This document shows, in pieces, positions 1-64,000 of a DNA stretch of 64,000 nucleotides. The DNA lies in NCBI RefSeq assembly GCF_017921895.1, contig NZ_JAFIDN010000001.1, forward strand, positions 124,001 through 188,000, read 5' to 3'. Positions within the stretch are counted from its first letter, which is position 1; each line of letters opens with the position of its first letter. This stretch comes from Natronogracilivirga saccharolytica (GTDB lineage Bacteria > Bacteroidota > Rhodothermia > Balneolales > Natronogracilivirgulaceae). A program made the translations under genes and the position numbers. The notes beneath the pieces were generated by a model. The model ran no database searches, was not told where the DNA came from, and saw nothing but the letters and a program-made list of their open reading frames with translations.

Positions 1-8
1 AATGACAT
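1..8 (-). CDS. Start of a gene running off the window (product unknown)
   Basis: On the minus strand an ATG at position 8 is preceded by AGGAG with a 6-nt gap, a good ribosome binding site, 74 nt downstream of the adaptor-gene stop. Only two codons lie in the window. By the usual order of MacA/HlyD-type adaptor genes the next gene would be an ABC ATPase or a permease, but that is inference from context only. Confidence 0.3.
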
Positions 9-81
9 ACTTTTCTCCTGCAATGTATCCGTGACCGAATTCCGGCATTACTGCATCGTACCCGATCCGGGCCTTGCTGCA

Positions 82-1179
82 TCATTTTGAAGCCAGATTG
101 CGAACCGGTTTCTCAAGTACGGTTTCACCCTCTTCAAGCCCTTCTATGACTTCGACATTGATGGCATCACTGAGACCAACCCTGATCTCTCTTTCTTCAC
201 GGCCACCCTCTCCCCGGCCCGGAACATACACCGTGGTTTTGTCGTCGTTGTAAGTCACAATCCGTTCCGGAACAGTCAGCACATCTTCTCTGTGATCAAT
301 GATCACATTGGCATTAGCCGAATAACCGGCTCGCAAATTGTATCCGCCAGGATCTGTTATCCTGATTTCCACCGGAAAGACGGTGCTGTTATCACGTTTT
401 ACCGCCTTAAGTGAAATTTTTGAAAGCTCACCTTTGACTTTGGCATCCGGAAGGGCACCGATACGGATATCTGCGGCCATGCCTTCCTCCATCTTGCCGA
501 CGTCAATTTCATCAACGGTACCTTTGAAGATCAGATCCTCCATACAGGCAAGGCTCATTAACACGGTACCGGCCTGATAGGATGTCAGAGGCACAATGGG
601 ATCCCCGATGTCAACCGATTTTTCAAGAATGAAGCCATTTGCAGGTGCTTTGATCACACTTTCGATGAGTGTTTCGCCGATCATGATGCGTCCGGATTCC
701 AGAAGTTCAAGACGCTCCCTGTTGAGCTGCAGATCGATTTCGGCATCACGTTTGCGCTGCTGGAGCTCCTGATAGTCGTGATCAGACACCATGTCTCTTT
801 CCCGGAGCTTTTCGGTGCGGAACATTTCCCGCTGAAGATTTTCCAGGGCGTTTTCCGACCGCTCAACATTTCGCTTGGCTTCGGCAAGTTCAAGCGGGGT
901 CGGATCAGGGCGAATTTCCAAAAGCGGATCACCTTCGCGGACATAATCACCGGCTTCGGCGTAAACCCTGTTCACCACACCGGAAATCTTTGATTTTATT
1001 TCGATTTCATTCCGGGGCTCAATCTGCCCGACAGCAAGGGCGTGTGATGTCAGACTGCCCTTTTCCACCTTAAGGCTGTTGTCCGGTTGTTCGTTTTTGC
1101 TGCTGTCTCCTGAGAAAACCCAGGCTGCTATTCCTGCAGCTGCGACAATGATGGCTATTGATATTAAGAAGCGTTTCAT
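82..1179 (-). CDS. Efflux transporter periplasmic adaptor subunit (HlyD/MacA-like membrane fusion protein)
   Basis: This 365-aa protein has an N-terminal membrane anchor (residues 4-22, hydrophobic, after MKRF) and the architecture of a membrane fusion protein. There is a biotinyl-lipoyl half motif (IKSKISGVVNRVYAEAGDYV, about 62-81), an alpha-helical hairpin rich in Glu/Arg (about 97-162), the second lipoyl half (VIKAPANGFILEKSV, about 176-190), a beta-barrel domain and a membrane-proximal domain. Such proteins link an inner-membrane pump (ABC MacB-like or RND) to an outer-membrane channel. A further minus-strand gene starts at position 8, consistent with an operon in which the pump follows. 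The pump type and substrate cannot be told from this sequence. Its start is ATG with no clear Shine-Dalgarno site. Confidence 0.88.
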   Translation of the reverse strand: MKRFLISIAIIVAAAGIAAWVFSGDSSKNEQPDNSLKVEKGSLTSHALAVGQIEPRNEIEIKSKISGVVNRVYAEAGDYVREGDPLLEIRPDPTPLELAEAKRNVERSENALENLQREMFRTEKLRERDMVSDHDYQELQQRKRDAEIDLQLNRERLELLESGRIMIGETLIESVIKAPANGFILEKSVDIGDPIVPLTSYQAGTVLMSLACMEDLIFKGTVDEIDVGKMEEGMAADIRIGALPDAKVKGELSKISLKAVKRDNSTVFPVEIRITDPGGYNLRAGYSANANVIIDHREDVLTVPERIVTYNDDKTTVYVPGRGEGGREEREIRVGLSDAINVEVIEGLEEGETVLEKPVRNLASK

Positions 1180-1656
1180 CTGTTTAAGATTTTAGATTCA
1201 TATGGTCAGATGTAATTCCATGACCGTTTTTAATCATGCTCATGTGTGTCCGGATTTCAGCCGGTCATGATCATTTCATGTGTTTAATTGTTTGGATTTT
1301 GTCGTCGGATGAACCGAAGGTCACGAAGTGAAGTACAATGACCGCATTCAATTTTACCCCTGCAAGTGCGGGTTCAGGTACGGTCAGAGTGTCAATCTCT
1401 TTTACCTGACATGCTATACGCCACCACGATGCAGATGGTTGCTGATTTTTTTTCCGGGAAATTTCTGCACCGGCCCCGCACTGCACATGCCCGGCAGCAT
1501 CCCTCTGTAAACAGCCCCAAAAGCCCGTTTTGAGGCGAGCACAAAATGGATAATCATTTTATTTATCAGGTAATAGGCAGAAATTGATATATTCTCTGAA
1601 TCTTCCGTCGGCCTTTTACGTAAAGCTATTAATTTCTCACCCAAACCATCCCTAAC
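1180..1656. other. Divergent intergenic region (477 bp)
   Basis: The spacer separates the minus-strand adaptor gene from the plus-strand M16 gene and must hold both promoters. Its first 170 bp are the repeat described separately. The rest (1351-1656) has no convincing ORF, tRNA or strong hairpin; I could not fix a promoter with confidence. Confidence 0.6.
1181..1350 (+). repeat. Two tandem copies of a dispersed intergenic repeat
   Basis: Two related units begin exactly 100 bp apart (TGTTTAA at 1181 and 1281). Unit 1 (1181-1237) reads TGTTTAAGATTTTAGATTCA then a short spacer and CCATGACCGTTTTTAATCAT. Unit 2 (1281-1350) has the same flanks in diverged form but carries a 23-bp core at 1310-1332 (containing CCGAAGGTCACGAAGTG) that unit 1 lacks. 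A third unit with an identical core lies at 20308-20382 in front of recA. They lie in the divergent spacer between the adaptor gene and the M16 peptidase gene. Confidence 0.6.
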
Positions 1657-3198
1657 ATGACGCATTCATCTTTTTTATCTGTGAAGCTGAAAGCGGCCGG
1701 ACTGATGCTATCCGTATTTTTCTTTGCGGTATCATTTGCACCGACGCTTCATGCTCAAAGCATCGAAAACATCGAACAGAACGTAACCGAGTTTACCCTG
1801 GACAACGGTCTCCATTTCATCATCATCGAAAGAGATGTTGCACCGGTTGCCAGTTTTGTAACCCATGTAGGCGTGGGATCGGTTAATGAACAAATTGGCC
1901 AGACGGGCCTCAGCCACGTTTTTGAACACATGGCTTTCAAGGGCTCTACCACCATCGGAACCACAAACTGGGAGGAGGAGAAGGTCATTATTGATCAAAT
2001 GGATGATGCCTACCTTGCCTGGCTGAAGGAGTCGCGCAGTTCCAGCCCGGATGAAGAAAAACTCTCAGAACTTTGGGACCGGTTCGAAAAGCTTCAGGAA
2101 AAAGCCGGTGAATTTGTGGTAAACAATGAATTCAGCCAGATTGTCGAGCGTGAAGGAGCATCCGGCCTGAACGCATTTGTATCTGCCGATGAAACAGCGT
2201 TCTTTTACAGTCTGCCCGAAAACAAGGCCGAACTTTGGTTTGCGCTTGAGGCAGACCGGTTCATGAATCCGGTAATGCGTGAATATTACATTGAAAAGGA
2301 TGTCATAATGGAGGAGCGCCGTGACCGTGTCGACAATTCTCCGTTCGGGAGGTTGATTGAAGAGTTGATATCCACCGCTTATTCCGCTTTTCCCTACAAG
2401 CATCACCCCATCGGATGGCCGTCTGATATTGAGGCTGTAACCATTCAGGACGCCCTGGACTTTTATGAAAAGCATTACGTCCCAGCAAATATGACCATTT
2501 CCATAGCAGGAGATGTTGACCCCGACCGCATGAAAACATATGCCGAGAGGTATTTCGGAGACATGCCATCAGCCGAATCTCCTCCGAAAGTGATGACTAT
2601 TGAGCCTGAGCAGCGCGGTGAGCGCCGCTTTGTCATGGAAGAAGACGGTCAGCCCGTTTTAATGATCGGCTATCACAGTGTTGACATGAATCATCCTGAT
2701 GCCGTTGCAATAGATCTTCTCAGCGGTGTGCTGTTCGAAGGGCGCACGTCCAGACTCTATCGCCGGATGGTCACCGAGGAACAGAAGGCATTGCAGATCG
2801 GTGGCTTAAACGGCTTTCCGGGCAGTCTGTATCCCGGGCTGTTTCTGATCTATGCTGTGCCCAATCAGGGTGTTGAACTGGCTGAGATCGAGGAGGCTGT
2901 GTATGAAGAGCTGGACCGGATAAGGGAAGGAGACATATCCGAGCGCGAAATAGAAAGAGTCAGAACCAACGCACGTGCCTCAGCCATTCGAGGTCTGGCC
3001 TCCAATCAGGGAATGGCTCTTAATTTTGCCCAGGCACATGCGAAACGGGGAACCTGGCAGTCCATTTTTACTGATCTCGATGAAATGGAGAAAGTTACGC
3101 CGGAAGACCTGCAGCGTGTGGTTGACACCTATTTCGTCAAGCAAATGCGCACCGTAGGCACAATTCAAACCCGTGATTCCGAAACGGCATCCCGTTAA
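1657..3198 (+). CDS. M16 family zinc metallopeptidase, catalytic subunit
   Basis: This 513-aa exported peptidase has a signal peptide (about 1-33, ending near LHA-QS). The inverted zinc motif HxxEH is intact at residues 87-91 (HVFEH), and a downstream Glu in the FALEADRF segment fits the third zinc ligand. It is followed by the M16 peptidase-like C-terminal domain. It acts in the periplasm on peptides or unfolded proteins. The next gene, 26 bp downstream, is an M16 homologue without the zinc motif. Active/inactive pairs of this kind work as heterodimers in the family (mitochondrial processing peptidase and bacterial two-subunit M16B enzymes), so the two probably form one enzyme. The insertion rich in Asp/Glu after the motif (about 110-150) is a little longer than in minimal M16B proteins. 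Confidence 0.92.
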   Translation: MTHSSFLSVKLKAAGLMLSVFFFAVSFAPTLHAQSIENIEQNVTEFTLDNGLHFIIIERDVAPVASFVTHVGVGSVNEQIGQTGLSHVFEHMAFKGSTTIGTTNWEEEKVIIDQMDDAYLAWLKESRSSSPDEEKLSELWDRFEKLQEKAGEFVVNNEFSQIVEREGASGLNAFVSADETAFFYSLPENKAELWFALEADRFMNPVMREYYIEKDVIMEERRDRVDNSPFGRLIEELISTAYSAFPYKHHPIGWPSDIEAVTIQDALDFYEKHYVPANMTISIAGDVDPDRMKTYAERYFGDMPSAESPPKVMTIEPEQRGERRFVMEEDGQPVLMIGYHSVDMNHPDAVAIDLLSGVLFEGRTSRLYRRMVTEEQKALQIGGLNGFPGSLYPGLFLIYAVPNQGVELAEIEEAVYEELDRIREGDISEREIERVRTNARASAIRGLASNQGMALNFAQAHAKRGTWQSIFTDLDEMEKVTPEDLQRVVDTYFVKQMRTVGTIQTRDSETASR

Positions 3199-3224
3199 CC
3201 GAAACCAGCAACCGGATTGTTACA

Positions 3225-5291
3225 ATGAAAAAACTGAACTTACTTTTTATCACTCTGATATTTGCAGTTGCCTGCGGAAATACGGGTGAAACGCTTCAAA
3301 GGCCGCATGAACACCTTGATTTTCCGGAACTGAAAGAGTTCAACATACCTGAGGTAGAACGCTTCACTTACAATGGCATCGAGTTTTTCCTGCTTCAGGA
3401 TGATGAGCTTCCGCTGGTGAATGTACGGGTCATTGTTAACGGCGGATCCTGGATGGATCCCACCGACAAGGTAGGCAGAGCCTCGCTTACCGGCACCGTT
3501 CTGCGATCAGGCGGCTCGGAACAGTATCCCGAAGAAGAGCTTAATGAACTGCTGGAAAACCGGGCTGCAAGCATGGAAAGCAGCTTTGGTCTGGCAACCG
3601 GATCAGCCCGGATGGATGTTCTTCAGGAAGACTTCCATGAATTGCTGCCTGTGTTCACTGACTGGCTCAACAACCCGCTTTTGCCGGAAGAACGCCTGGA
3701 TCTGGCCAAAACCCAGCAGCAAACAGCGATTTCGCGTCGAAATGAAGAAGGCTCAAATGTCGCCTCCAGGGAGTTTCGCAAGCTGATTTACGGGCCGGAG
3801 TCTGTTTACGCCCGGATTATCGAATATGAGACGCTTGCCAATATCACACGTGAAGACATTGTCTCCTTTCATGCGGAAACTTACCAGGGAAGCAATATGA
3901 TGGTAGGCGTCATCGGGGATTTTGATCCGGAAGCGGTGCGGGAGCAGCTGAAAGAGGCTTTTGGCGTATTTGAGGAGGGAACTCCGGTAGATATGGATAT
4001 GCCTGAAGTGGATTACGAATTTGAAGACGGCTATTACTTTGCCCACAAAGGCGATATGAATCAATCACAGATCCGGATGGGGCATATCGGCGGGTACCGC
4101 GACAACCCGGATTATGCCGCATTGCAGGTAATGAACCAGATTCTCAGCGGAGGATTTTCCGGCCGGCTCATGCAGAGGGTTCGTACCGAACAGGGTCTTG
4201 CTTACGGTGTGTATGGCAATTATTCAAGCAATGTTCGTTATCCCGGGGTCTTTTTTGCCGGGCTCAGTACTGCCGCGGAATCTACGAAAAAAGCAATGGA
4301 AGCCACAATGGAGCAGATCAGACTTCTTCAGGAAGAAAAAGTTTCCGAAGCAGAACTTGAGGAAACCAAAGACCGCATATTCAACAGGATCATCTTCCGG
4401 TATGACAGCTATGCCCGAATTCTCAACGAGCAGATGCAAAACTACAACCTCGGACTGCCTGAAGATGCCTTTGAACAGTACATCGAAGAAGTGCGGGAAG
4501 TAACGGTAGAGGATATCCATCGTGTTGCGAATGAGTATCTGCAGCCCGAAAACATGAAAGTGCTTATTGTGGGTAACCGCGATCTGATTGACGATCAGCT
4601 TGAAGAGATAGGCGATATCACCGAAGTTGATATAACCATTCCACGTCCTGCAGCGGAAAGAGCTGCTGTGGAAGGTGATGCTGAAGCCGGAGCTATGTGG
4701 CTTGAGAAAATGGCCTCTTCCATCCTCGATGACAGACCGGAATTCGAAGCCATCGTCATGGAGGGAAGTCAGTACATACAGACCCCGCAGGGAGAAATGG
4801 CTGTTGAAATTACTTCCCGGACACAATTCCCGGCAAACATGAACCTGCAGATATCAACTCCGATGGGAAGTCAGGAAATAGACATCTCGGGGGGCAGCGG
4901 CGTTGTACGTATGGGCGGACAGGAGCAGCGGCTTCCGGAGTCCGCTGTAGAATCCATGATGGATGACCTGAAAAGGAATCCGCTGAATCTGGCCATGAAC
5001 GCTGCACAGCTTGAAGCCTTGCTTATCGATTCCGGTGAAAATGAAGACCTTCTCACCCTTTACATTGCCGGTGATTATGATGTTACACTGCACATTGACC
5101 CTGAGCTTGAGCTTCCTGTAAAAATGGAATACAGCAGATTTGATCCTGACCAGGGAAGAAATGTTGATGTGACGTTAACTCTTGATAACTGGACACTTAA
5201 AGATGGTGTCCGGGTCGCTTATGACCAAAAAAGCCATGCAGACGGTGAGGTTCAAAGCCGTACCGAATACACGGATCACACTATCGAGTGA
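3225..5291 (+). CDS. M16 family peptidase homologue, non-catalytic subunit with extra C-terminal domain (lipoprotein)
   Basis: This 688-aa protein starts with a lipoprotein signal (FAVAC, Cys17). Residues about 40-460 are two M16 domains. Where HxxEH should be, the sequence reads GRASLTGTVLRSGG, so zinc and catalysis are lost. The Arg/Tyr segment of the partner subunit (SGRLMQRVRTEQGLAYGVYG) is kept, as expected for a non-catalytic partner. After about residue 480 there is a further domain of about 200 residues predicted to be beta-rich (MWLEKMASSIL... then repeated beta strands) that resembles LolA-type or outer-membrane-lipoprotein-sorting-like folds; that assignment is tentative. It lies 26 bp after the catalytic M16 gene, clearly in the same operon. 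A strong hairpin follows the stop. Confidence 0.88.
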   Translation: MKKLNLLFITLIFAVACGNTGETLQRPHEHLDFPELKEFNIPEVERFTYNGIEFFLLQDDELPLVNVRVIVNGGSWMDPTDKVGRASLTGTVLRSGGSEQYPEEELNELLENRAASMESSFGLATGSARMDVLQEDFHELLPVFTDWLNNPLLPEERLDLAKTQQQTAISRRNEEGSNVASREFRKLIYGPESVYARIIEYETLANITREDIVSFHAETYQGSNMMVGVIGDFDPEAVREQLKEAFGVFEEGTPVDMDMPEVDYEFEDGYYFAHKGDMNQSQIRMGHIGGYRDNPDYAALQVMNQILSGGFSGRLMQRVRTEQGLAYGVYGNYSSNVRYPGVFFAGLSTAAESTKKAMEATMEQIRLLQEEKVSEAELEETKDRIFNRIIFRYDSYARILNEQMQNYNLGLPEDAFEQYIEEVREVTVEDIHRVANEYLQPENMKVLIVGNRDLIDDQLEEIGDITEVDITIPRPAAERAAVEGDAEAGAMWLEKMASSILDDRPEFEAIVMEGSQYIQTPQGEMAVEITSRTQFPANMNLQISTPMGSQEIDISGGSGVVRMGGQEQRLPESAVESMMDDLKRNPLNLAMNAAQLEALLIDSGENEDLLTLYIAGDYDVTLHIDPELELPVKMEYSRFDPDQGRNVDVTLTLDNWTLKDGVRVAYDQKSHADGEVQSRTEYTDHTIE

Positions 5292-5707
5292 AAACTATCC
5301 ATAAATTTGTATATTGCATGTCTGATTCAAATGTCCGGGCCTGATTTGCCCGGACATTACGGACATTAATTCAATATATACAATAAAGAGAGGTCCTGGG
5401 CAGTTTTACACGGACCGGTTGCAAAAATAAAAACTTTTACTAACTTGTAGGATATAACAGCAATTATATGCCCAGTTAAAACAGGCATATAGGCGGATTG
5501 ATGCAACACTCCGCACAGCGTCAGCCTGCGGCAGCATTGAAAAGGACGATGCCGCCAAGTACCGATTATTACATTGGACGAACATTATCAGGCGACATAC
5601 CAGAACTCTTGACAGGGTGAATTGTCTGATTGCAGCAGTGCCGCGAAACATTTGTTGGATCAGTGGCTCAAACCCTGTTTTTTTACTAACAGAAAAAGGA
5701 GGTCGCA
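5292..5707 (+). other. Structured intergenic region upstream of the KamA-family gene (416 bp)
   Basis: No ORF or tRNA is seen. Beyond the terminator-like hairpin, the plus strand can form several more stems: TATATGCC/GGCATATA at 5465-5472 and 5484-5491 (perfect, 11-nt loop), a GGTCC/GGACC pair near 5393-5417, and a near-match GCGGCA...TGCCGC pair near 5529-5554. It may be a long leader of the KamA-family gene. It does not match a riboswitch consensus that I know. Confidence 0.4.
5331..5357 (+). terminator. Hairpin after the M16 operon
   Basis: A perfect 10-bp inverted repeat, ATGTCCGGGC and GCCCGGACAT, with a 7-nt loop stands 39 bp after the second M16 stop. There is no U run after it, so it may be a factor-assisted terminator or an mRNA-stabilising hairpin. 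Confidence 0.55.
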
Positions 5708-7219
5708 TTGACATACTTCGATTTCAAACCAAACGAAACATTCTTCATTGATGGGAAAGCACCAAAGCTTAAAACATATAATCTCAGAAATTTTGAGAAA
5801 ATACCGCAGGTGCAGAGTCTTCCCGAAGAAATTCGATTTGCTATTGAAGTAGTTGGTAACGTATTACCCTTCAAAGTAAACAATTACGTTATCAATGAGC
5901 TGATCAACTGGGACAATATCCCTGAAGACCCCATGTTCCAGCTTACATTCCCGCAGAAAACAATGCTGAAGTCCCACCATTTTGACCAAATGGCCGAAGT
6001 ATTGAAGAGCGGAGCTTCCAGGGAAGAAATTACAAAAACCGCCAACGAAATCCGGATGCAGCTCAATCCCCATCCGGCCGGTCAGAAAGACGAAAATACA
6101 CCCCAGCTTGGATGTGAAACGCTTTCCGGAATGCAGCACAAATATCAGGAAACTGCTCTGTTTTTCCCCAGTCAGGGACAAACCTGCCACTCTTACTGTA
6201 CATTTTGCTTCCGGTGGCCTCAGTTTGTAGGGATCGACGAACTGAAGTTTGCCATGAAGGAGGCAGAACTACTGGTCGCCTATCTGAAAGAGCATCCCGA
6301 AGTTACTGATGTTCTGTTTACCGGCGGCGACCCCATGATCATGAAGCCCAGGGTACTTGCCTCCTACATTGAACCACTCATAGAGGCCGACCTGCCCAAT
6401 CTGAGGAACATCCGCATCGGAACCAAAGGACTGGCATACTGGCCGTACAAGTTTGTAACTGACAAGGATTCCGGCGAAATGCTGGATCTTTTCCGCAAGG
6501 TCACAGACTCAGGGCTTCATCTGGCACTCATGGGGCACTATTCCCACCCTGTCGAGATGAGTACCGATATACACAAGGAGGCTGTCCGCAGGGTCCGTTC
6601 TACCGGTGCACAAATCCGCACCCAGTCCCCCCTGCTGCGTCATATCAATGACAGTTCCGACGTATGGGCTGAGATGTGGCGAGAACAGGTCAAACAGGGC
6701 ATGATTCCCTATTATATGTTCGTCGTCAGGGATACGGGCGCCCGCCATCACTTCGACATTCCTCTTGAAGAAGCATGGAACATATTCCGCGGTGCTTTCA
6801 ATCAGGTAAGCGGAATAGCCAGAACGGTACGGGGACCGAGCATGTCTGCCGGACCCGGAAAAGTTCACGTTCTTGGTGTCAGTGAAATTAACGGCGAAAA
6901 AGTGTTTACACTGCAGTTCCTTCAGGGACGCAATCCCGAATGGACCGGCAGGCCGTTTTTCGCCGAATACAATCCGGATGCTGTCTGGCTTAATGACCTC
7001 AAGCCGGCATTTGGTCAGGACAAGTTCTTCTTTGAGGAAGAAACCGAACAAATTGAATTTGATGAGCAGTATTCCGGAAAATTCAATGATTCCGGTAACG
7101 GCTACCGCAATGGCAACGGTACCAACGGCAACGGCAGTAATGGCCATTCAAACGGAAGTAACGGTCACCGGAACCGGGACATGGACTCATTCATACGTCA
7201 GATAAATGACAGAAAATGA
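5708..7219 (+). CDS. KamA-family radical SAM protein (lysine 2,3-aminomutase-like)
   Basis: This 503-aa protein starts at TTG with an ideal Shine-Dalgarno site (AAGGAGG, 5 nt before the start). The radical SAM motif CHSYCTFC gives the [4Fe-4S] cysteines 160, 164 and 167, and a GGDP motif (TGGDPMI) follows for SAM binding. The Lys of the PLP-binding motif is kept (SAGPGK, Lys385), so PLP-dependent 1,2-amino migration chemistry is likely. Against plain lysine 2,3-aminomutase: the Asp that directly precedes the PLP-Lys motif in clostridial KAM (VVDAPGGGGK) is absent here (VRGPSMSAGPGK), and there are no C-terminal zinc-binding cysteines. The last 45 or so residues are Asn/Gly-rich low complexity. 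It stands alone between two terminator-like hairpins, without an acetyltransferase (AblB) or EF-P partner. Confidence 0.85.
   Translation: MTYFDFKPNETFFIDGKAPKLKTYNLRNFEKIPQVQSLPEEIRFAIEVVGNVLPFKVNNYVINELINWDNIPEDPMFQLTFPQKTMLKSHHFDQMAEVLKSGASREEITKTANEIRMQLNPHPAGQKDENTPQLGCETLSGMQHKYQETALFFPSQGQTCHSYCTFCFRWPQFVGIDELKFAMKEAELLVAYLKEHPEVTDVLFTGGDPMIMKPRVLASYIEPLIEADLPNLRNIRIGTKGLAYWPYKFVTDKDSGEMLDLFRKVTDSGLHLALMGHYSHPVEMSTDIHKEAVRRVRSTGAQIRTQSPLLRHINDSSDVWAEMWREQVKQGMIPYYMFVVRDTGARHHFDIPLEEAWNIFRGAFNQVSGIARTVRGPSMSAGPGKVHVLGVSEINGEKVFTLQFLQGRNPEWTGRPFFAEYNPDAVWLNDLKPAFGQDKFFFEEETEQIEFDEQYSGKFNDSGNGYRNGNGTNGNGSNGHSNGSNGHRNRDMDSFIRQINDRK
7096..7167 (+). repeat. Low-complexity AACGGC/AATGGC repeat encoding an Asn-Gly tail
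   Basis: Imperfect 6-nt repeats (AACGGC, AATGGC, AACGGT) encode NG/NGN units near the C terminus of the KamA-family protein. Such a tract is prone to length variation between strains. Confidence 0.6.
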
Positions 7220-7249
7220 GAAAGACCATTCATGAGTCCCCGGAAATGG

Positions 7250-7274
7250 TACATTCCTGACATAAGGGAATGTA
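7250..7274. terminator. Hairpin between the convergent KamA-family and pyrC genes
   Basis: TACATTCC and GGAATGTA form a perfect 8-bp stem with a 9-nt loop, 30 bp after the KamA-family stop. Being in the convergent spacer it could serve either strand. There is no strong U run on the plus side. Confidence 0.5.
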
Positions 7275-7300
7275 ACGCCGGAAAAAATACAACTGTAAAA

Positions 7301-8596
7301 TCAACGGCCGGTTTCCACAAACTGGCCGTTGTTGTATACAGCCAGGGGACGCCCCGACATTGTCCGGCCAAGGTAAGGGGTATTCCTGGAGCGTGACCGG
7401 ACGGCATCGGTGTCGTACAGCCATTCCCCATCCGTATCAAATATCGTAATATTGGCCTGCTCTCCCACCGCAACAGTTGGCACCGGAATGTTTAATATGG
7501 ATCTGGGATGCAGTGTCAGCTTTGCAATAACTTCCGGCAGTTTCATTCTTCCGGAATGCAGCAGTTTTCTGCAGATAACACTCCATGCCGTTTCCAGCCC
7601 GATAATGCCGTTGGGTGCATAGATGAACTCCACTTCTTTCTCGTCTACGGAATGGGGGGCATGATCCGTGCAGACAGCATCAATGGTTCCGTCAGCAAGC
7701 CCGTCAATGATTGCCTCCACATCGCTGTCAGTCCGCAAAGGAGGATGCATTTTCCAGTTGGTATCAAAATCCGTGCGTTCTATTTCCTCATCCGTCAAAT
7801 CGAAATGATGCGGACAAGCTTCGGTGGTGATTTTTATTCCCCTGCTTTTGGCCTCGCGGACCAGTGATACCGCCTTTTCAGTACTGATGTGGGCCACATG
7901 CACATGTCCGCCGGTCAGTTCCGCCAGCAATACATCCCGCGCGATCATGATCTCTTCGGCTATGGAAGGCGTGCCGGCCAGACCGAGCCGGGTTGAAACC
8001 CTACCCTCATGCATATGTCCGGGACGTGATAACGGCAGGTCTTCCTCATGATTTATAGTTGGCACACCGAGCATGGCTGAATATTCCAGTGCTGTCCGCA
8101 TCAGTCGGCTGTCCTGTACCGGATCGCCGTCATCACTGAATGCAACAGCGCCGCCTTCAACCATATCAGCCATTTCCGTAATCGAGGTGCCCTTCCGGTT
8201 TTTGGATACACACCCGACAGGATGCACGTCCACCGGCAAGCCTGCGGCCTGTTTTAAAATAAAATTCACCACATCCCTGGTATGGATGGGCGGATTGGTA
8301 TTCGGCATGCAGGCAACAGCCGTAAAACCTCCGGCTGCAGCGGCATCGCATCCGGTAGCAACGGTTTCCTTGTGCTCAAAACCCGGCTCGCGTAAATGGA
8401 CATGCATATCCATCCAGCCGGGTGATACATACGCTCCGGAAGCATCATAAACCTGCTCATTACGGCCGGGCGTCAGCCCGGTAGCGATTTCCGTGATGAT
8501 GCCGTTGTTTATCCTGATATCTGCCGTTGCCCCGGCTTCTTCCCGGTGGTCTACCGGACGAACGTTTTTTATCAGCAAATCCTTTGTTGAACTCAT
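7301..8596 (-). CDS. pyrC: Dihydroorotase (class I, PyrC-type)
   Basis: The enzyme closes carbamoyl-aspartate to dihydroorotate in UMP synthesis. The protein (431 aa from ATG at 8596; a GTG two codons earlier is possible) has the metal motif DMHVHLREPG, the NTNPP segment, the AFSDDG segment typical of bacterial class I dihydroorotases, the histidines of INHEED and HVAHIST, and the catalytic Asp of CTDHAPHS. It shares the pathway with pyrE and pyrG found elsewhere in the window but is not in an operon with them. It is divergent from xseA, with 80 bp between starts. Its 3' end forms a terminator-like hairpin. An allantoinase or hydantoinase is a less likely reading. Confidence 0.93.
   Translation of the reverse strand: MSSTKDLLIKNVRPVDHREEAGATADIRINNGIITEIATGLTPGRNEQVYDASGAYVSPGWMDMHVHLREPGFEHKETVATGCDAAAAGGFTAVACMPNTNPPIHTRDVVNFILKQAAGLPVDVHPVGCVSKNRKGTSITEMADMVEGGAVAFSDDGDPVQDSRLMRTALEYSAMLGVPTINHEEDLPLSRPGHMHEGRVSTRLGLAGTPSIAEEIMIARDVLLAELTGGHVHVAHISTEKAVSLVREAKSRGIKITTEACPHHFDLTDEEIERTDFDTNWKMHPPLRTDSDVEAIIDGLADGTIDAVCTDHAPHSVDEKEVEFIYAPNGIIGLETAWSVICRKLLHSGRMKLPEVIAKLTLHPRSILNIPVPTVAVGEQANITIFDTDGEWLYDTDAVRSRSRNTPYLGRTMSGRPLAVYNNGQFVETGR
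7302..7331 (-). terminator. Terminator hairpin overlapping the pyrC stop codon
   Basis: A 13-bp stem with one mismatch (CAACGGCCGGTTT against AAACTGGCCGTTG) and a 4-nt loop ends at the second base of the pyrC stop codon. On the minus strand it is followed by TTTTACAG and a little later by TTTTTT. The last ten codons of pyrC therefore double as the terminator stem. Confidence 0.6.
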
Positions 8597-8676
8597 GCGC
8601 ACTGGTTATTATGATTTTTGAGTCACTAAATATAACTTATTAGCCATTCGGCTGAAAACAAGCTTTTCAAAATTTC

Positions 8677-9960
8677 ATGACGGACCTGTTCAATCAACCC
8701 AAAGAAGACCCGGTTCATATTCTGAGTGTCTCGGAGCTCACCGGTGAACTCAAAATGATGATCGAAGATCACTTCGACTGGATCAATGTCCGTGGAGAAG
8801 TGAGTCAGCCTAAAACCAGCCGGAACGGTCATCTTTACTTCACACTCAAGGATGACACAGCTCAGCTTCCTTGTGTGATGTGGCGGTCAAAGCGCCAGTC
8901 GCAGGACTACCTGCCTGAACACGGCGATGAAATTGTGGCTGCCGGTCCGTTGCAGGTTTATGCACCTCACGGGCGGTATCAGATGATTGTTCAGTCGCTG
9001 CGCCCGGCCGGACTTGGAGCACTTCAACAGGCTTTTGAACAGCTGAAGAAAAAACTTCAGGATGAAGGACTGTTCGACGAAAACCGCAAGAAGCCCATCC
9101 CGCGATTTCCTGAAGTCATAGGAATTGTCACCTCTGCAACGGGAGCGGCTTTCCAGGATATGAAAAACACGCTGGAAAAACGGTATCCGCTTTGTGAGAT
9201 TCGGCTTTTTCATGCTTCGGTGCAGGGATCTCAGGCTGCTCCCGAAATAAGCGATGCCATCCGTTTTTTTTCCGGTCAGGATGATATTGAACTGCTGATT
9301 ATTGGCCGGGGCGGTGGTTCGCTGGAAGATCTGTGGGCATTTAATGAGGAAATCGTGGCCAGGGCTATAGCCGAATGCCGCATTCCCGTCATCAGTGCCG
9401 TAGGACACGAAACTGATTTCAGCATATCAGATTTTGTTGCCGATGCGCGTGCAGCCACGCCTACCCAGGCCATCATAATGGCCGTTCCGGATCAAAACGA
9501 TCTGAAAATGAAGATTGAAGACCTGCAAATGACACTTGAAATGCGTGTAAAGCAGCTTCTGGAAAAGCACAAGGAGACCGTTTCACGCTTCCTTGACAAC
9601 TATGCGCTTCACAAAGTGAGGCAGCGGATCGCCAGAAACAAGGAACAGTTAGAATGGAAAAAACAACAGGCAGGACAGCTTTTGCGTATTCAGATACGAA
9701 ACAGGCATGAAGAAATCCGGCGATTATCCGATGCCGTTCAAAACTCTGTGAGTACGCTGTTGCTGCAAAAAAAATCACGCTGGAATGAGCTGCATCAAAA
9801 AGTCTTAGCTGCTGACCCCAATAAACCGCTGAAAAAAGGTTACACAAGGATACGCCAGCAGGGAGCCTGGATCCGCTCCTCGCACAACTTCAGGTCAGAC
9901 GCAGGCTTTGAAATAGAATGGAGTGACAAAACCACTCCTATTGATCGTGCGAAAAAATAA
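8677..9960 (+). CDS. xseA: Exodeoxyribonuclease VII large subunit
   Basis: This 427-aa protein is the catalytic subunit of exonuclease VII, which degrades single-stranded DNA from both ends. It has the N-terminal OB-fold (about 14-110, with NVRGEVSQPKTSRNGHLYFT) and the Exonuc_VII_L domain (GIVTSATGAAFQDM, then GRGGGSLEDLWAFNEE and VSAVGHETDFSISDFVADAR). A long coiled-coil region (about 270-380) that binds the small subunit follows. The last segment (DPNKPLKKGYTRIR) is the usual C-terminal signature. No small subunit gene (xseB) is next to it; the following gene is convergent with only 5 bp between stops. The ATG start fits the family start. Confidence 0.95.
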   Translation: MTDLFNQPKEDPVHILSVSELTGELKMMIEDHFDWINVRGEVSQPKTSRNGHLYFTLKDDTAQLPCVMWRSKRQSQDYLPEHGDEIVAAGPLQVYAPHGRYQMIVQSLRPAGLGALQQAFEQLKKKLQDEGLFDENRKKPIPRFPEVIGIVTSATGAAFQDMKNTLEKRYPLCEIRLFHASVQGSQAAPEISDAIRFFSGQDDIELLIIGRGGGSLEDLWAFNEEIVARAIAECRIPVISAVGHETDFSISDFVADARAATPTQAIIMAVPDQNDLKMKIEDLQMTLEMRVKQLLEKHKETVSRFLDNYALHKVRQRIARNKEQLEWKKQQAGQLLRIQIRNRHEEIRRLSDAVQNSVSTLLLQKKSRWNELHQKVLAADPNKPLKKGYTRIRQQGAWIRSSHNFRSDAGFEIEWSDKTTPIDRAKK

Positions 9961-9965
9961 CCAGG

Positions 9966-11237
9966 CTACATGACAGTCATTCTGACCGTCTCAATGCGGG
10001 ACTGCCGCGCCTTGCTGATAATAAACTTGTGGTTTCCGATGATAACCTCTTCATTCACGCGCGGAATCCGTCCGATTTCATTGATTATGTAACCAGCAAC
10101 GGTTTCATAGTTATTATTGCGCTCCGGAAGGCCGGCGGACGGAAATTTTTCCGACAACTCCTGAAGAGGCACATCCCCACTTAAAATGAAGGTATCAGGA
10201 GATATTTTTTTCATTATGGTGTCTTCCATATCATATTCGTCCTGAATATCTCCAACAACTTCTTCCAGTAAATCCTCAGTGGTTACCAGCCCGGCGGTGC
10301 CGCCATATTCATCAATGACAATAGCCAGCGATATTTTAAGTCTCTGAAATTCGGAAAGAAGGTCTTTGGACTTCTGGCTTGACGGGATATGCTTTACCGG
10401 ACGGATGATTTCGTTCAGGCTCTGCGGACTCTTGAACAGATCATAGGCAAAAACGACACCAATCACGTTATCAATGGACTGCTCATATACCGGTATTTTT
10501 GAAAAGCCGGATGATACAAACTTCTGAAGCACCTCCTGGAGCTCTGCATTTTTTTCCACTGCTATAATTTCAGTTCTGGGAATCATGGACTCCCTGACAC
10601 GTTTGTTTGACAGCTGGAGTACATTGGTCAGAATTTCAGAGTCATCGCGATCGATATCCGATTCCTCACTGTCACCAACTTCCCTGAGAAGCATTTCGAT
10701 ATCCTGTCTTCGGAATACCTGTTCAGATGACTGCAGCTGCGGTACAAGAAGGCGTATCAGGCGTGAAGCAGCAGCATTGGCAACATGGATGAAAGGCAAA
10801 AAAAGCACATTCAGAGTTCTGTGGACAGGTGCAAGATAAAAAATAAATGCCTCTGAATTAATCCGGAATACCACTTTCGGAATTACCTCCCCGAAAATCA
10901 TTATGAGAATAGAAGCGATAAACGTCTGGATGAGAAGAACGACGAAATCAGAGGGAAAAGCATCGAACAGGCTAAAGTAGATTGCTGAAACCGGTTGTAC
11001 CAGAAACAGTGCCATCAGTGTGGCATAAATCACATTGACCACATTATTCCCGATCAAAGTGGTCGACAGAAATGCCTCGGGATCTTTGAGAAAATGTGTC
11101 AGCGCCCGGGATCGTATCGTTTTTTTACGGGCACGGATTTCAAGCTTGAGCCGGTTGGCCGATACAAAACCGATTTCTGAACCGGCAAAAAAACCGCTCA
11201 GAAGAATGAATATTAAAATGATCAACCATTCGCTCAT
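9966..11237 (-). CDS. CNNM/CorC/HlyC-type membrane protein with CBS domains
   Basis: I place the start at ATG 11237 (423 aa) because AGGAGG lies 6 nt upstream. The N-terminal DUF21/CNNM membrane domain (about 1-180, four hydrophobic segments, with the SGFFAGSEIGFVSANR motif) is followed by a CBS pair (about 205-330, with RESMIPRTEI and VIDEYGGTAGLVTTEDLLEEVVGDI) and a C-terminal CorC_HlyC domain (about 345-423). The family is linked to Mg2+/Co2+ export or tolerance, gauged by nucleotide binding at the CBS domains; the 'hemolysin' name is historical. It is the last gene of a minus-strand run of pspA, an unknown membrane protein, a crotonase and this gene. Confidence 0.9.
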   Translation of the reverse strand: MSEWLIILIFILLSGFFAGSEIGFVSANRLKLEIRARKKTIRSRALTHFLKDPEAFLSTTLIGNNVVNVIYATLMALFLVQPVSAIYFSLFDAFPSDFVVLLIQTFIASILIMIFGEVIPKVVFRINSEAFIFYLAPVHRTLNVLFLPFIHVANAAASRLIRLLVPQLQSSEQVFRRQDIEMLLREVGDSEESDIDRDDSEILTNVLQLSNKRVRESMIPRTEIIAVEKNAELQEVLQKFVSSGFSKIPVYEQSIDNVIGVVFAYDLFKSPQSLNEIIRPVKHIPSSQKSKDLLSEFQRLKISLAIVIDEYGGTAGLVTTEDLLEEVVGDIQDEYDMEDTIMKKISPDTFILSGDVPLQELSEKFPSAGLPERNNNYETVAGYIINEIGRIPRVNEEVIIGNHKFIISKARQSRIETVRMTVM

Positions 11238-11363
11238 AAGTAACCTCCTGATGTGCCGGTCTGGCAATACAAGCCGCGTTCAGGAGGAGGCTCCTGGTCT
11301 TTTTCAGATCTGTCCAATGGTGCGTTTGAAGTTTTAGTCCGGTTACCTTCTAAAGATACTGCT

Positions 11364-12149
11364 TTACTCATTACGAAACACAGGTTTTCGTTTTTCCAGA
11401 AATGCGGAAGTGCCTTCCCGAAAATCTTCTGTTCCGCACAGATATCCAAACAGCCGTGCTTCATCCTGAAACCCCTGGGCCCGGTTCGGATATGCAGCAT
11501 GGACAGACTGAATTGCTTTTTTCAAAGCTATCGGGGCATTTTTTTTAATGGTACCCAGCCATTTTTTTGCTTCGTCCACAGCCCGGCCTTCATCCACCAG
11601 CCGGTTTACCAGACCGAACTCATATGCCCTTTGCGCATCAACAGGAGTGCCATCCAGAATCATTTCCAGTGCCCTTCCCTTTCCGATAAGCCGCGGAAGG
11701 CGCTGAGTTCCTCCATAGCCGGGAATGAGCCCGAGTCCAAGCTCCGGAAGGCCAAATTTTGCCGTCCCGGATGCGACCCTGAGATGACACGCCAGTGCAA
11801 GCTCACATCCGCCACCGAGTGCGTATCCCTCAACTGCGGCGATGACAGGTTTACCGGTCGACTCAATAATAGAAAAAACCACCTGTCCTTTTCGCGAGGC
11901 CCGCTCACCGCTTTTGACCTTCAGGTTTTTCAGTTCGTTGATATCCGCACCTGCAACAAATGCTTTGCTGCCAGCTCCGGAAATGACAACACCCCTGATA
12001 TCGTCATCCTCCTGAATATGTTCAAACAATTCCCTGAATTCATCAAGGACCTTGTTGTCAAGTGCATTAAGCTTTTCAGGCCGGTTGACCGTAACGGTCG
12101 CGATCTGATCCGACGTTTCCACCAGCAACATTTCCGGCTGCAGATTCAT
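11364..12149 (-). CDS. Enoyl-CoA hydratase/isomerase family protein (crotonase)
   Basis: This 261-aa protein has the complete crotonase fold signature: NRPEKLNALDNKV near the start, the oxyanion-hole segment FVAGADINEL, then VIAAVEGYALGGGCELALA and FGLPELGLGLIPGYGGTQRL. Both catalytic glutamates of true enoyl-CoA hydratases are present with the correct 20-residue spacing (GGGCE and GLPE). It most likely hydrates short-chain trans-2-enoyl-CoA in fatty acid or amino acid breakdown. Its first 74 bp overlap the 3' end of the upstream membrane-protein gene in another frame. The crotonase N terminus cannot be shortened past the NRPEKLNAL segment, so at least part of the overlap is real. Confidence 0.93.
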   Translation of the reverse strand: MNLQPEMLLVETSDQIATVTVNRPEKLNALDNKVLDEFRELFEHIQEDDDIRGVVISGAGSKAFVAGADINELKNLKVKSGERASRKGQVVFSIIESTGKPVIAAVEGYALGGGCELALACHLRVASGTAKFGLPELGLGLIPGYGGTQRLPRLIGKGRALEMILDGTPVDAQRAYEFGLVNRLVDEGRAVDEAKKWLGTIKKNAPIALKKAIQSVHAAYPNRAQGFQDEARLFGYLCGTEDFREGTSAFLEKRKPVFRNE

Positions 12150-12978
12150 TTTCAGCTCCAGATTCTTCGTTTAATTCATATTGATTCAGGATAGTATACG
12201 TCGGTGGGAGCTCATCTTCAATATCCTGAATAATAGCCGAAGTCTCTTCCAGCTCATCAATCAACCTGTCCAGATGCCCGCCAACTTCTTCCGGATGCGA
12301 CATGGTGATTGATTTTTCATAGACATACCTCACAGCATCTTCCATCGTCTCCAGCTGTGACCGGCACACTTCAATTTTTTCTTTGCCGGCTTTGTACCGG
12401 TCCAGGCGTTTGTTAAGGATGTGCAAACGCTGTTTTTTTATCTCCAGAACTTTTCCCGACCGGATCGTTTCCATTGCTTTTTTTAACGTTCTGATCTCCA
12501 GGGTGATAGATTCTGCAGATGCATCCGCCAGATACTCCTCATATCGATCCAGTATCAATAAATGGCGAAGGTATTTTGACTGAAGTTCGTCGAGTCTGCC
12601 GGCAAGCTGCTGCGTGAGAGGGCGTGAGGAGGCCGGCATCAGCCGGAAATTCTCCCTGACCGTCGTGGTCAGCCTTCGAAGTGCAAGGAATTGTTTCTGC
12701 CTTTCCATGCAAAGTCTCTCAAAACAGGCTGCTTCACTGCTGTCCCGGTCATTCCGGCCCTCCTGGCTGCGAATGATATGACGCTGAAACCAGCCCTTGT
12801 TCGGAATCGTGCCCAGATAAAGCAGCTCCAGACCAATACCGGCGGTCAGTAAAACTACGGGAAGTCCCTGCACCCCGGAAAAAAAAAGTGCAAAGATTCC
12901 GACGGACAGTAAAAACCCAAGGTTTACCGGATGGAAGAACGCTTCGCGCACAAAGGATATGGAGCTGTGGGTATGCAT
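12076..12978 (-). CDS. Unknown PspA-linked membrane protein with coiled coil
   Basis: I do not recognise this 300-aa protein. It has two adjacent hydrophobic segments (about 16-35 and 38-56, separated by SGVQG) and then a long, charged, mostly helical region (about 75-275) with heptad-like Leu/Ile spacing, which suggests a coiled coil facing the cytoplasm. The C terminus (from about 277) is Gly/Asn/Glu-rich and apparently disordered. It begins 45 bp after pspA and probably is cotranscribed with it; a membrane partner or anchor for PspA is a reasonable guess from context alone. Its last 74 bp overlap the crotonase gene start. It has no PspB or PspC motif that I can see. Confidence 0.8.
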   Translation of the reverse strand: MHTHSSISFVREAFFHPVNLGFLLSVGIFALFFSGVQGLPVVLLTAGIGLELLYLGTIPNKGWFQRHIIRSQEGRNDRDSSEAACFERLCMERQKQFLALRRLTTTVRENFRLMPASSRPLTQQLAGRLDELQSKYLRHLLILDRYEEYLADASAESITLEIRTLKKAMETIRSGKVLEIKKQRLHILNKRLDRYKAGKEKIEVCRSQLETMEDAVRYVYEKSITMSHPEEVGGHLDRLIDELEETSAIIQDIEDELPPTYTILNQYELNEESGAENESAAGNVAGGNVGSDRDRYGQPA

Positions 12979-13023
12979 CTTGATATGATTTGATTAGGTT
13001 GAAGGATGCAACTGTTTCCGGTG

Positions 13024-13794
13024 TTACCGGGACCGGCTGTTTCCGGAATGAACCGTCTGCCGGGATTTGAGATCATTTGCATCAGGATGAATCATCATGC
13101 TGTCTTTGCTGTCATTCTCCCGGAGTGACCTGTCTCCTTTCATTTTGCTTTTAAACTGATTCACAATCTCACCGGCCTTCATTTTTTCGGCATCAAACTC
13201 CAGCTCAAGAGACTTGCTGTCCACGCTGTCCAGAGCAAGCTCCATCCGGGCTTCATTTCTGGCAGTTTCTTCCTTGATCTTTGAAATCATTTCGTCATGG
13301 GTGGCATCCATTCCGCCAATCTCAAATTGCTCAAGGGTATCTGCAACACGGGCCTGCCATTGAGATCGTTCACTTTCGCGCATGGCATCCCTGGCCTCAC
13401 GAATCTTGCGGTCTTTTTCTTTCATGAAGGTCTTTTTGACCTGCAACGCCTTGTCATAAGCCATCCGGGCGCTTTTAAGCTGCTCTCTGGACGTCGCAAG
13501 AGCTTCACGGGAGCGCTGAAGCTGAAGGGCGTAATTCTCTGCAATGTCATCCCGGTTCACCTTGATAGCGGACTGTATCCGGAGTGACAGATCGTGGTTG
13601 GCCTCTTCATAGCGCTTCACTTCCTTTTGAAGAAGCATGACATTGGCCTTGACCGTGGCAATGTTTTCATTCATCTGCGGGACCTGGTCGTTCAGCTCCC
13701 GGATATTCTGTTCCAGAATCCTTTTGGGATCCTCAAGGGCTCCTACCGCCCCGCCAAAAATGGATTTAATGGCTCGCACAAATCTTCTCCACAT
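13024..13794 (-). CDS. pspA: PspA/IM30 family membrane-remodelling protein
   Basis: This 256-aa protein has the family pattern: a short amphipathic N-terminal helix (MWRRFVRAIKSIFGG), the EDPKRILEQNIRELNDQ segment, and then almost continuous coiled-coil helices to about residue 220. ESCRT-III-like PspA/Vipp1 proteins oligomerise on the cytoplasmic face of the inner membrane and protect it under stress. The PspF, PspB and PspC partners are not adjacent; instead an unknown membrane coiled-coil protein follows. The C-terminal 35 residues (DSMMIHPDANDLKSRQ and on) are likely disordered. Downstream genes on the same strand suggest an operon with the crotonase and the CorC-type protein. Confidence 0.9.
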   Translation of the reverse strand: MWRRFVRAIKSIFGGAVGALEDPKRILEQNIRELNDQVPQMNENIATVKANVMLLQKEVKRYEEANHDLSLRIQSAIKVNRDDIAENYALQLQRSREALATSREQLKSARMAYDKALQVKKTFMKEKDRKIREARDAMRESERSQWQARVADTLEQFEIGGMDATHDEMISKIKEETARNEARMELALDSVDSKSLELEFDAEKMKAGEIVNQFKSKMKGDRSLRENDSKDSMMIHPDANDLKSRQTVHSGNSRSR

Positions 13795-13839
13795 AACTTC
13801 TCCGGTTTGGTTCTCACATTGCCGGACAAGCCCGGGAGA

Positions 13840-15177
13840 TCAGCTCCAGGGAGTGGTGCCTTCCTTTGTAACAGTATCTGTTATCAATGCAGGCACCTCA
13901 ACACGGGAAGAACCTATACTTACAGCATCCTGCAGCATCTTCCGGACCATGTCCGTTTGTTCTTCCTTATTCGTGAAGCATCTGGCAATTGTTTCACCAC
14001 GGCGTACATCTTCACCTATCTTTTTTTCCAGAATGATTCCCGACTGCGGATCAACAACATCTTCTTTTGATTTCCGGCCGGCTCCAAGCTCAACACCTGC
14101 CATGCCGATAGCATAGGCATCCATTGCCGTAATGAATCCGTCGGAAGCGGCATTTACGTCAAATTGACGGCGGGCTTGGGGATAATCGTCCGGCCGGTCA
14201 AGATATTCGGTCGAGCCATCCTGCTCTGTCACGATATCACGGAACTTTTGCATAGCCGTGCCATTCCGGACCGACTCCCTGCTTTTCTCTATTCCCTCTT
14301 CAACGGAACCCGCATTACCGCCGAGATATATCATGGTGCCGGCAAGCTGATGGGTAACCTGCAGCAAATCCTCCGGTCCTCCGCCATTGAGACATTCAAT
14401 ACTTTCATGGACTTCAAACCAGTTTCCCACCTTTTGTCCCAGGGGTTGTTCCATGCTGGTAAGGTACGCTATGGTACGTTTTCCGAACTCCTCTCCTATC
14501 GAAACCAGTTTCCTTGCCAGTTCAAGTGCCTGGTCCCTTGTCTTCATAAATGCGCCGGATCCGAATTTGACATCCAGAACGAGGGCATCTATCCCTTCGG
14601 CCAGTTTTTTGCTCATAATGCTTCCCGCGATCAGGGGGATGGACTCAACAGTAGCCGTAACATCTCTCAGGGCATACATGCGTTTATCGGCGGGGGCAAT
14701 TTCTTCGGTTTGTCCGATCAGGACCAGTCCGTGCTTCTTCAGCACCTCAACATACCGGTCCAGATCAAGATTGACATTAAATCCGGGAATGGATTCCAGT
14801 TTGTCAAGCGTGCCGCCGGAATGTCCCAGTCCGCGTCCGGATATCATCGGAACCGGAACGCCGCAAGCCGCAACTATGGGAGCAAGAATCAGGGATGTTT
14901 TGTCCCCGACACCTCCGGTCGAGTGTTTGTCCACCTTGACACCCGGCACACTGCTTAAATCCATTACGGTACCGGAATGCAGCATTTCCCTGGTCAGCGC
15001 TGCAGCCTCCTCATCATTCAGGCCGTTGAGAAAACACGCCATCAGAAAGGCACTCATTTGATAGTCGGGCATGACATCCCGGCTGTATTGCTGGACAAGA
15101 AAACGAATTTCATCAGGCGCCAGCCCCTCTTTTTCACGCTTTTTCCTGATGAGTGAGACAATATTGTAGGATTTCAT
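13840..15177 (-). CDS. deoA: Thymidine/pyrimidine-nucleoside phosphorylase
   Basis: The enzyme cleaves thymidine, deoxyuridine or uridine with phosphate to base and (deoxy)ribose-1-phosphate for salvage. The 445-aa length is typical. The N-terminal helical domain (FLVQQYSRDVMPDYQMSAFLMA) precedes the family signature with phosphate-binding loop (KHSTGGVGDKTSL) and SGRGLGHSGGTLDKLESIPG; the C-terminal domain ends the protein. Whether it is the thymidine-specific DeoA type or the broad Pdp type cannot be settled by eye; the symbol is provisional. It sits upstream of pspA with 45 bp between. Confidence 0.92.
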   Translation of the reverse strand: MKSYNIVSLIRKKREKEGLAPDEIRFLVQQYSRDVMPDYQMSAFLMACFLNGLNDEEAAALTREMLHSGTVMDLSSVPGVKVDKHSTGGVGDKTSLILAPIVAACGVPVPMISGRGLGHSGGTLDKLESIPGFNVNLDLDRYVEVLKKHGLVLIGQTEEIAPADKRMYALRDVTATVESIPLIAGSIMSKKLAEGIDALVLDVKFGSGAFMKTRDQALELARKLVSIGEEFGKRTIAYLTSMEQPLGQKVGNWFEVHESIECLNGGGPEDLLQVTHQLAGTMIYLGGNAGSVEEGIEKSRESVRNGTAMQKFRDIVTEQDGSTEYLDRPDDYPQARRQFDVNAASDGFITAMDAYAIGMAGVELGAGRKSKEDVVDPQSGIILEKKIGEDVRRGETIARCFTNKEEQTDMVRKMLQDAVSIGSSRVEVPALITDTVTKEGTTPWS

Positions 15178-15427
15178 GGTTTTTCTGGTTTTACAGGAAG
15201 GAATATCTGAATATTATCGTTGACAAGGAGGAAACGGAAATATAACAAATGACAGACAAGGTCAAATAGCTTGCTTATGAAAAGCCATTCAATAATTTTA
15301 AAAAAATGATATCTTCTGACATTCTCAGTTTTAAAAAAGTACCGGACGGGCAGCAGACTTTTGCTGTATTACCGGTAATGACATGATCACACAGACCGGG
15401 TAAATCCCGGAATTCAATTTTCCTTAT

Positions 15428-16186
15428 ATGGAATTTTCACTCTTTCAGCTGTTAATTCTTCTTCTGTTGTTCTATCCGCTTATCCGCAGATTGCTTGGCG
15501 GTGGCTCAAAGCAGCAGCAAGAGGAAGAAGAAGCGCAAACGGGATATGATCCCTACTCACGGACCGGACAGCAATCCGAAGGCCGTTCGTCCCGTACTCA
15601 AGAAACATACCGTCAAAAACAGCAGGAAACCGGTGATCAGAGCTGGGAAGATTTTTTCGAAGGACTGGAAAAGGTATTAGCCGGAGAGGAACAGGAATCC
15701 CAAACCACAAGGTCACAAGGGCATAATCGACCGGATCGCCCTCAGGGCGGCGGAGTAAGAGATCAGCGTCGCACTACCGCCAGCACCGCAAGCAGCGATA
15801 CCCGCCGAAGTCAAGGATCATCGCAGTCACAAAGACATCCGCTCGAAGGTCCCGTTTACGGTTCCTCAGGGTCCTCAGATTCCTCCGGGTCCTCAAGGTA
15901 TTCTGAAAGCGAGAAACCCGGGTCCTCTGACCCTTTCAGTTATGATCAGTCGGATGAAGCCGGCATCGGAAAACAATCCGAACTGGTAGACCGTGAACTA
16001 ACGGAAAGCGACAACCCGATTTATACCGGACTGGATGAAGTTACCGAAGTGACTGCCCTGGACTCACAGGGCACAAAAAAGGTCAAGAAAATATTGAAAG
16101 ATCCGGAGCGGCTGCGCGATGGTATACTGCTGAAAGAAATACTGGGGCCTCCCAAATCACGGCGCCGTCACCACCACTCATTCTGA
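15428..16186 (+). CDS. Unknown Ser/Gln-rich protein with N-terminal membrane anchor
   Basis: This 252-aa protein is not recognised. It begins with a single membrane segment (FSLFQLLILLLLFYPLIRRLLGG, about 3-25) and then a long polar, low-complexity region rich in Gln, Ser, Arg and Glu, including a short motif SWEDFFEGLEKVLAGEE (about 76-92) and four SSX tripeptides from a 9-bp tandem repeat. The C terminus regains order (DEVTEVTALDSQGTKKVKKI, then LRDGILLKEILGPP and a basic tail). It is 15 bp before pdxB and probably cotranscribed with it. The conserved-looking C-terminal segment LKEILGPPKSRR may bind a partner. No function can be given. Confidence 0.75.
   Translation: MEFSLFQLLILLLLFYPLIRRLLGGGSKQQQEEEEAQTGYDPYSRTGQQSEGRSSRTQETYRQKQQETGDQSWEDFFEGLEKVLAGEEQESQTTRSQGHNRPDRPQGGGVRDQRRTTASTASSDTRRSQGSSQSQRHPLEGPVYGSSGSSDSSGSSRYSESEKPGSSDPFSYDQSDEAGIGKQSELVDRELTESDNPIYTGLDEVTEVTALDSQGTKKVKKILKDPERLRDGILLKEILGPPKSRRRHHHSF
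15863..15898 (+). repeat. 9-bp tandem repeat, four copies
   Basis: Four units of TCCTCAGGG-type sequence (TCCTCAGGG, TCCTCAGAT, TCCTCCGGG, TCCTCAAGG) encode SSG, SSD, SSG and SSR within the Ser-rich linker of the unknown protein. In-frame copy-number change would not break the gene. Confidence 0.75.
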
Positions 16187-16201
16187 AATACGCAATTCTG
16201 C

Positions 16202-17329
16202 ATGGTGATCCGTGTTCTGGCCGATCAATATCATTATCAGCTCAAGCAGCACCTGCACCCATCCGTCAAACTCGAGACTTATGATCCTGTTTCCGGATGG
16301 TCGGATGAACAGATCCGTCAGGCTGATGCCCTGATCGTCCGGACGGTCACGCCCGTAAACAGCCGGACGGTGCCATCATATCACCGGCTCAGATTCGTCG
16401 CTACTGCATCCGCCGGGCGAGATCATCTTGATGAGGAGTGGCTGCAGGAAAACAACATCCGGTTTACGGATGCCAAGGGATCCAATGCCCGCAGCGTGGC
16501 TGAGTATGTGGCAGTTAGCGTCCTGATCAGCCAACTTGTCCCGGAAGACGAGCGACGGCACCTCAGGGCCGGTATTGTAGGTGCCGGTTTCACCGGATCG
16601 GCAACTGCACAAATTCTCGATGCGCTGGGTTTCGACTGCGTTTTGTACGACCCCCCGCTTGAGGAGCGAACCCGTACCTTTCGCTCCGCCTCGCTTGATG
16701 ACGTTCTTGATACGGATATCATCAGTTTCCATGTCCCGCTGAATAAAACCGGCCGGCATGCTACGCAGCACTGGTACGATTCCGGCAAGATCCGGGCATA
16801 TCCGAAAAAACTGGTGATTAATGCATCGCGGGGCGGCGTTGTGGACGAGTCCTCCCTGCTGAAGGCCGTACACGAAGACCATATTGCAAACTATATATTA
16901 GATGTCTGGGAGCAGGAGCCGTTTTTTAATGACCAGGCTGCGCAAAACGCCCTGCTGGCAACACCTCACATCGCCGGATATTCACTGGAAGCCAAGCGCA
17001 ATGCGACAATAAAGGTTTGCGACGATTTGCACTCGTTTTTCGGGATTGAAAATCCGGTCCGGCCGGAACCTGATATCCGGTTTATCAAGTACGATGATCC
17101 TGATGTATCTCTTGAGCAGGTTATACGTACCGTACACCCTGCAGGCATATATGACTCGGCGCTGCGAGACCTGATCGGTCTGGCTGATGACAAAAAAAGG
17201 TCATTATTCCATGACATCCGGCAACATACTCCGCTCAGAAATGAATTCAACCGTATCGCCCTTCCGGATCAGCTCGCCGACCGGTACCCAGCGCTTGAAA
17301 AGCTGGGGTTTTTACGTGCATCGAACTAA
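16202..17329 (+). CDS. pdxB: 4-phosphoerythronate dehydrogenase
   Basis: PdxB oxidises 4-phosphoerythronate to 2-oxo-3-hydroxy-4-phosphobutanoate in DXP-dependent pyridoxal phosphate synthesis. The 375-aa length fits. It has the D-2-hydroxyacid dehydrogenase NAD-binding fold (GIVGAGFTGSATA), the family segment ASAGRDHLDEEWL, the catalytic Arg region (INASRGGVVDE), the Glu-containing LDVWEQEP and the catalytic His in TPHIAGYSLEAK. The extra C-terminal PdxB dimerisation domain (about 285-375) distinguishes it from simple glyoxylate or phosphoglycerate dehydrogenases. It follows the unknown Ser-rich gene by 15 bp. Confidence 0.9.
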   Translation: MVIRVLADQYHYQLKQHLHPSVKLETYDPVSGWSDEQIRQADALIVRTVTPVNSRTVPSYHRLRFVATASAGRDHLDEEWLQENNIRFTDAKGSNARSVAEYVAVSVLISQLVPEDERRHLRAGIVGAGFTGSATAQILDALGFDCVLYDPPLEERTRTFRSASLDDVLDTDIISFHVPLNKTGRHATQHWYDSGKIRAYPKKLVINASRGGVVDESSLLKAVHEDHIANYILDVWEQEPFFNDQAAQNALLATPHIAGYSLEAKRNATIKVCDDLHSFFGIENPVRPEPDIRFIKYDDPDVSLEQVIRTVHPAGIYDSALRDLIGLADDKKRSLFHDIRQHTPLRNEFNRIALPDQLADRYPALEKLGFLRASN

Positions 17330-17403
17330 TGACCGCATATGAGCTGATATCGCGCACACCCTCCCGGAATGCTGAACACTCCTGAAAAATATTGGAAAAA
17401 CAC

Positions 17404-18654
17404 GTGACAGACCGCATCATCCCTAAACGACATACATCCCCCGGCAGACGAATTACAGCTGTAGCTCCGGGCATAGTCTTGCTGCTGGCACTGTTCTGGC
17501 TGGGACATGATTTAAATATTGACGAGCGGATCGTTCTGTTTCGCTATTTATGCATGGCTTTTGCCGGAGCCATGGCCTTTATCACTCCCCATCTGCTCTT
17601 TCCGGACGGAGATAAAACGCTGATCCAGCAGCTTAATCTCTCTCCCCGTCACCTCTTGCTGCATCACGTGACGAAAGTCAAGGCTTTGTGGTTTTTTTCG
17701 ATTGCCGCTGTCTTCATCATCGCTTTCGGCGACTCCTCGCAGCCAACAGGATCATTCCATGAAAAAACCCGCCTGCTGGGGATGGGGATTGTTGCCCTCA
17801 GCGCTGTCATGCTTTATGCTCTCTACTGCTTTGCCACCATCGGCGAAACATCCCAGCGCTGGAATGAAGGGAAAATCGGCAAACAGGTTTTTGACTCCAT
17901 GGAAAAAGTGGGAAAAAGCACACCCGTCGCCGCAGGCATGTATCCGACATTCATAAGCACGATACTGGTTACCTTTTTCGGGATGATGTCGGTTGTTGTC
18001 TCAGCTTCCATACCTCAGGCACAACTGGCGGTAGTGCCCTTTGCCGCGCTTGCGGCGTATTCCGGTTTTCGGCTTGGCAGAGAAGCAAAAAGATACGACC
18101 GGCTCTACTATCAAAGTGACGCCTTTTACGATGAACTGTTTACCAATCCGTCAACCGGCACCAAAGAGTCCCGGGAACCTGCCGGTTATGATGCTGTTTA
18201 CTGGGTTCCGGGCCGCTGGCGTCCGGCTGTCTGGAGCCAGATCATACAGCTGGACCGAAAGCGTCCCATGGGCAGAATCATCGCCCTTCTGAGCTTCACC
18301 TACTTTCTGCTGATTTACCTTGGAGTTCCGGAAAGCTGGCACTCAGGCTGGCTGATATTCTGGATTTTGTCTAAAAACATGCTGGCCTGGCCGGCATCAC
18401 AAAAAGCGATGTCCCCGCCTCTGTTTCACTGGTGGATGATGCCTCCGCACGACTGGATTGCCGCAAGATTTTTCCTTCAGCTGCGCTGGACGTTTGTGCT
18501 GCTGCTGACAACCGCAGCCGCTGCACTGTTCTCCGGTGCAGTGACCTGGACCGCCGTCGGGATATGGATCATTCTGGATGTTTTCGTGTCCCTCCTGTCG
18601 GCCGTAGTACTTACCCGCATCAATGAATATGCCTTTAAAAAACGTTATGTATGA
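17404..18654 (+). CDS. Unknown multispan membrane protein, permease of an ABC exporter
   Basis: This protein of about 416 aa has roughly ten hydrophobic segments (first near VAPGIVLLLALFWLG, last near ILDVFVSLLSAVVLT) and no recognised domain. Its stop overlaps the start of an ABC ATPase (ATGA), so it is almost surely the membrane partner of that ATPase. A long cytoplasmic loop (about 215-270) separates the two halves. I choose GTG 17404 as the start; TTG 17392 in the same frame is possible. Two short ORFs (17329-17385 and 17369-17407) lead from the pdxB stop to this GTG with overlapping stop/start codons, which could couple translation. The substrate is unknown; bacteriocin-type or lipid export are both open. 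Confidence 0.75.
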   Translation: MTDRIIPKRHTSPGRRITAVAPGIVLLLALFWLGHDLNIDERIVLFRYLCMAFAGAMAFITPHLLFPDGDKTLIQQLNLSPRHLLLHHVTKVKALWFFSIAAVFIIAFGDSSQPTGSFHEKTRLLGMGIVALSAVMLYALYCFATIGETSQRWNEGKIGKQVFDSMEKVGKSTPVAAGMYPTFISTILVTFFGMMSVVVSASIPQAQLAVVPFAALAAYSGFRLGREAKRYDRLYYQSDAFYDELFTNPSTGTKESREPAGYDAVYWVPGRWRPAVWSQIIQLDRKRPMGRIIALLSFTYFLLIYLGVPESWHSGWLIFWILSKNMLAWPASQKAMSPPLFHWWMMPPHDWIAARFFLQLRWTFVLLLTTAAAALFSGAVTWTAVGIWIILDVFVSLLSAVVLTRINEYAFKKRYV

Positions 18655-19298
18655 GTGACTTTCTGACCGTCAACAATCTGTCCAAACGCTATGGTACCGG
18701 TCCCATGGTGATATCGGGACTGAACCATCAGTTTTCAAAGGGGAAAGCAACCGGACTGATCGGAGCCAACGGATCGGGTAAAACCACCTTTCTGCGACTG
18801 GTTTCGGTTACCGCATTCCCGACCGAAGGCAATATTACATTCAAAGGCAGATCCATTTATGATGCTCCTCATGAATTTCTGAAGCATATTGGTATTGTTA
18901 CCGATGCCACCGACCTGCCGGTTTACCTGAGTGCATCTGAACTGCTTGAATGGACATTGCGCGCCAGAAAAAAGTGGGACGACAACTCATCACAAAAAAG
19001 TATAGATAACCTGTTCGCCAGATTGAAATTTGATGAGCGCAGACACAACCTGATCGGGACGTATTCCAGCGGAATGCTTCAAAAAACCATGCTCGCCTGC
19101 AGTCTGATTACGGAGCCGGAGATTATCCTTCTGGATGAACCGTTTCGTGCCCTTGACGAGGGAAGCAAAAAGGCCTCCATCGAAATACTGGAAGAGTTCA
19201 AGGAAAACGGCGGAACCATCCTGGTGTCCAGTCACCTGAGGAGAAGCCTGGCCCGGATCTGTGACGATTATATCAACTTTCCGGTAACAAGCGGATAA
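18651..19298 (+). CDS. ABC transporter ATP-binding protein
   Basis: This 215-aa ATPase has Walker A (GANGSGKTT), a Q-loop region, the signature motif in variant form (YSSGMLQK in place of LSGGQ), Walker B (IILLDEPFRALDEG) and the switch His (VSSHLRR). The short size and variant signature resemble the CcmA/NatA-like exporters with one ATPase and a multispan permease. It overlaps the preceding membrane-protein gene by 4 bp (ATGA), so the two form one transporter. The stop is 79 bp from the stop of the convergent tatD gene. Confidence 0.9.
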   Translation: MSDFLTVNNLSKRYGTGPMVISGLNHQFSKGKATGLIGANGSGKTTFLRLVSVTAFPTEGNITFKGRSIYDAPHEFLKHIGIVTDATDLPVYLSASELLEWTLRARKKWDDNSSQKSIDNLFARLKFDERRHNLIGTYSSGMLQKTMLACSLITEPEIILLDEPFRALDEGSKKASIEILEEFKENGGTILVSSHLRRSLARICDDYINFPVTSG

Positions 19299-19377
19299 GG
19301 TGCTCTCATGACGGGGTCACCGGCTTGCGGAAAGTCCGGTTTAAATGAATTCCTTTTCTATCCGGGGTCAGCCGGTA

Positions 19378-20169
19378 TCAGCCGGCTTCATCCAACCGGA
19401 AGAGGGTTTGGGCATTATTTGTTGTAATCCGGTCGATGTCGTCAAATCCGGCATTTTTGACCCCGGCCAGTTTCCGGGCAGTGTAACGCATATAAGATGG
19501 TTCGTTTCTCTTGCCCCGCTTCGGCACAGGTGCAAGATAGGGTGCGTCGGTTTCGAGCAGAAGTTTATCGAGCGGCAGATCAGCAACCACTCTGTCAACT
19601 CCCGCGTTTTTGAAGGTTATCACTCCGCCGATTCCGAGATAAAGTCCTGAATCAAGTGCCCGGCGCCCCTCTTCGGGTGTGCCGTTAAAACAGTGCCAGA
19701 CCCCGTACAGTCTGCCGTCCTGTTCATCCTCGATAATATCAAGCATGTCGGCCGTACTGTTTCTGTTGTGGATTACTACCGGTTTATTAAGCGCCTTTGC
19801 AACACTGCAGTGCTGGCGGAAACTCCGCCTCTGAGCTGACACATGTTCGTCAGACCAGTAATAGTCGAGCCCGGTCTCTCCAACGGCAATGATATCCGGT
19901 GATGCGGCTAACTTGTGCAGCTTATCCTCAAATCCGTCCTGACCGGCCAGTTTGCCCGACAGGCTCTTCCCCACATCGCAGGGATGGATGCCCGCCATTT
20001 TCCGGAATTCAATACGCGGATGGGAAAGTTCATCCATCCGGGCCAGAGAATCAAAATCTATGGCCGGCATGAGAATGGATTTGACTCCGCTTTCGGAAGC
20101 ACGGTCCAGTACATCCTTCAGGTCGTCCCGGAATTGCGGCAGATAGATGTGGGAGTGTGTATCGATCAT
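19378..20169 (-). CDS. tatD: TatD family metal-dependent hydrolase (DNase)
   Basis: The start is set at ATG 20169 because the family begins with the metal motif MIDTHSHI; the frame is open 57 bp further upstream. The 263-aa TIM-barrel protein has DTHSHI, the GETGLDYYW segment with the metal-bridging Glu, the VIHNRN and WHCFNG histidines, and the C-terminal LETDAPYLAPVPKRGKRNEP with the catalytic Asp. TatD proteins are 3'-5' deoxyribonucleases or D-aminoacyl-tRNA-type hydrolases with a role in DNA repair. It is divergent from recA. Confidence 0.92.
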   Translation of the reverse strand: MIDTHSHIYLPQFRDDLKDVLDRASESGVKSILMPAIDFDSLARMDELSHPRIEFRKMAGIHPCDVGKSLSGKLAGQDGFEDKLHKLAASPDIIAVGETGLDYYWSDEHVSAQRRSFRQHCSVAKALNKPVVIHNRNSTADMLDIIEDEQDGRLYGVWHCFNGTPEEGRRALDSGLYLGIGGVITFKNAGVDRVVADLPLDKLLLETDAPYLAPVPKRGKRNEPSYMRYTARKLAGVKNAGFDDIDRITTNNAQTLFRLDEAG

Positions 20170-20307
20170 AATACTGCAGGTTTCGGAATTCTGAATGTGA
20201 CTCTGAAATCCAAACAACGATTTCAATGCTGCCTATGATAATCAAAACTCATAAGCTCTGCCGGTTCGTTTTTTTGAAATATCAATAACAGGGATGATTT
20301 TTTTATA

Positions 20308-20382
20308 TGTTTAAAATTTTCGATTCATAATGTCAGGTGAACCGAAGGTCACGAAGTGAAATACCAAAACAGTCTTAATCAT
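20308..20382 (+). repeat. Third copy of the dispersed intergenic repeat
   Basis: This unit reads TGTTTAAAATTTTCGATTCA, then the 23-bp core at 20338-20360, then a segment ending in TTAATCAT; similarity to unit 1 continues through GTGTGTC at 20389-20395. The core is identical to that at 1310-1332, while the flanks match unit 1 better, which lacks the core. It lies about 290 bp upstream of the recA start. Confidence 0.6.
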
Positions 20383-20604
20383 ATGTCTGTGTGTCAGAAC
20401 TCAAGATCTGTCATGGGTATTACATGTAAGCGAACAGCTTTTGAGTCCTCGTGCAAATATGCCTGTTTGAGCTATGTTATGAAAAAAAAACGTAATGGGG
20501 ATAAAAAGAACAAAAGGGCTGTTACTTTTTTTTGATATGTGACAAAACGGATTGTAAGTTTTTGCAGTGTTGGTTATCCAATTACTAAAATGATGTCATT
20601 CGTT

Positions 20605-20636
20605 TTTGTTTTTGGATTGCAAACAACTTATATTCA
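20605..20636 (+). promoter_or_regulatory. Candidate Bacteroidota-type promoter of recA
   Basis: TTTG (20605-20608) is followed after exactly 20 nt by TATATTCA (20629-20636), a partial match to TAnnTTTG. Transcription would start near 20643, giving a leader of about 33 nt with GGAG 14 nt before the ATG. Confidence 0.35.
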
Positions 20637-20675
20637 AACATATTTTACACATATACCTAACGGAGTCTCGTTACC

Positions 20676-21773
20676 ATGGCTGATAATGAAAGATTAAAGG
20701 CGCTTGACCTGGCAGTTGGCCAGATTGAAAAACAACACGGCAAGGGTACCATTATGCGTTTGGGTGATCAGCCGGTTGTCAACATTCCATCAATCTCCAC
20801 CGGATCCCTGTCAGTGGATCACGTCCTTGGGGTAGGCGGTATTCCACGTGGCAGAGTAACCGAAATATACGGTCCTGAATCCAGTGGAAAAACCACACTC
20901 GCCCTGCATGTAATTGCCGAAGCACAGCGTAAAGGCGGGCATGCTGCCATGATTGATGCCGAACATGCATTTGACCCGAAATACGGCAAAGCCCTGGGAA
21001 TAAAAATAGACGAACTCCTGATATCTCAACCTGACAATGGTGAGCAGGCTTTGGAAATTGCAGAAACGCTCATCCGGTCTGCTGCCCTGGATGTTGTTGT
21101 CATTGATTCCGTGGCGGCTCTGGTCCCGAGAGCTGAACTTGACGGTGAAATGGGTGATTCACAGGTCGGGTTGCAGGCAAGACTCATGTCGCAGGCCTTG
21201 CGTAAACTCACCGGCGTGGTCAACAGAACACACACGGCAGTTATTTTCATCAATCAGCTGCGTGAAAAGATAGGAGTCATGTTCGGAAACCCGGAAACTA
21301 CTACGGGTGGAAAAGCGCTGAAATTCTACTCTTCCGTGCGTATTGATATCCGGAGAATCGGAGCCATCAAAAGAGGCGAGGACGTTATAGGTAACAGGAC
21401 CAAAGTGAAAGTGGTCAAAAACAAGGTTGCCCCTCCTTTCAAAACCTGTGAATTCAATATTATGTACGGCCAGGGCATATCGCGGATTGCAGAATTGCTG
21501 GATCTTGCCGTGCAGTTTGACATTGTACAAAAGAGAGGAAGCTGGTACCGGTATGACGGAGAGCCTATCGGGCAGGGTACCGACTCAGCCATTCAGTTTC
21601 TCCGGGAAGATGAGGCACTCTGCGATAAAATTGAGCAGATCGTTCGCCATAAACTGATGCCGGAGCAGTACCCCGACAATGGTGAGGACCCAAATAAGCC
21701 AAAAGAAAGTAAAGAAACCTCGTCTTCTGACAAGTCTGCTGCTAAATCCGGCTCTTCGGCGTCTGGTAAGTAA
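20676..21773 (+). CDS. recA: Recombinase RecA
   Basis: RecA forms filaments on single-stranded DNA, drives strand exchange and would trigger LexA cleavage if LexA is present. The 365-aa protein has Walker A GPESSGKT (66-73), Walker B-type VVIDSVAAL, the L1 and L2 loops ([18 protein letters not shown] and [20 protein letters not shown]) and a C-terminal acidic/Ser-rich tail ([19 protein letters not shown]). No intein is present. recX follows after 87 bp, the common order. The product is a full-length and ordinary RecA. Confidence 0.98.
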
Positions 21774-21860
21774 TCAGTTATATCAGGCTCTATGCATCTG
21801 TTACGACATCTGAGTATAAACCTCTACATCAGATTACTTTTTATTGATACCGATTGATCC

Positions 21861-22535
21861 ATGGAAAACATACCGGATATCCTGCCGGGACGCTGTACAA
21901 ACATTACGAGGCAAAAAAACAACAGTGACAGAGTCTCAGTGTTTGTAAATGGTGAATATCTGGATGGGTTTTATCAGGATGTGCTGCATGATTTCTCAAT
22001 TCAGTCGGAGAGCTTGATCACCCCCGACCTGTATCTCAGGCTCCGGGAAAAAGACCGCTTCTACAAGCTCAGGCATCAAATATTCCGCTGGCTCGCTGTC
22101 AGAGACCACAGCACCGGAGAAATTCGGAATAAAAGCATGGCCAGAGGTTACACAGGTTCTGAGGCGGACGAGGCAATTTCTTATTTTGTCAGCATGTCTT
22201 ATCTGGACGATTGCACATTCACAGAAAAGTTTGCAAGAGAAAAAGCAGAGTCCGGCAAGTGGGGCCCGGCAAAAATCAGGGCAGCTTTGTCCAAAAAAGG
22301 AGTAAAAAAACAGTATATTGATGCGTCGCTGCGAGGATTGTTCAGCAATGAACAATCAAGCAAAACACTTTTGAAAGCAGCATCAGGCATTCGAACGAAG
22401 TTGATGCGCACTGATGACAAACTGAAAAGAAAAAAGAAGCTGGTGGATTTTTTGATACGCAGAGGATTTCCGCCTGACATCGTATTTGAAAAATCCGATG
22501 ATATTTTAAGACAGTTGGAAAATGAAGAAACTTAA
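21861..22535 (+). CDS. recX: Regulatory protein RecX
   Basis: This 224-aa protein matches RecX in size, three-helix repeat layout and position directly after recA. It has the family segments RDHSTGEIRNKSMARGY, SYLDDCTFTEKFAREKAESGKWGPAKIRAALSKKGV (seen in part) and a C-terminal LIRRGFPPDIVFE. RecX caps or destabilises RecA filaments. Its 3' end overlaps the next gene by 14 bp. N-terminal residues 1-60 form an extra domain also seen in longer RecX proteins. Confidence 0.87.
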   Translation: MENIPDILPGRCTNITRQKNNSDRVSVFVNGEYLDGFYQDVLHDFSIQSESLITPDLYLRLREKDRFYKLRHQIFRWLAVRDHSTGEIRNKSMARGYTGSEADEAISYFVSMSYLDDCTFTEKFAREKAESGKWGPAKIRAALSKKGVKKQYIDASLRGLFSNEQSSKTLLKAASGIRTKLMRTDDKLKRKKKLVDFLIRRGFPPDIVFEKSDDILRQLENEET

Positions 22536-23589
22536 TGCCGAAACCTTTATTCGACTGATTATCGGCCTGGCAGCTGTTCTGCTTTTTCTGCTTATCCTCT
22601 ACAGGTTTTTCACTCTTGTTCTGTATGCACTGATTGCTCTTGTTATAACCTACATTCTTGATCCTTTTGTAAACAGAATGCAGGCAGTGGGTATGAACCG
22701 GACCCTGGCCATAAGTATTGTTATTTCATCGCTGATACTTTTGCTGGTTTGGTTTTCCAGCACCATTCTGCCGGCCATCGCCAACCAGCTCATCATATTG
22801 AGCCAGCAGCTGAATATCGATGCCGTTATTGCTGTCACTGCTCAAATTGAAGAGCAGATTCTTGAACACCTGCCGTTTCTTCAGGAAGGCATATTAATTG
22901 ACAATGTGCCCAATGCTGTTGATGCACTTTTCCAAACAGAAGACTTTGCTGCTACTCTCAACAACATACTTGGTATCTTCGCTGATATTTTCTGGGCCTT
23001 TCTGGTTGTTCCTTTTGCCACCTTCTTCATACTGAAAGATGGTGCGCGGCTTCGAAGAAACATTCTCCAGCTGGTGCCGAACAAATATTTTGAGACTGTA
23101 CTTACCGGAATAGAGAAAATTGAAAAACGGCTGGTAACATACTTCAAAAGTGTCGGTTTGCAAAGCATCATTATTGCCACTACCGCCACAATTACGCTGA
23201 GTTTTGTTGGATTGAACAACGCTCTTTCTGTCGGAATAGCTGCCGGTGTTGCTAACATTATCCCTTACTTCGGTCCGATCATTGGTTATGTTCTTTCCAT
23301 AATTGTTTCGATACTAGAGACCGGTGATTTCTCACTCGTTATTTTTGTCATAATTGCCATTGCTATCACCCAGGTCATAGATAATATTATCGTACAACCT
23401 CTTCTTTTTTCCAGGTCTGCCAATCTGCATCCTCTTGTTGTTCTTTTTGTTGTGATGACAGGTGCAGAACTGGCCGGAATATTCGGCATGCTGATAGCTG
23501 TTCCGCTCACTGCCGTAATTGTAATCACAGCTAAACAGATCAGCTGGAGTCTTGAAAATTATCACGTTTTCAGACTCACTAATAATTAA
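22522..23589 (+). CDS. AI-2E family transporter (PerM-like permease)
   Basis: This 355-aa membrane protein has about eight hydrophobic segments and the family's typical C-terminal signature GIAAGVANIIPYFGPIIGY and ITQVIDNIIVQPLLFSRS. The central part (about 95-150) is an extracytoplasmic amphipathic region. Family members have been tied to autoinducer-2 export or to Na+(Li+)/H+ antiport; the substrate here cannot be told. The start overlaps the recX stop by 14 bp, and the S66 peptidase gene follows by 12 bp, so the recA-purH stretch may be one transcript. Confidence 0.88.
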   Translation: MKKLNAETFIRLIIGLAAVLLFLLILYRFFTLVLYALIALVITYILDPFVNRMQAVGMNRTLAISIVISSLILLLVWFSSTILPAIANQLIILSQQLNIDAVIAVTAQIEEQILEHLPFLQEGILIDNVPNAVDALFQTEDFAATLNNILGIFADIFWAFLVVPFATFFILKDGARLRRNILQLVPNKYFETVLTGIEKIEKRLVTYFKSVGLQSIIIATTATITLSFVGLNNALSVGIAAGVANIIPYFGPIIGYVLSIIVSILETGDFSLVIFVIIAIAITQVIDNIIVQPLLFSRSANLHPLVVLFVVMTGAELAGIFGMLIAVPLTAVIVITAKQISWSLENYHVFRLTNN

Positions 23590-23601
23590 CCGTATTTCTA
23601 C

Positions 23602-24522
23602 ATGACATTGCACCCACTGCCCGATAACGGTACCATCGGAGTGATGGCGCCCTCATCCCCGGTTGAAGAAGACAAGCTGGAGAATGGTATTCGCTATCTT
23701 GAAAATCTGGGCTACAAAGTACATGCAACTGATAGCTGCTATAGCCGGGACAATTACCTTGCCGGAAGTGCATCGCGACGCGCTTCCGAACTTATGGACC
23801 TGATACAGGATAAAACCGTTAATGCGATTTTCTTTGCGCGCGGAGGCTTTGGAAGTGCGGCAATGCTGCCACTGCTTGATTATGATGCTATTCGCAATGC
23901 AAGAAAACTGATGGTCGGTTACAGCGATATTACAGCCCTTCAATGGGGAATTTATGCAAAAACCGGTCTCCCCTCACTTTCCACCGGAATGCCCGCTACC
24001 GATTTTAATTCTGTTCCGGTTAATCCCGTATTTGAAGATTCATTCTGGACATTCATAAAAACCGGCAAAATTGATTACAGCCTGCAGGTGCCGTCAAACC
24101 GGAAAAATGGTACCATCTCGGGCATATCCCTTCCTGCCACATTATCCGTCGCAACAAAACTGGCAGGGTCACCCTATTTCCCGGACCTGAAGCAATCCAT
24201 ACCAATCCTTGAAGATGTTGGTGAGTCAAGACATAAAGTAGAAGGTTATCTCTGGCAGGCAAGACTGGCCGGCTGGTTTGACCGTGCTTCTGCCGTCATA
24301 CTCGGCGATTTTGCAGAACCCGAACAGGAAACATTTCCTGACAACCCCTCACTTGACAAAGTGTTTGACCGTACTTTTGAAGGTTTGAATATCCCGGTCA
24401 TACGGCATGTTCCCTACGGCCACATTGACAACAAAATTCCGTTTCCACTGGGTGTTGAATTATCGCTATCTTTTGGCTCAGATGTAAAAATATCCAGCCA
24501 AGAATCCCTGTTTGATATTTGA
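23602..24522 (+). CDS. LD-carboxypeptidase (peptidase S66 family)
   Basis: The enzyme removes the terminal D-Ala from murein tetrapeptides during peptidoglycan recycling. The 306-aa protein carries the S66 catalytic triad: Ser in MVGYSDITAL, Glu in EDVGESRHKVEGYL, and His in VPYGHIDNKIPFPLG. The start GVMAPSSPVEE is the usual family start and there is no signal peptide, so it acts in the cytoplasm like LdcA. A microcin-immunity (MccF) role is the alternative within the family. Its stop overlaps the TTG start of purN (TTGA). Confidence 0.9.
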   Translation: MTLHPLPDNGTIGVMAPSSPVEEDKLENGIRYLENLGYKVHATDSCYSRDNYLAGSASRRASELMDLIQDKTVNAIFFARGGFGSAAMLPLLDYDAIRNARKLMVGYSDITALQWGIYAKTGLPSLSTGMPATDFNSVPVNPVFEDSFWTFIKTGKIDYSLQVPSNRKNGTISGISLPATLSVATKLAGSPYFPDLKQSIPILEDVGESRHKVEGYLWQARLAGWFDRASAVILGDFAEPEQETFPDNPSLDKVFDRTFEGLNIPVIRHVPYGHIDNKIPFPLGVELSLSFGSDVKISSQESLFDI

Positions 24523-25118
24523 GTACAAAAAAAATAACTGTTTTCGCGTCCGGGTCGGGCACCAACTTCAAAAAAATACACCAGGCTGCACTGGACAACC
24601 GGATTCCTGCCTCTGTAACCTGCCTTATCTGCAACAATCCTGAAGCCGGTGCCCTTTCATACGCAAAAAAACAAGGCATACGCACCTGCCTCATATCACA
24701 TACAGATTTCGATTCTGAACAGACATTTGCTGCAAGACTGAATGAGGTTCTCAGATCGGAAAAGCCCGACCTGATTGCTCTGGCCGGATATCTCAAAAAG
24801 ATTCCTGATTCTGTAATCGAACAGTATCACGGTAAAATCATCAATATCCATCCTTCCCTGCTTCCGAAATATGGAGGTAAAGGCTGGTATGGCATGAAAG
24901 TGCATCAGGCAGTAATCGAAAACAACGAACCGGTTTCCGGTTGTACAGTTCATTATGTTACAACCGAATATGATGAAGGCCCAATCATTGCGCAGAAACA
25001 AATTACCGTCAGTCCTGATGATACTCCGGAGACTCTGGCGAATAAAATTCAAAAACTGGAGCATCAGCTGTATCCTGAGGTGATCAAAGATCTACTTTCC
25101 GGTAATTCATCAAAATAA
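24519..25118 (+). CDS. purN: Phosphoribosylglycinamide formyltransferase
   Basis: PurN transfers a formyl group from 10-formyl-THF to GAR, the third step of purine synthesis. The 199-aa protein starts at TTG within TTGA, overlapping the previous stop, so translation is probably coupled. It has the start motif VFASGSGTNFK, the catalytic His motif NIHPSLLPKYGG and the catalytic Asp in YDEGPIIAQ. purH follows after 47 bp. Confidence 0.95.
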   Translation: MSTKKITVFASGSGTNFKKIHQAALDNRIPASVTCLICNNPEAGALSYAKKQGIRTCLISHTDFDSEQTFAARLNEVLRSEKPDLIALAGYLKKIPDSVIEQYHGKIINIHPSLLPKYGGKGWYGMKVHQAVIENNEPVSGCTVHYVTTEYDEGPIIAQKQITVSPDDTPETLANKIQKLEHQLYPEVIKDLLSGNSSK

Positions 25119-25165
25119 CCATCAATCATATTTCAGCGACAGTTTAACCTTTAAATATTTCGTTT

Positions 25166-26776
25166 ATGGATACCTTTCTTAATCAGCTGGCCGACATCAA
25201 AGTTAAAAGGGCATTAATATCGGTTTTCGATAAGAGTGGAATTGCAGAGTTTGCCCGTACACTTCATGAGCTGGGCATTGAGATCATATCCACGGGGGGA
25301 ACCGCAGAAATTTTGAGGGAGAACGGCCTGAAAATAACGGACGTATCAGAGGTTACAAATTTTCCTGAGTGTCTTGACGGCAGGGTTAAAACGCTTCATC
25401 CCCATATCCACGGAGGTCTACTGGCGCGTCCCGGAAAAAAAGATCACGCCGATACCCTGGCGGATCTAGGGATAGAGCCATTTGAGCTGGTTGTGGTAAA
25501 TCTTTATCCGTTTCAGGATGCCATAACACAAAAACCCGACGATACGGGGCACGCGGTCGAAAATATTGACATCGGCGGTCCGGCCATGATCAGAGCTGCA
25601 GCAAAAAATTTCGAAAATGCATGTGTGGTCACCAACCCCCGCAATTATCCATCTGTTACAGCGGAGTTGAAATCAAAGAACGGAAGCATAGGAGCAGCGC
25701 AGCGAATCCGGCTTGCCTCAGAGGCTTTCCGGCTCACATCACACTATGATCTCCATATCACCGAGAAGCTGGCAAAAACAGCAAATGCACATTTCAGCGA
25801 ACCGGGCGATGAAAAGATATCCAGGGTGCCCGGACATCTGACTATCAGCGCACCATCCCATCAAACACTTCGTTATGGGGAAAATCCGCATCAGTCTGCG
25901 GGAGTTTTCGGCAATCCCGGTGAATTCATTGAATGTTTTCATGGTAAAAAGCTGAGCTACAACAACTACCTTGATATTGACTCGGCGCTTCAGCTCGGTG
26001 CCGATTTTCATCCTGACGAGATATCCCCTGAGGAATCTTTATGTGCGATTTTCAAACATAACATACCCTGCGGCGTTGCTCTTGCCGGCAGTTCCGCGGA
26101 GGCCTGGGAGCAGGCATTCGCAACCGATACGGTATCCCCTTTCGGTGGTGTCATTCTGTTCAACAGGAAAGTTGATCCGGATACAGCCAAAGCTGTGGAC
26201 CGGATATTCAGCGAAATTATTATTGCTCCCGATTTTGATGAAGACGCCCTTGAGCTGCTGACAGAAAAATCCAACCGCAGACTTGTACGGATAAAAAAAT
26301 GGCCGGACGGCAGTCGTCCGCATATCCGGACCATTACAGGAGGTTACCTTTGGCAGGAAGCCGACTTCGGGTTCGGCACGGAAACCAGAGAAACTGTCAC
26401 TCAGCTGGAACCTGACTCAAACCAGCAAAAATCGCTTGAATTCGCATGGAAGGTAGTCAAACACGTCAAATCCAATGCGATCGTATATGCATCCGGACAA
26501 AGAACCATCGGCATTGGGACCGGACAGCCCAACCGTATAGATGCGTCCCGGCTTGCAGTGCAGAAAGCGCGTGAATTCGGCCATTCTCTCAACAAATCCG
26601 TTCTTGCTTCTGATGCTTTTTTCCCGTTTGCTGACGGAGTTGAGGTAGCTGCAGAATCAGGATCCAGGGCAATAATACAGCCTGGCGGCAGCATACGTGA
26701 TGACGAAGTCATACAGAAGGCAGATGATCTGGGCATAAGCATGATCTTTACCGGTTTGCGACACTTCAGGCACTAA
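25166..26776 (+). CDS. purH: Bifunctional AICAR transformylase/IMP cyclohydrolase
   Basis: PurH carries out the last two steps of IMP synthesis. At 536 aa it holds the N-terminal MGS-like IMP cyclohydrolase domain (about 14-150, with VSEVTNFPECLDGRVKTLHP) and the C-terminal AICAR transformylase domain (with the catalytic Lys-His of IFKHNIPCGVA and ASDAFFPFADGVEVAAESG). It follows purN and precedes mreB, an order well known in Bacteroidota. A dyad lies in the 104-bp gap to mreB. Confidence 0.97.
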   Translation: MDTFLNQLADIKVKRALISVFDKSGIAEFARTLHELGIEIISTGGTAEILRENGLKITDVSEVTNFPECLDGRVKTLHPHIHGGLLARPGKKDHADTLADLGIEPFELVVVNLYPFQDAITQKPDDTGHAVENIDIGGPAMIRAAAKNFENACVVTNPRNYPSVTAELKSKNGSIGAAQRIRLASEAFRLTSHYDLHITEKLAKTANAHFSEPGDEKISRVPGHLTISAPSHQTLRYGENPHQSAGVFGNPGEFIECFHGKKLSYNNYLDIDSALQLGADFHPDEISPEESLCAIFKHNIPCGVALAGSSAEAWEQAFATDTVSPFGGVILFNRKVDPDTAKAVDRIFSEIIIAPDFDEDALELLTEKSNRRLVRIKKWPDGSRPHIRTITGGYLWQEADFGFGTETRETVTQLEPDSNQQKSLEFAWKVVKHVKSNAIVYASGQRTIGIGTGQPNRIDASRLAVQKAREFGHSLNKSVLASDAFFPFADGVEVAAESGSRAIIQPGGSIRDDEVIQKADDLGISMIFTGLRHFRH

Positions 26777-26784
26777 AACAAAAA

Positions 26785-26813
26785 TTTGCGAATTTGCCTA
26801 AATAGTTCGCAAA
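26785..26813. promoter_or_regulatory. Inverted repeat between purH and mreB
   Basis: TTTGCGAA (26785-26792) and TTCGCAAA (26806-26813) form a perfect 8-bp dyad with a 13-nt spacer. The right arm covers the candidate mreB -33 element. It may be an operator, a purH terminator or both. Confidence 0.5.
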
Positions 26814-26837
26814 ATGCCATTGATTGTCGTAAATTTG
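26806..26837 (+). promoter_or_regulatory. Candidate Bacteroidota-type promoter of the mreB operon
   Basis: TTCG (26806-26809), 20 nt, then TAAATTTG (26830-26837), a full match to the -7 consensus TAnnTTTG. Transcription would start near 26843, about 38 nt before the mreB ATG. Confidence 0.5.
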
Positions 26838-26880
26838 GAGATTACCGATTATCTTAACCAACCTGATAATATTATTACAT

Positions 26881-27948
26881 ATGCCGCAGTCTGAAGCAAC
26901 CAGTAAACAAGCCGAAACAACCCGCAATAATTCCAAAGGCGGGCTGTTTGACTGGCTTTATACCGATATCGCCATTGACCTCGGGACAGCCAATACACTG
27001 ATACACTCCAGAAACCACGGAATAGTGCTGAACGAACCTTCTATCGTTGCACTTAACACTGAGAATCAGGCGGTTGCTATCGGACATGAAGCACGTTTGA
27101 TGCACGAAAAAACGCACCAGAAGATCAGAACCGTAAGACCGCTCAGAGATGGTGTTATCGCTGACTTCGAGGTTGCCGAGCACATGATTCGCGGCATGAT
27201 CAAAAAGGTGAAGGTCAGATGGTACTCTTCAACCCGGAAAATGGTCGTATGTGTACCCAGCGGCATTACAGAAGTGGAAAAGCGTGCTGTTCGCGACAGT
27301 GCTGAACATGCCGGGGCAAAAGAGGTCTACCTTGTTGATGAACCCATGGCGGCAGCCATCGGCATCGGCCTTGACGTTCATGAGCCGGTCGGCAACATGA
27401 TCGTGGATATCGGAGGCGGTACGACAGAAATTGCAGTAATTGCACTGTCCGGAATAGTTTATTCACAGTCGGTACGGCTTGGCGGAGATGAGCTCAACGA
27501 AGACATCATAAACTACTTCCGCAGGAACCACAATCTTCTGATAGGTGAAAGAACTGCGGAGCAGGTCAAACACATACTCGGCTCGGCAACCCCGCTTGAT
27601 GAAGAGCTCGAGCTTTCTGTAAAAGGAAGGGATCTCGTAAACGGCGTACCCAGAACACGCATTGTAACTTCGAAAGACATACGTGAAGCCATATCCGAAT
27701 CCGTTAATACTATTGTAGAATCTGTGACAAAATCCCTGGAGCAAACTCCGCCGGAACTGTCAGCCGATATTCTGGACCGCGGAATTTTTCTCACAGGCGG
27801 TGGAGCTTTGCTGAAAAACCTGGACAAATTGATTACGGAAACAACTGATCTGCCGGTTCATATTGCCGAAGATCCGTTAACGGCTGTTGTTCGGGGCACC
27901 GGGAAGGTTCTTGAGGACCTGGAATATTACAGAGCGATTTTAACCTGA
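26881..27948 (+). CDS. mreB: Rod-shape-determining actin homologue MreB
   Basis: MreB polymerises on the inner membrane and positions the elongation machinery. The 355-aa protein has the actin phosphate 1 loop (IDLGTANTLI), phosphate 2 (MIVDIGGGTTEIAVIAL) and the adenosine segment (GIFLTGGGALLKNLD). An N-terminal tail of about 20 residues rich in Gln/Thr/Lys precedes the core, slightly longer than in E. coli. It heads the five-gene cluster mreB-mreC-mreD-mrdA-rodA with small gaps or overlaps, so the elongasome parts are coexpressed. Confidence 0.97.
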   Translation: MPQSEATSKQAETTRNNSKGGLFDWLYTDIAIDLGTANTLIHSRNHGIVLNEPSIVALNTENQAVAIGHEARLMHEKTHQKIRTVRPLRDGVIADFEVAEHMIRGMIKKVKVRWYSSTRKMVVCVPSGITEVEKRAVRDSAEHAGAKEVYLVDEPMAAAIGIGLDVHEPVGNMIVDIGGGTTEIAVIALSGIVYSQSVRLGGDELNEDIINYFRRNHNLLIGERTAEQVKHILGSATPLDEELELSVKGRDLVNGVPRTRIVTSKDIREAISESVNTIVESVTKSLEQTPPELSADILDRGIFLTGGGALLKNLDKLITETTDLPVHIAEDPLTAVVRGTGKVLEDLEYYRAILT

Positions 27949-27963
27949 TTTATTTCCAATTGA

Positions 27964-28806
27964 ATGCGATTTTCGCTGCGAAAGACGGAAGATGTCAAGG
28001 ATCATATTATTACGCTGGTCTTTGTTCTTATCGCTTTTTTCATGATGGTTTTCCGTCATGACGGAGGACTGCAGTCTGTCCGCAAAGCCTCTGTGCTTGC
28101 CATCAGCTACCTTGAGCAGCCCCTTTCGCAGGTGCGAATATACCGCACAGCATTGCAAACAAACGAACAGCTTGGCAAGCAAAACATCATTTTACAGGAT
28201 GAAATAGCCCGTCTGCGATCCGTAAAAGAGGAAAACCGTGCACTGCGCGATCTTCTTGAACTCCGTGACACCCTGCAGCATGACCTGATTCCGGCAAAAA
28301 TTGTTGCCAAAAATCTTACCGGAATCAATAACTCCTTTACCATTGACAGAGGGGAACGGGACGGAGTTGAAACGGGCATGGCTCTGATCAATGCCCAGGG
28401 TCTGATCGGACAGGTCATACTTACCACCCCGGGCCACGCCCAGATCATGCCGTTTCACAATGCGATGTTTCGTGTGAGCTCACACATTCAGGGCAGCCGG
28501 GCTTACGGTATTGTATCCTGGAGTGGTGAAGGCTCCGATGAACTGGTAATGAACTACGTCCCTCAGACTATCCGGGTTTCTGAAGGTGCTGTTGTTGAAA
28601 CTTCGGGTTTCAGTAATCAGTTTCCTCCGCACATTCCCATCGGCGAAGTAATCCGTACAGAGCCTGAGGAAGGCAGAGATACCCAGCAAATCTATATCAA
28701 ACCCTTTGTCTCCCTGCATCAAACTGCTGAAGCTTTCGTAGTAAGATACATCCCTGAACCGGAAGTGGACGAGCTTCTGCTGCAATACGAAGGATTGTTC
28801 CAATGA
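27964..28806 (+). CDS. mreC: Rod-shape-determining protein MreC
   Basis: This 280-aa protein has one N-terminal membrane helix (about 16-32), a periplasmic coiled coil (about 55-95, with EIARLRSVKEENRALRDLLEL) and the two beta-barrel domains of MreC (NSFTIDRGERDGVETGMALI, then YVPQTIRVSEGAVVETSG and PIGEVI). It bridges MreB to PBP2 and RodA. It is 15 bp after mreB and overlaps mreD by 4 bp (ATGA). A typical, complete copy. Confidence 0.94.
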   Translation: MRFSLRKTEDVKDHIITLVFVLIAFFMMVFRHDGGLQSVRKASVLAISYLEQPLSQVRIYRTALQTNEQLGKQNIILQDEIARLRSVKEENRALRDLLELRDTLQHDLIPAKIVAKNLTGINNSFTIDRGERDGVETGMALINAQGLIGQVILTTPGHAQIMPFHNAMFRVSSHIQGSRAYGIVSWSGEGSDELVMNYVPQTIRVSEGAVVETSGFSNQFPPHIPIGEVIRTEPEEGRDTQQIYIKPFVSLHQTAEAFVVRYIPEPEVDELLLQYEGLFQ

Positions 28807-29273
28807 AATCTAATCTGTTAAAATTCGGACTCATTGGACTTGCAGCTGTTCTGTTACAGGTTTTAATCTTCTCCCATCTAAGCTACGGTGCAGTCGAGCC
28901 CGACTTTGTTCTAATAATTCTGATTTGGGTAATAGCCACGCAGGAGCGCACTACAGCCATCCTGTTTGCTGCTTTCACAGGCTTTCTGACAGACTTTTTC
29001 CTGGATTTCTGGGGGCTTCATCTGCTCTCGAAAACACTGACCACCATGTTCGTCTACAACTTCATCCCACGGATTGAAGAGACAAAATTATTCCTTTCAC
29101 AGGTATTTCTGCTCTTGCTTGTAATATCATTAGTTCATAATCTGTTATTCCTTATAGCCGCTTTCTTCACTCAGATTTACCAGGCAGAAGCGGTTTTTTT
29201 CGAGGTTTTATTCGGAAGCAGTCTGCTGACGGCCGTAATTGGTACTATTATCCATCTCTTGCGTGATAACTGA
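28803..29273 (+). CDS. mreD: Rod-shape-determining protein MreD
   Basis: A small integral membrane protein of 156 aa with five or so hydrophobic helices, matching MreD in size and position. The segment EPDFVLIILIWVI near the start and AAFTGFLTDFFLDFWGLHLL in the middle fit the family. It belongs to the rod complex with MreC and PBP2. Its ATG overlaps the mreC stop and mrdA starts 10 bp later. Confidence 0.9.
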   Translation: MKSNLLKFGLIGLAAVLLQVLIFSHLSYGAVEPDFVLIILIWVIATQERTTAILFAAFTGFLTDFFLDFWGLHLLSKTLTTMFVYNFIPRIEETKLFLSQVFLLLLVISLVHNLLFLIAAFFTQIYQAEAVFFEVLFGSSLLTAVIGTIIHLLRDN

Positions 29274-29282
29274 ATAATCATC

Positions 29283-31127
29283 ATGCTTCTTAACAAGAAA
29301 CAGTCACACACAGCCGTATCCATACGGGTATTGCAGGTGACTATCATAACCATACTTCTCATTTTTGCGGGAAGATTGTTCCAGCTGCAAATCATCGAGC
29401 ATGACAAATATGGACCTCTGAGTCTGGCGAACAGTCTGCGTCAGGAAGCTGTAAGCCCTGCCAGAGGACTTGTTTACGACAGAACCGGACGTTTGTTGAT
29501 TGACAATCAGCCCATATATACCATCACGGTTACACCTGCCAATTTTGACAGAGATGCCATTCCCTTGCTGGCTGAATATCTTGAGGTGCCTCCTGCAGTG
29601 GTTGAAGACAGAATCAATACTGCCAGAAGTTACTCATGGCATCGCCCGTCAAGGATATTTACCGATGTCAGTTTCCACTCCTTTACACAAATACAGGAGA
29701 ACTTGTGGAAGCTGCCCGGAATCGGCCACCACGTTGAATCCAAGCGTCACTATCCTACCGATGTTAAAGCTTCTCATATCTTTGGCTATCTTAGTGAAGT
29801 GACACAGCAGGAGTACCGGAGCTCAAACCGGTATCATCTTGGTGATAAAGCCGGAAGGAGCGGACTTGAATTTGTCTACGAACATGAGCTGCGCGGAAAT
29901 CTGGGTACAAGATATATCCAGGTAAATGCACTTGGACAGGCCCTTGGTCCCTATGAAGAAGAAACCATGAGTCAGAGCCCCATCAAAGGAGCCGATATTT
30001 TCACCCATATCGATTCCGAACTGCAACTGCTTGCTGAAGATCTGATGGAGGGCAAAATCGGCGGACTGGTTGTCATGGATCCAAACAGCGGAGCCATACA
30101 TGCACTTGCAAGTTCACCATCTTTTGATGTTGAGCGTCTTTCCGGAAGAATTGATATGGATTACTGGATCTCACTTCAGTCCGACACCACGCGTCCGCTC
30201 TTCAACAGAGCCATTTCCACGATGCAACCACCAGGATCCACCGTGAAACCTCTCATGGGACTGATAGGCCTGGATTTTGGTGTAGTTGACAAGGATACAG
30301 AGATTAACTGCCGGGGAGGATACACTCATGGCAGGCACTACAAGTGCCTCAAAGAGCACGGAAGACAGAATCTTGTACAGGCTATCCAGAATTCATGCAA
30401 CACCTATTTCTTTTCTCTGATGCACCAGACCATGCGTGAGAAGGGCCTGAATGAATGGCACAATCATACCAGATCTTTCGGCTTAGGTGATGTCACACAT
30501 ATTGACCTGCCAAACGAACGCCGTGGAATTCTGCCTGACAGCGCCTATTATAACACCTATTTCGGCGGGCCCAGAGAATGGGGAATCGGGGATCTTCTGA
30601 GTGTGGGTGTGGGACAGGGTACCTTTTCAAGTTCTCCGCTGCAAATGGCTCTGATGACCTCTCGAATTGCCAATGGCGGTTACAGTGTCCGGCCTCATAT
30701 TGTTGATCGTATTTCCTATCCGGACGGGTCGGCATCTGTAGTTGAGCCGGATAATGAAAAAATTGACTGGGTAAAGGATGAGGACCTCCAGGTTGTTCAG
30801 GAAGGAATGCGCCTTGCCGTAAAAAACGGCTCAGGACGATTTTATGCTGATATTGCCGATGTGGAAGTTGCCGGAAAAACGGGAACTGCTCAAAACCCGC
30901 ACGGAAAAAATCATGGCTGGTTTGTTGCCTATGCTCCTTATGACAACCCTGAAATTGCCATTGCCGTGCTGGTCGAAAATGCCGGATTCGGCTCCATTTC
31001 AGCGGCACCTATTGCCGGCCTGCTCATGGAAAAGTATTTTCACGGACAGATCAGACGCCCGTGGGTTTATGACTATGTGAAAACATTCACCCCGCGTAAA
31101 GCTGAAGAGCAAGAGGACGTACTGTAA
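29283..31127 (+). CDS. mrdA: Penicillin-binding protein 2 (peptidoglycan DD-transpeptidase)
   Basis: PBP2 cross-links peptidoglycan during side-wall growth. The 614-aa protein has an N-terminal membrane anchor (about 15-37), the class B PBP dimerisation domain (SLRQEAVSPARGLVYDRTGR) and a transpeptidase domain with all three motifs: STVK (Ser319), SCN in IQNSCNTYF, and KTG in AGKTGTAQNPHG. It forms the transpeptidase half of the RodA-PBP2 synthase. The last base of its stop is the first base of the rodA start (TAATG). Confidence 0.96.
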   Translation: MLLNKKQSHTAVSIRVLQVTIITILLIFAGRLFQLQIIEHDKYGPLSLANSLRQEAVSPARGLVYDRTGRLLIDNQPIYTITVTPANFDRDAIPLLAEYLEVPPAVVEDRINTARSYSWHRPSRIFTDVSFHSFTQIQENLWKLPGIGHHVESKRHYPTDVKASHIFGYLSEVTQQEYRSSNRYHLGDKAGRSGLEFVYEHELRGNLGTRYIQVNALGQALGPYEEETMSQSPIKGADIFTHIDSELQLLAEDLMEGKIGGLVVMDPNSGAIHALASSPSFDVERLSGRIDMDYWISLQSDTTRPLFNRAISTMQPPGSTVKPLMGLIGLDFGVVDKDTEINCRGGYTHGRHYKCLKEHGRQNLVQAIQNSCNTYFFSLMHQTMREKGLNEWHNHTRSFGLGDVTHIDLPNERRGILPDSAYYNTYFGGPREWGIGDLLSVGVGQGTFSSSPLQMALMTSRIANGGYSVRPHIVDRISYPDGSASVVEPDNEKIDWVKDEDLQVVQEGMRLAVKNGSGRFYADIADVEVAGKTGTAQNPHGKNHGWFVAYAPYDNPEIAIAVLVENAGFGSISAAPIAGLLMEKYFHGQIRRPWVYDYVKTFTPRKAEEQEDVL

Positions 31128-32377
31128 TGGCCTGGTACAAAGAATTTGACTGGTTGCTTGTCTTTTGCTGGATATTTCTTTTCACAGCCGGGCTTATTGC
31201 TATTTACAGTGCCACACTGGGTCCTGTGTCGCAATTCCTCCCTGATTATATACAGAACAATTTTCTCAACCAGATTATCTGGATAGGTGTATCCATTTTG
31301 ATTCTGGTTATGATTCAGTTTGCTGACCCGCGGACGTTCCAGCAGATATCCTATATTCTTTATATAGTATGTATTCTGCTGGCTATTGCGACGGTCATAT
31401 GGGGTACGGAAGCCGGCGGCGCCCGCCGGTGGCTGGTTATCGGCAGCATGCGTTTTCAGATAAGTGAGATGCTGAAGCTTGCAACCATACTGGCGGTATC
31501 GAACTATCTCACCAGCAGACGTGATATTTCAGCCGAGCATATTGGATCTGCCTTTGTCGCTGTCGTGATGATGCTTATTCCCAGTGTCATTATCATATTT
31601 CAGAATGACACCGGAACTGCGCTCGTTTTACTTGCAATTATACCGGTAATGCTCTTCTGGTCCGGTCTGCCTCACGGTATTTCTCTTTTCCTGATATCAC
31701 CGGCTATCATTGCCTACTTCTCTGTAATTAACTGGATGCTTGGTGTTGTCGCCACACTGATTCTTTCCACAGCCATATTCTTTATACAAAAACGCTTGTG
31801 GCTTACCACCTCAGCTATTGTTACGGGTTCGCTTGTCGTAGCAGGTGTTCAGGTTGCGCTGTATCAAATCCTCAGACCTCATCAACAGGCTCGTATTGAA
31901 GCCTTTATCAATCCTGCCCTGGATCCGCAGGGAGCCGGATGGAATGTAATGCAGGCCAAAACCGCTATCGGTTCCGGCGGGCTCTGGGGAAAAGGCTTTC
32001 TTGAGGGGACACAGACCCAATTACGCTTTCTGCCGGAACAGTGGACGGATTTCATTTTCCCCGTTATTGCCGAGGAGTTCGGATTTGTCGGGGCCGGACT
32101 TGTCTTGCTGATATTTTCAGTACTTTTGCTGCGGCTGCTGAATATTGCGGGTGAGCACAAGCACCCGTTTGCTCAGCTTGTAGTGGTCGGAATTACAGCA
32201 ACATTTTTTGTTCATCTGGTAATCAACCTGGGGAGTGCAATGGGATTATTCCCTGTCATTGGACTCCCCCTGCCGTTCATCAGTTACGGAGGCTCTGCAT
32301 TTCTGTCATATTCTGTAATGCTGGCTATCTCTCTCAATTTTTACATGAACCGAAGACAATTCAGTATTCTTTCGTAG
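31127..32377 (+). CDS. rodA: Rod-shape-determining protein RodA (SEDS peptidoglycan polymerase)
   Basis: RodA polymerises lipid II into glycan strands. The 416-aa protein has about ten membrane helices and the SEDS signatures: QISEMLKLATILAVSNYL in the middle (with the Glu and Lys typical of the family), NDTGTALVLL, and the C-terminal NLGSAMGLFPVIGLPLPFISYGG (seen as NLGSAMGLFP and GLPLPFISYGGS). The start overlaps the mrdA stop (TAATG). It ends the elongasome operon and is convergent with rnhB, 27 bp away. Confidence 0.96.
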   Translation: MAWYKEFDWLLVFCWIFLFTAGLIAIYSATLGPVSQFLPDYIQNNFLNQIIWIGVSILILVMIQFADPRTFQQISYILYIVCILLAIATVIWGTEAGGARRWLVIGSMRFQISEMLKLATILAVSNYLTSRRDISAEHIGSAFVAVVMMLIPSVIIIFQNDTGTALVLLAIIPVMLFWSGLPHGISLFLISPAIIAYFSVINWMLGVVATLILSTAIFFIQKRLWLTTSAIVTGSLVVAGVQVALYQILRPHQQARIEAFINPALDPQGAGWNVMQAKTAIGSGGLWGKGFLEGTQTQLRFLPEQWTDFIFPVIAEEFGFVGAGLVLLIFSVLLLRLLNIAGEHKHPFAQLVVVGITATFFVHLVINLGSAMGLFPVIGLPLPFISYGGSAFLSYSVMLAISLNFYMNRRQFSILS

Positions 32378-32404
32378 GAAATTGTTCAGCCATTCCCGCA
32401 TTCA

Positions 32405-33052
32405 TCACGGTCTTTTGGTGTAAGCCTTATCTGTTTTCAGACGAAACGATCTTCTGTGATACGGCGTATAGCCAAATTTTCCAAGGGCATCGTAATGAAC
32501 TGCGGTTGGATATCCGACGTTCTTGTCCCACCCAAATTCCGGATATTCCCGGTGATATGTTTTCATGATGTTGTCCCGATAAACTTTGGCCAGTATGGAA
32601 GCAGCTGCAATGCTGGCACTCAGCCGGTCTCCGGAAACCAGTGTCATGGAGGGTATCATCAGTGTCTCAAGTCCTTTATTTCCATCCACCAGAAGATAGT
32701 CAGGCACGGGGTTGGTTTTCTCAACACATCTTACCATTGCCTGCAGCGATGCTTTGAGAATGTTCAGCTTATCGATTTCAGTGTTTTCGCACCAGGCAAT
32801 AGTCCAGCACAGGGCTTTCTTTTTAATTGTGCCGGCCAGCTTCTCCCTGCTTGATGATTTTAACAGTTTGCTGTCAGTGACACCTTCTACCGGTTTTTCA
32901 GGATCAAGGATTACACCGGATGCCACCACTGGTCCTGCCAGGCATCCTCTTCCAACTTCATCCAGTCCCATGATTCTTGAGAACCCCTCTTCGGAAAGCT
33001 GTTTTTCGAAGATCAGATTATCAGATTCAGAAATCTGATGGGATGCCGTCAC
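32405..33052 (-). CDS. rnhB: Ribonuclease HII
   Basis: RNase HII removes ribonucleotides from DNA and RNA-DNA hybrids. The 215-aa protein (GTG start) has the metal-binding motif GLDEVGRGCLAGPVVASG, the Asp of LLVDGNKGL, and the DSKLLKSSSREKL and ASILAKVYRDNIM segments. A first 25 residues precede the core. It is the first minus-strand gene downstream of the ompH-like cluster with a 75-bp gap that contains a GC-rich hairpin. Confidence 0.95.
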   Translation of the reverse strand: MTASHQISESDNLIFEKQLSEEGFSRIMGLDEVGRGCLAGPVVASGVILDPEKPVEGVTDSKLLKSSSREKLAGTIKKKALCWTIAWCENTEIDKLNILKASLQAMVRCVEKTNPVPDYLLVDGNKGLETLMIPSMTLVSGDRLSASIAAASILAKVYRDNIMKTYHREYPEFGWDKNVGYPTAVHYDALGKFGYTPYHRRSFRLKTDKAYTKRP

Positions 33053-33076
33053 CTTTTCCTGATTTATTTAGTGCAT

Positions 33077-33108
33077 GCAGGGCAAGGCACCGGTCATCGG
33101 GGCCCTGC
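33077..33108 (-). terminator. Possible terminator hairpin after the ompH-like cluster
   Basis: GCAGGGC and GCCCTGC form a 7-bp stem around an 18-nt loop in the gap between the last ompH-like gene and rnhB. No U run follows on the minus strand; support is modest. Confidence 0.3.
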
Positions 33109-33127
33109 TCTGTCGGTATTTCCGGGA

Positions 33128-33679
33128 TTACATCAAATCGAGGCGCTGCATAACCTCGTCAGTGATATCATAATCTCTTTGTGCTTCATCTGATGCATAG
33201 AGAATGATAAAGTCACCGTTGTTGGTCATAGTATTCAGCACAAAGGTAAATCCTCGCTCATCAGCCACTGATTCGATGGCGTCCTGAATTTTGTCGAGCA
33301 ACGGTTCAAGCAGTTCAAACTGACGCTCCTGTACTTCCTGCTGGAAGTTTTGCTGAAACTCCTGAAGTTCGAGATTGAGTTCCGCGAGTCGCTCTTCCTC
33401 CTGACGCTTGGCTTCGTCGGAAATAACTGCCATTTTTTGCTGATACTCTTCCACTTCCTGCCGGAAAGTAGCTTCTTTCTCTGCAAATTCCTGTCGCTTT
33501 CTTTCGACAAAATTCTGGAGTCGCCGCTCAATTGCTGCCATTTCAGGCATGCTTCTCATGATATGCTGCGGATCAACATAACCGATACGCAATTCATTTT
33601 GCTGTGCGTGGGCTTTTTCCATTGGGGAAAGAAGACCCGCAATAAAGATAAATCCGAATATAATCCAAGCTTTTTTCAT
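33128..33679 (-). CDS. OmpH/Skp-like periplasmic chaperone (third copy)
   Basis: The start is taken at ATG 33679, where the signal peptide begins (MKKAWIIFGFIFIAGLL, cleaved near KAHA-QQ); an ATG 18 bp earlier is possible. The 183-aa protein has the Skp layout: a short beta strand with IGYVDPQHIMRSMPEM, a long Glu/Gln-rich coiled-coil arm (about 45-120), and the return segment ending in a beta strand. Skp trimers hold unfolded outer-membrane proteins for BamA. It is the last of three tandem copies downstream of bamA. Each has diverged, so they are not recent duplicates. Confidence 0.88.
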   Translation of the reverse strand: MKKAWIIFGFIFIAGLLSPMEKAHAQQNELRIGYVDPQHIMRSMPEMAAIERRLQNFVERKRQEFAEKEATFRQEVEEYQQKMAVISDEAKRQEEERLAELNLELQEFQQNFQQEVQERQFELLEPLLDKIQDAIESVADERGFTFVLNTMTNNGDFIILYASDEAQRDYDITDEVMQRLDLM

Positions 33680-33702
33680 TGTCTGAGATTCCTGCATTGT
33701 GG

Positions 33703-34227
33703 TTAATTTGTCATACGTGATAATACCTTATCTGTCAGATCAAGGTCTTCTTTTCCGTCTTCCGAGATATAGAGCAAGAGCATTTCACCCTGACCTGTTT
33801 CCTGATTGAGTACATAGTCAAGATTCATGTCTTGTGCTATGGATTCAATAATGTTGTTCATTTCCCGCAAAACCGGGCCAAGAAGCTCATCCTGACGTTG
33901 TTCCAGCTCTTGCTGAACTCTCATCTGAAACTGCTCCAGTTCCTGATCCTGCTGCTGAAGTTCCTGCTGTCGCTGCTCAGTCTCTTCTTCAGACAACTCC
34001 GGAGCTTCCTGCTGAAAACGGGCGAGATTGTTTTGAAATTCGATGGACTTTTCTTCAAATTCTGCTTCCCTGCTGTCCAGAAAACGATTCAGTTGCCGCT
34101 CAATCGCCTCCTTTTCGGGGAGATTGTCCAATACTGCCTGGGGGTTCATATATCCTACCCTCGGCTGGGCAATTGCAGATACTGACAGAGCCAGAATAAG
34201 TATTGTTATTGATGCCAGTTGCCTCAT
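33703..34227 (-). CDS. OmpH/Skp-like periplasmic chaperone (second copy)
   Basis: This 174-aa protein has a signal peptide (about 1-20, ASITILILALSVSAIAQ), then VGYMNPQAVLDNLPEKEAIE, and a coiled coil with very high Gln/Glu content (residues about 45-115, many QQQ/EEE runs). The C terminus returns to VLNQETGQGEMLLLYISEDG, the last strand of the Skp body. It lies between two other ompH-like genes, 23 bp before the third copy and 122 bp after the first, so the promoter may be shared or there may be an internal one in the longer gap. Confidence 0.88.
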   Translation of the reverse strand: MRQLASITILILALSVSAIAQPRVGYMNPQAVLDNLPEKEAIERQLNRFLDSREAEFEEKSIEFQNNLARFQQEAPELSEEETEQRQQELQQQDQELEQFQMRVQQELEQRQDELLGPVLREMNNIIESIAQDMNLDYVLNQETGQGEMLLLYISEDGKEDLDLTDKVLSRMTN

Positions 34228-34349
34228 GATATTATGTTAGTTACGAAGTAGTTAAAAGTTTGGTAAGATAATACTTTTGCCGGTGCTATACCAAAACATC
34301 ATTATCTAATACGGATAACGTCAACCGATAATTGTGCAGTTATACATTT

Positions 34350-34901
34350 TTAAAGAGAATCTTCATCATCAACGAATATACCCATCTCTTCGAGCACATC
34401 CCTGCTGATATCCCACCGGTCTCTTGAAAATAAAAACAGATAGTCACCAGCTCTGTCAAATACATGATCATACCCATCCCGCTCGGCAACTTTTACGACA
34501 GCTTCAAGAATCCGTTGCTGCAAAGGTTCGAGCAACTCTTCCTGCTGCCTGAAATAATCTCCTTCCGGACCAAAACGACGTTCAATGTACTGTTCCCTGT
34601 CCCTTACTTTATTGTCGATCTCCTGCTGCCGCTGCCGCCTGACGTCGGGAGTAAAAAGAATTTCACGCGCTTCAAACTCCTGTCTGAGCCGCTCAATTTC
34701 AACCTGCATCTCATCAATTTCTTCTTTCCAGTTTTCGGCGATGGTCTCCAGGCGTTGTTTTATACCTTCATATTCCGGTATCTCTTCCATTACGAAATCG
34801 GAGTCAATGTAGGCGATCTTCTGCTGGGCGTGGGAAGGAACAGCTGTAATAAACATCAGCCCTGCTGTCAGTAAAACGGAAGTTAAGATCAGTCTCATCA
34901 T
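34350..34901 (-). CDS. OmpH/Skp-like periplasmic chaperone (first copy, next to bamA)
   Basis: The start is ATG 34901, which overlaps the bamA stop (TGATG); the signal peptide (MMRLILTSVLLTAGLMF, cleaved near SHA-QQ) begins there, so the longer open frame upstream is not used. The mature protein of about 160 aa has IAYIDSDFVMEEIPEYEG, the coiled-coil arm (about 50-125) and a C-terminal acidic end. Coupled translation with bamA fits its role in delivering outer-membrane proteins to the BAM machine. Confidence 0.9.
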   Translation of the reverse strand: MMRLILTSVLLTAGLMFITAVPSHAQQKIAYIDSDFVMEEIPEYEGIKQRLETIAENWKEEIDEMQVEIERLRQEFEAREILFTPDVRRQRQQEIDNKVRDREQYIERRFGPEGDYFRQQEELLEPLQQRILEAVVKVAERDGYDHVFDRAGDYLFLFSRDRWDISRDVLEEMGIFVDDEDSL

Positions 34902-37429
34902 CAGAATGGTGCGCCAATGTTGAAAAGAAACTGCCATTCGCCGGCATCGACACCAGGTGCTTCCAGTCCGTCAAAACGGTAACCGTAACTCAGGTCAATA
35001 AGTCCGAGAATCGGCATAAATATGCGGGCACCAAAGCCGGCCGCCCGTTTCACGTCAAACGGATCAAATTGCTTGTATCCAAGATAGGCGTTACCAGCTT
35101 CGGCAAATAAATAGGGAATCAACTGCACCTGCTCGCTGCTTATCAACGGATACCGAAGTTCTGTAAAGTACTTACCGTAAACGGTACCACCTACCTCTTC
35201 ACCATCCTGGTAGGGTGAAATAGATCCGTCAAATCCCCCGGGATATCCTCTCATATCAATGTTATCCCGCGTGAATACCTGCTGTTGCTGCAACTCGGTA
35301 CCACCCAGATAGTAACGCTGGAACTGACTCCGGTTTGACGAACTGAACCAGCTCATGTAACCGTATTCTGCACCGAAAGAAGACACCAGATTTCCTACAA
35401 TCGGGATGTGATACTGGTAATCAAGCTCGGTCTTGAAATACTGGGAAAATCCGGGGATGGGTGGTGCTACTTCAGCACGAATGGAAAACTTCGACCCTGA
35501 ATTCGGAGAAATCGGGTTGTCCAGTGAGTTTCTCTGGAGTTCCTGTTCGACCGAAATGATACTGGCCTGTCCGCCAAGCAAACTCTGATAGCCTTCAACA
35601 TCGAAATACTGGTATCTCAACCGGGTGATATGTCTGAAATAATCATCCGGGAAGGTCAGTCTTCTTCCATAAGAAATCGATCCGGAGAACATTTCCTGGC
35701 GGGTACTTCCGGTCCTGAAAAAACCGCCGCCTGATCCGGAGAACAGACTATAGGACATGTTGACGCCAAATGAGTTGGGTCGCCCAAGGAACCAGGGTTC
35801 CTGAAAGGCAAAGCTGAAATTCTGATAACCCTGACCGGTCACCTGTACACCCAGGGACAATCGCTGACCGTCTCCGCTTGGCAACGGACGCCATGCTTCG
35901 GAATTAAACAGATTCTGAGCGGAAAAGTTGTTGAAATTGACTTTTGCTGCAAGGATCAGGCCGAACTGCCGTCCGCCATAACCGCCTGAAAACTCAAAAT
36001 TATCGGTACTTTGCGATTCATCGAGCATGTAGGTGATATCGACTTTCTTCTCCTCATAATCTACATCGAGATCGGGCTGAATGGCTTCGGGATTGAAGTA
36101 TCCAAGCTGGGCAAGCTCCCTGATGGAGCGCATGATAGCAGATCTGCTGTAACGCGAACCCGGCATGTTGCGCAATGTCCGGCGAACGACGTCGTCATGT
36201 GTTTTGGTGTTACCGGAAAACTCTACCATTCGCACCGTTGCGATGTCATCCTCGACGATAAACATTCTGGCATCGATGGAATCTCCCTCAACCCGTTCAA
36301 GATCGGGCTGAACCTGAAAGAACAGATAACCGATGTTGTTGTACATACTGGTAACATCGGTTTCGTGGCGATTCATTGTCAGGTTTTCCTGAAACTTCTT
36401 TTCATTGAATACATCACCGGTCTGCATGTCCAGAGCCTCGGTAAGGGCTTCATCTTCATACACGGTATTTCCTTCCCACTCAATATTTCTGAGATGGTAT
36501 TGCGGGCCTTCTTCAATATTCAGGTAAACACCTATGGCCTCCCGGCCGCGGCTGCGTTCAAATACATAGACCGAATCCTCTCGTACACGTGCATCAAGAA
36601 ATCCGTTTTCGCGGTAAAAACCGAGAAGCTCTTCCTGACCTTCTTCAAACTCCTGTTCGCTGAATGTCTGGCGTGTAAAAATTCGCCACCACCTGTCTCG
36701 TTTGACATCTCCGAGGTTTCTGCGCAGCCGCCGATCAGAAAACGATTCATTACCATCAAACTTGATCTCACGGATCTGTATTCTGTCACCGCGATCCACA
36801 TCAAACTCCAGGGAAACCCGGTTCCGTACGGTATCTACCTCAGACACATGAATATCAACTTTGGTGTTTCTGTAACCGCGCTCGTTGTAGTAACGGTGTA
36901 TGGTGTTTTTGGCCTGGGATTTTCTTGACTCGGTAACGGCAAAACCGGTGGCAAGATTGATTTTATCCTGCAAGTCGCGCCTGTGGGAACGCCGTACACC
37001 TTCGATGGTATAACTTTCCAGCCTGGGTTGTTCCGTCACCTCAATTTCAAGCACTATACCCTCACGTTCCACCTCTTCTTTGTAGATTTTAACATCAGAG
37101 AAGAGTCCTGTATTATGAAGGCGTTTTATGGCCTCCGGGATCTCTTCGCCGGGGATACGGATATTTGTACCAACATTCAGGTTTGATGTGGAAATAATAA
37201 AGGCTTCGCTGTAAAACCTGCTGCCTGAAGCATTAATTTCCAGTATTTCATACATTCGGGGTTGGTCTTCAAGCGGATTGACAGGCCGAAAGCCTGATTC
37301 TTCAGCATCAGGGGACTGAGCATTGAGCTGTGTGGCCGTCAGAAAAGCCAATCCCAGAAGGGCCGGAATTGCGACAGATAATATGTTTCTCAAAATTTTA
37401 AACACGATTTTAAAACGGGGGTAATTCAA
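34901..37429 (-). CDS. bamA: Outer membrane protein assembly factor BamA
   Basis: BamA inserts beta-barrel proteins into the outer membrane. The 842-aa protein has a signal peptide, five POTRA repeats (about 60-450; for example SYTIEGVRRSHRRDL, REIKFDGNESFSDRRL and VRMVEFSGNTKTHDDVV starts) and a C-terminal 16-strand barrel (about 480-842) with the conserved RGY motif in DMRGYPGGFDG and a final Phe. The first codon in the open frame is TTG; a GTG eight codons later gives a tidier signal peptide (VFKILRNILSVAIPALL), so the exact start is open. It sits between uppS and the first ompH-like gene, as is common in Bacteroidota. Confidence 0.96.
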   Translation of the reverse strand: MNYPRFKIVFKILRNILSVAIPALLGLAFLTATQLNAQSPDAEESGFRPVNPLEDQPRMYEILEINASGSRFYSEAFIISTSNLNVGTNIRIPGEEIPEAIKRLHNTGLFSDVKIYKEEVEREGIVLEIEVTEQPRLESYTIEGVRRSHRRDLQDKINLATGFAVTESRKSQAKNTIHRYYNERGYRNTKVDIHVSEVDTVRNRVSLEFDVDRGDRIQIREIKFDGNESFSDRRLRRNLGDVKRDRWWRIFTRQTFSEQEFEEGQEELLGFYRENGFLDARVREDSVYVFERSRGREAIGVYLNIEEGPQYHLRNIEWEGNTVYEDEALTEALDMQTGDVFNEKKFQENLTMNRHETDVTSMYNNIGYLFFQVQPDLERVEGDSIDARMFIVEDDIATVRMVEFSGNTKTHDDVVRRTLRNMPGSRYSRSAIMRSIRELAQLGYFNPEAIQPDLDVDYEEKKVDITYMLDESQSTDNFEFSGGYGGRQFGLILAAKVNFNNFSAQNLFNSEAWRPLPSGDGQRLSLGVQVTGQGYQNFSFAFQEPWFLGRPNSFGVNMSYSLFSGSGGGFFRTGSTRQEMFSGSISYGRRLTFPDDYFRHITRLRYQYFDVEGYQSLLGGQASIISVEQELQRNSLDNPISPNSGSKFSIRAEVAPPIPGFSQYFKTELDYQYHIPIVGNLVSSFGAEYGYMSWFSSSNRSQFQRYYLGGTELQQQQVFTRDNIDMRGYPGGFDGSISPYQDGEEVGGTVYGKYFTELRYPLISSEQVQLIPYLFAEAGNAYLGYKQFDPFDVKRAAGFGARIFMPILGLIDLSYGYRFDGLEAPGVDAGEWQFLFNIGAPF

Positions 37430-37475
37430 ATTTTATTTCCGGGTTTATTCCGGTTTATACTAAAAAGTTTAAAGG

Positions 37476-38282
37476 TCAGATCGTCGACTCTTCGAGTTCG
37501 GGCGTTACCGGAATTTTCCCGAATCTCCGTTCCCGTTGCTGGAATGAATCAATGGCTTTGTACAGTTCATCCCTGCGGAAGTCAGGCCAGAAGGTATCGG
37601 TAACATACAGTTCGGAGTAGGCCGCCTGCCAAAGCAGAAAATTACTCAGACGCAATTCACCGCTTGTTCTCACAATAAGATCGGGGTCTGGCATGCGGGA
37701 TGTTGCCAGATGCCGTGAGATGGCATCCTGGGTAATATCTTCCGGTCCCAAATCTCCGTTTTTGACTTTTTGCGCGATGCTGTTCATTGCCTGATTCAGA
37801 TCCCACCGCCCGGAGTAGCTCAAGGCAAGGCAAAGTTCCATTCTCTGGTTGCCGGATGTAAGCTCCTTTGCGTATTCGAGCTCCTGCCTGCAGGTTGGAG
37901 GCAGGCGGTCAAGTTCCCCGATAGTGGAAAGCCGGATATCGTTTTCATCCAGTTTACGGGTTTCACTTCTGAGGGACTGGACGAGCAGTTTCATCAGGGC
38001 ACTGATTTCACCTTTCGGGCGTCCCCAGTTTTCGGTGGAAAAGGCATACAGGGTCAGATGCTTGACCCCGATTTCTGCACATGCCTCTGTTATATCGCGC
38101 ACGGAATCCACTCCGGCTTTGTGGCCCATTATCCTAACACTTCCCCGGTTCCTTGCCCATCTGCCGTTTCCGTCCATGATAACGGCAATATGCCGGGGAA
38201 TTTTCCCGCTTTTCTGAAGCTGCAGCTGTTTCTGCTGGTCTTCGGTTCGGGAGTTATCGGTTGAAATACCTTCTTCTTTCAA
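37476..38282 (-). CDS. uppS: Isoprenyl transferase (undecaprenyl diphosphate synthase)
   Basis: UppS makes the C55 lipid carrier for peptidoglycan and other surface polymers. The 268-aa protein has the cis-prenyltransferase motifs: IAVIMDGNGRWA (Asp37 binds Mg-diphosphate), GHKAGVDSVRDI, TLYAFSTENWGRP, and the C-terminal RTSGELRLSNFLLWQAAYSE. A 25-residue N-terminal extension rich in Gln and charged residues precedes the core. The only upstream start in frame is TTG at 38282. It lies 46 bp upstream of bamA on the same strand. Confidence 0.95.
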   Translation of the reverse strand: MKEEGISTDNSRTEDQQKQLQLQKSGKIPRHIAVIMDGNGRWARNRGSVRIMGHKAGVDSVRDITEACAEIGVKHLTLYAFSTENWGRPKGEISALMKLLVQSLRSETRKLDENDIRLSTIGELDRLPPTCRQELEYAKELTSGNQRMELCLALSYSGRWDLNQAMNSIAQKVKNGDLGPEDITQDAISRHLATSRMPDPDLIVRTSGELRLSNFLLWQAAYSELYVTDTFWPDFRRDELYKAIDSFQQRERRFGKIPVTPELEESTI

Positions 38283-38327
38283 AAATGTATTCAGTTAAGT
38301 TTACCGTTTTTCAATGTCATCCAGAAT

Positions 38328-38804
38328 TCACAATGAGTCGATTTCACCGTAAAGAGAAATCATCTCCAGTACTGTCATTGCCGCTTCTCCACCTTTGTTT
38401 CCTGCTTTTGTGCCGGCCCTTTCGATTGCCTGCTCAATGGTGTCGGTAGTCAGAACACCGAAACCCACAGGAATCTGATACTTCAGCATCACATCCGAAA
38501 TTCCCCTGCTGGCCGTTCCGGCAACAAAATCAAAATGCGGTGTCGATCCGCGGATAACAACACCCAGACAGATCAGAGCATTGTATTTGCCGGTTTCGGC
38601 CAATTTTGACGTAATTAAGGGAATTTCAAACGATCCCGGACAATATACGGCATCTATGTGTGTTTCATCAACCCCGTGCCGCTTCAAAGTATCTACCGCT
38701 CCTTCCAGCAGCCGTTCGGTGATAAAACTGTTCCATCGGGATACGATGATTCCGATTTTGGCATCTGTAACGTTAAACGTCCCTTCAATCTTGTTCACTT
38801 GCAT
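38328..38804 (-). CDS. ribH: 6,7-dimethyl-8-ribityllumazine synthase
   Basis: RibH condenses the pyrimidinedione with dihydroxybutanone phosphate in the penultimate step of riboflavin synthesis. The 158-aa protein has SRWNSFITERLLEGA, the substrate loop PGSFEIP, and the GVVIRGSTPHFDFVAGTASRG segment with the catalytic His. No other rib gene is next to it. Its start overlaps the end of the PHP-domain gene by 10 bp. Confidence 0.96.
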   Translation of the reverse strand: MQVNKIEGTFNVTDAKIGIIVSRWNSFITERLLEGAVDTLKRHGVDETHIDAVYCPGSFEIPLITSKLAETGKYNALICLGVVIRGSTPHFDFVAGTASRGISDVMLKYQIPVGFGVLTTDTIEQAIERAGTKAGNKGGEAAMTVLEMISLYGEIDSL

Positions 38805-39655
38805 AATGTTTCTGAATAAGTTTTGGAATTTTTCTGTGGTTCAGCTGCCCTTGTCTTCAATAATGGTGAATCGGGTTCCAGTTTGGTGTGAATCGTACCA
38901 AAATGGTGAAAATCCTGCACACTTCCATGAAAATCTGATCCTCCGGTAATTAACAGATCGAAATTTTCACAGTAATCGGTAAAACGGCGCTGATGCCAGG
39001 AGTTATGCGATGAATGAAAACACTCAATGCCGTCCAGTCCATACTCCCTGAACTTTTTTATATCTATGAAAGTGTAGTTGTCAGCGGGATGGGCGAGTAT
39101 TGCATAGCCTCCTGCCTGATGGACCAGATCTATGGCTTCGGAAATATCCGGATAGTCAATTTGATGATAGGCACTTGAGCTGTTCCCAAGGTACCGGAAA
39201 AACACTTCCTGAATGTCGGCTGCAAATCCCTTTTTAATCATCACCCGGGCGATGTGCGGACGTCCGATTGATGCATTTCCCGCTTCCCCGAGGACTTCAT
39301 CATAAGAAATATCAAAACCAAGCTTGTTGAGGTTATGGATGATACTTTGCGCCCGTTCAATTCTTTTGTCTTTCTGCCCCCGGAAAAGTCCGGTCATGAC
39401 ACCGGCATCCTCAAATGAATACGCCAGAAGATGACACTCCCTGTTCTGATAAATGGTGCTTACTTCGGCAGCATTGACAACCTGCAGGGGGGTTCCCTCC
39501 GAAGCCAGCTTTGCCTCGGCCACCCCGTCAATGGTGTCATGGTCCGTGATCGCAATTACATCAAGGTCCGTTGTCAGTGCATGTGCAACAACCTGCGCTG
39601 GTGATAGTTTACCGTCGGATGCCGTGGTATGAATGTGAAGATCTGCTTTAAGCAA
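38795..39655 (-). CDS. PHP domain phosphoesterase (RNase AM/YciV-like)
   Basis: This 286-aa protein starts at TTG with the PHP metal motif right at the N terminus (ADLHIHTTASDGKLSP, His7 and His9). Further ligands are seen in AITDHDTIDG, the NAAEVS segment, HLLAYSFED, GRPHIARVM, LAHPADNY and the C-terminal TGGSDFHG. Relatives hydrolyse 5'-phosphate groups from nucleotides or trim the 5' end of rRNA (RNase AM). It overlaps ribH by 10 bp and follows the S41 protease gene by 14 bp. Confidence 0.9.
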   Translation of the reverse strand: MLKADLHIHTTASDGKLSPAQVVAHALTTDLDVIAITDHDTIDGVAEAKLASEGTPLQVVNAAEVSTIYQNRECHLLAYSFEDAGVMTGLFRGQKDKRIERAQSIIHNLNKLGFDISYDEVLGEAGNASIGRPHIARVMIKKGFAADIQEVFFRYLGNSSSAYHQIDYPDISEAIDLVHQAGGYAILAHPADNYTFIDIKKFREYGLDGIECFHSSHNSWHQRRFTDYCENFDLLITGGSDFHGSVQDFHHFGTIHTKLEPDSPLLKTRAAEPQKNSKTYSETLCK

Positions 39656-39669
39656 AATAATAACAGGTG

Positions 39670-41328
39670 TCAGGGTTCAAGGATGGACAACCAGGCCGCA
39701 TTGTCTTCAAGTATTTCGATACTCTTCAACACTGCCTTATCCGATTCCAGCTGTTTTTTCATGCGTCCGCCGGCTCCATCGAAACGTGAAATAAGTTCAA
39801 GCATCAGTTCTTTCCTGATGTATTCGGAATACCGTTCTTTTTGTTTCTGTTTTTCAAGGTCTATGAGCTCCTGCATGGCTTTAATACGGTCCTCCGACTC
39901 CTGCTTGAGCGATTCGTCCAGTGTTTCCGTAAATTCATTGAACTTCCGCTCCGTACGAGTCGCATACTCAAAATCCTGATTCTCAAGGTAAGCCAAAAAC
40001 GCATCATAAGCTTCCGCTGAATCGATTTCATCGCCCTTGATATCTTTATCTGATGTATACTCATTGGCAAAGAAGAAATAGTGGCTGTTTTGAAGCAGCG
40101 CGATTTCGAGCATGCTTTGCTGCCGTTTTTCAGCTTTGATATCGGGCTCAATGCCGATTCCTTCATAGACCGTTCTGCCACCCCTGGTCTTGAATTCGGT
40201 CCGAAGCGAGTCGGGGACTTCATCCATTTCCGCAGCTTCTTCTTCTGAAAGGTAGGGTGTCGACTGTATGGACCGGCCGCTCGGCACATAATATTTTGAG
40301 GTGGTCATTTTCAGCGACATATTATAGGAAAGCGGCTGGACTATCTGTACCAGACCTTTTCCAAAGCTGCGCTCGCCGATGACCACAGCTCTGTCAAGAT
40401 CCTGCAGCGCTCCGCTAACAATCTCGGAGGCACTGGCGCTTCCACCGTTTTGAAGCACAACCAGCGGCTTATCGGGGAAAACCGGCTGTTCTCTTGTTTT
40501 GTACTCCTGGTTTGCCCGGGAGAGCCGCCCTTCTGTCCAGACAACCCGCTCGCCGGCAGGAACAAACTTGTCAATGATTTTTACAGCCTCGTCAAGCAAG
40601 CCGCCGGGGTTATTCCGCACATCCAGGACCAGCCCGTCAAGGGAACCCTCTTCCTGCATATCCAGAATGGCCTCTCTGACTTCTTCGGCAGCATTTTGGG
40701 CAAAACGCCTGAGCAGGATGTATCCTATTCGAGAATCAGAATCCAGAGTTGTGAAATAACTCACATTTTTAACCTCGATTGTCTCACGGGTCAGCTCGAA
40801 GTCGATGGGCTCATCAATTCCGTATCGCCTGATGGTCATATTTACCGTGGAACCGGGGTCCCCCCTCAGAAGACTCTGCAGGTCATCGGTGCTCAGGCCC
40901 TGTACATCGGTATCATTTACATTCAGAATAACATCACCGGCCCGAATTCCTTTGCGCTCAGCTGAGTATCCTTCAATGGGAGCAATAACAACCAGCTCGC
41001 CGCCACGGGCTCCTACCTCCAGCCCGACACCGGCATACTGCCCGGTAGTCACAATATCCATCTGTCTGCTGCCTGACTCATCAATTAAAACAGTGTAGGG
41101 ATCCAGCTCCTTGAGCATGGAGTGAATCCCCCGCCTGATAAGCTTTTCAGGATCAACTTCATGGATGTAGTTACTTGACAGCTGTTCGTAAACTTCACTG
41201 AAGATGGTAAAGTTTTTATGGATCTGAAAATAGGGATCAGACCGGTGAACAAAGCCTGCACCGACAAGCAGCAACAAAAGGAGTGTTATCAGGAGATACC
41301 TGGGATAGGAAAAAATGTTGGTTTTCAT
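39670..41328 (-). CDS. S41 family carboxy-terminal processing protease
   Basis: This 552-aa protease has an N-terminal signal anchor (about 8-27), a PDZ domain (about 85-170, with VGLEVGARGGELVVIAPIEG and GIRAGDVILNVNDTDV) and the S41 core with catalytic Ser in NGGSASASEIVSGALQD and catalytic Lys in GERSFGKGLVQ. A C-terminal helical extension rich in Glu/Lys (about 440-552) goes beyond minimal CtpA. It acts in the periplasm on C-terminal tails, often of cell-wall enzymes; the lytic transglycosylase gene lies directly upstream (30 bp), which suits that idea but does not prove it. Confidence 0.93.
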   Translation of the reverse strand: MKTNIFSYPRYLLITLLLLLLVGAGFVHRSDPYFQIHKNFTIFSEVYEQLSSNYIHEVDPEKLIRRGIHSMLKELDPYTVLIDESGSRQMDIVTTGQYAGVGLEVGARGGELVVIAPIEGYSAERKGIRAGDVILNVNDTDVQGLSTDDLQSLLRGDPGSTVNMTIRRYGIDEPIDFELTRETIEVKNVSYFTTLDSDSRIGYILLRRFAQNAAEEVREAILDMQEEGSLDGLVLDVRNNPGGLLDEAVKIIDKFVPAGERVVWTEGRLSRANQEYKTREQPVFPDKPLVVLQNGGSASASEIVSGALQDLDRAVVIGERSFGKGLVQIVQPLSYNMSLKMTTSKYYVPSGRSIQSTPYLSEEEAAEMDEVPDSLRTEFKTRGGRTVYEGIGIEPDIKAEKRQQSMLEIALLQNSHYFFFANEYTSDKDIKGDEIDSAEAYDAFLAYLENQDFEYATRTERKFNEFTETLDESLKQESEDRIKAMQELIDLEKQKQKERYSEYIRKELMLELISRFDGAGGRMKKQLESDKAVLKSIEILEDNAAWLSILEP

Positions 41329-41358
41329 GGGTGACAGAAGGCCGGTTTCAGAAAAATG

Positions 41359-43416
41359 TCAATTCGGAATTCGTAACGTCTGTCCGGAGTAAATTCGTGT
41401 TGAAGAGAGATTGTTCAGATTTTGAATTTCCTGCACAGTCGTATTGAAGCTTCTTGCAATATTCGAGAGGTTGTCATTGGGCCGGACAGTGTAGGTCCGG
41501 TATTCCCCGTCAGAACCGTCGGCTACCTGGGTTGCGGCATCTGAGGCAGAAAAGCTGTCACGCTCCGCCCGGCTCATGTCATTCAGCTTCGCATATTGCT
41601 GCTGCAGGTTGGACGGGACATATATGGTCAGTCTTTGGCCGGGCCGTATTAAATTGCTGATGTTGTTCCATGAACGAATACGCCACGCCTGGGTATCAAA
41701 CCATTCCGCTATGTGTCCGACGGTATCTCCGGATTTCACAACATAGGTAACAGCTTCTGAATTGGCAGGCCTGTTGGACGCAGAGGCCTGCTGACTGGCG
41801 GCTGAACTGGCAGCAGTTCTTGCCGTTTGCGCCCGGGACGGTTCTTCGGACCGTATGGCAACATCACTTCCTCCGGGCACGGGAATGACAATATCCTGTC
41901 CGGGATGAATCACGCTGGACAACCCTTCATTTGCCTGATACAATGCACGAACGGTGGTGCCGTACCTGTTTGCAATGACCCCAAGTGTTTCACCCCTTTT
42001 GACCGTATGAATTGCCAGATCATTCATACGCTTATCTTCCGGGATCTCCTTATAGGCTTCCATGAACCGTTCTTTGCTTCCTTTCGGAATCTTCAGAGGA
42101 TACGGTTCATCGCCGGGAGGTGTAGCCCATCGCAGCAGCTCCGGATTCATGTTTCTTAGTTCCTGAGTGGAGATGCCGGCACATTCTGCCAGCAGTCCAA
42201 GATCAACTGAGCCATTTACTTCAGCAACATCGTATTCATAGGGGTCTGCATCATAGGCGGATTCAAAACCGAAATCCTCGGGATTCATTGCGATAAGGGT
42301 GGCGGCGATGAATCCGGGCACATAACCTCTTGTTTCACGCGGCAGGTAGGGATATATCTCCCAGTAATTCCGGACGCCGCCTGCGCGCCGGACAGAGCTG
42401 AGCATTCGCCGCGTGCTTACATTATAATTTGCCAGCGCAAGATGCCAGTCGCCGTCCCAGTACTGATGAAGGTCGCGCAGGTGCCTGGCAGCAGCGCGGG
42501 TTGCCTTGACCGGATCACGTCTTTCGTCAATCCACCAGTTGACTTCAAGTCCGTATACCGAGCCTGTTGCATAGATAAACTGCCACATTCCCACAGCTCT
42601 GGCATGTGACCGTGCTGTTGGAACCAACCCGCTTTCGATCATAGCAAGGTGAACCAGTTCTTCAGGCACCCCTTCTTCACGAAATATCTCCCTCATCATC
42701 GGGAAATACCTGGCCGACCGCTCCAGCCACCGCTCCATGATTTCGGGCCTGCGCACAGTCAGATAGGCGATGTGGTTATTAACCTGTTCATTGCGGATCA
42801 GAGGCACCTGAGTCTTTCCCATTTCAAGATTTTCAGGCAAAATAAACGCATGTGTATCAAACCAGTCTTCCTCTTCCATCCGCATCAGGTCTTCATGCAC
42901 TTCAAAAATCTCACCTTCAACATTGATTATGGATTCGGATATCCCGTAAAACTCCTGATACTCGGTCATGACGGTGCGGTACAACTCGGCGAACTGGCGG
43001 CTGTCCCGTACTTCGGGATGATCATCCATCAGATTCTGCAGTCCCATCAAACCGTCTGTGATATACTCTTCGGCGGCTGCCGGGTCATCATTAATCTGAG
43101 CCTCCATTGATAGCAAATGAACGCGGTAAATATGGGCGAGCCGCTGAAGCACCTCTTTGGACAAGGAAGGCGGACTTGACTCTGCTGTTTCCTGTTCCTG
43201 CTCACGAAAATAGTCAGACCTGTCAAATTCGGGGAATTGCAGCAGCCTTGACCTGTTTACCTGAAGCACCCTGGGCTCTACTTTCCGGTATTCAATTCCC
43301 TCTTGCCAGTCCTCAATTTTGATTAATTGTTCATTCTGTTCAATACGGTCCTGAGCTGCTGCCTGCACAGCAAATGGTACGAGCAAACAGAATATCAGTA
43401 GTTGTTTCAGGTTCAT
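41359..43416 (-). CDS. Membrane-bound lytic murein transglycosylase with three LysM domains (MltD-like)
   Basis: This 685-aa exported protein (signal peptide about 1-22) cleaves glycan strands to 1,6-anhydro products. The SLT domain (about 235-385) has the catalytic Glu261 in LAMIESGLVP, then ARAVGMWQFIYATG and LANYNVSTRR. Three LysM domains follow for peptidoglycan binding, at about 467-512 (HTVKRGETLGVIANRYGTT), 558-602 (YVVKSGDTVGHIAEWFDT) and 642-685 (YTVRPNDNLSNIARSFNTT). A long N-terminal region (about 25-230) before the SLT domain is rich in Glu and without known domains. It precedes the S41 protease gene. Confidence 0.93.
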   Translation of the reverse strand: MNLKQLLIFCLLVPFAVQAAAQDRIEQNEQLIKIEDWQEGIEYRKVEPRVLQVNRSRLLQFPEFDRSDYFREQEQETAESSPPSLSKEVLQRLAHIYRVHLLSMEAQINDDPAAAEEYITDGLMGLQNLMDDHPEVRDSRQFAELYRTVMTEYQEFYGISESIINVEGEIFEVHEDLMRMEEEDWFDTHAFILPENLEMGKTQVPLIRNEQVNNHIAYLTVRRPEIMERWLERSARYFPMMREIFREEGVPEELVHLAMIESGLVPTARSHARAVGMWQFIYATGSVYGLEVNWWIDERRDPVKATRAAARHLRDLHQYWDGDWHLALANYNVSTRRMLSSVRRAGGVRNYWEIYPYLPRETRGYVPGFIAATLIAMNPEDFGFESAYDADPYEYDVAEVNGSVDLGLLAECAGISTQELRNMNPELLRWATPPGDEPYPLKIPKGSKERFMEAYKEIPEDKRMNDLAIHTVKRGETLGVIANRYGTTVRALYQANEGLSSVIHPGQDIVIPVPGGSDVAIRSEEPSRAQTARTAASSAASQQASASNRPANSEAVTYVVKSGDTVGHIAEWFDTQAWRIRSWNNISNLIRPGQRLTIYVPSNLQQQYAKLNDMSRAERDSFSASDAATQVADGSDGEYRTYTVRPNDNLSNIARSFNTTVQEIQNLNNLSSTRIYSGQTLRIPN

Positions 43417-43539
43417 TTTTCAGGCCTGTTCCCTTGGGAATGGGGTGATATGATGCGGGCTACAGATGTATAAAGTTGCAGTCCTGTTCAAACTATAAAA
43501 GTACGGCTAAAGACTGAAAAACGAAAGAAATACTGCCGG

Positions 43540-45210
43540 CTATCCTAACTCGGTCCATCGCTGCGCAATCGGCAGTCTGCGGCCTGAGCCAAAAGCTTTT
43601 GAACTCACCCGGATACCCGGTGCAGCCTGTCTGCGCTTGTATTCGTTGCCATCCACCTTTCGGATGACATCCCGCACGGTTTCTTCATGGTAACCTTTTT
43701 GTACTATGTGTTCTGCCGGCATCTGATCTTCAATATAGGCCTTGAGGATGCCGTCCAGAATATCATACGGAGGGAGCGAGTCGGTGTCTTTCTGATCGGG
43801 CCGCAGCTCCGCACTGGGAGGTTTGGATATTGTGTTTTCCGGAATGATCTCACGGCCGAAAAACTGGTCGTTCAGCCAGCGGGAAATCGCATAAACTTCG
43901 GTTTTATAGATATCAGAAAGGATGGAAAGACCACCTGCCATGTCACCGTAAAGGGTACAGTACCCTACAGCAAGTTCAGATTTGTTACCGGTATTGAGCA
44001 GCATGTTTCCTAATTTGTTTGATATTCCCATCAGCAGCGCCCCGCGCGCCCGGCTCTGGAGGTTCTCTTCTGCAACTCCGAATTCGCTGTCGCCGAAAAC
44101 GGGTTGAAGTGTGCTGATAAACGCCTGATATATATCGGCAATTGGCAATTCGTAGAAGGGTATCCCGAGGTTGGAAGCGAGTACTTCAGAGTCTGTCACA
44201 CTGCCTGATGATGAAAACTCCGAGGGCATGGTCACGCCCATCACATTTTCTTTTCCCAGAGCCCGGGTTGCAATGACGGCAGCCAGGGCAGAATCAATGC
44301 CACCACTCAGTCCCATTACCACCCGGTCCGGCATTCCGCTTTTGACGACATAGTCTTTGAGACCAAGCACAAGCGCATGAAACAATCGCTCTTCCGTGCC
44401 GGGAATCGGTGCAACGGAGGAGCCGGTATAACTGATATCAGGTGACCCTGACCAAGTGAAATCACCATGGTCTTCCTCAAATGTCGCCAGTCTGGTTATC
44501 AAATTGCCTTCAGCACTGAATACAGAACTGATGCCGTCAAAAACAATTTCGGTATTTGCTCCAACCTGATTCGCATAAATGACCGGAATGTTCAGCCTGC
44601 GGGCATGCCGTGCCAGCATATCTTCCCGCATCTCGGGTTTTCTTTTGGTGAAGGGGGATGCGGCGATGTTAATGAGCACCTGTGCCCCTTTCTCCCTTAG
44701 TTCGACAGCAGGGTCACATTTGTAAGTATGATAGTTATACTCATTCTGATTGTTCCAGATATCTTCACAAATAGTGATACCCCATTTAAAACCGGCCCAT
44801 TCGGTGACGTGGATATTGTTTCCGGGTTCAAAATACCGGAACTCATCAAACACATCATAGGTCGGAAGCAGGGTTTTGTGAACGCGGCCGGCAGTTTCTC
44901 CCTGATGTGCAAGTATGGCTGTGTTGTATATTGGCCTCCCGTGTCCGGATTCATTCGGGGTAACAGTTCCAAAAAGCAGGCCTGTGCTTCCGGTACTTTC
45001 GATGATCCGGTCATTCTGGGAAAATACGGCATTCAGAAATGATCTTCTTTCGAGCAGATCCATCGGCGGATACCCGCAAACAACAAGCTCCGGCAGAACA
45101 AGAAGGTCCACACTGTCAGCTTCGGCTTTTTCAAGAGCTCTGAGTACAGCGTCTGCATTGCTTTTGATGTCACCGACCACAACATTTATCTGCTGAATCC
45201 GGATATTCAT
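43540..45210 (-). CDS. nadE: Glutamine-dependent NAD+ synthase
   Basis: NadE amidates nicotinic acid adenine dinucleotide to NAD+. The 556-aa protein joins an N-terminal nitrilase-type glutaminase (Glu in LLVLPELVVCGYPP, Lys in VHKTLLPTYDVFDE, Cys in GITICEDIWN) to a C-terminal synthetase with the P-loop GLSGGIDSALAA. The domain for ammonia channelling lies between. This longer form uses glutamine rather than free ammonia. It is the first gene of the long minus-strand block and has a good Bacteroidota-type promoter. Confidence 0.96.
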   Translation of the reverse strand: MNIRIQQINVVVGDIKSNADAVLRALEKAEADSVDLLVLPELVVCGYPPMDLLERRSFLNAVFSQNDRIIESTGSTGLLFGTVTPNESGHGRPIYNTAILAHQGETAGRVHKTLLPTYDVFDEFRYFEPGNNIHVTEWAGFKWGITICEDIWNNQNEYNYHTYKCDPAVELREKGAQVLINIAASPFTKRKPEMREDMLARHARRLNIPVIYANQVGANTEIVFDGISSVFSAEGNLITRLATFEEDHGDFTWSGSPDISYTGSSVAPIPGTEERLFHALVLGLKDYVVKSGMPDRVVMGLSGGIDSALAAVIATRALGKENVMGVTMPSEFSSSGSVTDSEVLASNLGIPFYELPIADIYQAFISTLQPVFGDSEFGVAEENLQSRARGALLMGISNKLGNMLLNTGNKSELAVGYCTLYGDMAGGLSILSDIYKTEVYAISRWLNDQFFGREIIPENTISKPPSAELRPDQKDTDSLPPYDILDGILKAYIEDQMPAEHIVQKGYHEETVRDVIRKVDGNEYKRRQAAPGIRVSSKAFGSGRRLPIAQRWTELG

Positions 45211-45293
45211 GAAATAAAGAAAAATTATGTATTATGGGTTAGCAGAAGGTAAAAAAAGAACAAAAACTCATCTGCAATCATTTATTAAGATGT

Positions 45294-45324
45294 AAAAGAT
45301 ACTTCCGTGCCTGCAGTGGTCAAA
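45294..45324 (-). promoter_or_regulatory. Candidate Bacteroidota-type promoter of nadE
   Basis: On the minus strand TTTG (45324-45321), 19 nt, then TATCTTTT (45301-45294), 7 of 8 to TAnnTTTG. The start would be near 45287, leaving a leader of about 77 nt. Confidence 0.4.
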
Positions 45325-45328
45325 ATTC

Positions 45329-45778
45329 ATGAGGAAAAAAGTAGCTGACGAAATCACCATAAGCCGGGACGGCTTTCTGTTCATAAAGGAAGTCAGAAAA
45401 CTCAACAACCTTGTCTTCAGGGAGAAGCGCCTGATCAACCGGCTGGATCATGACCCGCTGATTTTTTTGACTGCCCACTGCCAGGGAGAGCTGGCCGGTT
45501 TCAAAATCGGATATGCTCAAAGCCCCAGGATTTTTTATTCGGCTAAAGGGGCTACCTCGCCCTTGTACCGCAGACAGGGAGTGGCCACGAAACTGCTTTT
45601 TGAAATGATGCGTGAAGCTGCGGCTATGGGTTTCACGGAACTTCATTACGACACGTTCCCGGCAATATATCCGGGGATGGTTGTTTTGGGACTCAGGCAC
45701 GGATATAAATTCAAAAAAATGCATTGGAATCCGGAATACAATGACTTCCAGCTGCGGCTGGGCCGGGCATTAAGATAA
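45329..45778 (+). CDS. GNAT family N-acetyltransferase
   Basis: This 149-aa protein has the acetyl-CoA-binding motif A in RRQGVATKLLFEMMREA (about 83-99), preceded by beta strands (FKIGYA) and followed by MGFTELHYDT. The C-terminal RHGYKFKKMHWN is the usual GNAT 'G-F/Y' ending. The substrate is unknown. It lies alone, divergent from nadE and convergent with the Nudix gene (5 bp between stops). A link to the KamA-family enzyme (as in beta-lysine acetylation) is not supported by distance or order. Confidence 0.85.
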   Translation: MRKKVADEITISRDGFLFIKEVRKLNNLVFREKRLINRLDHDPLIFLTAHCQGELAGFKIGYAQSPRIFYSAKGATSPLYRRQGVATKLLFEMMREAAAMGFTELHYDTFPAIYPGMVVLGLRHGYKFKKMHWNPEYNDFQLRLGRALR

Positions 45779-45783
45779 AACTG

Positions 45784-46260
45784 TCAAATGAACCCGGGCA
45801 ATTCTTTTTGTCTTTCAGGATCGGACAGGTCTTCAGCAAATCCGTTTCGAAGGTATTCGGGAAATATGTCACTGCGGCCGAGCCGGTCAAAGGGGATAAA
45901 GTCAGCACCCCTGATAATCTGCTGCTCTTTGCTGTACTCCGGATCTACGCCTGCAACCGGTTCACCGGCTTTGTAATGGCAAAAAAAGTAAAACTCAACA
46001 GCATGGATGCCGGTTGCATGAACTTCTTGCAGATACCAAAGAGGTCCGGCTTCCACAGTAACACCTGTCTCTTCTTTTATTTCCCGGACAAGTGCGCCGT
46101 GCAATGTTTCTCCAAAGCCAAGACCGCCGCCCGGCGGCATCCAGATCAGTTCATTCGTTACCGGCGAGTGCAGGTTTACCATCAGCAGGGCCTGATCCCT
46201 GACCACAAGACCATTTACTCTGACCCGCACCCTATTCCGAATATCATCATCCACCGGCAT
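45784..46260 (-). CDS. Nudix hydrolase
   Basis: The Nudix box is perfect: G-x5-E-x7-REUxEExGU in GGLGFGETLHGALVREIKEE plus TGV (about 42-64). The 158-aa protein thus hydrolyses a nucleoside diphosphate linked to another moiety; the substrate cannot be told. It follows pyrG by 1 bp on the same strand, so the two are cotranscribed. A role in cleaning up modified nucleotides, near CTP synthase, is only a guess. Confidence 0.9.
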   Translation of the reverse strand: MPVDDDIRNRVRVRVNGLVVRDQALLMVNLHSPVTNELIWMPPGGGLGFGETLHGALVREIKEETGVTVEAGPLWYLQEVHATGIHAVEFYFFCHYKAGEPVAGVDPEYSKEQQIIRGADFIPFDRLGRSDIFPEYLRNGFAEDLSDPERQKELPGFI

Positions 46261-46261
46261 T

Positions 46262-48019
<1,758 letters not shown>

Positions 48020-48331
48020 TCAGCGGCTGTTCAGGTACTCGATGGCCTGCTGCAACTGCCGTTTCTGGTAATTGACTGATACCAGGTTGAGTACAAATAC
48101 GGTTATCAATACCCAGAAAACCCATGAGGACAGTTCGGTCATGTCGCTGAAAAACCAGTATGAAAAAAAAATCAGTGCCAGGATGTTTATGCCGGTGATA
48201 AACAGAAACCGGCGTTTCCGGTGTTCCAGTATGCGAACCTGGTCAGCTAAAGGTTTTCCGTCACGATCTTTGCCAACATGATAATCAAGCACCGTGTTGA
48301 TTCGGGTCAGCTCCTCATCCGTATAATTCAT
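48020..48331 (-). CDS. Small two-helix membrane protein (2TM-domain type)
   Basis: This 103-aa protein (ATG 48331; a GTG two codons earlier is possible) has two hydrophobic helices, FLFITGINILALIFFSYWFF and SSWVFWVLITVFVLNLVSV, flanked by charged cytoplasmic ends. It looks like the 2TM-domain group found as histidine-kinase-associated or stand-alone proteins in Bacteroidota. The function is unknown. It stands with a second small membrane protein just upstream (47 bp), probably in one transcript. Confidence 0.7.
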   Translation of the reverse strand: MNYTDEELTRINTVLDYHVGKDRDGKPLADQVRILEHRKRRFLFITGINILALIFFSYWFFSDMTELSSWVFWVLITVFVLNLVSVNYQKRQLQQAIEYLNSR

Positions 48332-48378
48332 GATCACAAATATCCGGTAAATGCCATTCCGGCAAGCAGTTTAAAAAA

Positions 48379-48720
48379 TTAATTCTGATTGCGAATCACA
48401 CGGATGATAGCCTTTTTTACGAGATTATCCATGCTTTTTCTGTCCCGCACCGTTTCATAAAACACCCAGAGTCCCACCATGGCACTCATACTTCCCAGCA
48501 GGCTGAGCACGGATGATATCCAGAAAGTGAAAACCTGCTCGGTCATGGAGACAAAAATGGCAAAAAAGCCGGTAATCATCATAAGGACGGAGGCGCCGAT
48601 ATGCAGCGGGTTAACACCTTTCAGACTTCGGACGGGCTGCTCTGTTCCGTCTGTTAACGAAACATCCCGGACCTTTCTGCGCTGGAATATATCTTCTGTT
48701 TTTTTGCTTCTTTTAATCAT
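48379..48720 (-). CDS. Small unknown membrane protein
   Basis: This 113-aa protein has two hydrophobic helices (about 43-62, HIGASVLMMITGFFAIFVSM, and 68-90) between a basic N terminus (MIKRSKKTEDIFQRRK) and a charged C terminus. I do not recognise a family. It lies divergent from rlmB with 132 bp between starts, and precedes the two-helix protein. Positive-inside charge at the N terminus places both ends in the cytoplasm. Confidence 0.65.
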   Translation of the reverse strand: MIKRSKKTEDIFQRRKVRDVSLTDGTEQPVRSLKGVNPLHIGASVLMMITGFFAIFVSMTEQVFTFWISSVLSLLGSMSAMVGLWVFYETVRDRKSMDNLVKKAIIRVIRNQN

Positions 48721-48852
48721 GGGGCTCTGTAACGGTATCGTTATCTTGATTAATCGTGCATCAGTTCTGGTTCCCGGAATCGATCATTTAAAAGCAGCAA
48801 TAACTTACATTAGCAACTATCTTAATAACTATCAAGCAAATTAAAACGATCC

Positions 48853-49602
48853 ATGAATTCCGAGCAATTTGTATACGGACGGAATGCAGTTCATGAACTG
48901 CTTGAACACCGGCCCGGCAACATATCGAAAATTTACATACGCAATAATGCCCAGGGACGTGCAATCCAGGATCTTGTGAATATGGCCTCCACGTCTCGTG
49001 TGCCGGTTCAGCGCGTTCCCGGGAAAAAACTGGCCGATATGGTCGGATCTGTTAATGATCAGGGTGTGGTTGCTTCTGTCAGTGAAGCTGCTTACATCGA
49101 GCTGGAAGACTGGCTTGAGCAATCGGACATCAGCCTGAATCCCGTAATACTTGCCCTTGATGAAATCGAGGATCCGCACAACTTTGGCGCCGTGGTCCGG
49201 ACGGCCCTGGCCTGCGGAATAGATGCGGTAATGGTGCCCAAGCACCGGCAGGCCCCCATGTCGGGAGGCGTTTTAAAAGCTTCCGCCGGGGCTATTCTGC
49301 GCATGCCGGTAATCCGGGTTGTCAATCTGAATCAGGCACTGATAACGTTGAAAAAAGCCGGGTTCTGGATACTTGGTACCGATATGGAGAGCGGAGATCC
49401 GTACTGGCATCAGGATTACAACATCCCGATGGTCGTGGTGCTCGGCAGTGAAGAGAAAGGGATACGAAAAAAGACAAAAGAGCATTGCGATATGTTTGTG
49501 CACATACCCATGCTCAATGATGTGGAATCGCTTAATGCCTCGGTAAGCAGCGCCCTTATCAGTTACGAAATATTACGACAAAGGCAGGCGAAACCAGAAT
49601 GA
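48853..49602 (+). CDS. rlmB: 23S rRNA (guanosine-2'-O-)-methyltransferase RlmB (TrmH/SpoU family)
   Basis: This 249-aa SPOUT methyltransferase likely modifies G2251 of 23S rRNA. It has the N-terminal L30-like substrate domain (VYGRNAVHELLEHRPGNISK) and the SpoU domain motifs LDEIEDPHNFGAVVRTA, VVLGSEEKGIRKK and HIPMLNDVESLNASVSSAL, whose trefoil knot binds SAM. Other TrmH-family targets are possible, but the N-terminal domain favours RlmB. Its 3' end overlaps the end of the convergent kinase-like gene by 30 bp. Confidence 0.92.
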   Translation: MNSEQFVYGRNAVHELLEHRPGNISKIYIRNNAQGRAIQDLVNMASTSRVPVQRVPGKKLADMVGSVNDQGVVASVSEAAYIELEDWLEQSDISLNPVILALDEIEDPHNFGAVVRTALACGIDAVMVPKHRQAPMSGGVLKASAGAILRMPVIRVVNLNQALITLKKAGFWILGTDMESGDPYWHQDYNIPMVVVLGSEEKGIRKKTKEHCDMFVHIPMLNDVESLNASVSSALISYEILRQRQAKPE

Positions 49603-50295
49603 GGGTGTTGCTCCGGATTCCTGGTCCACGCCATGATCGGCACCCAAAAACCGGAGAGCCGTATTTACGAATAAAAGGGCATAACCGCCCGGTTTCAGAA
49701 TGCCTTGTTCGGGCACCATGTTATTGCTGATGGTTTGCTCACCTGAGAATGCCTCAATGAGATTGGAGCGGAATGCCGTTTCCGGGGGAAAGAAAAGAAA
49801 CAGCAGCTTGCCGTTATCATCACTGACCCTGATATCTATCGTTTTTTTGTTGCCGGCAATGCTTAAGAACAAAGTGACCAGGTTATCCAGAACAAGCGTT
49901 ATCAGCTCCTCATCTCTTTTGACGGTATTTACATCACTTTCATACTCTAAATTGACATTCAGAGACTTTCCTCTGATAAATATCTCATTTCCGGATATGG
50001 TCTGCTCCAGCAGTTTCTTCACATGCACCCTGTCTTCCGATGCTTCATAAATACCATCTTCAATCTGATAGGCAAAGCCCCAGCTCTGAATGGTATTGAT
50101 AAGCTTTGAGGACGACAGGTGGATGTTCCTGCAATAATGCTTGAGATGATCCAGATCGTCTGCTGCATCCTTGTGCTCCGACTGAAGGTTTTCGATATCA
50201 TCGATAAGCAGCTCGGAATACATCATGGCATTACCGACCGGTGACTTCATGTCATGACAGATCTTGGCAACAAACTCAGGGGGTAAACGCTTCAT
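49573..50295 (-). CDS. Degenerate histidine-kinase-like protein (no sensor domain)
   Basis: The start is taken at ATG 50295 (240 aa). The protein begins directly with a HisKA-like H-box: VAKICHDMKSPVGNAMMYSE, His14, then a helical hairpin. The ATPase-like part is present in outline (about 100-240; strands and the final FWFRLPLS), but the N-box has lost its Mg-binding Asn (LDNLVTLFL), there is no DxGxG box, and the G2 box is GYAL instead of GLGL. ATP binding is therefore doubtful; it may be a pseudo-kinase, a phospho-transfer protein or a Spo0B/ChpT-like intermediate. There is no signal, membrane helix or response regulator next to it. Confidence 0.75.
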   Translation of the reverse strand: MKRLPPEFVAKICHDMKSPVGNAMMYSELLIDDIENLQSEHKDAADDLDHLKHYCRNIHLSSSKLINTIQSWGFAYQIEDGIYEASEDRVHVKKLLEQTISGNEIFIRGKSLNVNLEYESDVNTVKRDEELITLVLDNLVTLFLSIAGNKKTIDIRVSDDNGKLLFLFFPPETAFRSNLIEAFSGEQTISNNMVPEQGILKPGGYALLFVNTALRFLGADHGVDQESGATPSFWFRLPLS

Positions 50296-50395
50296 AATAG
50301 ATAACAACAGCAAATAATTATAACAGGACCGGCTTCTCCTGAACTGACATGTCAATAAGAGGAGAAAGAACCGGCCGCATTGTTACACAAAAAAA

Positions 50396-50827
50396 TCAGG
50401 ATTCGTTGGCCACAAGTTCGCTTTCAGCAAAAAAGTAGGCAGCTTCGATTTTTCCGTTTTCAACGGAATCGGATCCATGAACAATATTTTCACCTACACT
50501 GTCTGCAAACTCTTTTCTGACCGTCCCTTCAGCAGCTTCGGCAGGATTCGTGGCTCCGATCAGAGCACGGAAGTCTTCAATGGCGTTTTCTTTTTCGAGT
50601 ACGACGGGAACACACGGGCCGCTGCTCATAAAATCCGTCAGTTCATCGAAAAAAGGCCGCTCTTTGTGCACAGCATAAAAACCACCCGCCGTCTGCTTGG
50701 TGAGCCGGGTCATCTTCATTGCCTTGACAGTGAAGCCGGCGTCCTGAATTCTGCGCAACACTTCACCAATGAGTCCCTTGCGTACACAATCGGGTTTGAG
50801 GATTGCCAATGTTCTTTGTCTGGCCAT
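50396..50827 (-). CDS. ndk: Nucleoside diphosphate kinase
   Basis: Ndk transfers the gamma phosphate between nucleoside triphosphates and diphosphates through a phospho-His. The start is ATG 50827 (143 aa), where the family begins ([13 protein letters not shown]); the frame is open 123 bp further but without homology. The catalytic His117 is in ENIVHGSDS, and the [13 protein letters not shown] segment is typical. It lies between the kinase-like gene and pgk on the same strand. Confidence 0.96.
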
Positions 50828-50986
50828 AATAAGTAGTGTTTTAATTGGTATTTCTTTTTTTCCGGAAGGATGTTTTCCAGTTGATTTCAGAGAAAGCTTA
50901 AGATAAAAAAGTGCCGGATCAACACAATTGCGTGTTTTTTTCCGGCACATGTTAAGATAACCTTTGCAGGCACCAGTCAGCAGCTG

Positions 50987-52180
50987 CTATTTATCTGTGA
51001 GACTGGCAATACCCGGAAGTTCAATGCCTTCCAGATACTCGAGACTTGCTCCGCCACCAGTCGAAACGTGGGAAACTTTGTCCTCAAGACCTGCCTTTTT
51101 AATGGCAGATGCGGAGTCACCGCCTCCTATAATCGTGATTGCTCCGTTTTCAGTAGCTGTGCTCATAGCTCCTGCAACGGCAAAGGTACCCTTGGCGAAT
51201 GCATCCATTTCGAAAACGCCCATCGGACCATTCCAGATTACGGTTTTGGCATCCTTGATTTCATCGCCAAAAAGCTCAGCAGACTTCGGACCGATATCCA
51301 TCGCCATCCAGCCATCCTCGATGCCGTCCTGAGCTACCGTTTTGGTCTCGGTGTCTTCCTTGAACTCGCGTCCGACAATAGAGTCTACAGGCAGCATAAT
51401 GTTAACATTATTGGATTTGGCTTTTTCGAGCAGTGTACCTGCAAGCTCAACCTTGTCCTCCTCAAGCAGCGAATTGCCAATCGGCAGGCCCTGAGCCTTG
51501 TAGAATGTATAGGTCATTCCGCCGCCGATGATAATGGTATTCACTTTTGTGATCAGGTTTTCAATCACTCCGATTTTGTCCGAAACCTTGGCTCCGCCCA
51601 GTACGGCAACAAACGGTCTCTTCGGATTTTCAACGCTGTTCTGAAGATATTCAATCTCCTTTTGCAGCAGGTATCCGGCGGCAGCCGGCTGCAGATGCTC
51701 CGTTATACCGGCTACAGAACTGTGCGCACGATGGCTGCTTCCAAAGGCGTCGTTGACAAAAATGTCTCCATGTTCTGCCAGCTGCTTGGAGAATCCGGGG
51801 TCATTCTTGGTTTCTTCCGGATGGAACCGGACATTTTCCAGCACAACGATTTCACCGGCTTTCGCGGCTTCAACCGCTTTTCGGGCCTGATCACCGATGC
51901 AGTCTTCACCGAAATGCACATTGCAGGAGACCAGCGACTGCAAGTGACCGGCCACCGGCTTGAGGCTGAATTCGGGTTTGCGTTCACCCTTCGGGCGTCC
52001 GAGATGACTCAGCAGAACAAGCTTGCCGCCTGCTTCAATTACATGATTTATGCTGGGCAGAGCCTGTCTGATCCGGTTGTCGTCACCGATCACGCCATCT
52101 TTAATCGGTACGTTGAAATCAACGCGCATAACGACCGTCTTTCCTTTCAAGTCCAGGTCTTTAAGAGATAATTTTGTCAT
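50987..52180 (-). CDS. pgk: Phosphoglycerate kinase
   Basis: Pgk makes ATP from 1,3-bisphosphoglycerate in glycolysis. The 397-aa protein has the signature [14 protein letters not shown], the substrate Arg/His segment [29 protein letters not shown] and the nucleotide-binding [16 protein letters not shown]. Length and both domains are complete. It is divergent from the cysteine desulfurase gene with 151 bp between starts. No other glycolytic gene is adjacent. Confidence 0.97.
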
Positions 52181-52331
52181 TGTGAATGATTCCTTTTGAT
52201 TTAACCGTTATTTTACTTCACCTTGATAATATACTATGATGATGTATTCTTTATGAAAAACCCGCTGAGGTATATTACAAATCACTCAAAAATAAAAGAA
52301 TTACACATCATTATTAAATCATGAATCAATC

Positions 52332-53498
52332 ATGAACACCATATATCTGGATAATGCCGCCACTTCTCCGCTTGATGAACATGTCGCCGGTACGATGGAG
52401 CCGTTTCTGAAATCAGATTACGGGAACGCATCGTCCATTCATCACATGGGGCGCAAATCAAGTGTAGCCGTTGAAACATGGCGTGAAAAAATTGCAAAAA
52501 TTATCGGTGCCCGGTCTTCAGAGATCATATTTACAAGCGGCGGTACCGAAAGCAACAACTCGGCCATTTTCGGATTGCTTGAGAACCGCACCGGCAAACA
52601 GATTGTCACAGCCCGAACCGAACACAATGCGGTGTTATACCCGGCAGAACATGCCCGGAAAATGGGCTATGAAATTATTTTTGCCGACATTGATGAGACC
52701 GGGAAAGTTACACCGGAAGCACTTCGGAAAGTCATCAGCAAAGACACGGCTCTTGTCAGCCTGATGCATGTTAATAATGAAACCGGGGTCATTAACCCTG
52801 TCCCCGAACTGGCATCCATCTGCAAAGAACACGATGTGCCGATGCATTGCGATGCCGTTCAGGCGGTTGGTAAAATCCCGGTCAATGTCGACGAGCTTGG
52901 CGTGGATCTGCTTTCGATGAGTGCGCATAAATTCCATGGCCCCAAAGGTGCCGGTGCACTCTACGTGCGGGGCGGCGCTCCATGGTCAGCCTGGATGCAC
53001 GGCGGTTCACAGGAACGCGGGCGCCGTGGAGGGACACTCAATGTGCCCGGAGTTGCAGGTATGGGAAAAGCTCTTGAAGTTGCCGCTGACGGAATGAGTG
53101 ATCACATATCACATATCAGGGATCTGCACCAACGCCTTTATTCCGGACTTTCAGAAAAATTTGGTGATCTTGTCCGTTTCAACGGTGACCCTGAAAACGG
53201 AATACCGCACATCCTGAGTGTAACGGTAACCGATTCGGGCTACAAACCGCTTGACGGCGAAATGCTGCTGCTAAACCTGGACATTGAAGGTATCTGCTGT
53301 TCCAATGGATCTGCATGCACTTCGGGAACCATCAAACCCTCCCACGTGATGCTTGCTCTTGGAATGAGCGAAGAGCTGGCAAAATCAACCCTGCGCTTCA
53401 GTCTTGGTAAGTACAATACACCGGAAGAAATGGACCGGACGGTTGAAGCGCTTTTTGAAATAGTAACCAGACACTCCGACTCCGTGCCCAGTTTGTGA
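52332..53498 (+). CDS. Cysteine desulfurase (NifS/IscS family)
   Basis: The enzyme takes sulfur from cysteine for Fe-S clusters or tRNA thiolation, with PLP. The 388-aa protein starts with IYLDNAATSPLDEHV, has the PLP Lys in SMSAHKFHGPKG and the catalytic Cys in CCSNGSACTSG with the Ser-rich class I loop of the IscS type (short SSGSAC-like active loop rather than SufS). No iscU, iscA or mnmA gene is adjacent, so the acceptor is unknown. A perfect hairpin follows the stop. Confidence 0.95.
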   Translation: MNTIYLDNAATSPLDEHVAGTMEPFLKSDYGNASSIHHMGRKSSVAVETWREKIAKIIGARSSEIIFTSGGTESNNSAIFGLLENRTGKQIVTARTEHNAVLYPAEHARKMGYEIIFADIDETGKVTPEALRKVISKDTALVSLMHVNNETGVINPVPELASICKEHDVPMHCDAVQAVGKIPVNVDELGVDLLSMSAHKFHGPKGAGALYVRGGAPWSAWMHGGSQERGRRGGTLNVPGVAGMGKALEVAADGMSDHISHIRDLHQRLYSGLSEKFGDLVRFNGDPENGIPHILSVTVTDSGYKPLDGEMLLLNLDIEGICCSNGSACTSGTIKPSHVMLALGMSEELAKSTLRFSLGKYNTPEEMDRTVEALFEIVTRHSDSVPSL

Positions 53499-53499
53499 A

Positions 53500-53524
53500 C
53501 TGTGATCTCAGAGGGAGATCACAG
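53500..53524. terminator. Bidirectional terminator between the desulfurase gene and ppa
   Basis: CTGTGATCTC and GAGATCACAG form a perfect 10-bp stem with a 5-nt loop in the 36-bp gap between two convergent genes. There is no U run, but position and symmetry point to termination from both sides. Confidence 0.65.
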
Positions 53525-53534
53525 GTTATCTGCG

Positions 53535-54041
53535 TCAGGCTGATTTTTTACTCTTCTTGAACCGGTCCCTGCAGTCCTGAATGATATTTTCAGCAACTTC
53601 CAGGCCATACCATCCGTCGGTCCCTGTTTTTTTGTCTTCAAGATCCTTGTAGACCTGAAAGAAATGCTCGATTTCATGAAGCATGTGGGGAGGAGCTTCA
53701 CTCAGTGAATTAATGTGGTTCCAGAGCGGGTCCTTGACCGGGACACAGAGTATTTTTTCATCCGGGCCCTTTTCATCCCACATTTTAAACATGCCGATTG
53801 GTTTGGCCTCGATCATGCAGCCGGGAAATGTAGGCTCTGTCACAAGCACAAGAGCATCCAGGGCATCACCGTCCAGAGCCAGGGTATCCGGTATAAAACC
53901 GTAATCACTTGGATAGTGGACAGATGAGAAAAGCATCCGGTCAAAACTGATCAGCCCTGTTTTCTTGTCATATTCATACTTGTTACGGCTTCCTTTGGGA
54001 ATTTCGATCATCACCGTGATGACGCTGTTGTTTACTGTCAT
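53535..54041 (-). CDS. ppa: Inorganic pyrophosphatase (soluble, family I)
   Basis: The enzyme hydrolyses pyrophosphate to drive biosynthesis. The 168-aa protein has IEIPKGSRNKYEYDKKTG, the metal-binding DGDALDALVL signature and the Asp of DEKGPDEKILCVP. The C terminus ends in a Lys/Ser-rich tail. It is convergent with the cysteine desulfurase gene and divergent from the Fur-family gene, 332 bp away. Confidence 0.96.
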   Translation of the reverse strand: MTVNNSVITVMIEIPKGSRNKYEYDKKTGLISFDRMLFSSVHYPSDYGFIPDTLALDGDALDALVLVTEPTFPGCMIEAKPIGMFKMWDEKGPDEKILCVPVKDPLWNHINSLSEAPPHMLHEIEHFFQVYKDLEDKKTGTDGWYGLEVAENIIQDCRDRFKKSKKSA

Positions 54042-54373
54042 AGATACGAACCTGCGTGATTTTTAAATATTCAGGAATGGGTTAAAGCTGTTTATATGTT
54101 ATTGGTTTTATACAGCACTCACCGAAGATATATTGTGCTGCATTGCTGAAATCAGCTGTGCTGAATATGCGTCACGTTTTAAAGCCGGTTTTATGAAACT
54201 GGACCGGTCTCCGACGGCTACTGTCAACTGATACCATACCAGCTACAATGCTGCTGTAACTACAAAAAATCGAAACAGAACGTTCACGCTGAATGCCTGA
54301 AAAAAGGTATATTACCATATTCTCTTTTAGCGTTATTTAAAACCGGACTCCCAAATAATACCACCGACTTATT
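54042..54373. other. Divergent intergenic region between ppa and the Fur-family gene (332 bp)
   Basis: The region holds no ORF, tRNA or strong hairpin. GTGCTG/CAGCAC is found three times (54114-54119, 54136-54141 and 54158-54163), two of them as an inverted pair, but this is weak. No classical Fur box was found. Confidence 0.45.
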
Positions 54374-54931
54374 ATGGCTAACCCCGCCAGTGACGACCTC
54401 ATTAATGAAGTCAAGCAGATTTTCCGGACGTATCTGAAGGAAAACAAGCACCGCCAGACACCGGAACGGTTCATGGTTCTGGAAGAGATCTATCGTGCTG
54501 ACGGACATTTTGATGCGGACGATATGTATTTCCGGATGAAAAACATCGGTTACCGAGTATCGCGTGCAACAGTCTATAACACGCTTGACCTGCTGCTGGA
54601 ATGCGGCCTGGTACAGCGTCACCAGTTCGGTAAAAATCAGTCTATCTATGAGCGTGCCTATGCCTACCGGCAGCATGATCACATGATATGCAAAAAGTGC
54701 GGAAAGGTGATCGAGTTTTGTGATCCGCGCCTTCAGGAGATAAAAATCATGCTTGAGAAAATACATGATTTCGACATAGACGGGCATTCCCTCCATTTTT
54801 ACGGCACGTGTCTTGATCCGGAAACGTGTGCCGAAAACACGGAGAGCACGGAAAAAAGTCCCCGGAACAGAGAGAGTGCAGCATCACCTGCCGAAACCGG
54901 AAAAACAGCCGCTGCGAAATCAGGTAATTGA
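54374..54931 (+). CDS. Fur family transcriptional regulator
   Basis: This 185-aa regulator has the winged-helix domain (about 10-95; RQTPERFMVLEEIY, RVSRATVYNTLDLL), the metal-sensing hinge HDHMICKKCGKVIEF with Cys106 and Cys109, and a second Cys pair (Cys146 and Cys152). The His/Cys pattern fits a structural Zn site plus a regulatory metal, but does not say whether it is Fur, Zur or PerR type. The last 30 or so residues (ENTESTEKSPRNRESAAS and on) are an extra polar tail. Its 3' end overlaps the end of the convergent ftsX gene by 12 bp. Confidence 0.9.
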   Translation: MANPASDDLINEVKQIFRTYLKENKHRQTPERFMVLEEIYRADGHFDADDMYFRMKNIGYRVSRATVYNTLDLLLECGLVQRHQFGKNQSIYERAYAYRQHDHMICKKCGKVIEFCDPRLQEIKIMLEKIHDFDIDGHSLHFYGTCLDPETCAENTESTEKSPRNRESAASPAETGKTAAAKSGN

Positions 54932-55801
54932 GGTCTGGCTGATGAACTTTCGGGTTGCCCACCGGCTTCCCCACAGCCCCATCATCAGAGAAAGCACCGC
55001 CATTGCCCCGGTGAGGTAATACCATTCACCGAATGGCCATGCCAGGACACCAAACTGCGGCACGTAATACGGAATGATATACTGAAACAAAGCCCAGTGC
55101 AGACCAATCGCAATGACTGCAGCAATGGCACCCTGAATAAATCCTTCCAGTAGAAACGGCCTCCGGATAAATCCGTTTGTAGCACCAACCAGCTTCATGG
55201 TCCGGATGATGTTCCGTTTGGAGTAGATAGTGAGTCTGATGGTGTTGAATACCAAAATTATGGCGGTCAGCAAGATAAAAATTCCGATACCCGTTCCGGT
55301 CATGGCCATAAGCTCGAGCCGGTCTTCAAGAGTTTCAAGCAGCTGCTGATTGAACACTACCTCGTCCACTCCCTGGAATTGCTCAATTTCATCAACCATT
55401 GAACGGATATCAGAAGCAGAGGCATCCGGAGCCAGCTGCAGCTTGAAAGAGGCCGGCAGAAACTTCAAATCGGCAAGTGATTCGCCTTCGGTGCCAAACT
55501 CTTCACGAAAAATCTCTTCTGCCTGATCTTTGCTTATGTATTCTGCATTTTCAACAACGGAATAGGCAAGCAGGTCGGTTTCAATCCGACCGGTCCTGTC
55601 CTCGTCGACATCCATAAGAAAAACTTCCACCTCGACAGACTGCTTGAGAGCCTGAACGACCTGAAACGCATTATATCCGAACCGGGCCATCAGTCCGACA
55701 AGCAATACTGCCACAACCAGTGCCGTGACCGATGTAAAACTGGCAAGCTTTGTTCGTTTAAATCCTGAAAAGCCCTCTTTGACAACGTATGAAAAACTCA
55801 T
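54920..55801 (-). CDS. ftsX: Cell division permease-like protein FtsX
   Basis: FtsX with the FtsE ATPase controls cell-wall hydrolases at the septum. The 293-aa protein has an N-terminal helix (about 20-45, SFTSVTALVVAVLLVGLMA), a large periplasmic loop (about 50-165) and three helices of the FtsX/MacB type (TGIGIFILLTAIILVFNTIRLTIYSKRNIIRTMKLVGA region, seen in part). No ftsE lies next to it, which is common in this group. It overlaps the Fur-family gene by 12 bp and follows the barrel-protein gene by 25 bp. Confidence 0.9.
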   Translation of the reverse strand: MSFSYVVKEGFSGFKRTKLASFTSVTALVVAVLLVGLMARFGYNAFQVVQALKQSVEVEVFLMDVDEDRTGRIETDLLAYSVVENAEYISKDQAEEIFREEFGTEGESLADLKFLPASFKLQLAPDASASDIRSMVDEIEQFQGVDEVVFNQQLLETLEDRLELMAMTGTGIGIFILLTAIILVFNTIRLTIYSKRNIIRTMKLVGATNGFIRRPFLLEGFIQGAIAAVIAIGLHWALFQYIIPYYVPQFGVLAWPFGEWYYLTGAMAVLSLMMGLWGSRWATRKFISQTSIT

Positions 55802-55826
55802 GTGCGGATTACATCACCTGTTACAA

Positions 55827-57932
55827 TTAATTTCGCAAAACCCATCGGATACCGAATCGAAAACGCGTGGAAGGCATAGGGTGGTATGCCGTCTCAAAAT
55901 AGCCCGGAAGCAGCCAATTATCCAGCGCATTTTCCAGCCGGAACAAAAAAATCACCGACCTTACCCTGGCTGTCAAATCCAGATCCAGCCGGGCAAATTC
56001 TGGCAGTGCCTGGGCTTCTGTTGCCTCCGCTGCCGGATGCCAGGAGTTGGGATCCCAGTAATCCATCGACGGATAGTACTGAGCTGATCTGTAGATGTTG
56101 GGAGAGGCCTGGAGGTAAAATCCGCCTTTGATATAGGAAGCACTGTCGAGTACATAATTTTTATAATAAAACGATGCCCTTCCCCATATCCGGTGCCCGC
56201 TGCGGTCCAGCAGCTGATTTACCAGCCGGTCGTCATCCGAAATATAGTTCTGATATGTTCCTGACAGTGAAAACTCAATCCGGTCACCATTGAATGATAT
56301 CCAGGTGGTTGCCCCTGCAGAGGCGTAGGAACCGGCCTGGGTGAATACACTGTCCTGATCCACAAGAATGGGTCGCTCGAATCGCGAGGCATGCAGCTCG
56401 ACACCGGCATCCCACCTGCCGTTGCCTTGATGAAGGCCGGCGACAGCGCGCTCGACGACTTCATTGCCGATATCCTCGTCACCTCTTACAGGGTCACGGT
56501 TCCAGTAGAGATGTCCTGCCTGAGGCATGTGCTCGCCTCTTGAATAGGAAGCTCTTGCTGAGAGATTTCCGGAGAGCCGGATTGTAACCTGCGAGCCAAT
56601 TTCATAATCCGTATGCCCGTCTGTCCGCCATCCGGCACGCCCCCATGTATGCAGCCGGGATTGCCGCGGCAATGGCAGGCCGGCCATAACCATACCCTCC
56701 GAAAAGATCCAGGAGTCGATGTCCATAGTCTGAAAACGGTCCCGGTCTATTACCGTCCACTCAGACCGCACGTCTCCCTGCAGTTCGAACGGCCCTGCGT
56801 GCTCAATATGCCGGGCAGTCAGGCCTGTGGTATGGTTGCGGATGTAAGAACTGTCTGCACTGTCGTAATGAAAGCGGCGGTAGCGGTCGTGATATAGTGA
56901 TATCCGCGATGTGGCTTTTTCACCCGGATCGCCGCGCCGGTAGGCCGTTGCTTTGAAAAGGGAATTTCGCATGGATGACTCGGCCGTGGTTTCATTCGGG
57001 AAGACCTCAAACCGGTCGAACGGAAAGGTGAACATATCCACAATATCGTAACCGTGAGGCTCTCCCATCTGCAGGCCGCTGTAGATAAAACCACCCTCCA
57101 CCAGCCATGAGTCGTTTATAAAATGATAAAGAATCACCTCAGCGTTTCTCCCGCCCATCGTGCTGTTCCGGTAGCCCTCACTTTCATTTTTGCCCCAGTA
57201 AGCAATGGAAATATTGGTGGATGGTGTGATATTCTGGGTCAGGTACCCTTCTGTGCTGCGGTATTCATAAGCAGTTTGTTCGTAATTAATCAATGTCAGG
57301 GGCTGCGATACGTGATAGCGCCTGGTGCTGGTCTCGGTACGATGGTAAGTCGGAGCGTTGAACTCATTGACCGTGGCCAGCCTGCTGTAGTGGGACAGCC
57401 TTTTCCGGTTGGCCGATCCGAAAACGCGTTCATTCAGGGGGATGCCGTCGCGGTAGACCCGCTGATGACGTGACTCGTGGCCACGGATCAGAAAGCCGTC
57501 ATTGCGGCCGAGCCCTCCCAGCTGATAAGAGATGACGCCGTGCTGCCTGCTCAGCCACTCCCCCTGGTCAGACCACATTTCCCAGCGGCTGAGACTGTCG
57601 TTGCTTACCCGGACAAATGCACCGGGAGCTTCCATTTCAAGCGGCTGGACAGGTTCATAATAGACATGGCGGTCCCGTTCCCTTCGATCCTCTCTCACAT
57701 CAGCCTCATCCGGAATTCCTTCTGGATCCATGGGCTCTTCGCGATCCACATCAGCGGGAACACCATCCCGATCCGGAGGATCCGCGGGCTCTTCGGGCGC
57801 CTCGGGCTCATCGGGCTCCTGCGGGATGGTATCACCGGGTGCCGTCCAGAAAAATGCGTTTTCAGCATACTGTCCGGATTCTGACACCGGCAGCATAAAC
57901 GACAAAAGTGATATGACAAAAACAGCTATCAT
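55827..57932 (-). CDS. Outer membrane beta-barrel protein with TonB-type plug
   Basis: This 701-aa protein has a signal peptide (about 1-20), then a strikingly acidic Pro-rich linker (about 33-95, DTIPQEPDEPEAPEEPADPP and on), and then a region that resembles a TonB-dependent receptor plug (GRNDGFLIRGHESRHQRVYR, then DGIPLNERVFG, about 140-172). The rest (about 190-701) is beta strands rich in aromatic residues and ends in FGIRWVLRN, a barrel-type end. I see no TonB box or SusD partner, so the substrate is unknown. Its ATG overlaps the cinA stop (ATGA), which suggests translation coupling. Confidence 0.75.
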   Translation of the reverse strand: MIAVFVISLLSFMLPVSESGQYAENAFFWTAPGDTIPQEPDEPEAPEEPADPPDRDGVPADVDREEPMDPEGIPDEADVREDRRERDRHVYYEPVQPLEMEAPGAFVRVSNDSLSRWEMWSDQGEWLSRQHGVISYQLGGLGRNDGFLIRGHESRHQRVYRDGIPLNERVFGSANRKRLSHYSRLATVNEFNAPTYHRTETSTRRYHVSQPLTLINYEQTAYEYRSTEGYLTQNITPSTNISIAYWGKNESEGYRNSTMGGRNAEVILYHFINDSWLVEGGFIYSGLQMGEPHGYDIVDMFTFPFDRFEVFPNETTAESSMRNSLFKATAYRRGDPGEKATSRISLYHDRYRRFHYDSADSSYIRNHTTGLTARHIEHAGPFELQGDVRSEWTVIDRDRFQTMDIDSWIFSEGMVMAGLPLPRQSRLHTWGRAGWRTDGHTDYEIGSQVTIRLSGNLSARASYSRGEHMPQAGHLYWNRDPVRGDEDIGNEVVERAVAGLHQGNGRWDAGVELHASRFERPILVDQDSVFTQAGSYASAGATTWISFNGDRIEFSLSGTYQNYISDDDRLVNQLLDRSGHRIWGRASFYYKNYVLDSASYIKGGFYLQASPNIYRSAQYYPSMDYWDPNSWHPAAEATEAQALPEFARLDLDLTARVRSVIFLFRLENALDNWLLPGYFETAYHPMPSTRFRFGIRWVLRN

Positions 57933-59221
57933 GGACGGACCACTTCAGGTTGATACGGATAACCCGGCAGGCCCCGGATATTCCTTCTCAGAAGATCCAT
58001 GGCAGCAGCAAAACTGCGCTCCTTGTTCACCAGTCTTTCTGTCGTAAAATGAAAGCGGCAGGCAAAGTGCTCAACATCTCCGGCCCAGAATCCGATCCAG
58101 ATGGTTCCTACCGGTTTGTCCCTTGTTCCACCTCCGGGACCCGCCACACCGGTTGTACTGATGGCATAGTCGGTACGCATGAGCTTGCCGGCACATTTGG
58201 CCATTTCAAGTGCAACCGGTGCACTCACCGCGCCATGTTCTTCGATGGCATCCGAACTGACTCCGAGAGTGTTTATCTTCACTTCGTTGTCATATGCAAT
58301 AACGCTGCCCCTGAAGCACCGGCTGCTGCCGGGCACATCGGTTAAGGAACTGGCTAAAAACCCGCCGCTGCAGCTCTCTGCAAACGAGAGTGTCTTGCCT
58401 GAGTCTGCCAGCAGTGTAACCAGATTGCGGCCGAGGGTTTCATGATAGTCATCTGAAAAAATAAAAAGCGAAGCCTTCTGCTGAATCCATTCACAAAAAT
58501 CTGAAAAGGCAGCCTGGCTGCTTCCGTTTATTTCCGTTATGCGAATATCCACACCGGACGGATGGGGTAAAAAAGCAATATCAACCGTATCAGGGATAAC
58601 TTTTTCAAGCCCTCCCAGGACCCGTTCGCTAAGGTCACTTTCGCCGATCCCGGTAGTCCGGTAGTACTTCTGGCTGATTCTGCGTTCTTTTTTCTCCCAT
58701 CGCTGCTCCAGCAGCGGTATCAGACGTTTTTCCGTTATGTGCTTCAACTCATAAGGCACGCCTGGCATTGCCGCCAGTATACGGTCATCCTTTTCCATGA
58801 GCAATCCGGGAGCAGTGCCCAGATCATTAAACATAATACGGGCTCTGGATGGTATATCTGCCTGTTGGCGGTTCACCTCACTGACCGGTCGCCCCCTTTT
58901 TCTGAAGTACTCTGTTACATGCGCAAGCACGTTTTCATCCCTAACAGGCTGATCCTCAAAAAAATGCAGCAAAGCTGATTTTGTAACATCATCCCTCGTC
59001 GGCCCCAGGCCGCCGGTTACAATCACCAGATCATGATTGTCCCACAGATAATTTACTGCACTCAGGATAGACTCCATATCGTCTGAAACCGTGAGTACGG
59101 TTTCACAGGGAATGCCGATGCCACGCAGGATCTGACCCAGCCAGGAAGCGTTTGTGTTGATGACATCGCCGTTGAGCAGTTCATTACCGATAGTTACGAT
59201 ACCGGCTGAATGATTAGCCAT
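57929..59221 (-). CDS. cinA: CinA family protein (competence/damage-inducible; nicotinamide-nucleotide amidase)
   Basis: This 430-aa protein joins an N-terminal molybdopterin-binding-like COG1058 domain (IVTIGNELLNGDVINTNASW, VIVTGGLGPTRDDVT) to a C-terminal CinA domain with the amidase signature (LSFAESCSGGFLASSLTDVP, GVAGPGGGTRDKPVGTIWIG). The domain pair deamidates NMN and splits ADP-ribose in pyridine nucleotide recycling. It shares the NAD theme with nadE elsewhere in the window. It is divergent from pgsA and its stop overlaps the barrel-protein start. Confidence 0.94.
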   Translation of the reverse strand: MANHSAGIVTIGNELLNGDVINTNASWLGQILRGIGIPCETVLTVSDDMESILSAVNYLWDNHDLVIVTGGLGPTRDDVTKSALLHFFEDQPVRDENVLAHVTEYFRKRGRPVSEVNRQQADIPSRARIMFNDLGTAPGLLMEKDDRILAAMPGVPYELKHITEKRLIPLLEQRWEKKERRISQKYYRTTGIGESDLSERVLGGLEKVIPDTVDIAFLPHPSGVDIRITEINGSSQAAFSDFCEWIQQKASLFIFSDDYHETLGRNLVTLLADSGKTLSFAESCSGGFLASSLTDVPGSSRCFRGSVIAYDNEVKINTLGVSSDAIEEHGAVSAPVALEMAKCAGKLMRTDYAISTTGVAGPGGGTRDKPVGTIWIGFWAGDVEHFACRFHFTTERLVNKERSFAAAMDLLRRNIRGLPGYPYQPEVVRP

Positions 59222-59499
59222 AGAAATTTTGGTGCTGAAGCAAGCCTGTTATTGTGACGGCCTGAAATAGTGTGGTTCGTTCGTTTAGCAGATCCGGGGT
59301 GTATAGCGGAAAATGTATAACTATCCGCGAAAGACCGGAATCTGACGTAATCTAAAATAGGATTTCTCCCGTTTCAAACGAACGGCAAATTCAGAATACA
59401 TATTGATCCATGGGTAACTTTTCACAATACTGATAACCTTGCCGGATGAATCATAAATATTCTGTTTCAGTGTGTTGCAACTTTTTTATCTTTGACGTT
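59222..59499. other. Divergent spacer between cinA and pgsA
   Basis: CGTTCGTTT (59278-59286) and AAACGAACG (59376-59384) form a perfect 9-bp inverted repeat 89 nt apart. A full -7 match TATCTTTG lies at 59487-59494 with TTTC 18 nt before it. Nothing else is evident. Confidence 0.4.
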
Positions 59500-60093
59500 G
59501 TGAAACGAGTACCGAATATATTAAGTGCCCTGCGTATCATTCTCGCTCCCCTTTTCGTGCTGATGTATCTTCAGGACGCATTTTTTTGGGCGGCGCTCGG
59601 GCTTATTGTCTTCATCATAGCCGCGCTGACCGATTATCTGGATGGCTATTACGCCCGCAGATATGAGGTCACTTCAAATACAGGGGTTTTTCTCGATCCG
59701 CTTGCAGACAAATTTCTGACGTTTGCCGGCTTTATCTGCATTCCGTTTCTTGATTCCGGCCAGTTCCCGTGGTGGGTTATCGGGGTAATTGTATTCAGGG
59801 ATATTGTCATAACGGCTTTGCGGATCTGGTCAGATTACATCGGATTTCCGATGCAGACAAGGTATTCGGCGAAAGTTAAAACGCTGGTTCAAATGGTATT
59901 TCTGTATGTAGTACTGCTGGCCGGTGCCATATCAAAAGCAGGAGGAATGCCCGGTGATGCCGCCACGGCATTATTTGAAACGGGGATATTGGGTTGGTTT
60001 TTCTATCTTGTAATGATTGTTACCGTCTATACCGGTATTGAATACCTTTATATTAACAGGAGATTATTTAAAAGTGAACCCAAAAACGTCTAA
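59500..60093 (+). CDS. pgsA: CDP-diacylglycerol--glycerol-3-phosphate 3-phosphatidyltransferase
   Basis: PgsA makes phosphatidylglycerol phosphate. I place the start at GTG 59500 (197 aa), giving the family start VKRVPNILSALRIILAP; the frame is open 54 bp further to an ATG at 59446, but that segment has no family likeness and holds a promoter-like TATCTTTG. The CDP-alcohol phosphatidyltransferase signature D-x2-DG-x2-AR-x8-G-x3-D-x3-D is present (ALTDYLDGYYARRYE ... GVFLDPLADK). About five membrane helices follow. The next gene, pgpA, removes the phosphate from its product and overlaps it by 20 bp. Confidence 0.94.
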   Translation: MKRVPNILSALRIILAPLFVLMYLQDAFFWAALGLIVFIIAALTDYLDGYYARRYEVTSNTGVFLDPLADKFLTFAGFICIPFLDSGQFPWWVIGVIVFRDIVITALRIWSDYIGFPMQTRYSAKVKTLVQMVFLYVVLLAGAISKAGGMPGDAATALFETGILGWFFYLVMIVTVYTGIEYLYINRRLFKSEPKNV

Positions 60094-60556
60094 CTGGGCT
60101 GTTTTAGCGGGAAGTGTTTTCTATATCGGCTTTTTGCCGAAAATTCCCGGAACATGGGGAAGCCTTGCTGCCTTGCCGCTGATTTATCTCACCTCGCAAT
60201 TCATACACCCCCTTTTCGGTCCGCTCCTGATTGTCGTGCTCTTCGCTGCGGTAACACTTATTGCAGCCAACGGAATTGAAAAAGAGCTCGGCCCCGATCC
60301 CGCCGAATGTGTATCTGATGAATTTGCCGGTCAGGCCATGGTATTTCTCTTCATCCCGGTCTATACGAGTTGGGAATACAATGTTCTGGTTTTTGCCGCT
60401 GGTTTTTTCCTGTTCCGTTTTTTTGACGTCCTCAAACCGCTCGGCATCGGAGCCATTCAAAACACCGAAGGCGGCTGGGGTGTTCTGCTTGACGATATCG
60501 TAGCCGGGATGTATGCACAAATTTGTCTGTTATTTATTATATTTGTTGTTCTATAA
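60074..60556 (+). CDS. pgpA: Phosphatidylglycerophosphatase A
   Basis: PgpA dephosphorylates phosphatidylglycerol phosphate, the step after PgsA. I take GTG 60074 (160 aa), overlapping the pgsA stop by 20 bp; the frame is open to 60017. It has the family motifs FLPKIPGTWGSLAALPLIYL near the start and the acidic DEFAGQ-type motif in the middle, with about four membrane helices. The pgsA-pgpA pair makes a compact two-step phospholipid module. Confidence 0.9.
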   Translation: MNPKTSNWAVLAGSVFYIGFLPKIPGTWGSLAALPLIYLTSQFIHPLFGPLLIVVLFAAVTLIAANGIEKELGPDPAECVSDEFAGQAMVFLFIPVYTSWEYNVLVFAAGFFLFRFFDVLKPLGIGAIQNTEGGWGVLLDDIVAGMYAQICLLFIIFVVL

Positions 60557-60643
60557 AAAATTCTGTTCAAGGTTGCTGAATATCGAGAGGGGATCAGCAT
60601 AGCCCGGTAATAACAGAATCGAACAGCAGAACCGATTTGCGCT

Positions 60644-61291
60644 ATGATTTCAGACAAAAAATTTGCCCGGGAACTGGCCGGAGAACTCCTCGACATAAAC
60701 GCTGTCTTGCTCAGGCCGGATAACCCCTTCGTCTGGTCTTCCGGGTGGAACTCCCCCATTTACTGTGATAACCGACTGACCATTCTTTATCCGGAACTGA
60801 GAAAGAAAATTGCCGGCAAATTATCGGAAATCATTACCGATAACTATTCACACATTGATGTCGTTACCGGAACCGCAACCGCCGGAATTCCCCACACGGC
60901 CTGGGTAGCCGACCGGCTGAACAAACCGATGGCTTACGTCAGGGCAAAAGCCAAGTCCTACGGAATGGGTAATCAGATTGAAGGCGGGGTTCGCAAAGGC
61001 GAATCTACCGTTGTCATTGAAGATCTCATCTCCACCGGTACCTCTGCCCTCTCAGTTGTTGAAACCCTGGAATTTGTCGGTGCCAAAGTAGACGCACTGC
61101 TTGCCATATTTACGTATGGCTTCGACGTTTCCAACGAAAAAATCAAGGAACATAACATACCGATGCATACACTTACCGATTATGCAACACTGGTTGATGT
61201 TGCCCTTGAGAAAGATAAAATACGCCACAGCGATGTTGCGTTTTTGAATGACTGGCGAAAAAGGCCCGATACCTGGCCGGGCTCCGAATAG
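60644..61291 (+). CDS. pyrE: Orotate phosphoribosyltransferase
   Basis: PyrE joins orotate to PRPP to make OMP. The 215-aa protein has the N-terminal substrate segment (PFVWSSGWNSPIYCDNR), the KAKSYGMGNQIEG flexible loop and the PRPP-binding motif VVIEDLISTGTSAL. It follows pgpA by 87 bp on the same strand. pyrC and pyrG lie elsewhere in the window, so the pyrimidine pathway is scattered. Confidence 0.96.
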   Translation: MISDKKFARELAGELLDINAVLLRPDNPFVWSSGWNSPIYCDNRLTILYPELRKKIAGKLSEIITDNYSHIDVVTGTATAGIPHTAWVADRLNKPMAYVRAKAKSYGMGNQIEGGVRKGESTVVIEDLISTGTSALSVVETLEFVGAKVDALLAIFTYGFDVSNEKIKEHNIPMHTLTDYATLVDVALEKDKIRHSDVAFLNDWRKRPDTWPGSE

Positions 61292-61409
61292 TGAACGTAA
61301 GAGCCGGTGCACTTTTTCCGGGGCAGGATCAGACGTAATCCTTCATAATTACAGAGCCGGATCTGCGTAGTAAAAGTGCGGCAAAGTCATTATTTTACAG
61401 GCTTGTACG

Positions 61410-62852
61410 ATGTTACTGGCCGGCATTTTTCTGAAATGCAATCACAATCACACGTTTACCGTATCACCCGAAACAAGGTACCCCGTTTTGCGAGATCGTA
61501 ACTTTTTTATAGAAACCTACGGCTGTCAGATGAATTTTGCCGATTCTGAAATCGTCAACTCCATCATGGTTGACCGCGGCATGAAACCGACTGACACGCC
61601 CGATGATGCGTCTGTTGTATTTATAAACACCTGCTCTATCCGCGACAATGCCGAGCAAAAAGTCTGGAACAGGCTCAATCATTTCCGGTCCCTGAAAAAG
61701 AAACGAAACGGAGACATGGTTATAGGGGTACTTGGCTGTATGGCCGAGCGGCTGCGCGAAAAGTTTCTGGAGAAGGAAAAGCTTGTCGATATTGTTGTTG
61801 GTCCGGATGCCTACAGGGACATTCCCAAACTGCTTGCCGAAGTTGAAGACGGACGAAAAGCTGTAAACGTCATCCTCTCGCAGGAAGAAACCTATGCCGA
61901 TATAACGCCGGTCCGCACAACGGGCAACGGAGTTTCCGCATTTGTTTCGGTCATGCGCGGCTGCGACAACATGTGTTCATTTTGTGTCGTACCGTTCACC
62001 CGCGGACGCGAACGGAGCCGCCCTGTTGAAAGCGTCATTGACGAGTTTCAGCAGCTCAGCGATGCAGGATACAAGGAAGTCACACTTCTCGGCCAGAATG
62101 TAAATTCCTACAACCATAACGGACGGGATTTTGCAGAGCTGATGTACCGCTGCAGTCTCATTAATCCCGAGATGAGAATCCGGTTTTCGACTTCACATCC
62201 CAAAGATTTCCCTGATGAGTTTCTTCATGTGATGCGTGAGCGGCACAACGTCTGCAACTATATCCATATTCCGGTGCAGTCGGGAAATAATACCGTGCTT
62301 GAGCGGATGAAGCGTCCGTACACACGGGAAGCGTACCTGGAGCTGATCGACAAAATGAGATCCATGATCCCGGGCGTTTCACTTTCTACCGACATCATTG
62401 CCGGTTTCTGCGGCGAAACGGAAGAACAGCATGAAGAAACACTGGATATCATAGAGAGGGTGCGTTACGACATGGCCTACATGTTCGCCTACTCCGAGCG
62501 GGAGCGTACTCTGGCACACCGGAAATACGAAGACGACGTACCTGAAGAGGTTAAAAAACGGCGTCTGTCAGAGATCATCTCACTGCAGCACGGTATTGCC
62601 GCAGAGTTAAATCAGCAGGAAATAGGCCGGCGCCATATTGTTCTGGCTGAAGGTACCAGCAAAAGATCGGAAGATCAGCTCTCGGGCAGGACAGATACGA
62701 ATAAAATGGTTATTTTTGACAAAGGCGTGTGCAAAGCCGGAGATTATGTTGAAGTGGAAATTTTTGATGCCACCTCGGCAACACTCAAGGGAAAGGCACT
62801 CAGCAAAGTTTTATTATCCGATACCTCGCCCTTTCCGGCGGTGGCACTCTGA
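61410..62852 (+). CDS. miaB: tRNA-2-methylthio-N6-dimethylallyladenosine synthase
   Basis: MiaB methylthiolates i6A37 of tRNAs that read UNN codons. The 480-aa protein has the UPF0004 domain with three Cys ([41 protein letters not shown]), the radical SAM motif CDNMCSFC, and a C-terminal TRAM domain. The first 28 residues before [10 protein letters not shown] are not typical, so the true start may be later. In Bacteroidota miaB is often followed by a sigma-54 activator and lptE, as seems to be the case here. Confidence 0.95.
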
Positions 62853-62897
62853 ATAAAGTCCTGCTTTCCGGGGATTACATGCAAACATGCCGGTCAT

Positions 62898-62917
62898 CGT
62901 GGCACAGCTGTTCCACG
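62898..62917. promoter_or_regulatory. Operator-like palindrome upstream of the sigma-54 activator
   Basis: CGTGGCACAGCTGTTCCACG is a 20-bp palindrome with a single mismatched pair, centred 58 nt before the GTG start. It could be an autoregulatory operator or a small hairpin after miaB. Confidence 0.45.
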
Positions 62918-62965
62918 GACATTTGATATCATTAAAATTGCCGTAATAATTATTACATTTATAGT

Positions 62966-64000
62966 GTGGATCGAAAAGAGCTTCAGAAAAAATACGGAAT
63001 CATAGGAGAGTCTCCTGCACTTAAGCAGGCCCTCGACAAGGTGCTGCAGGTAGCACCTACAGAGATAACTGTACTATTGTATGGAGAAACAGGTGTCGGC
63101 AAGGATGTCATTGCCAGAGTCATTCATGATCTGAGCCCCAGAAATCAAAAAAATCTGGTTATCGTCAACTGTGGTGCCATACCCGAAGGTATTATCGAAA
63201 GTGAACTGTTCGGACACGAAAAAGGTGCTTATACCGGAGCCCATGAATCCAGAATGGGCTACTTCGAACAGGCTGACGGCGGCACCATCTTTCTCGATGA
63301 AATTGTAGACACGCCCAAAAATGTGCAGGTAAAGCTGCTTCGCATTCTGGAGTCCGGGGAGTTCTTCCGGGTCGGTTCCAGTAAACCCCGGAAGGTGAAT
63401 ACACGGGTCATAGCCGCTTCCAACAAGGACATGTGGAAGAGTGTGGAGGCAGGTGATTTTCGCCAGGACCTTTTTTATCGCCTGAATACCATTACCATCA
63501 GCATCCCGCCTTTACGGGAACGCGGCAACGACATTCTGCTCATTTTCCGTGATTTTGTTTCCCATTTTGCCAAAAAGTACGACTCTGTTTTCCGGGGGAT
63601 GTCCGATGAGGCACGGCAGCTGCTGCTTTCCTACCGCTGGCCGGGCAACATCCGGGAACTCAGAAATGTGGCTGAGCAGCTGGTTGTTCTTGAAAAATCC
63701 CAGTTTGTCAATGAGGATGTCCTTAAAAAGTATCTGAAAGGCAGACAAAGTCTTGGTTCGGCGGATAATCTTCCCATGCTCTTTGACCACGATGAGCAGC
63801 ATCAGCATCAAACCGCTTCCGCAACGGAGAGCCGCGAGCTGCAGCTGATCTACCGTGCTCTGCTCGACATGAAAAACGAGATGGGCGATATGAAACGGAT
63901 GATTGCCACCCTTTTTTATCATACTTTCAGGGAAGGTGGTCTTCCGAAACACCTTCCGGCGCATACCGGCACCCGGGGTGAAGAAAATCCACAGAACCCC
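62966..64000 (+). CDS. Sigma-54 dependent transcriptional activator (partial, cut by the window end)
   Basis: The gene starts at GTG 62966 (the only start after an in-frame stop) and stays open to the window end, 345 codons. The AAA+ sigma-54 interaction domain begins almost at once: Walker A GETGVGKD (40-47), the sigma-54-contacting loop GAYTGA (87-92, with Tyr in place of the usual Phe), Walker B GGTIFLDEI and the arginine finger region FRQDLFYRLN with PPLRERGNDI. No receiver, GAF or PAS domain precedes it. The last part (about 265-345) is polar; the Fis-type HTH is not in the window. Homologues in this position act on envelope or unknown genes; targets are unknown. Confidence 0.9.
   Translation, partial: MDRKELQKKYGIIGESPALKQALDKVLQVAPTEITVLLYGETGVGKDVIARVIHDLSPRNQKNLVIVNCGAIPEGIIESELFGHEKGAYTGAHESRMGYFEQADGGTIFLDEIVDTPKNVQVKLLRILESGEFFRVGSSKPRKVNTRVIAASNKDMWKSVEAGDFRQDLFYRLNTITISIPPLRERGNDILLIFRDFVSHFAKKYDSVFRGMSDEARQLLLSYRWPGNIRELRNVAEQLVVLEKSQFVNEDVLKKYLKGRQSLGSADNLPMLFDHDEQHQHQTASATESRELQLIYRALLDMKNEMGDMKRMIATLFYHTFREGGLPKHLPAHTGTRGEENPQNP

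Follow-up and report, generated by a model that had tools for sequence, protein, structure and literature searches.

The 64-kb stretch of DNA analysed here (the window) contains three copies of a short repeat unit, and no units beyond these three. Two of them stand in tandem in front of a gene for an HlyD-family membrane fusion protein; the third is single and lies between recA and a 282-codon open reading frame (ORF) that appears TatD-like by its sequence, and it is not placed exactly at a start codon (Table 1). All three units and their present or absent core had been claimed in a preliminary description of this DNA and were found, unit 1 without the core and units 2 and 3 with it. The core has two matches in the window against 0.06 expected. 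The repeat as laid out there is real, but it had been read on the wrong strand, and its boundaries lie at the TTTCAT/ATGAAA junctions given in Table 1. Two features of the units, their ends exactly at start codons and their orientation with the gene, were absent from that description.

Table 1 Repeat units, cores, junctions and adjoining gene in the window
Feature	Position	Strand	Evidence
Unit 1, core-less, gene-proximal	1174..1279	-	Covariance model R1 match G000:C1:125174-125279, 91 bits
Unit 2, core-bearing, gene-distal, 5' arm degenerate	1274..1398	-	Covariance model R1 match G000:C1:125274-125398, 73 bits
Core of unit 2, TGAACCGAAGGTCACGAAGTGAA	1310..1332	+	Exact match
Gene-side junction ATGAAA, start codon of the HlyD-family gene	1174..1179	-	365-codon open frame begins here
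Internal junction ATGAAA common to units 1 and 2; its ATG opens just 2 codons	1274..1279	-	
HlyD-family membrane fusion protein gene, start codon at the end of unit 1	82..1179	-	ORF, Pfam PF13437/PF16576
Unit 3, single, core-bearing, before recA	20301..20425	-	Covariance model R1 match G000:C1:144301-144425, 115 bits
Core of unit 3	20338..20360	+	Exact match

Copy number, anatomy and fold of the unit

The 3.75-Mb genome that holds the window (G000) was searched for further units. BLAST with unit 3 found 55 places, and a structure-aware covariance model built from 45 units gave 118 matches at E<=1, of which roughly 95 are strong. The best 110 covariance matches form 75 clusters, of which 50 are single, 18 double, 4 triple and 3 quadruple, giving a total of ~95-110 units in ~75 places. 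The core was found at 33 places in the whole genome with at most three mismatches, compared with none for a reversed-pattern control, and no array lies inside a long open frame of this genome. The earlier view of a dispersed, mobile, intergenic repeat family is borne out, and chance similarity, which had been set against it for the case of three copies only and blank relatives, is dropped in view of ~100 copies in this genome and many in relatives. Units are present in 17 of the 20 genomes of the family (none in G005, G006 and G009; three matches only in G004, among the matches listed) and, again among the matches listed, in 7 of 109 genomes of other families of the order, with 1-11 matches each. 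Copy counts in the relatives are lower bounds set by the search, and most of the genomes are incomplete bins. Those core-bearing relatives that have names are metagenome bins of Balneolales, with the isolate names CSSed and DLM, presumably of soda-lake origin, as we read the CSSed names. Single good units in two genomes of other families (L310 in G094 and L106 in G026), one of them with an extended core, suggest transfer between families.

Core-less units are ~100-107 bp long, core-bearing ones 117-127 bp. Read towards the gene, a unit runs ATGAA-ATGNCCATGAC, hairpins, optional core, AAATTTTAAACAS-ATGAA. In more detail it reads ATGAA-ATGNCCATGAC(C/A)G..hairpin..ACACAGG.GTATGATTA..GTCATGG.AT, followed by the core or TA and then by CATSTGAC..TATNAATC.AAAATTTTAAACAS-ATGAA. 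ATGTCCATGACC at one end and TTTTAAACAC at the other do not form an inverted pair; the inverted repeats are internal. Neighbouring tandem units overlap in ATGAAA, with ATGAA common to both, and the alignment shows that they often belong to different subfamilies. A permuted unit, in which new units would enter beside the core, was considered and rejected because the two halves bounded by ATGAA agree in subfamily when compared by eye.

Two stems make up the predicted fold. Stem A pairs TGAAATG.CCATGA with TCATGG.CATTTCA and encloses a further hairpin that occurs in three forms (CCGGGC/GCCCGG, CAGAGC/GCTCTG and GGCGG/CCGCC), and stem B pairs TTCATSTG with CASATGAA. With this structure specified by hand on the 45-unit alignment, 79.8% of the cells are paired, compared with 30-39% when it is slid by 1-3 columns, and 13 of the 32 pairs show changes on both sides. 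None of 500 shuffles reaches the 65 double-changed cells or the covariation score of the real alignment, but by its count of double-changed pairs the alignment does not stand above the shuffles (66/500). Single units fold better than shuffled sequences (z of -2.1 to -3.3 as RNA, -4.3 as DNA). RNAalifold gave no consensus structure on the mixed-subfamily alignment, in our opinion because the subfamilies vary in loop length, and no covariance model of Rfam 15 matches the unit at the gathering or a relaxed threshold. That the fold is conserved is supported by the covarying stems. The unit-side ATG of core-bearing units lies under stem B in the predicted fold, and in the single core-less unit that was folded stem B is predicted not to form. 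A regulatory effect is possible.

The core is a separate optional module that adds two mini-hairpins. Read on the strand of the preliminary description, it takes the place of two nucleotides that otherwise separate CASATG from ATGNCC (CASATG-TA-ATG becomes CASATG-AACCGAAGGTCACGAAGTGAA-ATG), a net gain therefore of ~19 bp. This inner-arm location is found in the genus of the window and in G003. A second location at the left junction (CASATG-AACCGAAGGTCRCGAAGYGCT-ATG) holds the core in most core-bearing units of genus g9 and occurs mostly in genera other than that of the window. An extended version (CCCARTGAAACGMGTAAGCG...) is present in some relatives. CAC-GAA-GTG changes jointly to CGC-GAA-GCG, which is consistent with a mini-hairpin. 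In the window genome 37 units have the inner-arm core and 70 lack it. Among core-bearing units with a nearest neighbour at least 85% identical (core excluded), 11 of 15 neighbours are core-less; judged by such identities, core-bearing and core-less states are interleaved in sequence space. The module had been described as precisely present or absent, which these near-identical units confirm; excision as an event would go beyond what they show. An exact search for the 19-bp core across 84,980 species returned nearly only Balneolales, with four matches elsewhere (two Bathyarchaeota, one Planctomycetes and one Sandaracinaceae) that are near chance by our own estimate of roughly two expected; viral contigs gave no match.

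The position of the core within arrays is polar. In all 11 mixed arrays of the window genome the core is in the gene-distal unit or units (P=3.6e-5), a count that excludes a twelfth mixed array with a very weak second unit, and it is gene-distal in both mixed arrays seen in G003, giving 13 of 13 for the inner-arm kind. A junction-type core (GAACCGAAGGTCACGAAGTGCTAT) also lies at G000:C2:432524-432547, after a core-less array; no unit follows it before the ATG that opens a 229-codon ORF, as if the core were able to insert alone.

Precise insertion at start codons

Comparisons of orthologous sites in close relatives showed the same positions both empty and filled. At lysC the site is empty in G014 and G015 (GGATGAATCAATCA|ATGAAAGT) and filled in G019 (GGATGAATCAATCAATCA|ATGAAATGACC..array..TTTTAAACAC|ATGAAAGTATTC). 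The amine oxidase gene is empty in G015 (AAAGCAAAAGCTG|ATGAAAATTGG) and filled in G018 and G019. ispF is empty in G017 and filled in G013 and G016, where the upstream gene apparently still takes its stop from the left ATGA. For the gene queried from L226 the site is empty in G014, G015 and G018 and filled in G019; hlyD is empty in G014 and filled in G011, G012 and the window genome; and rmlA is empty in G013 and G017 and filled in several others. flgB and the L021 gene are filled in the window genome and empty in G003, fliJ is the reverse, and the gene of a TAT-type protein gives a further empty and filled pair. The empty targets have nothing in common except ATGAA. The inserts are bounded by ATGAA at both ends, which is equally readable as a 5-bp duplication of a fixed target. 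Since the same site is found empty and filled in close relatives, precise insertion at start codons is shown, and for each single event we infer whether it was a gain or a loss. The rmlA, hlyD and amine-oxidase (MKIGIIGAG) genes carry units both in the window genome and at g9 loci, with some relatives empty; unit-bearing genes common to several genera may mean that some genes are favoured and were hit more than once, or that insertions are old and were lost in places.

Of 76 arrays, 48 have as their last ATGAA the start of an ORF that is 60 codons or longer, whereas the 34 internal junctions include no such start (Fisher P=1.8e-11). Among the 48 array-terminal ORFs, 46 begin with ATGAA; among 47 long ORFs of the window 12 do, a rough background in which the first ATG of each ORF was taken. 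About one third of the arrays are away from the exact start-codon position; start codons were assigned from open frames, orthology and Pfam. Clear Pfam domains were found in 18 of the 20 array-headed proteins scanned, and their functions are unrelated: GidA/MnmG, succinyl-CoA ligase, PurQ-like amidotransferase and nucleotidyltransferases, as well as cobalamin adenosyltransferase, FlgK, class II ribonucleotide reductase, dehydrogenases and others. The left ATG of the unit runs into a stop within 1-22 codons, and translation would then begin at the unit-side ATG. Placement at start codons need not imply that start sites are recognised for what they are; an ATGAA target together with the loss of in-gene insertions would give much of it. 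One unit (G000:C16:19792-19898; L197, L313) ends ~5 nt before the start of a 440-codon ORF, which overlaps a match to an IS110-type transposase (PF01548).

Within arrays, the distal unit is less like other copies than its neighbours in 19 of 22 informative arrays (P=0.0009), a difference to which selection acting on the gene-side unit could contribute. Outside the core, identity between units that stand at unrelated genes reaches 100%. At purQ one unit is present in G003 and three in the window genome, whose distal, decayed unit occupies the position of the G003 unit; this order agrees with array growth at the gene side.

Mobilisation and alternative explanations

Taken together, the units are probably a short, non-coding mobile family that inserts at ATGAA in one orientation, replaces the start codon, grows arrays at the gene side and is moved by an enzyme acting in trans. 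A unit of ~100-126 bp, too short to encode a transposase, inserts in one orientation at the pentamer ATGAA, which reads TTCAT on the opposite strand. At a start codon, as the empty and filled sites show, the old ATGAA is left upstream and a new one stands at the gene, preceded by the A/T-rich end of the element. Insertions at start codons would survive, presumably owing to the translation start region that the element itself supplies, and insertions inside genes would be lost. Repeated insertion at the gene-side ATGAA would produce tandem arrays with older, decaying units upstream, a model we adopt because the order of divergence and the purQ arrays support it. The core polarity falls outside what this model accounts for and counts against it.

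HUH transposases of the IS200/IS605 type work on single strands; they bind hairpins close to the element's ends and place the element beside a fixed target of 4-5 bases. An enzyme of this type, recognising folded single strands and cutting at TTCAT, probably moves the unit in trans; the TTCAT target, the hairpins near both ends and the absence of inverted ends fit such a mechanism. Proteins with PF01797 (Y1/RAYT) were found in 6 of the 20 family genomes and are missing from most high-copy carriers. The sole copy in the window genome belongs to an ordinary IS200 whose neighbourhood contains no repeat, and the Y1 loci of the family (found by PF01797) showed no similarity to the unit and no repeat within the flanks examined. 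This IS200-type element (L239, G000:C14) is 98% identical over 559 bp to one in another genus (L240, G017), which looks like recent horizontal transfer. Two other candidate partners were rejected: IS110-type enzymes, which only 3 of 20 family genomes encode and several high-copy ones lack, are unlikely movers because they are missing from most carrier genomes, and reverse transcriptases (RVT_1) occur in 5 of 20 and are likewise absent from several high-copy genomes.

The main alternative to the HUH-like mechanism is a double-stranded circle integrated by a site-specific recombinase (tyrosine, serine or DEDD) with crossover at ATGAA, repeated integration building the arrays. It would explain the ATGAA at each boundary, the sharing of ATGAA within arrays and the lack of terminal inverted repeats. 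However, such recombinases usually need flanking arms, whereas the empty targets share just ATGAA, and the scarcity of IS110-type enzymes also speaks against it; we regard it as unlikely, though worth keeping in view. It is considerably less probable that the units spread without a transposase of their own, through recombination, gene conversion or reverse transcription of an RNA copy. Array lengths do vary between orthologues (purQ and rmlA) and no enzyme was found, but ATGAA alone is too little for homologous recombination and the insertions are nonetheless precise, adjacent units often come from different subfamilies, and RVT_1 is missing from high-copy genomes. The orientation with the gene, the start-codon position and the covarying structure could also be read as an immobile cis-regulatory leader or riboswitch-like element before a regulon, a reading made very improbable by presence and absence at the same gene in close relatives, near-identical units before genes of unrelated function, arrays of mixed subfamilies and the lack of an Rfam match; some genes may still have come to use the unit in regulation later. 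Least credible is the RAYT-moved REP or REPIN element proposed earlier: ~100 dispersed palindromic intergenic copies resemble one, but 14 of the 20 family genomes lack PF01797, the surroundings of the genome's own IS200 are repeat-free, no rayt gene lies between two repeats, and the unit has no GT(A/G)G head.

Relation to known elements

No report of a small element targeting start codons was found in the open-access literature, and novelty is provisional because that literature covers few subscription journals. We suggest, with slightly less than even confidence, that the units represent an undescribed class, in which machinery acting in trans targets ATGAA starts and supplies a replacement start and its region, with a removable, position-dependent mini-hairpin core. 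If this is right, a mobile element has become nearly harmless by landing on start codons and supplying the next start, and the 5' leaders of dozens of genes per carrier genome have been rewritten across a bacterial family, including those of mnmG, succinyl-CoA ligase, purQ, rmlA and class II ribonucleotide reductase. The family would then point to a mobilising enzyme still to be found. The orthologous sites offer natural before-and-after pairs for the evolution of 5' leaders and the function of translation start regions, and start-codon calls and upstream motif searches in carrier genomes need to allow for the unit.

REPs are ~20-40 bp long, have GT(A/G)G as their head and lie on both sides of a rayt gene (PMC2817692). 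REP/BIME systems with a RAYT share with the unit a high copy number of dispersed, intergenic, palindromic repeats (PMC2817692); the unit differs in its length of 100-126 bp, its headless alignment consensus, the lack of correlation with rayt and its exact start-codon placement. It also differs from MITEs, since its inverted repeats are internal and it does not combine terminal inverted repeats with a fixed-length target duplication. BOX is modular with a variable inner box, and to our knowledge BOX/RUP and RU/ERIC are not tied to start codons and are unrelated to the unit in sequence. As far as the sources describe them, BOX/RUP of pneumococcus and the enterobacterial RU/ERIC resemble the unit as small, non-autonomous intergenic repeats of 100-170 bp (PMC3049150, PMC2759123). 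TAACTGA repeats of Beggiatoaceae and some Bacteroidetes, heptamer arrays without hairpins for which a regulatory role was proposed, likewise stand before the start codons of many unrelated genes in gene orientation; no insertion at empty start codons is described for them, and the likeness is one of position only (PMC4679880).

A further close comparison is with the PATEs of Haloquadratum, whose palindromes resemble those of IS605-type transposons in the same genome (PMC3119063). Here the ends of the unit are unrelated to any IS605-type transposon found (Y1 genes located by PF01797), and start-codon placement and tandem arrays sharing ATGAA do not appear in the parts of the PATE account consulted (PMC3119063). 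Since related IS605 ends were not found, the unit is not filed as a PATE, though the two work alike. Both are too short for a transposase and non-coding, lack terminal inverted repeats and have palindromes near both ends, and strain-specific insertions and other small repeats nested inside are further common features (PMC3119063).
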